35,786 bases of DNA from an uncultured Patescibacteria group bacterium (GTDB taxonomy: Bacteria; Patescibacteriota; JACMRA01), in NCBI GenBank assembly GCA_938041505.1, contig CALITC010000008.1:1-35786 (forward strand). The letters are read 5' to 3'. The stretch's first letter is position 1. Every line of letters starts with the position of its first letter. A program made the position numbers and the translations under genes. A model generated the notes under the pieces. It did not search any database and was not told the DNA's origin. It saw nothing but the letters and a program-made list of their open reading frames with translations. This document shows positions 1-35,786 of this stretch, piece by piece.

Positions 1-65
1 GTGTTCTTATACTTTCCGCTGATTACCTTAACAGAATCTCCTTTTTGAATTTTAGATATAGACAT
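1..65 (-). CDS. rplX: 50S ribosomal protein L24 (partial, N-terminus only)
   Basis: The reading frame starts with ATG at 65 and runs off the left edge, giving about 21 residues. The visible peptide begins MSISKIQKGDSVKVISGKYK, which is the KOW-motif start of L24 (KGDxVxVISGKxKG). L24 is an early assembly-initiator protein that binds the 5' domain of 23S rRNA. The start codon lies 2 nt after the rplN stop, so it is translated from the same transcript, and rplX after rplN is the normal order. Only the identity is secure; the rest of the protein lies outside the window. Confidence 0.9.
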   Translation of the reverse strand, partial: MSISKIQKGDSVKVISGKYKN

Positions 66-67
66 AA

Positions 68-439
68 TTACAATACTTCTTGTGCTAGTGATACTACTTT
101 ATTGTGTCCTAACTCTCTCAACTCTCGAGCAACAGGTCCAAAAACACGTGTTGCTAGTGGTTCTTTAGTTTCTTTATTAATAATGACAAGAGCATTATCA
201 GAAAATTTAATAGATGAGCCATCTTTTCTGTTTGTCTTAGCCCTAGTTCTAACTACCAACCCATACACTACCTGACCTTTTCGTACTTTTCCGTTTGGGG
301 AGGCTTTCTTAACAGATCCAACAACAATAGAACCAATTTTCGCTTGTTTCTGGTTATTTTTTCCATTCACGGCAAACAACATAACAGCATTTGCTCCTGA
401 ATTATCTGCAACTTTACATAATGATCTTTCTTGTAACAT
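68..439 (-). CDS. rplN: 50S ribosomal protein L14
   Basis: The 123-aa product is full length for L14, a protein at the 30S-50S interface that contacts 23S rRNA and L19. It begins MLQERSLCKVADNSGA and ends in REL-rich sequence with VVSLAQEVL. The signature region with GSIVVGSVKKASPNGKVRKG and the YGLVVRTR segment matches the family throughout. It lies between rplP (25 nt upstream) and rplX (2 nt downstream). The leader before the ATG is AT-rich, with no Shine-Dalgarno sequence. In most bacteria rpsQ directly precedes this gene; here rplP does. Confidence 0.97.
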   Translation of the reverse strand: MLQERSLCKVADNSGANAVMLFAVNGKNNQKQAKIGSIVVGSVKKASPNGKVRKGQVVYGLVVRTRAKTNRKDGSSIKFSDNALVIINKETKEPLATRVFGPVARELRELGHNKVVSLAQEVL

Positions 440-463
440 AACTTATAAATAAAATTCTTAAAA

Positions 464-886
464 TTAAAATAAATCGTTCTTAGTTACCACTTTAGTCATA
501 AATGGTAGCTTATGAGAAGCAATTCTAAAGGCTTCCCTTACGACCTCTTCTGAAATACCCTTAACTTCGAATATAATTCGACCAGGTTTAACAGGAAACA
601 TGAAATATTCTAAACTACCTACACCTGTTCCCATTGGCACATTTAATGCTTTCTGAGTAACTGGACGAGATGGGAAAACACGAATGTATACTTTACCTCC
701 TTTACATCTCCTACTGATCACACGACGTGCACTTTCAATTTGCCTGCTAGTAAGCCAAGCACTAGTTGTTGCCTTTAAGCCAAAATCTCCATATTCAAGC
801 TCACTACCCCTCTTAAGGGTTCCTCTTCTTTTTTGTCCAAGTTTGTTAAAAACTTTCTTATGTACAATTCTTTTTGGTGTAAGCAT
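464..886 (-). CDS. rplP: 50S ribosomal protein L16
   Basis: The 140-aa product is a complete L16, which sits near the A-site finger and the peptidyl-transferase region of the 50S subunit. Recognisable blocks are MLTPKR at the start, the GLKATTSAWLTSRQIESARR block in the first half, and PSRPVTQKALNVPMGTGVGS in the middle, followed by the GRIIFEV motif. It starts 9 nt after the rpsQ stop. Its position is odd: normally rplP follows rpsC and precedes rpmC-rpsQ, but here rpsQ comes first and rpmC is absent. The protein itself shows no sign of damage. Confidence 0.97.
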   Translation of the reverse strand: MLTPKRIVHKKVFNKLGQKRRGTLKRGSELEYGDFGLKATTSAWLTSRQIESARRVISRRCKGGKVYIRVFPSRPVTQKALNVPMGTGVGSLEYFMFPVKPGRIIFEVKGISEEVVREAFRIASHKLPFMTKVVTKNDLF

Positions 887-895
887 ACTCTATTA

Positions 896-1114
896 TTAAT
901 TTTCTACTACTTTAAATCTAATTGTTTTAGAAACTGGTTTACAAGAAATAATTTCAACTGATTGCCCTATTTCAAATTTGCTTGAATCAGTACAGGCTAC
1001 TGAATATGTATTCTTAGTTTTAAATCTTTTATTATACTTTTTATGTAGCTGTGTAGAATAAACTACGACAACTAATGCATTTTTCATTTTATTTGATTTT
1101 ACTACTCCAGTCAT
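896..1114 (-). CDS. rpsQ: 30S ribosomal protein S17 (short, displaced in operon)
   Basis: This 72-aa OB-fold protein starts MTGVVKSNKMKNALVVVV and ends KPVSKTIRFKVVEN. These match the GxVvSdKMdkTivV start and the RPlSKtKrwrlvev end of S17, a primary binder of the 5' domain of 16S rRNA. It is about ten residues shorter than the common ~84-aa form, mainly at the termini. It begins 2 nt after the rpsC stop and ends 9 nt before rplP. It therefore occupies the slot where rplP and rpmC are normally found. Identity is confident; the location is the unusual part. Confidence 0.92.
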   Translation of the reverse strand: MTGVVKSNKMKNALVVVVYSTQLHKKYNKRFKTKNTYSVACTDSSKFEIGQSVEIISCKPVSKTIRFKVVEN

Positions 1115-1116
1115 AT

Positions 1117-1800
1117 CTAATATTGATAGTTCTTAATTTTATCTCCTTTGTATAACAAAACCTTAATTCCTAAAATACCAGCTGTTGTTCGACAATGTAC
1201 AAGTGCATAGTCCAAAGAAGCATCAATAGTATGTCGTGGAATACTACCATATGAAAACTCTTCCTTACGAGCGATATCTGCTTTATTAAGTCTTCCCTTT
1301 ACAACAATCTTAGCTCCAGGAATACCAGAATAACGAATCTTTTCTAAGTAAGACTTAGCCAATCTTCTATATGGAAGCCCTTTCTTTAGGGCAAAGCTAA
1401 TTTCATTAGCGATAACCTGAGCAGATCTATTAGGGTCTTTAAACTCTTCAATATTAATACTAAGATCTTTTTTCAAGTTAAATTTCTTAACTAATCTATC
1501 TTTAAGCGCATTAATAGTAGACCCCCCTCGACCAATTACAATACCAGGTTTTGTAACATATAAGATAATCTCTACTCTTCGCACAGCTCGTTTAATAATA
1601 ACATTAACAAGACCTGCAGAAGTAATTTCTTTTTCTAAAAACTTTCTTATCTCTAAGTCTTGGTGCAAAAGCTTTGAATAGGAGCTACCAGTTGCAAACC
1701 ATACTGATTTTTGCAAACTGGAAACATCACTACTGTTAGCTTGAACATTAGACATCCTCTTTTTTGCTCTAAACAAATTCACTGAAATTTTCTGTCCCAT
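1117..1800 (-). CDS. rpsC: 30S ribosomal protein S3
   Basis: The product is 227 aa from the ATG at 1800, beginning MGQKISVNLFR as S3 proteins do. An in-frame ATG at 1836 would add 12 hydrophobic residues with no family counterpart, so I reject it. The KH domain is visible with GIVIGRGGSTINALKDRL, followed by the C-terminal S3 domain with GRLNKADIARKEEFSYGSIP and TIDASLDYA. S3 lines the mRNA entry channel of the 30S subunit. A promoter (TTGACA, 18 nt, TATATA) ends 6 nt before this ATG. S3 and the genes after it may therefore also be made from a leaderless internal transcript. Confidence 0.97.
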   Translation of the reverse strand: MGQKISVNLFRAKKRMSNVQANSSDVSSLQKSVWFATGSSYSKLLHQDLEIRKFLEKEITSAGLVNVIIKRAVRRVEIILYVTKPGIVIGRGGSTINALKDRLVKKFNLKKDLSINIEEFKDPNRSAQVIANEISFALKKGLPYRRLAKSYLEKIRYSGIPGAKIVVKGRLNKADIARKEEFSYGSIPRHTIDASLDYALVHCRTTAGILGIKVLLYKGDKIKNYQY

Positions 1801-1806
1801 AGTACG

Positions 1807-1836
1807 TATATAAATTATAAAATTGATAATTGTCAA
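1807..1836 (-). promoter_or_regulatory. internal promoter before rpsC, apparently leaderless
   Basis: On the minus strand the -35 TTGACA lies at 1831-1836 and the -10 TATATA at 1807-1812, with an 18-nt spacer. Only 6 nt separate the -10 from the rpsC ATG, so the expected transcript start falls on the A of the start codon. The -35 begins 2 nt after the rplV stop codon. This could uncouple rpsC-rpsQ-rplP-rplN-rplX from the rpsJ promoter. Confidence 0.6.
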
Positions 1837-1837
1837 G

Positions 1838-2167
1838 TTATATCTTTTCTAACTTTACTTTAATTCTTGACTGTCTGTGCCTTATTCTAAAAGCAGAACC
1901 TCTGGCTCTTGGCATTACTCTATATAGCTTTTGAGCTTCTTCTGCCGTAATTTCGGCAACTTTATAATTATTATAATCAGAAGAGGTAACTTGAGTGTTA
2001 TTGGCAGCATTAAGAAGTAAATCATGAATTTTCTTAGTTTTTTCTTTATTCATAGATTTTAAAATCATTAACGCTTCTCCAAGACTTTTCTTTCGAATAG
2101 GGTCAATCATCAACCTCACTTTTTGAGGGCTTTTATTTAGTACAGTAGATGCTGAGGGATTAGTCAT
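1838..2167 (-). CDS. rplV: 50S ribosomal protein L22
   Basis: The 109-aa product matches L22, which lines the nascent-peptide exit tunnel. The N-terminus carries LNKSPQKVRLMIDPIRKKSLGEA, the typical RxsprKvRlvadlIRGk block in diverged form. The C-terminal hairpin region reads RVMPRARGSAFRIRHRQSRI, matching the PRArGrA-rI-kR-sHitv element that reaches into the tunnel. It begins 3 nt after the rplB stop and is followed by 37 nt holding the internal rpsC promoter. There is no Shine-Dalgarno sequence before the ATG. Confidence 0.95.
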   Translation of the reverse strand: MTNPSASTVLNKSPQKVRLMIDPIRKKSLGEALMILKSMNKEKTKKIHDLLLNAANNTQVTSSDYNNYKVAEITAEEAQKLYRVMPRARGSAFRIRHRQSRIKVKLEKI

Positions 2168-2170
2168 ATC

Positions 2171-3004
2171 TTATTTTTTCTTATTTCTTCTTTTAACAAT
2201 AAATTTATTAGAAGTTTTATTCTTACGAGTCTTTACTCCAAGAGCATGCTTACCCCAAGGTGTCTTCGGATACTTCATACCGATTGAATTTCTCGCCTCT
2301 CCTCCTCCATGAGGGTGATCTACAGGATTCATAACCTTACCTCTAACAGTAGGTCTGATTCCTTTTTTACGATTCCTTCCCGCCTTTCCAACTCGAACTT
2401 TACCATGAGAATCATTACCTACGCGATTAATAACACAAGTAGAATTCTCATTAAATTTACGAATCTCTCCAGAAGGAAGCTTCAAAGTAACGTTACCTTC
2501 ATCTTTCGCAGTTACAACTGCATATGACCCAGCAGATCGAATCATTTTCGCACCTTGTCCTGGATTCAATTCCACTTGTGAAACGGCAGTTCCAACAGGA
2601 ACAATTTTTAAAAGCACTGTTTGATTTGCTTGAACATCTTTGGAGTTACCAACTATGTCTCCAACTTTCATATCTTTCGAATGAAGAATATAATGCTTTT
2701 TACCTGTAGATAAATCCACAACTAGACAAATAAAAGCTGTGCGGTTTGGATCGTATTCAATAGTGAGGACTTTAGCCCCCATATCAAAGCTACGCTTAAA
2801 ATTAACAGTACGCAATATCTTTTTGTAACCGCCTCCTCGGTGTCTTACAGTTATTTTACCAGAATTATTACGACCCGCAGTATTTTTTTTACGAGATAAA
2901 AGCTTTTTATAAGGCTTATCCGTGGTAAGGATTTTCTTATAGTCAACAACACTTGTCTTACGTCGACCTGGTGTTGTTGGTTTATAATATTTTAATACAG
3001 ACAT
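2171..3004 (-). CDS. rplB: 50S ribosomal protein L2
   Basis: The 277-aa product is a full-length L2, the protein closest to the peptidyl-transferase centre and needed for subunit joining. The N-terminus has YKPTTPGRRKTSVVDY. The centre has GRNNSGKITVRHRGGGYKK, and the C-terminal domain has the diagnostic VMNPVDHPHGGGEARN segment with the conserved functional histidine, followed by a basic tail. Its place between rpsS and rplV, reading along the minus strand rplW-rplB-rpsS-rplV, is standard. Nothing unusual is seen in length or motifs. Confidence 0.98.
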   Translation of the reverse strand: MSVLKYYKPTTPGRRKTSVVDYKKILTTDKPYKKLLSRKKNTAGRNNSGKITVRHRGGGYKKILRTVNFKRSFDMGAKVLTIEYDPNRTAFICLVVDLSTGKKHYILHSKDMKVGDIVGNSKDVQANQTVLLKIVPVGTAVSQVELNPGQGAKMIRSAGSYAVVTAKDEGNVTLKLPSGEIRKFNENSTCVINRVGNDSHGKVRVGKAGRNRKKGIRPTVRGKVMNPVDHPHGGGEARNSIGMKYPKTPWGKHALGVKTRKNKTSNKFIVKRRNKKK

Positions 3005-3032
3005 AATATATAAATCTTTAAATCAGTTAGGG

Positions 3033-3293
3033 TTATGAGTTTTTACCTCCGTGTCTTTTAAAAATAGTTGTTGGAGCAAATTCACCAAGTTTATGGCCTA
3101 CCATTTCTTCAGAAATAAAAATTTCAACCATTGCCCGGCCATTATGCACCTTTACTTTAGCACCTACGAATTCTGGCAAAATTGTACTACTTCTACTCCA
3201 AGTTTGAACAACAGCACCCGAGTCCTTTGCAGCTAGGATTTTCTTTAATAATTTCGGATCACAAAACGGTCCTTTTTTTAATGAGCGAGACAT
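3033..3293 (-). CDS. rpsS: 30S ribosomal protein S19
   Basis: This 86-aa protein begins [19 protein letters not shown], the classical S19 start, and contains [18 protein letters not shown] and [18 protein letters not shown]19 forms a complex with S13 in the head of the 30S subunit. It lies just after rplW (6 nt gap) and before rplB in minus-strand coordinates. A gap of 28 nt separates its stop from the rplB ATG at 3004, so the transcription order is rplW, rpsS, rplB in this window. Rechecking coordinates confirms that rpsS (ending 3033) is upstream of rplB (starting 3004). This also differs from the usual rplB-rpsS order. Confidence 0.95.
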
Positions 3294-3299
3294 AAAATA

Positions 3300-3617
3300 T
3301 TATTTAGTTTTTTTAGTTGATTCTTCCTGTGGTTGCTCTGAAGCTTCGATTGTTTCACCTTCCTTTAAGCGAACGTAGTATTTCTTAAAGCCAGGCATAG
3401 AAATAATATTAGACTGCTTACCTTTTCTTTTTTTCTTTCTATAAGTATTTAAAACAGTGATTTTAATTGGATTTAAACCTTCTTTTTTTAGCATTTTAAA
3501 AACTTCTATCTTATTTGGTGCAAAGTGCTTATCTGCAAACTTAATAAGATACGTGTTATGAGTCTGAGTTAAGTATGATTTTTCGGATTGTATTAGTTCG
3601 AATTGAGTATTGGTCAT
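3300..3617 (-). CDS. rplW: 50S ribosomal protein L23
   Basis: The product is 105 aa from the ATG at 3617, beginning MTNTQFELIQSEKSY. The frame extends back to 3641, but that start overlaps the rplD end by 14 nt and adds eight non-family residues, so I prefer 3617. The core LIKFADKHFAPNKIEVFKML matches the L23 tV-kanKieik-ave block. The basic segment YRKKKRKGKQSN matches the loop that contacts 23S rRNA. L23 lies at the tunnel exit and docks trigger factor and SRP. The tail is a short Lys/Glu-rich extension. Identity rests on the core motif and on its place after rplD. Confidence 0.9.
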   Translation of the reverse strand: MTNTQFELIQSEKSYLTQTHNTYLIKFADKHFAPNKIEVFKMLKKEGLNPIKITVLNTYRKKKRKGKQSNIISMPGFKKYYVRLKEGETIEASEQPQEESTKKTK

Positions 3618-3627
3618 ATAAATATAA

Positions 3628-4266
3628 TTACTTTGTATCAAATCGTGCTTCTAGCTTCTTGCGCGCAGTAGGCGTAAACAAATAGTTAACAGCTTTGGTA
3701 AGTTTATGGATCCTAAGATGATCTACATTAACCATCTCAATATCAGTATTCGTAAGACCAGCAAGTTTTTCCTTATCTTCACTGGTATATATGACTAAGG
3801 TGTTTTTAAGTTGGGTTTTGGTCTTTTTGAGGTAGTCCTCTATTGCTATAACAAAATCTTTTGTTTTGACAAAATTGAATTTTGCTCCAAATTCAAAGAC
3901 ATTATTTTCTAGTAACCTGTCTTTTAAGATACCCTTGAGTGCAGAGATACGAGCAGATTTATTTATCTTTAATTTCCAATTCCGAGTGTTACGAGGTCCA
4001 AAGGTTGTTCCTCCGCCAACCCAAATAGGAGATCGAGATGAACCATGGCGCGCGCGTCCTGTTCCTTTTTGTTTCCATGGTTTCTTACCACCGCCACGAA
4101 CTTCTGATCTGATCTTAGCATGTGCATTACCGCTTCTTAGGTTCATTAATTCACATCGCACAACTTCTGCAATCAAGCGTTCATTCACCTTAGCATCGAT
4201 CAAAGAAGCAAATGCTTCTGTCTTAGAATCTAATTCTTTATCTAATTTTGTAATTGTTAGAGACAT
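3628..4266 (-). CDS. rplD: 50S ribosomal protein L4
   Basis: This 212-aa protein carries the L4 signature KIRSEVRGGGKKPWKQKGTG followed by RARHGSSRSPIWVGGGTTFGP. That is the long loop that reaches the exit tunnel. The C-terminal Rossmann-like half includes LVIYTSEDKEKLAGLTNTD. L4 binds domain I of 23S rRNA and in some bacteria also represses its own operon; nothing here shows whether that occurs. It sits between rplC (4 nt upstream) and rplW (10 nt downstream). Confidence 0.96.
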   Translation of the reverse strand: MSLTITKLDKELDSKTEAFASLIDAKVNERLIAEVVRCELMNLRSGNAHAKIRSEVRGGGKKPWKQKGTGRARHGSSRSPIWVGGGTTFGPRNTRNWKLKINKSARISALKGILKDRLLENNVFEFGAKFNFVKTKDFVIAIEDYLKKTKTQLKNTLVIYTSEDKEKLAGLTNTDIEMVNVDHLRIHKLTKAVNYLFTPTARKKLEARFDTK

Positions 4267-4270
4267 ATAC

Positions 4271-4876
4271 TTATTTCACTTTGCGAAGCTTAATTATAGA
4301 ATTATTAGACCCGGGTATTGAGCCGTGTAAAAATAATAGATTTTTGTCGTAATCAACGGCAACAATTTTAACATTATTTAAAGTTTGTTGATCAACACCT
4401 TTTCTACCTGCCATCTTAGTTCCAGGAAAAACTCTTTGAGAACCACCATCTCCGATCGAACCTACTGCTCTTTCGTGATCATGACCATGACTAGCAGGCT
4501 GACCTCTGAAACCCCATCGTTTCACACCTCCTGTGAATCCCAAACCTTTTGAACTGCTTGTAGTTGCTACAGTATCTCCTTCATTGAAATCTTTAATGTT
4601 AAACATTTTTTTATCACCCTCTAAAGTGAAGTCTTTAAATTCAGCAATAACACCGAAGGAAGAGTCAAGTCCTGAAGACTTTTTAACATGTCCTAGAGCA
4701 GGTTTTGAAGAATGCTTCTTACGGAATGAGCCAAGCTGAACTGCATTATACCCTTCTTTATCACCAGTTTTAAGCTGAAGTACAAAGCTATCAGCCACTT
4801 TAACAGAAGTTACAGGGGTGTTTGTGCCGTCTATAAAAAGACGAGTCATACCAATTTTTTTTGCGAATCCAATCAT
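4271..4876 (-). CDS. rplC: 50S ribosomal protein L3
   Basis: The 201-aa product is a complete L3, an assembly initiator for the 50S subunit with an extension reaching the peptidyl-transferase centre. Diagnostic blocks are GFAKKIGMTRLF at the start, GLGFTGGVKRWGFRGQPASH with the conserved glutamine, and the RVFPGTKMAGRKG block. It starts 18 nt after the rpsJ stop and ends 4 nt before rplD, in the standard order. Confidence 0.97.
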   Translation of the reverse strand: MIGFAKKIGMTRLFIDGTNTPVTSVKVADSFVLQLKTGDKEGYNAVQLGSFRKKHSSKPALGHVKKSSGLDSSFGVIAEFKDFTLEGDKKMFNIKDFNEGDTVATTSSSKGLGFTGGVKRWGFRGQPASHGHDHERAVGSIGDGGSQRVFPGTKMAGRKGVDQQTLNNVKIVAVDYDKNLLFLHGSIPGSNNSIIKLRKVK

Positions 4877-4894
4877 ATCGTATGTTCAGTTAAT

Positions 4895-5209
4895 TTAATT
4901 TACAGTTTCTATATTGAGATCTACACCAGCAGGCAATGATAAAGTTGATAGATTGTTTATAACTTCTGAGTTAACATTATCAATATCTATCAATCTCTTG
5001 TGAATTCTACACTCTAACTTATCTTTTGCTTTCTTAAATACAAAAGTCGAGCGTAACAAAGACACTACCTTTTTTTTGGTTTTTAAAGGAATCGGACCTT
5101 TAACAGTTCCTCCAGACTTCACAATTACTTGAATCAACTTTTTCACTGCTTCTTCTAATATCTTGTGGTCAAACGAATAAATCTTAACTCGCATCTTTGT
5201 AGCGGACAT
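4895..5209 (-). CDS. rpsJ: 30S ribosomal protein S10
   Basis: The product is 104 aa. It begins MSATKMRVKIYSFDHKIL and contains KSGGTVKGPIPLKTKKK, the SGa-v-GPiPLPTk block of S10. It ends in the GVDLNIE motif. S10 belongs to the 30S head and also acts in NusB-dependent antitermination. It is the first gene of the operon. The promoter at 5244-5272 predicts a leader of about 28 nt, too short for an L4-type attenuator like that of E. coli. Confidence 0.96.
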   Translation of the reverse strand: MSATKMRVKIYSFDHKILEEAVKKLIQVIVKSGGTVKGPIPLKTKKKVVSLLRSTFVFKKAKDKLECRIHKRLIDIDNVNSEVINNLSTLSLPAGVDLNIETVN

Positions 5210-5243
5210 ATAAATCTATGGATAGTTGTGTTACTTGTCTAGT

Positions 5244-5272
5244 TATATAAATGAGAATTCCTTCTTTGTCAA
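5244..5272 (-). promoter_or_regulatory. promoter of the ribosomal protein operon
   Basis: On the minus strand a perfect -35 TTGACA (5267-5272) and a -10 TATATA (5244-5249) are separated by 17 nt. The predicted transcript start is near 5237, which leaves about 28 nt before the rpsJ ATG. The rest of the 233-nt interval up to topA is AT-rich. It contains another TTGACA on the plus strand near 5360 without a convincing -10, so I cannot assign the topA promoter. Confidence 0.7.
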
Positions 5273-5442
5273 GCAGTATTTAGGTACAAGCTTTACATTG
5301 AGCAGTAATCAAAGACACTGAAATAGCATACTATATAAGTAAACTCCAAGTTATAGTTGACAAGGACATATTAAAGAACAATGGTTAAATCCAACTACCT
5401 GAAAAAAATGTATCAAATTTAAGAAAAATTTATCAAAGTAAT

Positions 5443-7707
5443 ATGCTAATTATAGTAGAGTCGCCTGCAAAAGCAAAAACAATTTCCAAAATAGTTGGCA
5501 AAGACTACACAGTAAAGGCCTCCGTCGGTCATATACGAAAAATTTCAAGTGAGAAGAAAACAAAAGACAACCGAAAACTAGAAATAAACGGAATTGATAT
5601 TGAAAACAAGTTTAAACCAATTTATGTTGTTGATCCGGCGAAGAAAAAAGTTGTCACTGAACTCAAGAAGTTAGCCAAAGCTAACAAAGACAGGATTCTG
5701 TTCGCTACTGACTCAGACCGTGAAGGAGAAGCTATTTCGTGGCATTTAGCAGAGCTGCTTGGCATTAAAGATAAATCCACTGTGCAGCGTTTAGAGTTCC
5801 ATGAGATTACCAAAACCGCCATCAACCACGCCATCGAAAATCCTCGCAAGCTTAATATGGAATTGGTATCAGCTCAACAAGCCAGGCAGGTGTTGGACAA
5901 GTTAGTAGGTTTCAAATTGTCCCCAGTTCTATGGAAAACTCTCAACAACTACAAGCTTTCTGCAGGAAGAGTTCAGTCTCCCGCTCTAGTTCTCATAGCC
6001 AACAAAGAAAATCAAATCAACAACTTTATTCCAAAAGAATACTGGGAGGTTTCCGGTAATTTCATAAGCTCAGAAACTATACCCCCAGTAAAACAGAATT
6101 TTTTAAATGACGAAGATAAGATAGACGAAAATACAACAAACTGGCTATTCAAACTCTCCAAAATTCAAGGTAAAAAGATTCCAAAAGAAATTAATGGTAA
6201 AGAAGTCTTGGATAAGCTTACAGCAGAGCTACCAGAAACTGCTAAATACTTCTTCAAAAGCATAGTAGAAAAGCAAGAAAAATCTTCATCAAGGCCACCT
6301 TTTACAACATCAACGCTTCAACAAGCTGCTTCATCAAGGCTAGGCTATTCTCCTAAGATGACCATGCAGCTCGCACAAAAATTATACGAGGGTGTTTCTA
6401 TAGACGGATCTCCTACAGCGTTAATTACATACATGCGTACTGACTCCGTTGTCTTATCAAAGGAGTCTATTCAAAAAGCTAGGTCATACATTAATAAAAA
6501 TTACAGCAAATATTTACCTGAACATCCAAAGTACTACCGTTCCAAATCCAGAAATAGCCAGGAGGCTCATGAGGCTATACGCCCTACAGATCCAATGCGC
6601 ACACCTCAAAGCTTGGCCGGTAAGCTAGACCCTAAGCAACTGAAGCTTTATGAGCTTATATGGAAGCAAACTATTGCCTGCCAAATGACCGACGAACGTC
6701 GCACCAGGCTAACATTCACAGTTGCCAACGATCACTCAGATGAATTCACAGGGTCTGTAGCCTGGACTATTCATGAAGGGTTTAAAGCAATAACAGGAGA
6801 AGAAATTAAGCAAAAACCTAACATCCAAATAGTCGAAGGTCAATCTGTGTACTTGGAACAAATATACTATCACCAAAACTTCACAAAACCCCCTTCTCGA
6901 TACTCTGCTGCATCATTAATTAAAAAATTGGAAGAACTTGGAATAGGTAGACCTTCGACTTATGCATCGATAATCTCAACCCTACAAGACAGAAATTATG
7001 TAGAATCAAAATCCAAATCAATGATTCCTACATCTCTCGGAATGACTATCGCTAGTCTATTATCAGAAAATTTTAATGATATAACCGACCAAACCCTTAC
7101 TGCAAAAATGGAAGCAGATTTGGACGATATCTCTAATGGTGAAAAGGAGTATTTGCAAGTTCTAAACTCATTCTGGAACGATTTCAAGACTGAAGTCGAG
7201 ACGAAACAAGCTATCCTTAAGGACCAAAGAGAAAAATACACGGTTACAAGTAAAACCACCGAACCATGCCCAACATGTGGTGGTGAAATGATTCAAAGAT
7301 TAGGTAGGTTCGGAGAGTATTTTCAGTGCCAATCAGATAAAAGTCATATGTTTGCATTAAACTTCAAGGAATATGAAGCTACACTGAAAGAATCTAAGGA
7401 GCTATTTGCAGATCAAACTGTTGGCAAAAAATGTGATGTTTGCGACAAAAATCTAATCATTAGAGTATCTAAAAACACCCTCAATCCTTACATAGCTTGC
7501 GCTGAGTACAAAGTAGGAAACAAACACACGGTTACTAACGTACACTACGGTTCGTGCCCTCAATGCTTAGACGCAGGAAGAAAAGGAGAAAAACAGGGTA
7601 ATCTTATTGTAAAACGATCTCGAAACAAATCTCAGAATAACTATTGGCAATGTAACTTAGGTAAGAAAAAATGTGATTACACAACCAAAGAAAACCCTCT
7701 TAAATAA
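5443..7707 (+). CDS. topA: DNA topoisomerase I (type IA)
   Basis: The 754-aa enzyme relaxes negative supercoils by transient single-strand cleavage. The Toprim domain opens with LIIVESPAKAKTI (catalytic Glu6) and carries DSDREGEA with the acidic residues D90, D92 and E94. The catalytic tyrosine is Y330 in ALITYMRTDS, and SAGRVQSPAL is the conserved SxGRVQSPtL block. Three Cys clusters follow at the C-terminus (CPTCGGEM..., CDVCDKN..., CPQC...C), as in zinc-ribbon-tailed TopA proteins. Length is normal for forms with three zinc ribbons. It is followed by ruvC after 5 nt, so the two probably share a transcript. No Shine-Dalgarno sequence is seen. Confidence 0.97.
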   Translation: MLIIVESPAKAKTISKIVGKDYTVKASVGHIRKISSEKKTKDNRKLEINGIDIENKFKPIYVVDPAKKKVVTELKKLAKANKDRILFATDSDREGEAISWHLAELLGIKDKSTVQRLEFHEITKTAINHAIENPRKLNMELVSAQQARQVLDKLVGFKLSPVLWKTLNNYKLSAGRVQSPALVLIANKENQINNFIPKEYWEVSGNFISSETIPPVKQNFLNDEDKIDENTTNWLFKLSKIQGKKIPKEINGKEVLDKLTAELPETAKYFFKSIVEKQEKSSSRPPFTTSTLQQAASSRLGYSPKMTMQLAQKLYEGVSIDGSPTALITYMRTDSVVLSKESIQKARSYINKNYSKYLPEHPKYYRSKSRNSQEAHEAIRPTDPMRTPQSLAGKLDPKQLKLYELIWKQTIACQMTDERRTRLTFTVANDHSDEFTGSVAWTIHEGFKAITGEEIKQKPNIQIVEGQSVYLEQIYYHQNFTKPPSRYSAASLIKKLEELGIGRPSTYASIISTLQDRNYVESKSKSMIPTSLGMTIASLLSENFNDITDQTLTAKMEADLDDISNGEKEYLQVLNSFWNDFKTEVETKQAILKDQREKYTVTSKTTEPCPTCGGEMIQRLGRFGEYFQCQSDKSHMFALNFKEYEATLKESKELFADQTVGKKCDVCDKNLIIRVSKNTLNPYIACAEYKVGNKHTVTNVHYGSCPQCLDAGRKGEKQGNLIVKRSRNKSQNNYWQCNLGKKKCDYTTKENPLK

Positions 7708-7712
7708 AAGTT

Positions 7713-8180
7713 ATGGTTATAGGTATAGACCCAGGAACAGCAACAGTGGGGTTTTCTTTAGTTAGCGGAACCAAAAAAAATCCAGTGATTCACGAGTATG
7801 GAATTCTACAAACGCCTCCTTTACCAAAAGAAAAGATGCCAGACCGCCTCGTCGAAATTGGACAAGACCTAGAACAGCTTATCAATAAATTTAAACCCAC
7901 TCATGCAGTTGTGGAAGACTTGTTCTTCTTCAAGAATCAAAAAACTGTAATTTCTGTTGCTCAATCTAGAGGAGTAATACTATTCGTCTTACGTAAAAAC
8001 AATATAGAAATTAACTCCTTAACACCTCTCCAGATCAAGCAAACAGTCACCGGTTATGGAAGGGCAGACAAAGCGCAGATGCAAAATATGGTCAAAAGAA
8101 TATTCAAATTAGACGAGATACCCAAGCCAGACGATGCAGCCGATTCACTAGCAATGGCTTGGATTGGTCTTCCAATGTAG
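7713..8180 (+). CDS. ruvC: Holliday junction resolvase RuvC
   Basis: This 155-aa RNase H-fold nuclease cuts Holliday junctions during recombination, with RuvAB. The four acidic active-site residues can be placed: D6 in IGIDPGT, E68 in VVEDLFF, and D141 and D144 in PDDAADSLAMA. These correspond to D7, E66, D138 and D141 of the E. coli enzyme. The segment TGYGRADKAQMQNMV is the usual DNA-binding helix region. It is 5 nt after topA and converges with the CAP-domain gene, the two stop codons being 1 nt apart with no visible terminator between them. Confidence 0.95.
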   Translation: MVIGIDPGTATVGFSLVSGTKKNPVIHEYGILQTPPLPKEKMPDRLVEIGQDLEQLINKFKPTHAVVEDLFFFKNQKTVISVAQSRGVILFVLRKNNIEINSLTPLQIKQTVTGYGRADKAQMQNMVKRIFKLDEIPKPDDAADSLAMAWIGLPM

Positions 8181-8181
8181 A

Positions 8182-8745
8182 CTAGCGTAATTGAATAACA
8201 TTTGCTTCTTCAGCTTGTTGTTCACCAAAAACTTGAACCACAAAAGTGGTTGGATAATTATTAAGATCACCGGAAACAATACCAAAACCAGTTTCAGAAA
8301 CACTCTCGTTGAGAAGATTTTCTCTATGAGATGGTGAATTGAGCCAGGCTTCAACCATTTCTTCTACAGAATCATACCCATTTGCCAAATTCTCGCCCGC
8401 TTCCTTATAAGTGTAATCATTATCTTTAATAAACTCTGACCAAGCTTTACCATTTACAGGGCTTATATGAGAAAAATAATTGTTCTTTTGCATATCTTCT
8501 GCCTTCTCTTGAGCTGCCGCCATAAGTTTATCATTCACCAATAATGGGCTAATATCTCGCTGAATGCGCTCTCTATTAATCACCGAATGTAAATCTACAG
8601 CTTCATAACCCACTTGAGTCTTGCGCACAGACTGGACTTGATTAGCCTGAAATAGAAAGAATACAAACGCAGCAATAGACATTCCACAAATAATTGTAGC
8701 TATCTTAATGAGTTTAAACTCTTGCTTGTTTGTGCCAAATGTCAT
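8182..8745 (-). CDS. membrane-anchored or secreted CAP/SCP-domain protein (YkwD-like)
   Basis: From the ATG at 8745 the product is 187 aa; the frame opens at 8766 but then overlaps the preceding gene by 19 nt. An N-terminal hydrophobic segment (IATIICGMSIAAFVFFLFQ) would act as signal or anchor. The rest is a CAP domain: VINRERIQRD start, NYFSHISP with the cavity histidine, AGENLANG with the glutamate, and SPSHRENLL with the second histidine. Bacterial CAP proteins are extracellular, and their biochemical role is mostly unknown. The gene follows the LOG gene by 2 nt and is probably co-transcribed with it. Confidence 0.85.
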   Translation of the reverse strand: MTFGTNKQEFKLIKIATIICGMSIAAFVFFLFQANQVQSVRKTQVGYEAVDLHSVINRERIQRDISPLLVNDKLMAAAQEKAEDMQKNNYFSHISPVNGKAWSEFIKDNDYTYKEAGENLANGYDSVEEMVEAWLNSPSHRENLLNESVSETGFGIVSGDLNNYPTTFVVQVFGEQQAEEANVIQLR

Positions 8746-8747
8746 AA

Positions 8748-9398
8748 TTATTTTGCGTATAGACAATTTACTACCTCTTCAGGAGTATCTACTATCTTAA
8801 ATAGCTTCATAAAATCTTTTGCAACCACCCCTCTTTCCATTAGCAAGATCTCCTTGAACCATTTCATATACCCAGCCCAAAACTTTGAATCGTACAAGAA
8901 AATCGGCTTCACTGGATACTTATCAGTTTTCATAAGGGTAAGGAGCTCCATAAGCTCATCTAAAGTCCCTAACCCACCCGGGGCAAAAACAAACGCATCA
9001 GATTGCCGTAATAGATACTTACGTACAGAAAATTGAGAAAAAACAAGACTTACATCTGGATTCGGAGCAGGTGGTTCTCCAGGAATGTTTATACAAAAGG
9101 CGTATGCCTTACCATTACCTTCTTTAGCGCCATCTAGTGCAGCCGTCATTATTCCTGGGCCTCCTCCAGAAACAATACCCCAGTCTTTTTTACCAAGAAG
9201 CTCAGCAATCTTTTCAATACCATTGTACGCTTTATCAGTACTTTTAACTCTAGAGCCACCATAAACTGTAAGTGTATGCGATCCAAGAGAGTTAAGTGCG
9301 AGCATACCCATCTCGTACTCTTGATTAATTATTTTCAACAGATTAAACTGCTCCTCACTCAGCGTTTGCAAGTGATCTTTGTTATTAACATGTGACAT
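8748..9398 (-). CDS. LOG-family nucleotide 5'-monophosphate phosphoribohydrolase (TIGR00730-type)
   Basis: This 216-aa Rossmann-fold protein carries the two signatures of the LOG/YgdH group: SGGGPGIMTAALDGA and APGGLGTLDELMELL (PGGxGTxxE). Family members hydrolyse the N-glycosidic bond of nucleoside monophosphates, and some release cytokinins. In a small bacterial genome nucleotide salvage or clean-up is more likely than hormone making, but that is inference. Older annotation as lysine decarboxylase is wrong for this family. The promoter at 9405-9433 places transcription start on the ATG itself, so the mRNA looks leaderless. Confidence 0.88.
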   Translation of the reverse strand: MSHVNNKDHLQTLSEEQFNLLKIINQEYEMGMLALNSLGSHTLTVYGGSRVKSTDKAYNGIEKIAELLGKKDWGIVSGGGPGIMTAALDGAKEGNGKAYAFCINIPGEPPAPNPDVSLVFSQFSVRKYLLRQSDAFVFAPGGLGTLDELMELLTLMKTDKYPVKPIFLYDSKFWAGYMKWFKEILLMERGVVAKDFMKLFKIVDTPEEVVNCLYAK

Positions 9399-9404
9399 AT
9401 ATTA

Positions 9405-9433
9405 ATTATATCCCAAATATTAATATATGACAA
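9405..9433 (-). promoter_or_regulatory. leaderless promoter of the LOG-family gene
   Basis: On the minus strand the -35 TTGTCA (9428-9433) and a perfect -10 TATAAT (9405-9410) are spaced by 17 nt. Six nt separate the -10 from the start codon, so the predicted +1 is the A of the ATG at 9398. The first bases, CTTGTCATA, also open the promoters at 22447 and 26352. Confidence 0.65.
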
Positions 9434-9481
9434 GTAATTATCTTTTTCAAAAAAAACAACACTTTAATAATTACTAGAGGA

Positions 9482-11233
9482 CTAGAGTTTAAACTTATGA
9501 ACACCACCATATCGTGAAAAGAGATAAAAGTGCTCCTCAGCCTCATCAAAGACCATTGAAAAGTTAAATCCTTGCAAGCCACTTGGTGCATCTAGTGTTC
9601 TGATTTTTATGTATCCTTTTTCACTATCAAGTTCGTAAACATTAACATTATGATTATCATATTCTATTCGAAACTCTCCATCTATAGTTTGCAGCCCAAT
9701 TATCTCTTCTCTGTATGCAACCTCCTCGACATCAAGTTCTACCCTTTCAGAGGTATCTAACTTAAGCTTGTAAGCTATCGAATTTTCATCAAAATGACCT
9801 TGATTGCCAAATGTACGAACACCACTTACTACAGTAAGTTCTTGATTGTCGAATTTCAGGAGATTATAACCCCCTTCAAATTGAGTTTGTGAAACAACAT
9901 TTCTATTGCTTGAATTAAACGAAAATTCTTCTACAATTAGTTCTCCACTTCTTACGTAGGCAACATACTCTCCATTTTCGCTAAATGTTAATGCGTTCGC
10001 GTCAACTGAGGCTTGCTCTTGAGTATTGAGGTTGTATACAACACCACCATTTTGACTAGTTCTCAAAAGATTTAACCAAATATCATTTTCATTAACATAG
10101 CTTAAATCAATTCTATCAATCTCAAAATCTACTGCAACAGTATCAACTGAAACCTCTTTACCTGTGATAAGGTCATACCCTCTTACCACACCCATTTGTC
10201 CTTCATCCTTAATAATAGCAACATATAATCTATTTCTTAGCAGGTCATACTCGATATCACTCTTTTCTTGGTGAATTATTTCCCATAATGGTTCTTGATT
10301 TTTTGAGTTAAACCTTACCGTTGAAAATTCATCAGTCATTATAAATTCGTCTTCAGCAGCTAGCAGAGCATGGTCGCTATTATTTTTACTAAACCCGTCG
10401 ATCCAGGGATACCTTGCAATCTCCGTCTCTAGTAAAAGGATATCTCTTTGTTGTTCATCATTAACTAATCCTTCAGAAAATGCAGCTTTATCTTTCTCAT
10501 AACTATCTAGATCTTTGATCAAAGCTGGTAATTGCTGCCATAGTTCAAAATACAGATCAATTTCCTCATGATTATTCAGCGAACTTTGTACAAACCTATT
10601 CGTTTCAGGATTAGAGCGATCGCTTGCATATCTATTAAGGGAGTTAACGCTAAAATTTTTTATTTCATCTTCAATTTCTTCATCCGATAAAGATTCTAGC
10701 ATTAATAACTTGTCATCTATGTTCTCAACAGTGTCATACAAAAAAAGATCGTAATCTTCTATAGAAAAAGTTGTCTTATTTTCCAAAAGTTCCCTCTGGT
10801 TAGCTAATATCAACTCAAAATAATCTTTTATGGTTAGCTCTGAAGCACAATCGTATTGAATATTTAGAACTGACTTATATGGAGCTATAATACTTTGAGC
10901 TACTTCTTCTCCACCCGTACTGGCAAACAATATCGAATAAACTAAAGAGTTCCAGTCCTCGTAAATCGGCTGATTATCTAAGTCATCCCCATAAAATTGA
11001 CTCATCACCCAAGCACCCTCACCCAGTGTCTTACCTTTAAGAGTGTATTTTTCTTCAAGAAATTTATCGGCTCCGTTATTGGGACTAAATACAGCACTCG
11101 AATCAAAATCAAAATTACATGCGTTCGGGACAAAACTGATATCTCCTTGTGCATAACGATACCCAACAAATCCTACTGCTACACTAACTAAAATTATAAC
11201 AGTCGACAGAAAAGCAATCCAAGACTTAGACAT
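9482..11233 (-). CDS. large exported protein of unknown function, possible C-terminal beta-propeller
   Basis: I use the ATG at 11233 (583 aa, MSKSWIAFLSTV...). A TTG six codons upstream also opens the frame, but the promoter at 11242-11270 would start transcription within about 2 nt of 11233. Residues 5-25 form one hydrophobic segment, so the rest should lie outside the membrane. About residues 30-280 are acidic and largely helical. The remainder has repeated short beta-strand patterns with aromatic residues (for example RLYVAIIKDEGQ and HFYLFSRYGGV) that suggest a propeller-like fold. I recognise no enzyme motif. It is monocistronic between the LOG gene and the 23S unit. Confidence 0.7.
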   Translation of the reverse strand: MSKSWIAFLSTVIILVSVAVGFVGYRYAQGDISFVPNACNFDFDSSAVFSPNNGADKFLEEKYTLKGKTLGEGAWVMSQFYGDDLDNQPIYEDWNSLVYSILFASTGGEEVAQSIIAPYKSVLNIQYDCASELTIKDYFELILANQRELLENKTTFSIEDYDLFLYDTVENIDDKLLMLESLSDEEIEDEIKNFSVNSLNRYASDRSNPETNRFVQSSLNNHEEIDLYFELWQQLPALIKDLDSYEKDKAAFSEGLVNDEQQRDILLLETEIARYPWIDGFSKNNSDHALLAAEDEFIMTDEFSTVRFNSKNQEPLWEIIHQEKSDIEYDLLRNRLYVAIIKDEGQMGVVRGYDLITGKEVSVDTVAVDFEIDRIDLSYVNENDIWLNLLRTSQNGGVVYNLNTQEQASVDANALTFSENGEYVAYVRSGELIVEEFSFNSSNRNVVSQTQFEGGYNLLKFDNQELTVVSGVRTFGNQGHFDENSIAYKLKLDTSERVELDVEEVAYREEIIGLQTIDGEFRIEYDNHNVNVYELDSEKGYIKIRTLDAPSGLQGFNFSMVFDEAEEHFYLFSRYGGVHKFKL

Positions 11234-11241
11234 ATACACTA

Positions 11242-11270
11242 TATATACCAAAAATATTGATAAATATCAA
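11242..11270 (-). promoter_or_regulatory. near-leaderless promoter of the 583-aa exported protein gene
   Basis: On the minus strand -35 TTGATA (11265-11270) and -10 TATATA (11242-11247) are spaced by 17 nt, with TGG just before the -10. Eight nt separate the -10 from the ATG at 11233, predicting a leader of about 2 nt. No Shine-Dalgarno sequence would fit. Confidence 0.5.
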
Positions 11271-11304
11271 GGTATAATGTCATTTATTATAAAGTATAAG
11301 TTTA

Positions 11305-11338
11305 TGTATAATACAAAATACACCCTTAGGGTGTATTT
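11305..11338 (-). terminator. rho-independent terminator of the 23S rRNA unit
   Basis: A 10-bp perfect hairpin, AAATACACCC / TTA / GGGTGTATTT (11316-11338), is followed on the minus strand by the T-rich stretch TTTTGTATTAT. It lies just outside the 23S processing stem, so the transcript ends directly after the rRNA. No 5S rRNA gene fits in between. Confidence 0.75.
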
Positions 11339-11340
11339 AA

Positions 11341-11361
11341 TGCTTTACAGCTGGATTTAAG
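11341..11361. repeat. left arm of the perfect 21-bp 23S processing stem
   Basis: This 21-nt segment is the exact reverse complement of 14861-14881. In the precursor RNA the two arms pair and enclose the whole 23S rRNA. A second 9-nt arm (11364-11372, TTGCTCAAT) pairs with 14809-14817. Such stalks are known RNase III processing sites in bacteria. Confidence 0.85.
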
Positions 11362-11394
11362 ATTTGCTCAATGAACACAGATTTTTTTATGTAC

Positions 11395-14745
<3,351 letters not shown>

Positions 14746-14768
14746 ATGTGAACTTACAATTCCCTTGT

Positions 14769-14845
14769 GACTTGATTAACAGTAATCAAGTCGACAGAAA
14801 TATGTAAAATTGAGCAATTCATGCGTCTCAAACACCGAAGTGTTT
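14769..14845 (-). other. two stable hairpins in the 23S precursor leader
   Basis: Between the 23S 5' end and the processing stem there is a 10-bp perfect hairpin GACTTGATTA/TAATCAAGTC at 14769-14792. A second 6-bp hairpin at 14830-14845 reads AAACAC-UUCG-GTGTTT on the RNA strand, a very stable tetraloop. They probably guide folding or processing of the precursor. Confidence 0.55.
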
Positions 14846-14860
14846 AAAATTCATGTTTTA

Positions 14861-14881
14861 CTTAAATCCAGCTGTAAAGCA
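14861..14881. repeat. right arm of the perfect 21-bp 23S processing stem
   Basis: This is the exact reverse complement of 11341-11361. It lies about 40 nt after the predicted transcript start of the 23S unit. Confidence 0.85.
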
Positions 14882-14926
14882 ACTACGTTACAGAGATTGT
14901 TTAAAATATGTTTTAAGTAGCCTATT

Positions 14927-14956
14927 ATTTAAAAGTCATTTTCCAGATATTGTCAA
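14927..14956 (-). promoter_or_regulatory. promoter of the 23S rRNA unit
   Basis: On the minus strand a perfect -35 TTGACA (14951-14956) is followed after 18 nt by TTAAAT (14927-14932). The predicted start near 14920 is just outside the 21-bp processing stem. This supports a single-gene 23S transcript rather than a product of a 16S-23S operon. The -10 is imperfect. Confidence 0.5.
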
Positions 14957-15068
14957 GAAACTTTTAGTAAAGAACCTTTTTTACACACCTCAATCCGCTG
15001 CAATGGAGACATATATTACAAATAACTAAAATAATTTTCAACCTCCAGTATAGGTCTAAATAACAATA

Positions 15069-15092
15069 ATTCTTGACAAGAATATGATTCTT
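15069..15092. promoter_or_regulatory. alternating ATTCTT/AAGAAT half-site array
   Basis: ATTCTT (15069-15074), AAGAAT (15078-15083) and ATTCTT (15087-15092) follow one another with exact 3-nt spacers, giving two overlapping perfect palindromes. The first overlaps a plus-strand TTGACA and a minus-strand TTGTCA. It lies between the divergent 23S and tRNA-Pro units and resembles an operator. The rest of the 14957-15125 interval shows a TATAAC at 15110-15115, possibly the tRNA -10, and nothing else I can name. Confidence 0.4.
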
Positions 15093-15125
15093 AATCAACT
15101 TATGGTTAGTATAACCTTATCTAAT

Positions 15126-15200
15126 CGGGGTGTGGTGCATCGGTAGCATGCTTGCTTTGGGAGCAAGAGGTACAGGGTTCAATTCCCTGCACCCCGACCA
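15126..15200 (+). tRNA. tRNA-Pro (anticodon UGG), CCA encoded
   Basis: The 75-nt gene folds as a full cloverleaf. The acceptor is CGGGGTG/CACCCCG, the D stem GTGC/GCAT, and the anticodon stem CTTGC/GCAAG around loop TTTGGGA (anticodon TGG). The T stem is CAGGG/CCCTG with loop TTCAATT, and the gene ends with discriminator A and encoded CCA. The C1-G72 pair is typical for bacterial proline tRNAs. UGG can read all four proline codons by wobble. Confidence 0.95.
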
Positions 15201-15210
15201 TTAAAAATAG

Positions 15211-15268
15211 CTGTAATTGTGATATTTTAGTATTATCTAAAGTAGAATAGTTACAGGTATTTTTTTTT
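15211..15268 (+). terminator. possible terminator of tRNA-Pro
   Basis: CTGTAA (15211-15216) can pair with TTACAG (15251-15256), followed by GTA and a run of nine T. The loop is long, so the signal is weak. It lies 10 nt after the tRNA and is placed correctly. Confidence 0.4.
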
Positions 15269-15283
15269 ACATTATAGTAAAAC

Positions 15284-16621
15284 TTAAACAGAGATAACTT
15301 GTAGATCATTTAATTTTTTAGCCTTGTACATTGCTTGATCTGCTTTTTGAAGAACATTTTCTGGTGTTATGTTGTAGTCATGCTCTACAAGCACTGCTCC
15401 AACACTAGGTTTGTAACCCAAACTAAAATCTTCGGACTCATAAGGGATCAAAAATTGAGCACGGATCTTCTTTGGTATTGGTTCATTAGAAGAATCTTGC
15501 AGCCCTCCATTTATTAAAACAACAAACTCATCCCCGCCAAGGCGGGCAACAACATCAGTCTCTCTCCTAAAAACACTCCGAAGTTTTTTAGCAGTGTCTA
15601 TAAGAACTTTATCACCAACATCGTGGCCATACGAATCATTAATAGATTTGAAATCGTTAAGATCTACAAATAACAATGTAAAAGGCTTTTTTTTGGTTAG
15701 TGAACTGCGCAAATTACGTATAAAGTACCTGCGATTATACAGTTTAGTTAAGTGATCAGAATGAGATTTACGTCGAAACCTCTCCTGCAAAACCTTAACT
15801 TGATGGATATTCTCAATCGATACCATAACCGAAGAAACCTCCCCACACTCATCATAATCAAAAGGAGTGATGCTATTCTTAGTCCACACTTTTGATCCAT
15901 TCGATTTAATATATTGCAACTCTTTGATCATCACCTCCCCCTTTTCAAGTTGACGCAGTCTAGAAACAAAATTCTTTTTATCAAAACGGACCTTATTAGA
16001 AATAATCGACATCCAAAACTCTGGCGTTAAATCCTCCCCCTTGTATCCAAAGATCTTTTCAAAAGCTAAATTAGTCTGATAAATAAAGTTCCTATTAAGG
16101 TCGAACAAAAAAATTACATGAGGAGTAAGTTGGTTAATCTTACGCAAAAAATTATTTGCTTTATCGAGTTCTCCTTGTGCCCTTTTAAGCTCAGTTATAT
16201 CTGAGGCATTCCCAACTATCATGTCCCCTTTCCCTTCAAAAATATTCGGCAGGCTACGTTTTTTAGTAAGAAAATACTTATCGCCTTTGGAAGTGGGAAT
16301 TTTTTCCGTTGCAGAATGTTCGCCACCATGACTTTTAAAAACATCCAAATCTCTCCGCCTAATCTTCTTAACTACCGAGTCTGGGAAGATATCCTCATCA
16401 GTCTTACCTATCATTGAGACACCAGGAGGAAACAACATCTGCTTTATTGTTTCGTTCATGAACAAATACTGCCCTGCTTCGTTCTTAATATATAAACCTG
16501 CTGGTATAATATCAAATATCTTTTGCAAAGTAGTATGAGAATTCGCCAATAGCGACAGATTATATCGATCATTTTCAGACAGGTTGCGATCATACGGTCT
16601 CAATCTACTATTTGATGGCAT
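15284..16621 (-). CDS. PAS-PAS-GGDEF diguanylate cyclase
   Basis: The 445-aa protein has two PAS-type sensor domains (about residues 30-145 and 155-275) and a C-terminal GGDEF domain (about 283-445). The catalytic motif is intact: RLGGDEFVV with GGDEF at 362-366, and LNDFKSINDSYGH just before it with metal ligand D320. R353-E-T-D356 lies five residues before the motif and fits the RxxD product-inhibition site. It should make cyclic di-GMP from two GTP in response to a PAS signal. There is no signal peptide or membrane segment, so it is cytoplasmic. It has its own promoter at 16650-16678. No c-di-GMP phosphodiesterase or receptor is seen in the window. Confidence 0.93.
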   Translation of the reverse strand: MPSNSRLRPYDRNLSENDRYNLSLLANSHTTLQKIFDIIPAGLYIKNEAGQYLFMNETIKQMLFPPGVSMIGKTDEDIFPDSVVKKIRRRDLDVFKSHGGEHSATEKIPTSKGDKYFLTKKRSLPNIFEGKGDMIVGNASDITELKRAQGELDKANNFLRKINQLTPHVIFLFDLNRNFIYQTNLAFEKIFGYKGEDLTPEFWMSIISNKVRFDKKNFVSRLRQLEKGEVMIKELQYIKSNGSKVWTKNSITPFDYDECGEVSSVMVSIENIHQVKVLQERFRRKSHSDHLTKLYNRRYFIRNLRSSLTKKKPFTLLFVDLNDFKSINDSYGHDVGDKVLIDTAKKLRSVFRRETDVVARLGGDEFVVLINGGLQDSSNEPIPKKIRAQFLIPYESEDFSLGYKPSVGAVLVEHDYNITPENVLQKADQAMYKAKKLNDLQVISV

Positions 16622-16649
16622 TATTATTACTACGAGTTAATTTATTATT

Positions 16650-16678
16650 AAAGTAAGGAATTACCTCAATAAAGTCAA
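16650..16678 (-). promoter_or_regulatory. promoter of the diguanylate cyclase gene
   Basis: On the minus strand TTGACT (16673-16678) and TACTTT (16650-16655) are spaced by 17 nt. The predicted start near 16643 leaves a leader of about 22 nt, with no Shine-Dalgarno sequence. Confidence 0.5.
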
Positions 16679-16686
16679 CTATAATT

Positions 16687-16724
16687 AAAAAATGACCAAG
16701 CTTCTATGAGATTATTGAAAGCTT
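16687..16724 (-). terminator. weak terminator after nth
   Basis: AAGCTTTC in the last codons of nth (16717-16724) can pair with GAAGCTT (16698-16704) with one bulge, and TTTTTT follows on the minus strand (16687-16692). The stem overlaps the stop codon region. Confidence 0.35.
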
Positions 16725-17315
16725 ACCAGTATCTTCTTTGCGAGCTGGCCAATAATACCTTCCATACAGAATAAAACGATGACTGACATCACCCCACTCT
16801 TCTTGAGGGAATAGTCCCATCAAATCCTGTTCTATCTTCTTTACATCAGTATGCTCAGTGAGATTCAGCTGACCTGCAAGCCTCTTAACATGCGTGTCTA
16901 CAGCAATCCCTTCGGCAAGTCTATAAAGCTCCCACAAAACAACGTTAGCAGTCTTACGCGCCGCTCCAGGAAACTGAACAATCTCTTTAACTGTTTTTGG
17001 AATTTCTCCGTTGTATTTCTCGTGCAATAGCCCCGCTGTCTTTTGGATATTCTTAGCCTTACCTCGATACAACCCTATAGACGAAATATCCTCCATAAGC
17101 TCATCCAAGTCTGCCTTAATATAATCCTCAAGCTTGGTGTACTTTTGGAACAATTTTTCAGTAACCTTATTGACCTGCTTATCAGTTGTCTGAGCTGACA
17201 TAATTACAGCAAACAGAAGCTCAAAGGGCTGAGTATAATTCAGCTCACACTTGGGATTAGGAAAAACCTCCTTGAGGTATTCATTGATAAGTCGTGCTCG
17301 ATTTTGTATATCCAT
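16704..17315 (-). CDS. nth: endonuclease III-like DNA glycosylase lacking the [4Fe-4S] cysteines
   Basis: The 203-aa protein aligns with endonuclease III, which removes oxidised pyrimidines and cuts abasic sites. The helix-hairpin-helix reads FPGAARKTANVV with catalytic K121. The catalytic aspartate is D140 in GIAVDTHVKRL. The C-terminal block GRYYWPARKEDTGKLSIIS aligns with the E. coli cluster region (GRYTCIARKPRCGSC...), yet every cluster cysteine is missing and the protein stops early. The hairpin GVG is also changed to GAA. It should still fold as a glycosylase/lyase but without the cluster. It is 5 nt downstream of the 1588-aa gene and probably on its transcript. Confidence 0.9.
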   Translation of the reverse strand: MDIQNRARLINEYLKEVFPNPKCELNYTQPFELLFAVIMSAQTTDKQVNKVTEKLFQKYTKLEDYIKADLDELMEDISSIGLYRGKAKNIQKTAGLLHEKYNGEIPKTVKEIVQFPGAARKTANVVLWELYRLAEGIAVDTHVKRLAGQLNLTEHTDVKKIEQDLMGLFPQEEWGDVSHRFILYGRYYWPARKEDTGKLSIIS

Positions 17316-17320
17316 AGTAA

Positions 17321-20300
17321 TTATTGGTAGAATGAAAACTTTATGTTCGATTGATAGGGGTTGATTTTAAGCGGACCTGTCAGCGCTGATATTTGAAAAG
17401 TTTTTTCCTTAATTGTTATGACGTAGTCATTACTGCTACCAAGATAAAAAATGTTAGAGACTTCTTTTTTATTTAAACCACTCTGATCCTCCATCAGCAA
17501 ATGGGACATATCAAAAGCAGGTAAAGGTTTGTCATTATATTTTTCGAAACCTTTTACTATTTTAAGATTAGATTTATCATGAATTAAATATTGTGGCACA
17601 TAATAATCAGTTCCCTTTACATTTATCACCATTACCCCTTCCTCTTTATATTCAAAGTTACGAGTTTTAACAAAACTACTATCGATTGATAGGGGTTTAA
17701 AAAGCTTCATTTCTTCGATTTTCAATTTTAGCCCTTTAAGCATATCCTTACTATATATATACGACTCACTCTTTTTGGCGTCAGGGTCTTCGTCTTGTTC
17801 ACTATTAATCTCAGATGACGGTTCTCCAGATGTAGGCTGGGCTGGGGTCTCACCTGCTCTAGTGGTAGGATAGTGCTTTGCGCTGTTAATATCTTCAATT
17901 AGCAATTCAAAATCAGCTTTAGCAACCTGCGAATACTGTTTAGTTTGGAGGAGATTAATGGTATCTTGATGCTTAGAATTCTCAAATAAGAAAGAACCAC
18001 AGTCTTTGAGAATAAGCTGACCAATTTTTTCTGCTTTCTTTTCATCCGCGTGGTTAATGGATGCAAACGCTGCGTTACTAATAACAATTACTCTCAAATA
18101 ATTTAACACTTCTTCAACCTCTCCTGATTCTACATCTTCTACAAAGGCTGATTCAGGGGTTTCCTCATAAGTTGAGGTGTATTCATTGAACATTTCTTTT
18201 ATGGTTTCTGCCTTATGCTGATCACTATAAAAATACCCTTGTTCGCTCAAATTTTCAGCCTGTAGTAATAGGTTATTTCCTTCATACTTAAGTTTTAGAG
18301 GGATTATATTTTCGTTTTCGTACAATTTTTTGTAAGTTACATTATTTTCTATGGATAATTCATTGTCTTCTGTTGAATCAGATTCTGTTTCTTCTACCCC
18401 ATCCTTAAGCTCTTGTAATACTTCATCCAGCTGTTCAAATTTCTCTCCTATTTTCTGAGCCAGTTCCTGAATATCTTTTATATCTTGCAATTCTTGAATT
18501 TCTTTGTCACGCAATGCTTCTAATAGTGCTTCTGATTGGTTTTCCAAGCTGGCAGTTGCATCATAATATCGATCAAGAATATTAGCATCTAAAGTATTTT
18601 CTTTGGAAATATCATCAATATCACCTCTCATATTCTCAAGCTGTAACAAGAGCTCACCATCCACCAGCACAATAATATTATTTTGTTTTTCCGGAAGATC
18701 ATCTATTGAGACTTCATTTAGGTTCTTGCTTAAAAGAGTAATTATCTCAACAGTCTCATCTATCTGTTTATGTTTTCTGTTCAAATAATCCAAGTCCTCA
18801 AGCTTGGTATCCACCTCTGACTTCAGAATCTCTGGTGAAGCTTCTCTAGTCTCTTTGACACCATCATCAGAAAAATTATTATCTTCAATTTCAGAAATAT
18901 AATCATCTTCTGGTACATCGGATACATAGCTTGGGTCGTTTTGGTGCATTTTAATCAATAGCGAACCCAATTGGTTGGAGGCTATAGAAGAATATTTACG
19001 ATCACGGAGTAGCTTTAAAATACTTGCTTCATGGTCAGCAAAAACCACACCCATCTTCTTTAGCTCTTCATATTGAGTAATTATGTGTTGATTAGCCCGA
19101 ATCCCTTCCTTATCTAAGGATATTAAAAATTCTATAGCAGTATTTCCAGTCAATGTAGGCAAAAATATCTCTTTTATAACGAACTTCATAGTTTCATTAT
19201 TCTGCTTGGTTTCATCATCGTAATTATCCAGGAAATCTAAGAGTTGTTTTTCAATATCCAAATTACCTTCTTCATACATCTTATAACCTTTGAAATCAAG
19301 AGTTTCATCGAGAACGTTTTCTATATTCTCCCTATTTTTTTCGTAAATAACATTGTCAATCGAACCTTCTTCTTTCTCAGATGCTTCTGTGTCTTGCGCC
19401 TTATCGTATCGTACTAGCTCACCAGGCTTATTTTCGACCGATTCCAAGTTTGATGAATCAATAACATCTTTAAGTTCCAAGTCACTTAATTGCAGATTTA
19501 CTTCCTCGCCTACTGATGACTCACTAATGTCTTTTGATTGGTATTTAACAAGTCCACCTGGAGTAGATTGCTCTCGATTTGTTTCAGTAAGAATTTCTCC
19601 GTAATTTTCAGCCGATAAATCATTCTTACGAAGCAATTGTCCAAGTTGGGCACCAATCTTGCTTGATTGACTCACACCCCCTTTGATCCGATCGAATATA
19701 ATATTCTTATCTTTAGTTGTGGTTTTACTAAGACCTTCTTCGAAGATTTGACCTAGAAGCTTTTTAAATTGTGTATTATTTTGAGAAAAGTTTCGGGCTA
19801 CACCCTCATCTAACATACTCTCAAGAATAAGTTTATATTTTGGGCTTTCTAATAAGTCTTTTGAATCTACTTCAAACCTACCTTTGTCAGTTTCATACAG
19901 CGATAAAATTGCGTTCAATTCACCAGCAATTTCTGACGCAAATAATCTAATATTTTCTGGAGTACCTACCGTTTCGTTTCTTACATTTTCTGTTTTTAAG
20001 TCAGGATTTGCAAGCTTATCGTAAATTGAAACAAAACCATCGTTATCCTTTTCATTATCTTTTTCTAAAGATATTTCTTGAGTATCAAAAGTATCATTTC
20101 CTAAGTTGTCATTTGTTGTTTCTCCCTCATTAGTTGAATCGTCATCAGAATCGACACTGACTGCATCCGAAGGTTGATCATTAATATTAGAAATTTGTAC
20201 CAATACACCACCCAAATCACTCGGAGGTAGTTCTTGCAATGATTCGCTTTCAAGAACAGCACTTGCAGCTTCACTCTGAATATTTAGAACCCTAATCCTA

Positions 20301-22087
20301 TCTTTAACGTAATCTAAAAACTTGCCTCCATCAGGATCAACAAGTGAACTAATCTTATCAGATTTCACCACCAATCCCAGCACAGTTCCATAACCCGCCA
20401 CATCTTCTATGACAACATTTTCTTCACCATGAAAAGTGTCGATAAATGCTTTTACTTTTTCATTTCGTCGGAGAGAAAACAATGTAAAAGGATTCAAATC
20501 TTTTCCATCAAGAATGATATCTTTTTGAGAATTAATAGTGTTCTTTATCAATTCCTCAGTTTTTCCTAACTTCTCTTCATACTCTCGACGCTGCTTGTCT
20601 TCAATAGCCTTCTTATCCAAATAGCCGCTATTTTTCGTCTCACTATTATCAGTTTTGCCTTCGTCTGGCACCATAAATTCCTTTTTGCGATCACGAGCCT
20701 GCTGTTTCTCATCAAGAAAATCATACACGTAATCCTCAACATACTCAAGATTCGGAATCGCACTACCTTTTTCAGGAAAATAAGCAATGATTTCCTCATC
20801 TGTCATCGCATCAAATTCCACCATGATTTCTTCAATAACATGCGGGTCATTAATGGATTCCTGAGCGAGAACTTCACCCACATCTAGTTGAATTGCTCCG
20901 AGAAGAACCTCAATTTGCTTCTCAGAATAAACACTCTCTTGAGCTTTTTGATCCATATGCCCATCAAATCTTTGCATAACATACTGAGCAAGTTTTTTGA
21001 CTCGATCAAAATCCAACTCCCCTGTATTCTGATCAAAATGAGATAGAATTTGATTGTCAGACAACTTATTCAAAAAACGCTCTTCGTAGTCATATAGATC
21101 ATCCAGCTCTCCATTTCTTGCAAACTTAGATCGCAGGTAGAATTGCGCTAACTCATCTTGCAACTCAACAATCTTTTCATCTACACGACCTTCAAAACCA
21201 CTTGTGAAATCTTCCGCTCTATTCCCTTCTTTAAAATTTTTTATTAAAGTTTGACCTAACTTTTTAACCTCCTTTTTTTTCAAACGATTATTCGAATGAA
21301 GGAATTCATCAAATCGATCAATATTCCAGGTGTTAATATACGCTTCAGCAAAAGCAAACAACTCACTCTTCTGAGCCTGATCGACACTACGAGTACTCAT
21401 AAAAGCGCTTTGTAGACCATCGACAAGCTTACCAGATTTTACAGCTCTTTGCTCTTTGAAACTATCTTTATTTCGCTCATTAAGAGCTTGCGAGTGTCGT
21501 TCAATCAAATCATCTGCCAAATACCCAGTCTCAATTGAATCCAACCTTCCTCCTACAAAGAACTTAGAGACAATATCTGGACTAAAACTTTCTAAAACCC
21601 TAGAAGCATAATCCTGCAGATCCTTGTAGTCAGACCTCTTAAGCTTTGTTTTTTTCTTTAATTTCTTACTCAGACTTTGAAATAAATTCTTTCTCATTTC
21701 CTGATCACGCTCAGCGCCCCTCATAGAATCAAAATCGATCTTGTTCCGGTCTCTAAAGTTAGTATAACTTTTAGCAACCTTAGAACCAACCTTCTTCAAA
21801 TAAGGCTTTATGAAATCCCAACTTTGGTTAGCCAGCGTTAGCACCTTACTAATAATAGTTGGATCCTTAATAACCAAAGCTTCCAACTCTTTCTTTGCTT
21901 GTTCTGCATCAGCAAGTATCTCTTCAGCCTTCTTACGATTTTCAAGAGAAAGCGATTGTAACTCTTCATTTAAAATTGCTTTTTGCTCTGCAATAATCTT
22001 TTCTATAGAAGCAATCTCTTCTTGAGCATTATCTACTCTTTGTGCTTGATTTTCTGCTTTACCTTTACCTTTTTCTATTCCGAACAT
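17321..22087 (-). CDS. giant acidic coiled-coil protein, function unknown (CC2)
   Basis: This 1588-aa protein is the largest in the window; I do not recognise its family. Residues about 10-75 form a predicted coiled coil, followed by a basic patch (LKKVGSKVAKSYTNFRDRNK). Long helical, Asp/Glu-rich stretches make up most of the rest. A motif of the form PGxLVxY occurs twice (TPGGLVKYQSKD and KPGELVRYDKAQD). Low-complexity acidic or Ser/Thr linkers separate the helical blocks, and the last ~110 residues look globular (beta-rich, ending SNIKFSFYQ). No signal peptide or membrane segment is seen. It starts 1 nt after the small2 stop, an arrangement repeated at small1-CC1. A structural or secreted effector role is conceivable but unproven. 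Confidence 0.75.
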   Translation of the reverse strand: MFGIEKGKGKAENQAQRVDNAQEEIASIEKIIAEQKAILNEELQSLSLENRKKAEEILADAEQAKKELEALVIKDPTIISKVLTLANQSWDFIKPYLKKVGSKVAKSYTNFRDRNKIDFDSMRGAERDQEMRKNLFQSLSKKLKKKTKLKRSDYKDLQDYASRVLESFSPDIVSKFFVGGRLDSIETGYLADDLIERHSQALNERNKDSFKEQRAVKSGKLVDGLQSAFMSTRSVDQAQKSELFAFAEAYINTWNIDRFDEFLHSNNRLKKKEVKKLGQTLIKNFKEGNRAEDFTSGFEGRVDEKIVELQDELAQFYLRSKFARNGELDDLYDYEERFLNKLSDNQILSHFDQNTGELDFDRVKKLAQYVMQRFDGHMDQKAQESVYSEKQIEVLLGAIQLDVGEVLAQESINDPHVIEEIMVEFDAMTDEEIIAYFPEKGSAIPNLEYVEDYVYDFLDEKQQARDRKKEFMVPDEGKTDNSETKNSGYLDKKAIEDKQRREYEEKLGKTEELIKNTINSQKDIILDGKDLNPFTLFSLRRNEKVKAFIDTFHGEENVVIEDVAGYGTVLGLVVKSDKISSLVDPDGGKFLDYVKDRIRVLNIQSEAASAVLESESLQELPPSDLGGVLVQISNINDQPSDAVSVDSDDDSTNEGETTNDNLGNDTFDTQEISLEKDNEKDNDGFVSIYDKLANPDLKTENVRNETVGTPENIRLFASEIAGELNAILSLYETDKGRFEVDSKDLLESPKYKLILESMLDEGVARNFSQNNTQFKKLLGQIFEEGLSKTTTKDKNIIFDRIKGGVSQSSKIGAQLGQLLRKNDLSAENYGEILTETNREQSTPGGLVKYQSKDISESSVGEEVNLQLSDLELKDVIDSSNLESVENKPGELVRYDKAQDTEASEKEEGSIDNVIYEKNRENIENVLDETLDFKGYKMYEEGNLDIEKQLLDFLDNYDDETKQNNETMKFVIKEIFLPTLTGNTAIEFLISLDKEGIRANQHIITQYEELKKMGVVFADHEASILKLLRDRKYSSIASNQLGSLLIKMHQNDPSYVSDVPEDDYISEIEDNNFSDDGVKETREASPEILKSEVDTKLEDLDYLNRKHKQIDETVEIITLLSKNLNEVSIDDLPEKQNNIIVLVDGELLLQLENMRGDIDDISKENTLDANILDRYYDATASLENQSEALLEALRDKEIQELQDIKDIQELAQKIGEKFEQLDEVLQELKDGVEETESDSTEDNELSIENNVTYKKLYENENIIPLKLKYEGNNLLLQAENLSEQGYFYSDQHKAETIKEMFNEYTSTYEETPESAFVEDVESGEVEEVLNYLRVIVISNAAFASINHADEKKAEKIGQLILKDCGSFLFENSKHQDTINLLQTKQYSQVAKADFELLIEDINSAKHYPTTRAGETPAQPTSGEPSSEINSEQDEDPDAKKSESYIYSKDMLKGLKLKIEEMKLFKPLSIDSSFVKTRNFEYKEEGVMVINVKGTDYYVPQYLIHDKSNLKIVKGFEKYNDKPLPAFDMSHLLMEDQSGLNKKEVSNIFYLGSSNDYVITIKEKTFQISALTGPLKINPYQSNIKFSFYQ

Positions 22088-22088
22088 A

Positions 22089-22385
22089 TTACTTGGTTTT
22101 TAATTGATCTAAGAATGCTTGATGAGCTTCTGAATACTTTTTTAATAACTCTGGTTTATCTTTCAAATCTGGTTTTGAATACTTACCCGAAACCTGTAAT
22201 TGTATCCAGTCTTTCTCACTAAAATTTTCAATAAAATACTTATGCAGAGAATCTTTGTAGATATTCCAACAAGATTCTACTATGTTTGAATTTTCAGGAG
22301 GAATCTGATCCATACTATACCCTGTCATTGCCTGCACAAGCAAATTTATAAATTGAGCCTCTTCTTGGTTTTTTGTCTCAGTCAT
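22089..22385 (-). CDS. small helical protein, paralogue of the 28595-28897 gene (small2)
   Basis: The 98-aa product shares a clear block with the product of 28595-28897: LLVQAMTGYSMDQIPPENSN against LVMAMTGLSLEQIPDENKN, followed by an aligned helix ending in (I/V)ENFSEK / LENHGEK. Its pattern (short helix, LxxIPxEN, long amphipathic helix) is reminiscent of DUF5663-type small proteins known from Patescibacteria, but I cannot test this. Both copies are acidic and stand 1 nt upstream of a coiled-coil gene, as chaperone-partner pairs often do. A promoter lies at 22419-22447 with a ~27-nt leader. Confidence 0.75.
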   Translation of the reverse strand: MTETKNQEEAQFINLLVQAMTGYSMDQIPPENSNIVESCWNIYKDSLHKYFIENFSEKDWIQLQVSGKYSKPDLKDKPELLKKYSEAHQAFLDQLKTK

Positions 22386-22418
22386 AAGATAAAGTTACTA
22401 TAGAAATGTATATATTAA

Positions 22419-22447
22419 AGTATAACTCACCATATAACTTATGACAA
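22419..22447 (-). promoter_or_regulatory. promoter of small2-CC2, sharing a core with the ATPase promoter
   Basis: On the minus strand -35 TTGTCA (22442-22447) and -10 TATACT (22419-22424) are 17 nt apart. The 14 nt CTTGTCATAAGTTA at the -35 and TATACTT at the -10 are identical to the promoter at 26324-26352. The predicted start is near 22412. Confidence 0.65.
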
Positions 22448-22696
22448 GAAAAAAGACACTAATTCTATCTTTTTCATTTAATCAATGCTTTGTTAAATCC
22501 CTATAAAATTTCGTTAAGTTCTTGAACTCTTTTGAAGAGGAGGAGAATATCAATCCCCCGGAAGATTTTTGATACAATTTGAGTATTTTTTTAGAGATTT
22601 TTAAGTATTATCTTACCTATTTTATTTTTTTAATTTACGATATATATAATATGTATACGGAAAATTACAGTATATAAATACTATATTGTATACTAA
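22448..22696. other. AT-rich intergenic region between zincin2 and the small2 promoter
   Basis: I see no gene in this stretch. It contains the inverted pair AGTATA/TATACT and two GTATAC palindromes near 22655-22695, a small hairpin CTCTTTTGAAGAG around 22528-22540, and GAGGAGGAG on the plus strand near 22540. That last run would be a perfect Shine-Dalgarno but has no ATG-led frame after it. No convincing terminator for zincin2 is seen. Confidence 0.4.
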
Positions 22697-23632
22697 CTAC
22701 ACAACTTTATAAAAAACATTTTCTAGGTCTTTAATCTTCATTTCTCCTTGATCAACCTCATCCAGTAAATTATTTTCACTTAAGTATTCCACTAAAGATC
22801 TTAGTTTACCGACATTATCTTTATGACCTGATAGTATCAGTAAAGCATCCCACTTACCCTTATCATAACCACCATTTACCATGATCAGAGATAGGTAATC
22901 AGTAACCGCCTCCTCAAGGTCAGTACCAATAGTCAATTCTTCTTTTCCCCCAAAATATGAGACCAGAATCTTCCTTAATTCCTGCTTTCCATTACAATTG
23001 AGAAATTTACCAATTTTATTAAGTAATTCAGACTGAGTAAAAGTAAGCTCCGTATTTACATCTATTTTCAATATGTTAGTAAGCTCTACTACTTCTTTCT
23101 GATTATCATAAGTCGCTTGATTAAAAACTTTCGAAAAAGCCATCATCTTTTTCCTCTCTAATTCTGTTAAAACAATTTCGCTATACTTTGCCACTTCCAA
23201 TCCTTTTTCAATAACTTTGGTTTGCTCACCACTTTTTTGCACGTAAGAATTAAAAGACCCGTGACCCAAAGCCTCGTGAATCATAGTTCTTAACACCATA
23301 ATCTTTGGTTTATTTAATCGAGTTGGATTTATAAAAGCGAAACTTTCACTTGAATTTGGAGAAGCTTTTATGGCAGCTCCCAGCCCAACACTTCGATTCA
23401 ACACAACGTCGTATTCTAGCGGCACACCGTAAGCAACAGTTGTGGATTTCAGCTCTTCAATACATGATACATACTTTTGATAATGCTCTGGATAAAAGTC
23501 TTTCAACTCTTTTAGAATATAATCATGTTCAGCTGCAATACTATCAGGGATAGAGTTTTTTACTAACTCTACCTTGCTAAAATTTTTTTCGTTCGATTTT
23601 TCTATATTTTTGTTTTTTATTACTGTTTCCAT
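22697..23632 (-). CDS. putative zincin-type metalloprotease with HExxxH motif (zincin2)
   Basis: The 311-aa protein has MIHEALGHG with H119, E120 and H124. This is an HExxxH spacing rather than the common HExxH. A likely third metal ligand is E240 or E241 in TDLEEAVTDYLSL. HExxxH motifs are known from the DUF1704/MATCAP carboxypeptidase group, but overall similarity cannot be judged here. There is no signal peptide; the N-terminus is Lys/Asn-rich. It starts 11 nt after the ATPase stop and so shares its transcript. It could be a processing protease or an exported effector of the ATPase. Activity is inferred from motif only. Confidence 0.6.
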   Translation of the reverse strand: METVIKNKNIEKSNEKNFSKVELVKNSIPDSIAAEHDYILKELKDFYPEHYQKYVSCIEELKSTTVAYGVPLEYDVVLNRSVGLGAAIKASPNSSESFAFINPTRLNKPKIMVLRTMIHEALGHGSFNSYVQKSGEQTKVIEKGLEVAKYSEIVLTELERKKMMAFSKVFNQATYDNQKEVVELTNILKIDVNTELTFTQSELLNKIGKFLNCNGKQELRKILVSYFGGKEELTIGTDLEEAVTDYLSLIMVNGGYDKGKWDALLILSGHKDNVGKLRSLVEYLSENNLLDEVDQGEMKIKDLENVFYKVV

Positions 23633-23643
23633 ACACTTGTGAA

Positions 23644-26289
23644 TTAGAACGGCAAGTCAGACCTTTCTTTAATCTCCTTCTCTACTTGCTCTTTAGTTTT
23701 TCCATATTTTTGTTTAGTCATTTCGATGATCTTATTTTTCCACTCCAAACCTCTTTCTTCGCTAATTGTTGCGGGCCGTAGGTTAAAAGGGGTTGTTTTC
23801 TGACCATCAACTAAAATACGGGCATTGATAGTATATTTCTCGGGGTTCATGAGGTCGTTTGCTGTCAACTCTGGGGCAAACTCCGCCTCCAAATACTTAG
23901 CGTCATCTGCTCCCACACGGTAGATAAATTTATTCGCGCAGTTTGCCATAATTGAGTCTTTAATACGCTCGTCCCCCTTAGGAATAATCTGCTTCACAAA
24001 CTGGTGAGCCAAGTAAAAACCTACTTTATACTTACGAATTTCCTCCAAAGCCTTAGGAATTGCATCGAATAAGAAGTTTTGCATCTCATCAATATACACA
24101 AAGAACGGCACACGTTCAGTCGCAGGAATCTCAGTCGTTGTCCCGTCGGCATTATATCGCAGGCCATCGTTCCGACCCATACCAGCCATCAAAATATTTC
24201 CAATAATTACCATTCCTACCAAGTAGGCAGAAGTTTCTCCAATCAGACCTTTTTCTAATTTTACCAAAATAATTTTCTTATTATCCATAGCCTGCCGAAA
24301 ATCAATCGCCGATTCTGACTGTCCAATCATCGGTCGTAAAAAGTCATTAGTCGTAAATGGAGCGAGCTTAGAAGTGATATAAGGAACCATATTCTCAAGC
24401 GAAGCGTCACCACCAGCTTTGGTAGCCTGCTTTTCCCAAAAATCTACCACATCTTGATCCTCGCACATCGCGAGCTTGAAAGTTCGGTAATCTTCATCAG
24501 CCAGTACCTTACTAATCTCCATCAAGGTATTCCCGCTTTCAGGGTGACTCATCACAAGTCTCATTGAGTTCTTCATATACTGCTCAAACATCGGACCACC
24601 GGTCGACTTAAGATCATACAACTTATCCCAAATCGTAAACATCGTATCAATAACCAGTGTCTTCTGAGTCGGCTTCAACGGATCCGTATACAACATGTTA
24701 AGCCCAAGTGGCCGGTCAAGAAAAGCTGGAGAGAAAACCAATACATCATCCAACCGATCTTCTGGAACACGCATCAATACCTCGTCGACAAGCTCTCCGT
24801 GAGGATCAACCACACAGACACCATTCCCCTTCTTCATATCATTTTCGATAATATTCACCATCATGTATGACTTACCTGTTCCAGAGCCTCCCAGTGCATA
24901 AATATGGCGGAACCTGTCTTCATTGCCTACCCACACTTCTTTTTTCTCACCTCGAGACTCAGCAGTACCGAGCAAAATTCGATCCTCACCAGCCTCTGGC
25001 AAAATCAAAGGAATTGGTGGCTTACGAGAGAGCAACCACTTAATTGCGCTTGTTTGCGTAAGATAGTTAGGCAAATGCCACATCGAATTAACCTCCTCAG
25101 TATTAATAATATTCTTACCGGAATTCATCGCTCGAAGCATGTAATCATCTACCACCTTCTTAATATTCTTATTCTTCTTCTTAATATAATTGAACGGTCG
25201 ATTATCATAGATCTGAAAAGCTGGTAGAATACCATCAACTATCTGCTTAGCTCGCTCTGGATTCTGCGCCCCAGCAACCACTCTTAAAGCAAACTTAAAT
25301 CCTGGACGAGAAGCTTTTTCCTCAAGTTTCTTAATAATTTCCTGCTGTTGCGGTGTAAGCTGAATCGCTTGTTCCCTACCAGTCAAATCAATCTTACGCT
25401 CTCCAGTAGGATCTTGCTGACTTCCTTTGCCCCATTGCTTACCAACGAACTTAAAAAATCCAACAATTATCCCAAAGAAGCTATAGTCAGGGAATAAAAT
25501 CTCTTTAGGATCTTGCCCTTGTTGAATCTTAGATGCGAGAATTCTCGGTTTCTTCTGCCATTTGTCATTAACCGGAACAAGTACTAATTGAACTGCAGCC
25601 GACTCTTCTCGAACGAGCCCTGTGAGAGCGTTAGTTATCGTATTCAACGGCTCTTGATCCATCAACTTGTAAGACTTGTAGGGAAGTTCGTATCGCGTTG
25701 CTAGATCTAGCTCAGCACCATAAGCACTAGAACCTGGTTTGAAGAATTCCAACCTTTTGAGTTTGGTAACATCAGCCTTTGGATAGACAGCTACAACCTG
25801 CCTAGCAATCACATTACTAATTTTTTTTGAACATCCAAGCCAAAATCTTATCTCTTGATCCATATTCACAATCTCAATACTAAACCTCTCACCGCCAGTC
25901 CACCAGGACTTGAGCCTGTTCTGTTGATATTCACTAATCACACTAAAAATCTGCTCACCTACTGCTAAGGTCTCTTTGTCATCTTTCTTAGTTCCCTGCT
26001 CTTTTTGCATTTGCTCTACCGACTCCTTTGGCACAGCTATTTCCAAAAAATCCATATTTTTCCACTCTGAAAACAATCGCCTTTTGGCAAAAAATCTTCG
26101 AACAAGCTCCAGGATAAGATAAAGAACCGCCAAAACGATCAAAGCTATTCCAAAATAAATAGCTACAGTTGTCAGGCCAGATAAAAAACCATCCAAAAAC
26201 CCTCCACCAGCGGTATTGCTAGCAGCTTGAGAGGTATTTTGGACAGTGTTTACCGACTCTGAACCAGTATTAAACAAATCGTCGTTCAT
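23644..26289 (-). CDS. membrane-anchored VirD4/TraG/HerA-like ATPase
   Basis: The 881-aa protein has one hydrophobic segment (about residues 38-62) and then a cytoplasmic part. The Walker A is GGSGTGKS at 467-474, and CVVDPHGELVDEV at about 492-504 is the strand seen in HerA/VirD4 pumps. The Walker B is VPFFVYIDEMQNF with D734 and E735, and LAHQFVKQI follows as a TraG-like sensor region (Gln finger). Such ATPases move DNA or proteins across membranes, including coupling proteins of type IV secretion. It has its own promoter within the end of zincin1 and is followed by zincin2. None of the other type IV secretion parts (VirB6, VirB8-10) is visible nearby. Confidence 0.85.
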   Translation of the reverse strand: MNDDLFNTGSESVNTVQNTSQAASNTAGGGFLDGFLSGLTTVAIYFGIALIVLAVLYLILELVRRFFAKRRLFSEWKNMDFLEIAVPKESVEQMQKEQGTKKDDKETLAVGEQIFSVISEYQQNRLKSWWTGGERFSIEIVNMDQEIRFWLGCSKKISNVIARQVVAVYPKADVTKLKRLEFFKPGSSAYGAELDLATRYELPYKSYKLMDQEPLNTITNALTGLVREESAAVQLVLVPVNDKWQKKPRILASKIQQGQDPKEILFPDYSFFGIIVGFFKFVGKQWGKGSQQDPTGERKIDLTGREQAIQLTPQQQEIIKKLEEKASRPGFKFALRVVAGAQNPERAKQIVDGILPAFQIYDNRPFNYIKKKNKNIKKVVDDYMLRAMNSGKNIINTEEVNSMWHLPNYLTQTSAIKWLLSRKPPIPLILPEAGEDRILLGTAESRGEKKEVWVGNEDRFRHIYALGGSGTGKSYMMVNIIENDMKKGNGVCVVDPHGELVDEVLMRVPEDRLDDVLVFSPAFLDRPLGLNMLYTDPLKPTQKTLVIDTMFTIWDKLYDLKSTGGPMFEQYMKNSMRLVMSHPESGNTLMEISKVLADEDYRTFKLAMCEDQDVVDFWEKQATKAGGDASLENMVPYITSKLAPFTTNDFLRPMIGQSESAIDFRQAMDNKKIILVKLEKGLIGETSAYLVGMVIIGNILMAGMGRNDGLRYNADGTTTEIPATERVPFFVYIDEMQNFLFDAIPKALEEIRKYKVGFYLAHQFVKQIIPKGDERIKDSIMANCANKFIYRVGADDAKYLEAEFAPELTANDLMNPEKYTINARILVDGQKTTPFNLRPATISEERGLEWKNKIIEMTKQKYGKTKEQVEKEIKERSDLPF

Positions 26290-26323
26290 GAGTATTTTTT
26301 ATTTGTGTTTTGATAATACTCTA

Positions 26324-26352
26324 AGTATACCTTAAATAGTAACTTATGACAA
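26324..26352 (-). promoter_or_regulatory. promoter of the ATPase-zincin2 unit
   Basis: On the minus strand -35 TTGTCA (26347-26352, overlapping the zincin1 stop region) and -10 TATACT (26324-26329) are spaced by 17 nt. The core CTTGTCATAAGTTA is identical to the small2-CC2 promoter. The predicted leader is about 28 nt. Confidence 0.65.
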
Positions 26353-27561
26353 GCTATCATGCCCACTCTTTGTCTCCAGCAGTTTCGCTACTGTTAGCCA
26401 GCGTTTAGCTGGAATACCCTTTCCAAATACAGGAGTGAATATTGCGACAATCTCGTAGTTACTAAAACCCTTTTTAGATAATTCTTTTAGAGCTTCTAGG
26501 GCTTGACCGAAGACTACCTTTCCTTTGTTGTACTCTATTTTAGAGAGAGAGTTTACTTCTTTTTTCTGCTTATTACGTAATTTCGTTATAGTTTTTCCAT
26601 TAATAATAGCACCTCCTTTTAAAAATTTTAAAAAACTTGAAGAATAAGAATCAAATATTTCAATACTTAGATTTTCTATCTCAAAATCTTCAATTACGTG
26701 AGCTAATAACTCCTCCATCAAGTAATCGTTATAAAATTTTTCTATTAATGGTTGGATAACTTTTTTCAGCCCATCTCCACTCTTATCGCTCTCCATAATT
26801 TCATTAATTGCGTTACCTAATTGTATGTATACTTTGTCACCTTTTTCGCATAAAGTTCTGAGAGCGTGATAATGTTCATGCTGCATAACCCCTACCACCT
26901 TGTCAGTGTCCATGTCATGACTTGTATCAACCATAGTCACAGGAATATTATTAACTTGCTTAGAATAACCGATTGCTCCAATCTCAGAAATAAAATTTAA
27001 CAATGTGGACTCCTTTCCAGCAAAAAGTCGTATAAACACCTTTCTATCGTGAACCAATAAGCCAAAAGAGTACTGATTATTATAGACTTCAATTTCGTCC
27101 AAATCCTTATCGGATAGGTCAAGGTCAGGAAAAACAAAAGCTAGTTTTTCTTTTTTAGTTGAATTTTTCTCAAACAAAGATTCCACCGACTCTAGAGACT
27201 CAGATAGCTTATTTTTGATATGTCGTGCGTCTTCTGAGTTTTCTATCAATGAGAGAACTTTATACAGAGTGTCTTTATCAATTTCAATAGTATTCTCTAG
27301 TACATCAATAGCACCTAATCTTTTTTGCATTAAATTCTGTATTTTTACTTGAACAGGGCTACCTTCAAGCCTCTTAGCAAGCTGATTAGATTCAGTCTCA
27401 ACTAAATTAATTTTGTCCTTAAACTTCTTCACCTCACTCGGAAACTTATCATAAATATACGCAACAGCTTGTAAGATTGGAGATCTTTGAAAATCAAACA
27501 AATTATCAAAGATTTCTTCCGGAGATTGTGATATGTTAGGAATATTCTCATTAAGGGGCAT
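26344..27561 (-). CDS. putative zincin metalloprotease with HExxH motif (zincin1)
   Basis: The 405-aa protein carries a canonical HExxH, H228-E-H-Y-H232 in GVMQHEHYHALRTL. About 50 residues later LMEELLAHVIEDF offers E283 or E284 as third zinc ligand (gluzincin style). The first ~135 residues are helical and rich in Lys/Glu. The C-terminal ~100 residues are helical and basic (KLRNKQKKEVNSL). No signal peptide or membrane segment is seen. It begins 3 nt after CC1 and is the third gene of small1-CC1-zincin1. A distant relation to zincin2 is possible through the shared EE-helix but not demonstrated. Confidence 0.65.
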   Translation of the reverse strand: MPLNENIPNISQSPEEIFDNLFDFQRSPILQAVAYIYDKFPSEVKKFKDKINLVETESNQLAKRLEGSPVQVKIQNLMQKRLGAIDVLENTIEIDKDTLYKVLSLIENSEDARHIKNKLSESLESVESLFEKNSTKKEKLAFVFPDLDLSDKDLDEIEVYNNQYSFGLLVHDRKVFIRLFAGKESTLLNFISEIGAIGYSKQVNNIPVTMVDTSHDMDTDKVVGVMQHEHYHALRTLCEKGDKVYIQLGNAINEIMESDKSGDGLKKVIQPLIEKFYNDYLMEELLAHVIEDFEIENLSIEIFDSYSSSFLKFLKGGAIINGKTITKLRNKQKKEVNSLSKIEYNKGKVVFGQALEALKELSKKGFSNYEIVAIFTPVFGKGIPAKRWLTVAKLLETKSGHDSLS

Positions 27562-27564
27562 AAC

Positions 27565-28593
27565 CTATCTAAACAAAATTCCACAGCCTTGTTGCCATAG
27601 TTTTTCCTCTTCTGGAGATAATCGCTTATAGTTTTCAATTTTTTTCTTGATTTTCTCAAAACGAGGTTTTGATTTAGGGTCTGCAGCCTCTACAGCATCA
27701 ACAACCTCTGAGAGTAACGAAAATGATTCTACTGGATCAAACAAACCCATATTCTGCGTATATGCACTTAACATCCTTCGTATATAACTATCTTTTTTAG
27801 CACCACCCCCAATACCTTCAATTACTTTTCCTCGCTCAACTTTTGCAGCTTCCGCCCCATTTAAATCTGCAGCAATGTTTTCTGCCACTTCTTTAAGAAC
27901 CCCATTTAAATCTGGGTTAAAGTCTTTCTTACCGATTTTATCAACAATTTCATTTTCAAATTCTTTAAAAATTGACTGACCAAGCACATCCACTGTAGAA
28001 GTTACTCCTTCTTTTGCCCAGTCTGCTTTGTTAGCTTCCTTTTTATCTACTGTCGCTAAATCATCTAATCCCTGCATTTTTCTACCAGAATCTATAATGC
28101 CTTCACCAATCTTATCAGCCCAATCTCCAAGAAGGTTGTTATCGGAAATCAAATGTTCTTTGTATCCCTTCTTTTGACCTGCCATCTTAGCACTAGTTCG
28201 CACATCAAATACTTTCAATCCTTTAACACTGAGCCCGACAATATTACCAGTTACCCTCAGCCCTGCACCGCTGATAGAAGCCCAGTCGACTTTTCCAAGA
28301 CCACCACGTATTTTTTTGAATACTCTTCCTGAGACCTTTTTGAACTTATCGAGACGGTTCTTACCCACTCCTTGATTGTGTTCGATATAGCGCTCGGTTA
28401 TGCCAAGCTCAGTTTGTAGTCTTTTTGCTTCTCTTTCAATCTCCTTCATGGCATTTTCTAAGCTGGATTCTAGATCTTTCTGATGTTCTTCTCTTTTGTT
28501 ATATCTTTTATTAACATTTTTTTCACGCTTCTCATTAGCATTAATTTCTTCATTTAGTTTTTTTCTTCTTCTTTTTGCTGCATCTAAAGACAT
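27565..28593 (-). CDS. coiled-coil protein of unknown function (CC1)
   Basis: The 342-aa protein starts with a strongly charged coiled coil (residues about 5-75: KRRRKKLNEEINANEKREK...). A Gly-rich, weakly hydrophobic middle part follows (WASISGAGLRVTGNIVGLSV), then a helical C-terminal half. I do not recognise the family. Like the 1588-aa CC2, it begins with a coiled coil of about 70 residues, then a basic segment, and stands 1 nt downstream of a small AMTG-type protein. This supports a shared module plan though direct sequence identity is not evident. Confidence 0.7.
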   Translation of the reverse strand: MSLDAAKRRRKKLNEEINANEKREKNVNKRYNKREEHQKDLESSLENAMKEIEREAKRLQTELGITERYIEHNQGVGKNRLDKFKKVSGRVFKKIRGGLGKVDWASISGAGLRVTGNIVGLSVKGLKVFDVRTSAKMAGQKKGYKEHLISDNNLLGDWADKIGEGIIDSGRKMQGLDDLATVDKKEANKADWAKEGVTSTVDVLGQSIFKEFENEIVDKIGKKDFNPDLNGVLKEVAENIAADLNGAEAAKVERGKVIEGIGGGAKKDSYIRRMLSAYTQNMGLFDPVESFSLLSEVVDAVEAADPKSKPRFEKIKKKIENYKRLSPEEEKLWQQGCGILFR

Positions 28594-28594
28594 A

Positions 28595-28897
28595 CTATTT
28601 TGTAGCTAAATTATTTAAAAAATTATCATAGGCTTCATCATACACTTCTTTAAGTCCGGAAAAATTACCCCAATCGGTCGTCGGATAGTGCCCTACACTC
28701 ATTAACTGAGCATGTCTTTTCTCTCCATGATTTTCAAGAACATAAGATTCGATAGACTTCTCAAAAATATCTATACAATTATTAATAATATTTTTATTTT
28801 CATCAGGAATCTGCTCAAGAGAAAGCCCAGTCATAGCCATAACCAAACTATCTACAAATACGATAGACTCTGCATCTACCAGTTGTTGTTTATTCAT
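28595..28897 (-). CDS. small helical protein, paralogue of the 22089-22385 gene (small1)
   Basis: The 100-aa acidic product shares AMTGxSxxQIPxENxNI and the following helix with small2. It is first in the small1-CC1-zincin1 operon. The promoter at 28907-28935 predicts a leader of only about 3 nt. No function is known to me. The repeated position next to a coiled-coil partner suggests an adaptor or chaperone. Confidence 0.72.
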   Translation of the reverse strand: MNKQQLVDAESIVFVDSLVMAMTGLSLEQIPDENKNIINNCIDIFEKSIESYVLENHGEKRHAQLMSVGHYPTTDWGNFSGLKEVYDEAYDNFLNNLATK

Positions 28898-28906
28898 ATA
28901 CCAATA

Positions 28907-28935
28907 ATTATATCACATAAATAACAATAGAGCAA
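28907..28935 (-). promoter_or_regulatory. near-leaderless promoter of small1-CC1-zincin1
   Basis: On the minus strand TTGCTC (28930-28935) and a perfect TATAAT (28907-28912) are spaced by 17 nt, with TGTGA before the -10. Nine nt separate the -10 from the ATG, so the leader is about 3 nt. The -35 does not share the CTTGTCATAAGTTA core of the two later units. Confidence 0.55.
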
Positions 28936-28965
28936 TAAAAAATGGAGCCTTAAAAAAGACTCCGC
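28936..28965 (-). terminator. rho-independent terminator after purN
   Basis: On the minus strand GGAGTC and GGCTCC (28944-28963) form a 6-bp stem with a T-rich loop, followed by ATTTTTTATT. It separates purN from the small1 operon, whose -35 box begins immediately after. Confidence 0.7.
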
Positions 28966-28993
28966 CTCACACCATCAATTAACACTTCCTATC

Positions 28994-29620
28994 TCAATTA
29001 AAACCGTACAGTCTTTGGTGCATAATATTCAGCGTATCAATTAAGAGCGGGTGCTCTTGAGCGCGAATTCTGTTATGCAAAGATTCTTCATTATCCCCCT
29101 CAATAATAGGCACTCTTACTTGACCAATCACCTCTCCACTATCAAGTTCCGGGATAACAATATGCGTACTACATCCTGTTTGACTGACACCAGCTTCGAG
29201 TGCTTGTTGGATTGCGTTAAGCCCTTTGAATTCTGGTAAAAAGCTTGGATGTATATTAATTATTTTGCCTGGATACTTACTAATAAAATAATCAGAAAAA
29301 ATCCTCATCCACCCGACTAAAACAATAAGATCGACATCTTCGTAGTTGCTGATTAACTGCTTCCATATCTCCTCCTCAAATAACTCTCTTGATTCATAAT
29401 CATTATGATCTTCGAAAATCGTAGGCACGTTAAACTCTTGAGCTCTCAAGCGCACATGCGCATCCGCTTCATTATAAACCAATACTAGCATCTGCGCGTT
29501 CAACGATTTGCTATAAATAGCCTTCATAATTGCTTCAAAGTTGGTACCGCTACCTGAAGCAAAAGCAACTATTTTCAAAGGGTTGATATCAAAATTTGGT
29601 TGAATACTAGAATCTGACAT
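28994..29620 (-). CDS. purN: phosphoribosylglycinamide formyltransferase
   Basis: The product is 208 aa from the ATG at 29620 and transfers a formyl group from 10-formyl-THF to GAR in purine synthesis. The motif ASGSGTNFEAI binds the phosphate. Catalytic N122 and H124 lie in INIHPSFLPEFKG, and D160 in PELDSGEVIGQ. The open frame extends to 29716 and would add a false membrane segment, but that part lies in the terminator of the preceding gene. A GAGGG Shine-Dalgarno stands 10 nt before 29620. No other purine gene is in the window; small-genome bacteria often lack the pathway, so its role may be partial or recent. Confidence 0.92.
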   Translation of the reverse strand: MSDSSIQPNFDINPLKIVAFASGSGTNFEAIMKAIYSKSLNAQMLVLVYNEADAHVRLRAQEFNVPTIFEDHNDYESRELFEEEIWKQLISNYEDVDLIVLVGWMRIFSDYFISKYPGKIINIHPSFLPEFKGLNAIQQALEAGVSQTGCSTHIVIPELDSGEVIGQVRVPIIEGDNEESLHNRIRAQEHPLLIDTLNIMHQRLYGFN

Positions 29621-29630
29621 TACTTCACTA

Positions 29631-29635
29631 CCCTC
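29631..29635 (-). promoter_or_regulatory. Shine-Dalgarno that fixes the purN start
   Basis: GAGGG on the minus strand stands 10 nt upstream of the ATG at 29620. It is one of very few recognisable ribosome binding sites in the window and supports the shorter purN start. Confidence 0.6.
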
Positions 29636-29690
29636 GTAATTATTACTCTTAAAGAGGATAATTACAGAAAAAATCAAAACTATCAACCCA

Positions 29691-29716
29691 TAAAAAAAAT
29701 GCAACCTAAGTTGCAC
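29691..29716 (-). terminator. rho-independent terminator after the alpha/beta hydrolase
   Basis: On the minus strand TGCAAC-TTAG-GTTGCA (29700-29715) is a perfect 6-bp hairpin followed by a run of eight T. It ends the 30980-29742 unit and overlaps the upstream extension of the purN frame. Confidence 0.8.
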
Positions 29717-29741
29717 ATTATAGATAGAGAATGCGATCCAT

Positions 29742-30524
29742 TTATCTTAACTCTTCCCCAATCAAATCAAAATCTGGATAGGTGTGTGTAAATTGATCCA
29801 TGGTTATAAACTCTTTGTCATCAGAATTATCAAAATACTCAAACAACTTCTTATTCTCCTCAAAAGGAACATCGAGATCATCTTCATAAGCATAGTGTCG
29901 AACTGGGATAGAAACGTCCTCAGCATAACGAGCAGTATTTAGTATATTTCCCGAAAAAGCACACAGAATTGAATAATCATTGAAGCACATACTCTGAATA
30001 CTACTAAAGGTATTTGCCAGTATCAACTTCTTCGCATTTGGTCGCTTGGAGGCTGTATAAGTCGCTGGAGAACCCCCCATTGAATGCCCAAAGATAATTA
30101 TATCTTCTTCATTTACACCTTGCTCTTCTACCATCCAATCATATGTAGTTAATGCCGCATCATACACAGAATCAGTATTAGGCTGACCTTCCGACTCGTG
30201 ATACCCAGGATATGCTGGAGAATACACTGTTCCATATTTTACCAGCTCAGGAAACATATCATTGATACGACCGCTATTTCCATGCAAATAAAGAATTGCT
30301 GGAGAATTAGCCTTACCTTGAGCTTCAAAACTCCATACAGAAATATTATTCCCCTCACCATTCTCAATAAAATCTAACTCATACCCAAAATTTGGAACTG
30401 GCGCCCAGCTAACTGTATTATTGAAAACCAAACTCCCGGCTTGCGATGTCAAAAACAACGAAGCAAGCAGCCACAACACAAAAAGTGCCGTAAGCGAAAT
30501 TCCAGTCCATTTCAAATATTTCAT
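29742..30524 (-). CDS. membrane-anchored alpha/beta hydrolase
   Basis: The 260-aa protein has an N-terminal hydrophobic helix (about residues 8-28), then an alpha/beta-hydrolase domain. LYLHGNSG is the oxyanion loop and the nucleophile elbow is FGHSMGGS with S148. Likely acid and base are D216 in YEDDLDVP and H247 in FTHTYPD. It resembles the BEM46/ABHD13-like group of serine hydrolases. The substrate is unknown. The domain should face outward if the helix is an uncleaved anchor. It follows a membrane-protein gene by 18 nt and is closed by the terminator at 29691-29716. Confidence 0.88.
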   Translation of the reverse strand: MKYLKWTGISLTALFVLWLLASLFLTSQAGSLVFNNTVSWAPVPNFGYELDFIENGEGNNISVWSFEAQGKANSPAILYLHGNSGRINDMFPELVKYGTVYSPAYPGYHESEGQPNTDSVYDAALTTYDWMVEEQGVNEEDIIIFGHSMGGSPATYTASKRPNAKKLILANTFSSIQSMCFNDYSILCAFSGNILNTARYAEDVSIPVRHYAYEDDLDVPFEENKKLFEYFDNSDDKEFITMDQFTHTYPDFDLIGEELR

Positions 30525-30542
30525 AAGATAATGGTTGATTTA

Positions 30543-30980
30543 TTAACTTGCCTGCGCTCCTTGAAGCGTTTCGTTATACTTTCGCACATTAGAGATGTAT
30601 AGAATATGAATAACCATGATAACGATACTTGGTAGTAACCATGCAGAAATCTTCACAAAGTCTTGAGCAAAAGTTTCTGGAGCAAAGATTGTCTTAGCGA
30701 ACAACTCTAGAACTGTAACAAAAAGATAATACACAACCACCAAAGCTGTCATAATTCCAAGCTTAGTGACCTTCTTTGCCTTCGCAATACGACCAGGAAT
30801 ATTGGCCATCATAAACAATAAGAAAATTCCACAAGTAATCGTAACCACTTGTCCAAGCGTTGACATAAAGAACAGACCTAATTCGTTAGAGTCAGAAGAC
30901 CCTGCAATCTCTGCATACCCTGTAAGTAGTGTAAGGATGTTAATAAGTCCCCATCCACTTACCCACACGATAAAAAACAC
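30543..30980 (-). CDS. small integral membrane protein, four predicted helices
   Basis: The frame gives 145 aa from a GTG at 30980. Four hydrophobic segments are seen at about residues 2-24, 36-60, 73-98 and 110-132. The open frame continues upstream with no ATG but with soluble-looking residues (EEFSKQFESVFR), so the true start is uncertain and may be up to ~20 codons earlier. I recognise no family. It is probably co-transcribed with the hydrolase. Confidence 0.6.
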   Translation of the reverse strand: MFFIVWVSGWGLINILTLLTGYAEIAGSSDSNELGLFFMSTLGQVVTITCGIFLLFMMANIPGRIAKAKKVTKLGIMTALVVVYYLFVTVLELFAKTIFAPETFAQDFVKISAWLLPSIVIMVIHILYISNVRKYNETLQGAQAS

Positions 30981-31082
30981 TCTAAATACTGACTCGAACT
31001 GCTTACTGAATTCTTCAAATATAAATAAATATAAATTTTTATATACTATTAATTATAATATACAATATGGTGCATGTAAAGA

Positions 31083-31490
31083 CTAGCCAAAGATAGCCCC
31101 GCCAATCAATCCTACAAAAGCAAAAAAGAGAATTAACCCAAGAAGTAACTGGATCAAAAACAGCGCCACCACTCCCCAAACAAATCCTTTCTTACTAAAT
31201 TTTTCTTGATACATTTTTTCCCACCATATATAAACCCCGATTATACCTGCGATATATAAGAAAAAGCTAGTCCCATCCAAGCCAGGCAGAGACGAAAGCA
31301 CATTGGCAGCAATACTTGTGACAATAGACATACCGGCAGCAGACCAGAACGAAGGCCAGAAATAACTCTTAGACAACTTTGACGGATTTGATTCGATACT
31401 TGGTGGTACACTCTCTGCTTTCGGCGTTTTGCTGTATGCTGACTGCAGCTCAGCTATTTTTTGTTGATTTTCAACTTGTTTATTTTCCAT
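31083..31490 (-). CDS. small membrane protein with N-terminal soluble part
   Basis: The 135-aa product has a polar N-terminus of ~45 residues with prolines, followed by three hydrophobic segments: FWSAAGMSIVTSIAANVLSS, FFLYIAGIIGVYIWW and VVALFLIQLLLGLILFFAFV. No family is recognised. The near-leaderless promoter at 31499-31527 supports the chosen ATG. Confidence 0.65.
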   Translation of the reverse strand: MENKQVENQQKIAELQSAYSKTPKAESVPPSIESNPSKLSKSYFWPSFWSAAGMSIVTSIAANVLSSLPGLDGTSFFLYIAGIIGVYIWWEKMYQEKFSKKGFVWGVVALFLIQLLLGLILFFAFVGLIGGAIFG

Positions 31491-31498
31491 ATAATAAT

Positions 31499-31527
31499 AT
31501 TATATCATATTAAATATAATTAGACAA
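31499..31527 (-). promoter_or_regulatory. near-leaderless promoter of the 135-aa membrane protein gene
   Basis: On the minus strand TTGTCT (31522-31527) and a perfect TATAAT (31499-31504) are spaced by 17 nt, with ATGA before the -10. Eight nt separate the -10 from the ATG, giving a leader of about 2 nt. Confidence 0.6.
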
Positions 31528-31608
31528 TATTTAATAGTCAATTTCTATACTCAAAATAATACCGCAGCCCACTTATCAACCAAATCAAGAAATACTATTC
31601 TTTGATTC

Positions 31609-31654
31609 AGGGCAAAGACAGAAATATAAGCCTTAGGGATATTACTTTTGCCCT
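31609..31654. repeat. inverted repeat next to the 478-aa gene stop
   Basis: AGGGCAAA (31609-31616) pairs with TTTGCCCT (31647-31654) around a 30-nt loop, just downstream of the stop at 31659 on the minus strand. No T tract follows, so it may be a weak terminator or another RNA structure. The rest of the 168-nt gap holds only the promoter at 31499-31527. Confidence 0.4.
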
Positions 31655-31658
31655 TAAA

Positions 31659-33095
31659 TTATTTTGTGTCAGGTTTCACAAAATATGTTTCAGAATTGAG
31701 CTCTTTTTCTACTTTATACTTGGAGCCTATGTTCATTTGAGTTAGCATTCTTTTTATTATATAAGCTCCACCCTCTGTCTCAATATATTTTGTAGGTAAA
31801 GAAAACACAGTTCTTTTATTTTCATTTTTTTCATGTTCTTCGATAAATCTACGCTCTGAAATTGGAACAAAACCAGTATATTTATATCCAAAAAATGAAT
31901 CTGTATTCTTGTGTGTATATTCTTTTTTCACAGATACATAATCACTGATGATAGCTCTGTATTCATCTAAATCACTAGATTTAAGCGGGGGCTGTATCTT
32001 GCGGATAACCTCTTTGATATTCTCTTTTTCTCTTCGTTCTTCATCCGCAACTTTCTGATGCTCATTTCTATATTGCTTATGCATATATTGATAAAGGTCA
32101 TCATAATTCTCATCACTCCGCGAATAATACTGCTTTTTGGAATTATATTCAACCGAGTATCCTTTATAAGGGTCGTATGTAACCTCAAAACCTATACCTC
32201 TAAAAAAATCTAAGTTCTGTAATATATATTTCAAGTATGATTTTGGCTTATCTTTCTCGGTCATACCGACAGTGGAATTCAAAACTTTTGATAAGTACAG
32301 CTTGATCCGGTTCACGCTCTGTTCTTTTTCAATTCGGGTTTTTGACCTATGATTACCGTAAAGCTTAGTTTTAAAACGCTGAGCGTCTTTGATAAGAGAG
32401 CGACTGATAAGTAACACATTGTTTTTATCAATGATTGGCTCGTACGATTCTTGGGCTTTCTCTTTTAATTTAACGAATTCATTGTATTGCCGACTTTTAT
32501 CTAAAACCCTACGCTCTTTTTCCTCGAGGTTAGAAAACCAATTGTCCGCTTTTTTGATCACTTCATCCATCTCTATGTGGTAACCATCAATAGCTGTCGG
32601 ATCAGATATGTAACTATGCCTATCCACGCCCTTTTCACGCCGTACCATTATTGCCCTCAGTCTGTTATTAAAAAATGAAACATAAGCATTAATTCGATTG
32701 ACAGCTTCTCTGCTGACAGAATCTGTTCGCATTTCGATTTGATTGCGCTCAACAAAACCATTTTTAGGACGAGCGATCATACCAGACATATAGTCATCGT
32801 AATCACCTTTAAGTTTGCCATACAAGGATTTTTGGTTTTCTAAAAGTGTTTTTCGTTGTATATCATCAGCTTCCATTTTAACCTTTTCAAATTCTTCGAT
32901 AGCTTCTTCCGCTTCAGAAATGTAATTTTCATTATCAACTCGGTAGTCAATCTTACTTTCACCAGTAAAAATATCTTTCGTGGCAATACTTACCACAGTT
33001 CTCCACATATTACTCCATCTTCGATCTTGCTCTCGCTTCTCCCTTTCTTTGTGCGTAGAAGATTCAGTTCTAGGTTTCGAAAACTCAAATTTCAT
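31659..33095 (-). CDS. charged, mostly helical protein of unknown function
   Basis: The 478-aa protein is rich in Lys, Arg, Glu and Tyr. The first ~30 residues are very charged (HKEREKREQDRRW). Helical blocks follow to about 300 (EAIEEFEKVKMEADDIQRK, NLEEKERRVLDKSRQY), then a Tyr-rich stretch (YSVEYNSKKQYYSRSDENYD) and more helices. The C-terminal ~100 residues look globular. No membrane segment, signal peptide or catalytic motif is seen. It may belong with the coiled-coil proteins of 17-29 kb by style only; I find no direct similarity. A weak promoter lies at 33111-33138. Confidence 0.65.
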   Translation of the reverse strand: MKFEFSKPRTESSTHKEREKREQDRRWSNMWRTVVSIATKDIFTGESKIDYRVDNENYISEAEEAIEEFEKVKMEADDIQRKTLLENQKSLYGKLKGDYDDYMSGMIARPKNGFVERNQIEMRTDSVSREAVNRINAYVSFFNNRLRAIMVRREKGVDRHSYISDPTAIDGYHIEMDEVIKKADNWFSNLEEKERRVLDKSRQYNEFVKLKEKAQESYEPIIDKNNVLLISRSLIKDAQRFKTKLYGNHRSKTRIEKEQSVNRIKLYLSKVLNSTVGMTEKDKPKSYLKYILQNLDFFRGIGFEVTYDPYKGYSVEYNSKKQYYSRSDENYDDLYQYMHKQYRNEHQKVADEERREKENIKEVIRKIQPPLKSSDLDEYRAIISDYVSVKKEYTHKNTDSFFGYKYTGFVPISERRFIEEHEKNENKRTVFSLPTKYIETEGGAYIIKRMLTQMNIGSKYKVEKELNSETYFVKPDTK

Positions 33096-33110
33096 ACTTT
33101 ATTACTCATT

Positions 33111-33138
33111 AGTATATCTTAAAAACAAATTTCTGTAA
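33111..33138 (-). promoter_or_regulatory. possible promoter of the 478-aa protein gene
   Basis: On the minus strand TTACAG (33133-33138) and TATACT (33111-33116) are spaced by 16 nt, predicting a leader of about 9 nt. The -10 is good; the -35 is poor. Confidence 0.35.
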
Positions 33139-33216
33139 CCCATAACTTGAATATTTTTATATCAATATTTCAAGCTGAGATAAAGCTTGGAAAAGGTGTT
33201 GTGTAAAAAATAATAC

Positions 33217-33522
33217 CTATACCGACGAAGAATATGTCAAAAAGAAATATATATTAGCAACAAGTAATGAAAGAACAATCAAAGCTATAGCGATAACAAA
33301 GCCTGCAAAAAACTTGAATATTTGCTTATTTTTAGAGAATTTTAACCACGCCCCTACACTTAATAAAATTGTAATCAGGCAAATAAAAGGAAAGTAACCT
33401 GCAGAGCCGGATATTCTATCAATTAACAAACCCAACAATAAAGCACCAATCGAAATGAGCACTCCACTTAGTAGACTTGAGTCTTTTTGTTCGACTACTT
33501 TTGTTTGATTTTTCACTGCCAT
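33217..33522 (-). CDS. small membrane protein, three predicted helices
   Basis: The 101-aa product has a polar N-terminus (AVKNQTKVVEQKDSS) and three hydrophobic segments (LLSGVLISIGALLLGLLI, FPFICLITILLSVGAWL, FFAGFVIAIALIVLSLLVA). I recognise no family. It lies downstream of rnpB on the same strand, after the rnpB terminator. A TTGACA near 33556 overlaps that terminator but has no clear -10. Confidence 0.55.
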   Translation of the reverse strand: MAVKNQTKVVEQKDSSLLSGVLISIGALLLGLLIDRISGSAGYFPFICLITILLSVGAWLKFSKNKQIFKFFAGFVIAIALIVLSLLVANIYFFLTYSSSV

Positions 33523-33557
33523 ATCTCTTGAATTGAGAATAAATATTGATTGAATGT

Positions 33558-33581
33558 CAAAAAATTACCCCCGAAGGGGTA
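33558..33581 (-). terminator. rho-independent terminator of rnpB
   Basis: On the minus strand TACCCC-TTCG-GGGGTA (33566-33581) forms a perfect 6-bp stem with a UUCG loop, followed by ATTTTTTG. It starts directly after the RNase P RNA 3' end. Confidence 0.85.
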
Positions 33582-34127
33582 TGCTAATCCGTAAGCGGAA
33601 TTCTGTTTTAGATAGTAATTTGTCTAAGCTGCCTACCTAATTTGGCATTGCACTAGGAGGGGTTTGCCAAGAGGACGGTTGCCCGCCTTCCCTGATAGAA
33701 TTTTAATCTATCTTTTCACCAGTGACAGCAAGCTGCCAGTTTATTTTCTGTTGCACTTTTCAGCCTACAAGCCCTGAAAGCCTTCAGCTCCCTATGCTTA
33801 CGCACGCTTGTCTAACCAAGCTCCCACATCGTGTCGGCCTATCAAACTGCATGTTTTCGTTGCAGCTTAATCAGCTGCCACTGCAACATTCCGTTTGTAG
33901 CCCTCCTATTCCCCACAAATCAACAGATTTGCGTGGGCCCCATTATGGAAAAATTCTAAGGGGTCCCCAAGAAGCGAGAATGGTTCTTGGGGTGAGAGGG
34001 ATATCAAATGGAGTACTGTAGCCTCGGTCCTTAGGAACGAAGCGGAAGTATGCAGTTTGATAGACCGAGGCGCGAGTGTTCCGACTTTCCTCTACACTCG
34101 AAAGCATAGCTACTATCCGATTAGCCT
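33582..34127 (-). ncRNA. rnpB: RNase P RNA (M1 RNA), with a large insertion
   Basis: The RNA cleaves 5' leaders from pre-tRNAs with the RnpA protein. The minus strand shows the universal elements: GAGGAAAGTCGG near the 5' end (P4 5' strand), and AGTGCAACAGAAAATAAACTG. The L15 region follows (TTGGCAAACCCC ... GTGCAATGCCAAATTAGGTAGGC), then ACAGAATTCCGCTTAC (P4 3' strand). P1 is GCTAATC/GATTAGC at the ends. At ~546 nt it is longer than the usual 350-400 nt. The excess lies between the P4 5' strand and the P8-P9 region, where E. coli has ~55 nt and this gene ~330. Promoter and terminator fit the ends. Confidence 0.93.
33834..34068 (-). other. structured ~200-nt insertion in RNase P RNA on a 19-bp helix
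   Basis: Positions 34050-34068 and 33834-33852 are complementary over 19 bp with one G-U pair and enclose 197 nt. The enclosed RNA has its own strong hairpins: CCCCAAGAA/TTCTTGGGG, CCCACGCAAATC/GATTTGTGGG and GTTGCAG/CTGCAAC. A competing 9-bp pairing exists: GCCTCGGTC (34063-34071) with GACCGAGGC (34021-34029). It shares 34063-34068 with the 19-bp helix, so the two pairings exclude each other, at least in part. Confidence 0.65.
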
Positions 34128-34133
34128 GGCAAT

Positions 34134-34162
34134 ACAATAAATAAAGTTTTAACAATAGTCAA
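34134..34162 (-). promoter_or_regulatory. promoter of rnpB
   Basis: On the minus strand TTGACT (34157-34162) and TATTGT (34134-34139) are 17 nt apart. The predicted +1 at about 34127 agrees with the RNA 5' end derived from P1. It is back to back with the plus-strand promoter at 34164. Confidence 0.65.
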
Positions 34163-34163
34163 C

Positions 34164-34192
34164 TTTACAACAACAAACAATTTACCTAATAT
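34164..34192 (+). promoter_or_regulatory. near-leaderless promoter of the 356-aa exported protein gene
   Basis: TTTACA (34164-34169) and TAATAT (34187-34192) are spaced by 17 nt. Eight nt separate the -10 from the ATG at 34201, so the leader would be about 2 nt. No Shine-Dalgarno sequence is present. Confidence 0.5.
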
Positions 34193-34200
34193 TCCAACAT

Positions 34201-35271
34201 ATGAAAATCTCGACAAAAATGAGAGAACGAGACAAAATTTTAGTCGCTGTTCTTGGTACAGTCCTAATAATTGGCGGAGTTTTTTTCGCCAACACGGCAT
34301 ATGAAAATAGCCGCCAAACTCAACGAGTAGAAGATAATTTTCTCGCTCAAAGTAACAACACAAGTCAAGAGGAACTAAATCAGCTAGCTGCCAACTCAAA
34401 CCCAGTTGACACTGAAAAACTACTCTTCAGTGAAGTAGAACTTCTAGACTTACCAATCTACCCAGTAGCCTGGGTGGAAAGGAACTTTTCCCCAAATGAA
34501 CAAGCTAATCAATTTGTTTCAGGTGAAGTCTCAGACCCAGATCAAGACGGACTCACAAACAAAGAAGAGTATTTCTTCGGATCAAACCCAAAAGAATCTT
34601 TTTCATTATGCGTTTTTGAAGGAGATGATTGTAGCAAACCAAATGATGGTGATGCCGTTGAACAAGATATATCTCCTTTGACTGGGTTAGAACTAATAAC
34701 ACCGGGCAGGTTCACCGTAAAAAAACAAGACTTTGCCATTCTTAACAGAATAGAAGACTCTTTTGAAGTTGCTGCCAAAGAAGGTGTAGATTACCCTACT
34801 CTATATCAGCTATCAAGACAAATCGATCTATCAGATCAGTTAAATGCAATTGAGATATTAGAGCAAGAAGATAATCGTGATAACTTCATTAATTATACAA
34901 ATATCCGTATCAGTATAATTGAAGATTTTTCACAAGAAGATGAACTCACAAATTTCGTAGAAATATACGAGACTTCTCAAATCCCTGAACTCCAGAGTAC
35001 AAAGGATAAGTATATCGATTTAGAACAAAGAATGCTTAACACCTTCTCTCCGAGTCGATACGCCAAAGCTCACAGAGGCTATATTTTCCTTTTTCAAAAA
35101 TTCCAAGATCTCATAGACTTACGTATTGAAGGTATTGAGACAGAAACGAACAATACAGAGAGCTTTAAAGAAAGAAGTCAAAGTCAAGCCACAGAACTAG
35201 TCTGGGCGTTCAGAGCAGTCAATGAGTTAGAAGAAGCGGTTGCAGAATTCGAGGATATCGACGAAGAATAA
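34201..35271 (+). CDS. exported protein with a thrombospondin type 3-like calcium motif
   Basis: The 356-aa protein has one N-terminal hydrophobic helix (ILVAVLGTVLIIGGVFFA, about residues 13-30) with basic residues before it, so it is exported and probably anchored. Residues 111-130 read SDPDQDGLTNKEEYFFGSNP, the DxDxDGlt..EE..GtdP calcium-binding pattern common in extracellular proteins of small-genome bacteria. The rest, about 190-355, is helical and acidic. No enzyme motif is seen. It converges with the VOC-type gene, the stop codons being 4 nt apart. Confidence 0.75.
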   Translation: MKISTKMRERDKILVAVLGTVLIIGGVFFANTAYENSRQTQRVEDNFLAQSNNTSQEELNQLAANSNPVDTEKLLFSEVELLDLPIYPVAWVERNFSPNEQANQFVSGEVSDPDQDGLTNKEEYFFGSNPKESFSLCVFEGDDCSKPNDGDAVEQDISPLTGLELITPGRFTVKKQDFAILNRIEDSFEVAAKEGVDYPTLYQLSRQIDLSDQLNAIEILEQEDNRDNFINYTNIRISIIEDFSQEDELTNFVEIYETSQIPELQSTKDKYIDLEQRMLNTFSPSRYAKAHRGYIFLFQKFQDLIDLRIEGIETETNNTESFKERSQSQATELVWAFRAVNELEEAVAEFEDIDEE

Positions 35272-35275
35272 AACT

Positions 35276-35626
35276 CTACGGTACAACCCTTTCAAAAAAT
35301 TTAATATTATTACCGCCAGGTTCTTTAAACATGCATTCTCTATGACCCCAAGGAAAGGTTTTAGGTTCGATTATACATTGTAAACCATAACTCTTAAGAT
35401 CTAAATATACTTTAGCTAAATCAACAACTTCCAAAAATAGCCTCGAGTCACCAGAAGTAATCTGGTTTTCCTTTTCTAGCACTTCTAGCAAAATACCAGA
35501 CAATTCAAACAAGGATCCACGACGAAACTCACCATGATTCCATGAATCCTTTTTTTGCAAACCTAAGAAATTATTAAAAAAATGATAACTCTTATTATAC
35601 AGATGCGTCGGGAACACTATCCTCAC
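35276..35626 (-). CDS. VOC-fold (glyoxalase/bleomycin-resistance superfamily) protein
   Basis: The 116-aa product starts at a GTG at 35626. It has the VOC pattern: an early THLYNKSYHFFNNFLGL, a central FELSGILLEVL, LFLEVVDLAKVYLDLKSYG, and the C-terminal WGHRECMFKEPGGNNIKFFE, close to the usual wG-r-a-f-DPdGn-ief-e. The final glutamate E112 could be a metal ligand. Family members range from glyoxalase I to antibiotic-binding proteins, and the sequence does not tell which. AGGTGA lies next to the start and could be a Shine-Dalgarno, though spacing is short. Confidence 0.8.
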   Translation of the reverse strand: MRIVFPTHLYNKSYHFFNNFLGLQKKDSWNHGEFRRGSLFELSGILLEVLEKENQITSGDSRLFLEVVDLAKVYLDLKSYGLQCIIEPKTFPWGHRECMFKEPGGNNIKFFERVVP

Positions 35627-35668
35627 TTCACCTTTTGATTTTAAATAACCCGAATCATGAAATACAAC

Positions 35669-35688
35669 ACAACCCCGTTAGGGGTTGT
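35669..35688. terminator. hairpin between the VOC gene and the right edge
   Basis: ACAACCCC-GTTA-GGGGTTGT is a perfect 8-bp stem. T-rich sequence follows on both strands, so it could end transcription arriving from the right. The VOC gene starts at 35626 and is transcribed away from it. Confidence 0.5.
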
Positions 35689-35722
35689 AATTGTTGTTTG
35701 AAATGAGGGACAGTGGAGTTGT

Positions 35723-35786
35723 ATGACTTCAACTATCTCTTTAGCAAACACTCCTACTTCACTTCAAAATTTAGATCTTGTCACTC
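35723..35786 (+). CDS. possible start of a gene cut by the window edge
   Basis: An ATG at 35723 opens a frame without stops to the end of the window (21 codons, MTSTISLANTPTSLQNLDLVT). GGAG lies 4 nt upstream. Too little is visible to name a product, and the frame could be chance. Confidence 0.3.
   Translation, partial: MTSTISLANTPTSLQNLDLVT

Follow-up and report, generated by a model that had tools for sequence, protein, structure and literature searches.

Genomic repeats inside rnpB are known from cyanobacteria, where STRR repeats occur in the RNase P RNA genes as short tandem repeats in P12. Bacterial 23S rRNAs can contain intervening sequences, in which a long stem is inserted in an essential RNA. 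The RNase P RNAs of CPR bacteria are described as diverged, with extended or missing helices and with scores below model cut-offs (Lui, Nielsen and Arkin 2021, PMC8172020). Type B RNAs carry P5.1 (ES1.1) between P5 and P7, and in known RNase P this helix lies distal to the tRNA interface (PMC12974513). REPINs are inverted REP pairs, that is, inverted pairs of small palindromic repeats without genes of their own (PMC3116915).

The RNase P RNA gene analyzed here resides on a single metagenome-type contig of 35.8 kb, the whole of which constitutes the window of this study. It belongs to a draft genome of 1.12 Mb in 26 contigs that is ~69% complete. In our reading, the small size of the genome, its diverged RNase P and the insertion in its 23S rRNA point to a CPR/Patescibacteria lineage. 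With the CPR RNAs of PMC8172020 it shares a CPR-type host, a score below the cut-off and an extended helix, but a repeat-derived insertion or a link to elements trailing tRNAs is not described there, as far as the available part of that paper goes. As in the cyanobacterial case, genomic repeats are found inside rnpB; here, however, they are two inverted, structured copies of ~110 nt in J5/7 instead of short tandem repeats. The insert site, flanked by P5 and P7 and away from the tRNA interface, is that of type B P5.1, whereas the segment itself is 235 nt long, branched, of dispersed-repeat origin and part of a type-A-like RNA; the likeness is topological.

Judged by its sequence, the minus strand from about 34126 to 33566 is an RNase P RNA gene whose core is type-A-like and intact. 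The strands of P1, P2, P4, P5 and P7 as well as CRII were located by sequence, and P4 forms by pairing of AAG-U-CGGAA with UUCCG-CUU. Features of class A RNAs are present, namely P4 and the conserved regions GAGGAAAGUC, ACAGAA...GCUUA and CRII. The elements of the gene are as follows:

34162-34134: promoter-like site just upstream of the RNase P RNA gene
33566-34126, minus strand: RNase P RNA gene, approximate limits, from the P1 5' strand to the terminator
34078-34092, minus strand: P4 5' strand region GAGGAAAGTCGGAAC, located by sequence and near-invariant in aligned relatives
33739-33756, minus strand: CRII motif GTGCAACAGAAAATAAAC, located by sequence and conserved in relatives
33592-33606, minus strand: P4 3' strand region ACAGAATTCCGCTTA, located by sequence and by the RF00010 alignment
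33581-33566: terminator downstream of the RNase P RNA gene

The Rfam class A model (RF00010) matches positions 33576-33841 (75.5 bits, E 6.7e-23), i.e., only the part that lies 3' of an insert, and the match could not be extended over this insert to the 5' part with P1-P4. The gathering score of 100 is not reached because the insert breaks the alignment and sets the 5' part apart from the matched part; relatives from the same order without the insert score 107-158 bits. A preliminary description of this DNA had stated that its proposal of a structured insertion would fall if a covariance-model alignment explained all 546 nt as known type A or B helices, and the class A model leaves the insert unexplained. 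When the insert is removed, the RNA aligns with those of four genomes of the same order, with conservation of the P4 strands, CRII and the P15 region.

The preliminary description had placed the insertion between the P4 5' strand and the P8-P9 region. This proved right and can be narrowed to J5/7, which in type B RNAs holds P5.1 and where the 235 nt lie here between the 5' strands of P5 (CACU, 34078-34075) and P7 (GGGAG, 33825-33821) and a helix is present between P5 and P7:

33834-34068, minus strand: the J5/7 insert at the P5.1 site, composed of two copies of the trailer element introduced below, inverted and tail to tail, with matches to its covariance model R2 in both arms
34050-34068, minus strand: 5' strand of a 19-bp helix between the arms, formed by the outer end of arm 1, pairing computed
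33834-33852, minus strand: 3' strand of the same helix, outer end of arm 2, pairing computed

Positions 34068-34050 pair with 33852-33834 in 19 bp, one of them G.U, and enclose exactly 197 nt, just as had been proposed. The 235-nt piece folds with -107.8 kcal/mol compared with a mean of -62.2 for 200 shuffled sequences (z = -9.35), none of which was as good. A second fold had also been suggested. The 9-bp pairing on which it depends, 34071-34063 with 34029-34021, does exist in the sequence, but a bistable switch is not supported: with the 9-bp pairing forced, the whole RNA folds with -200.4 instead of -212.5 kcal/mol, which is ~12 kcal/mol worse, and the computed equilibrium probability is ~1e-9 for the 9-bp pairing and ~0.91 for the 19-bp helix. 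We therefore rejected the switch; according to the folding model, the 9-bp pairing could form transiently during transcription at most.

The origin of the insert became apparent from comparison with the rest of the genome. A search with the insert revealed a 44-nt stretch, corresponding to what is termed hairpin B below, with 88-89% identity at two sites, each beside a tRNA-Glu gene, and a pattern search added a third site behind tRNA-Leu(CAA) that carries a compensatory change. The element common to these sites is ~110 nt long overall and consists of an irregular hairpin of ~72 nt (helix A), followed by CCCUC and a short hairpin B ending in GGGGACCCC. Helix A comprises three paired stretches of 8, 5 and 8 bp, the first two separated by a three-column segment and the last two by a second irregular segment. 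In an alignment of ten tRNA-linked copies, 97% of the pair cells are standard and 14 of the 23 pairs show two-sided changes; the covariation score for the same alignment is 0.536, as compared with 0.152 after shuffling and at most 0.075 in a slid register. U.C/C.U mismatches at columns 15/61, 17/59 and 23/53 are near-invariant and sit in the irregular segments around the covarying pairs. Covariation within the copies speaks for selection on the fold, either as RNA or as single-stranded DNA. Among Rfam families, nothing relevant was found around a tRNA-Leu copy, and RNase P alone was returned for 33400-34300.

A covariance model, R2, was built from the ten tRNA-linked copies alone, with the RNase P arms excluded. 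In the window it yielded exactly two matches, both of them arms of the RNase P insert, and this result did not change with all filters off. On the plus strand, arm 2 was matched at 33834-33905 with 38.6 bits (E 3.6e-8); the minus-strand match to arm 1, at 33996-34068, reached 34.1 bits (E 6.5e-7). The E-values are rough owing to a short calibration, while the bit scores, and the null from relatives given below, are independent of it. The insert thus consists of two inverted, tail-to-tail copies of the element:

33960-34068, minus strand: arm 1, helix A 33996-34068 and hairpin B 33960-33994, oriented as the copies behind tRNAs, R2 match
33834-33943, plus strand: arm 2, helix A 33834-33905 and hairpin B 33911-33941, in the opposite orientation, R2 match, its hairpin B being the one with 88-89% identity to the copies behind the two tRNA-Glu genes

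Helix A of each arm is at the outside and the arm's own hairpin B points towards the center of the insert. Read from the alignments, the R2 pairs are mostly kept in either arm, and all three diagnostic U.C/C.U mismatches are present in both. Large helix extensions are known for RNase P RNAs of CPR bacteria (PMC8172020), and P5.1 might accordingly have been extended privately here, with an accidental likeness to the repeat. We regard this as extremely improbable and rejected it, because both arms are found with E<1e-6 by an independent model that was blind to them and because the 44 nt of hairpin B are 88-89% identical to two tRNA-linked copies. Very unlikely, too, is an artefact in which repeat copies were misjoined within the RNase P gene during assembly. 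The genome is a draft in 26 contigs and the insert is made of repeat, but near-identical shared stretches extend over only ~40 nt at <90% identity, too short and too diverged to mislead an assembler, the outer ends of the arms fit each other, and the core is continuous on either side. Of the natures that had been suggested for the insertion, namely an excised piece, a nested RNA or a replacement for a protein contact, the nested RNA comes nearest because each arm copies a structured element that is present elsewhere.

The arms are not equally similar along their length. Their outer 19 nt are identical at 18 of 19 positions, while about half of the remainder is identical (46 of ~90), and at these outer ends neither arm is as close to any tRNA-linked copy as it is to the other arm. 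The 19-bp helix begins and finishes at the element boundaries.

In a survey covering ~98% of the genome, the element was found behind 13 of 35 tRNA genes, about a third, where it begins 0-4 nt past the tRNA 3' end. Reading of the 3' flanks revealed it at Arg(UCU), Met, Ile(UAU), Gly(UCC), Glu(UUC), Glu(CUC), Trp, Leu(CAA), Leu(UAG) and Ser(GGA); the model search added Gln(CUG), Ser(UGA) and, more weakly, Val(UAC). At Met, Ile, Gln and Trp, the intact element is followed downstream by truncated extra copies. They look as if they were older copies, resembling repeated insertion at the tRNA end. Apart from those in RNase P RNA, the sites include:

L066, L068, L069, L075, L078, L079, L080, L083, L085 and L090, on contigs C1, C3, C4, C6, C7 and C17: tRNA-linked trailer elements abutting CCA
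C1:41509-41776: second tail-to-tail pair, between tRNA-Leu(UAG) and tRNA-Leu(GAG), outer ends unmatched
C5:40972: copy between protein genes
C9:24568 and C4:21527: weaker intergenic copies, the former between genes that we take to be secE and nusG

Nearly all element sites found are thus located behind tRNAs or within RNase P RNA, and the RNase P copies lie inside the ribozyme with no tRNA adjacent. Among the tRNA genes without the element, 14 of 22 have an ordinary terminator at the same position according to a crude test. As a separate observation, a hairpin GTATATCCCC..GGGGATATAC that lacks a T run directly follows tRNA-Thr UGU at C12:34081; it does not resemble the family in the window but rather one from another genome of the order, G001 (L193, L203). 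There, a two-hairpin element, GTATTTCGACAC..GTGTCGAAATAC followed by GGAAAT..ATTTC, starts at the ends of tRNA-Val(UAC), Lys(UUU) and Lys(CUU) and is analogous but apparently unrelated to the trailer element.

The distribution fits a small mobile element in so far as truncated downstream copies and intergenic copies exist. In being an inverted pair of small palindromic repeats without own genes, the insert resembles REPINs. It differs in that its repeats are longer, contain conserved internal mismatches and are linked to tRNA ends, and in that no Y1 transposase (Y1_Tnp/RAYT) was found in the genome at ~69% completeness. Mobilization of the RAYT/REPIN type was rejected on that latter ground. 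A search for a direct target-site duplication at the insert was negative as well. Alternatively, because element-free tRNA genes mostly carry an ordinary terminator at the same place, the element may be a trailer at the RNA level that forms or protects tRNA 3' ends. Extending this idea, the element could be functional as RNA in both settings, through a common factor or a 3'-end or processing pathway, and the insert would then be a handle that RNase P RNA shares with pre-tRNAs. Compensatory changes that keep the structure in copy after copy, the strict spacing from the tRNA 3' end, the near-restriction of sites to tRNAs and RNase P RNA and the terminators that replace the element elsewhere all speak for it. 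Still, we consider it rather unlikely: arm 2 is antisense within the RNase P transcript, the predicted fold pairs the arms with one another instead of forming two separate elements, and the copies at C5:40972 and, more weakly, at C9:24568 and C4:21527 lie between protein genes. Similarly doubtful is a more specific version, namely that the trailer is a module common to pre-tRNA 3' ends and RNase P RNA, a docking or processing handle that the ribozyme acquired when the pair moved into it.

The stem formed by the two arms also invites comparison with bacterial 23S rRNA intervening sequences, as in both cases a long stem is inserted in an essential RNA. RNase III or a similar enzyme might cut the stem, upon which the RNase P RNA would work as two base-paired pieces or the insert would be excised. 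A nuclease for double strands could plausibly accept the 19-bp closing helix and the additional pairing between the arms as a substrate, and the genome encodes RNase III (C4:61920-62564, 35% identity to the E. coli protein). Furthermore, a gene on the same contig likewise has an insertion:

11406-14732, minus strand: 23S rRNA gene, which relative to the Rfam model has an insertion of ~80 nt as well as other surplus stretches

The parallel drawn in the preliminary description between the two housekeeping RNAs stands in so far as the 23S insertion is present. It does not extend to a common element, because R2 has no match in the 23S rRNA gene even with the filters off; we rejected identity of the two, and the likeness of the RNase P insert to the intervening sequences is structural. 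The sequence contains no signature that would separate cutting or excision from retention, and the tRNA-linked copies illustrate that the element need not be inside a gene. Altogether, we judge cleavage at the insert to be unlikely, albeit worth considering.

At the position of the insert, five genomes of the order have only a short hairpin (~20-55 nt); the insert itself is absent from these relatives. Among loci of the phylum with both motifs, the distance from P4 to CRII is by far the longest in the window (341 nt); the next is 201 nt and ~71 nt is common. In other lineages, extensions sit at different positions of the RNA, in line with what PMC8172020 reports for CPR bacteria. When R2 was run on 55 further genomes of the phylum, five others of the same order included, none had a match at E<=0.1 per genome (~21 bits), and this level is far below the scores of the arms, 38.6 and 34.1 bits. 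A pattern for the apical hairpin yielded a single match in GTDB-based contigs, on an Oscillospiraceae contig where only 30 nt of the model were matched, and zero matches in viral contigs. On the basis of the 55 genomes and these wider pattern searches, the element has so far been found in one genome only. In the literature, we found no account of palindromic elements in bacterial RNase P RNA and none of structured elements behind tRNAs in these bacteria. For neither the trailer element nor an RNase P RNA bearing one did we find an earlier description. Independently, the RNase P RNA of genome G003 (L034) was noticed to be greatly extended, by roughly 150 nt. This extension is in the P12 region, not in J5/7, and a portion of it (around TTTTACAAGCGAAAAACTTGC) apparently recurs immediately downstream of the gene.

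We consider it likely that the insert, an inverted pair of a lineage-specific tRNA-trailer repeat, is retained at the P5.1 site as an expansion segment that the RNA tolerates. The pair would have entered an expandable hairpin in J5/7, arriving by insertion or duplication. By pairing of the outer 19 nt of the arms, the 235 nt would project as one branched stem from the P5/P7 junction, such that the catalytic core stays continuous and intact, and the pair would probably remain in the mature RNA rather than being removed. The outer ends may have been kept matched since the insert must close on itself and leave the P5/P7 junction compact. We infer this for RNase P because the ends are far more alike than the rest of the arms and because the pair between tRNA-Leu(UAG) and tRNA-Leu(GAG) lacks matched ends.

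As far as can be read from the genome, this RNase P RNA is one that has captured a structural element from the genes of its own substrates. The analysis brings to light that about a third of the tRNA genes are followed by a structured element with covarying pairs; no description of this element was found. It also allows an expansion segment of a universal ribozyme to be traced to its source, a module that is still recognizable at the 3' ends of the ribozyme's own substrate genes. The general notion that structured RNAs enlarge by taking up preformed modules can thereby be put to the test in a living lineage.
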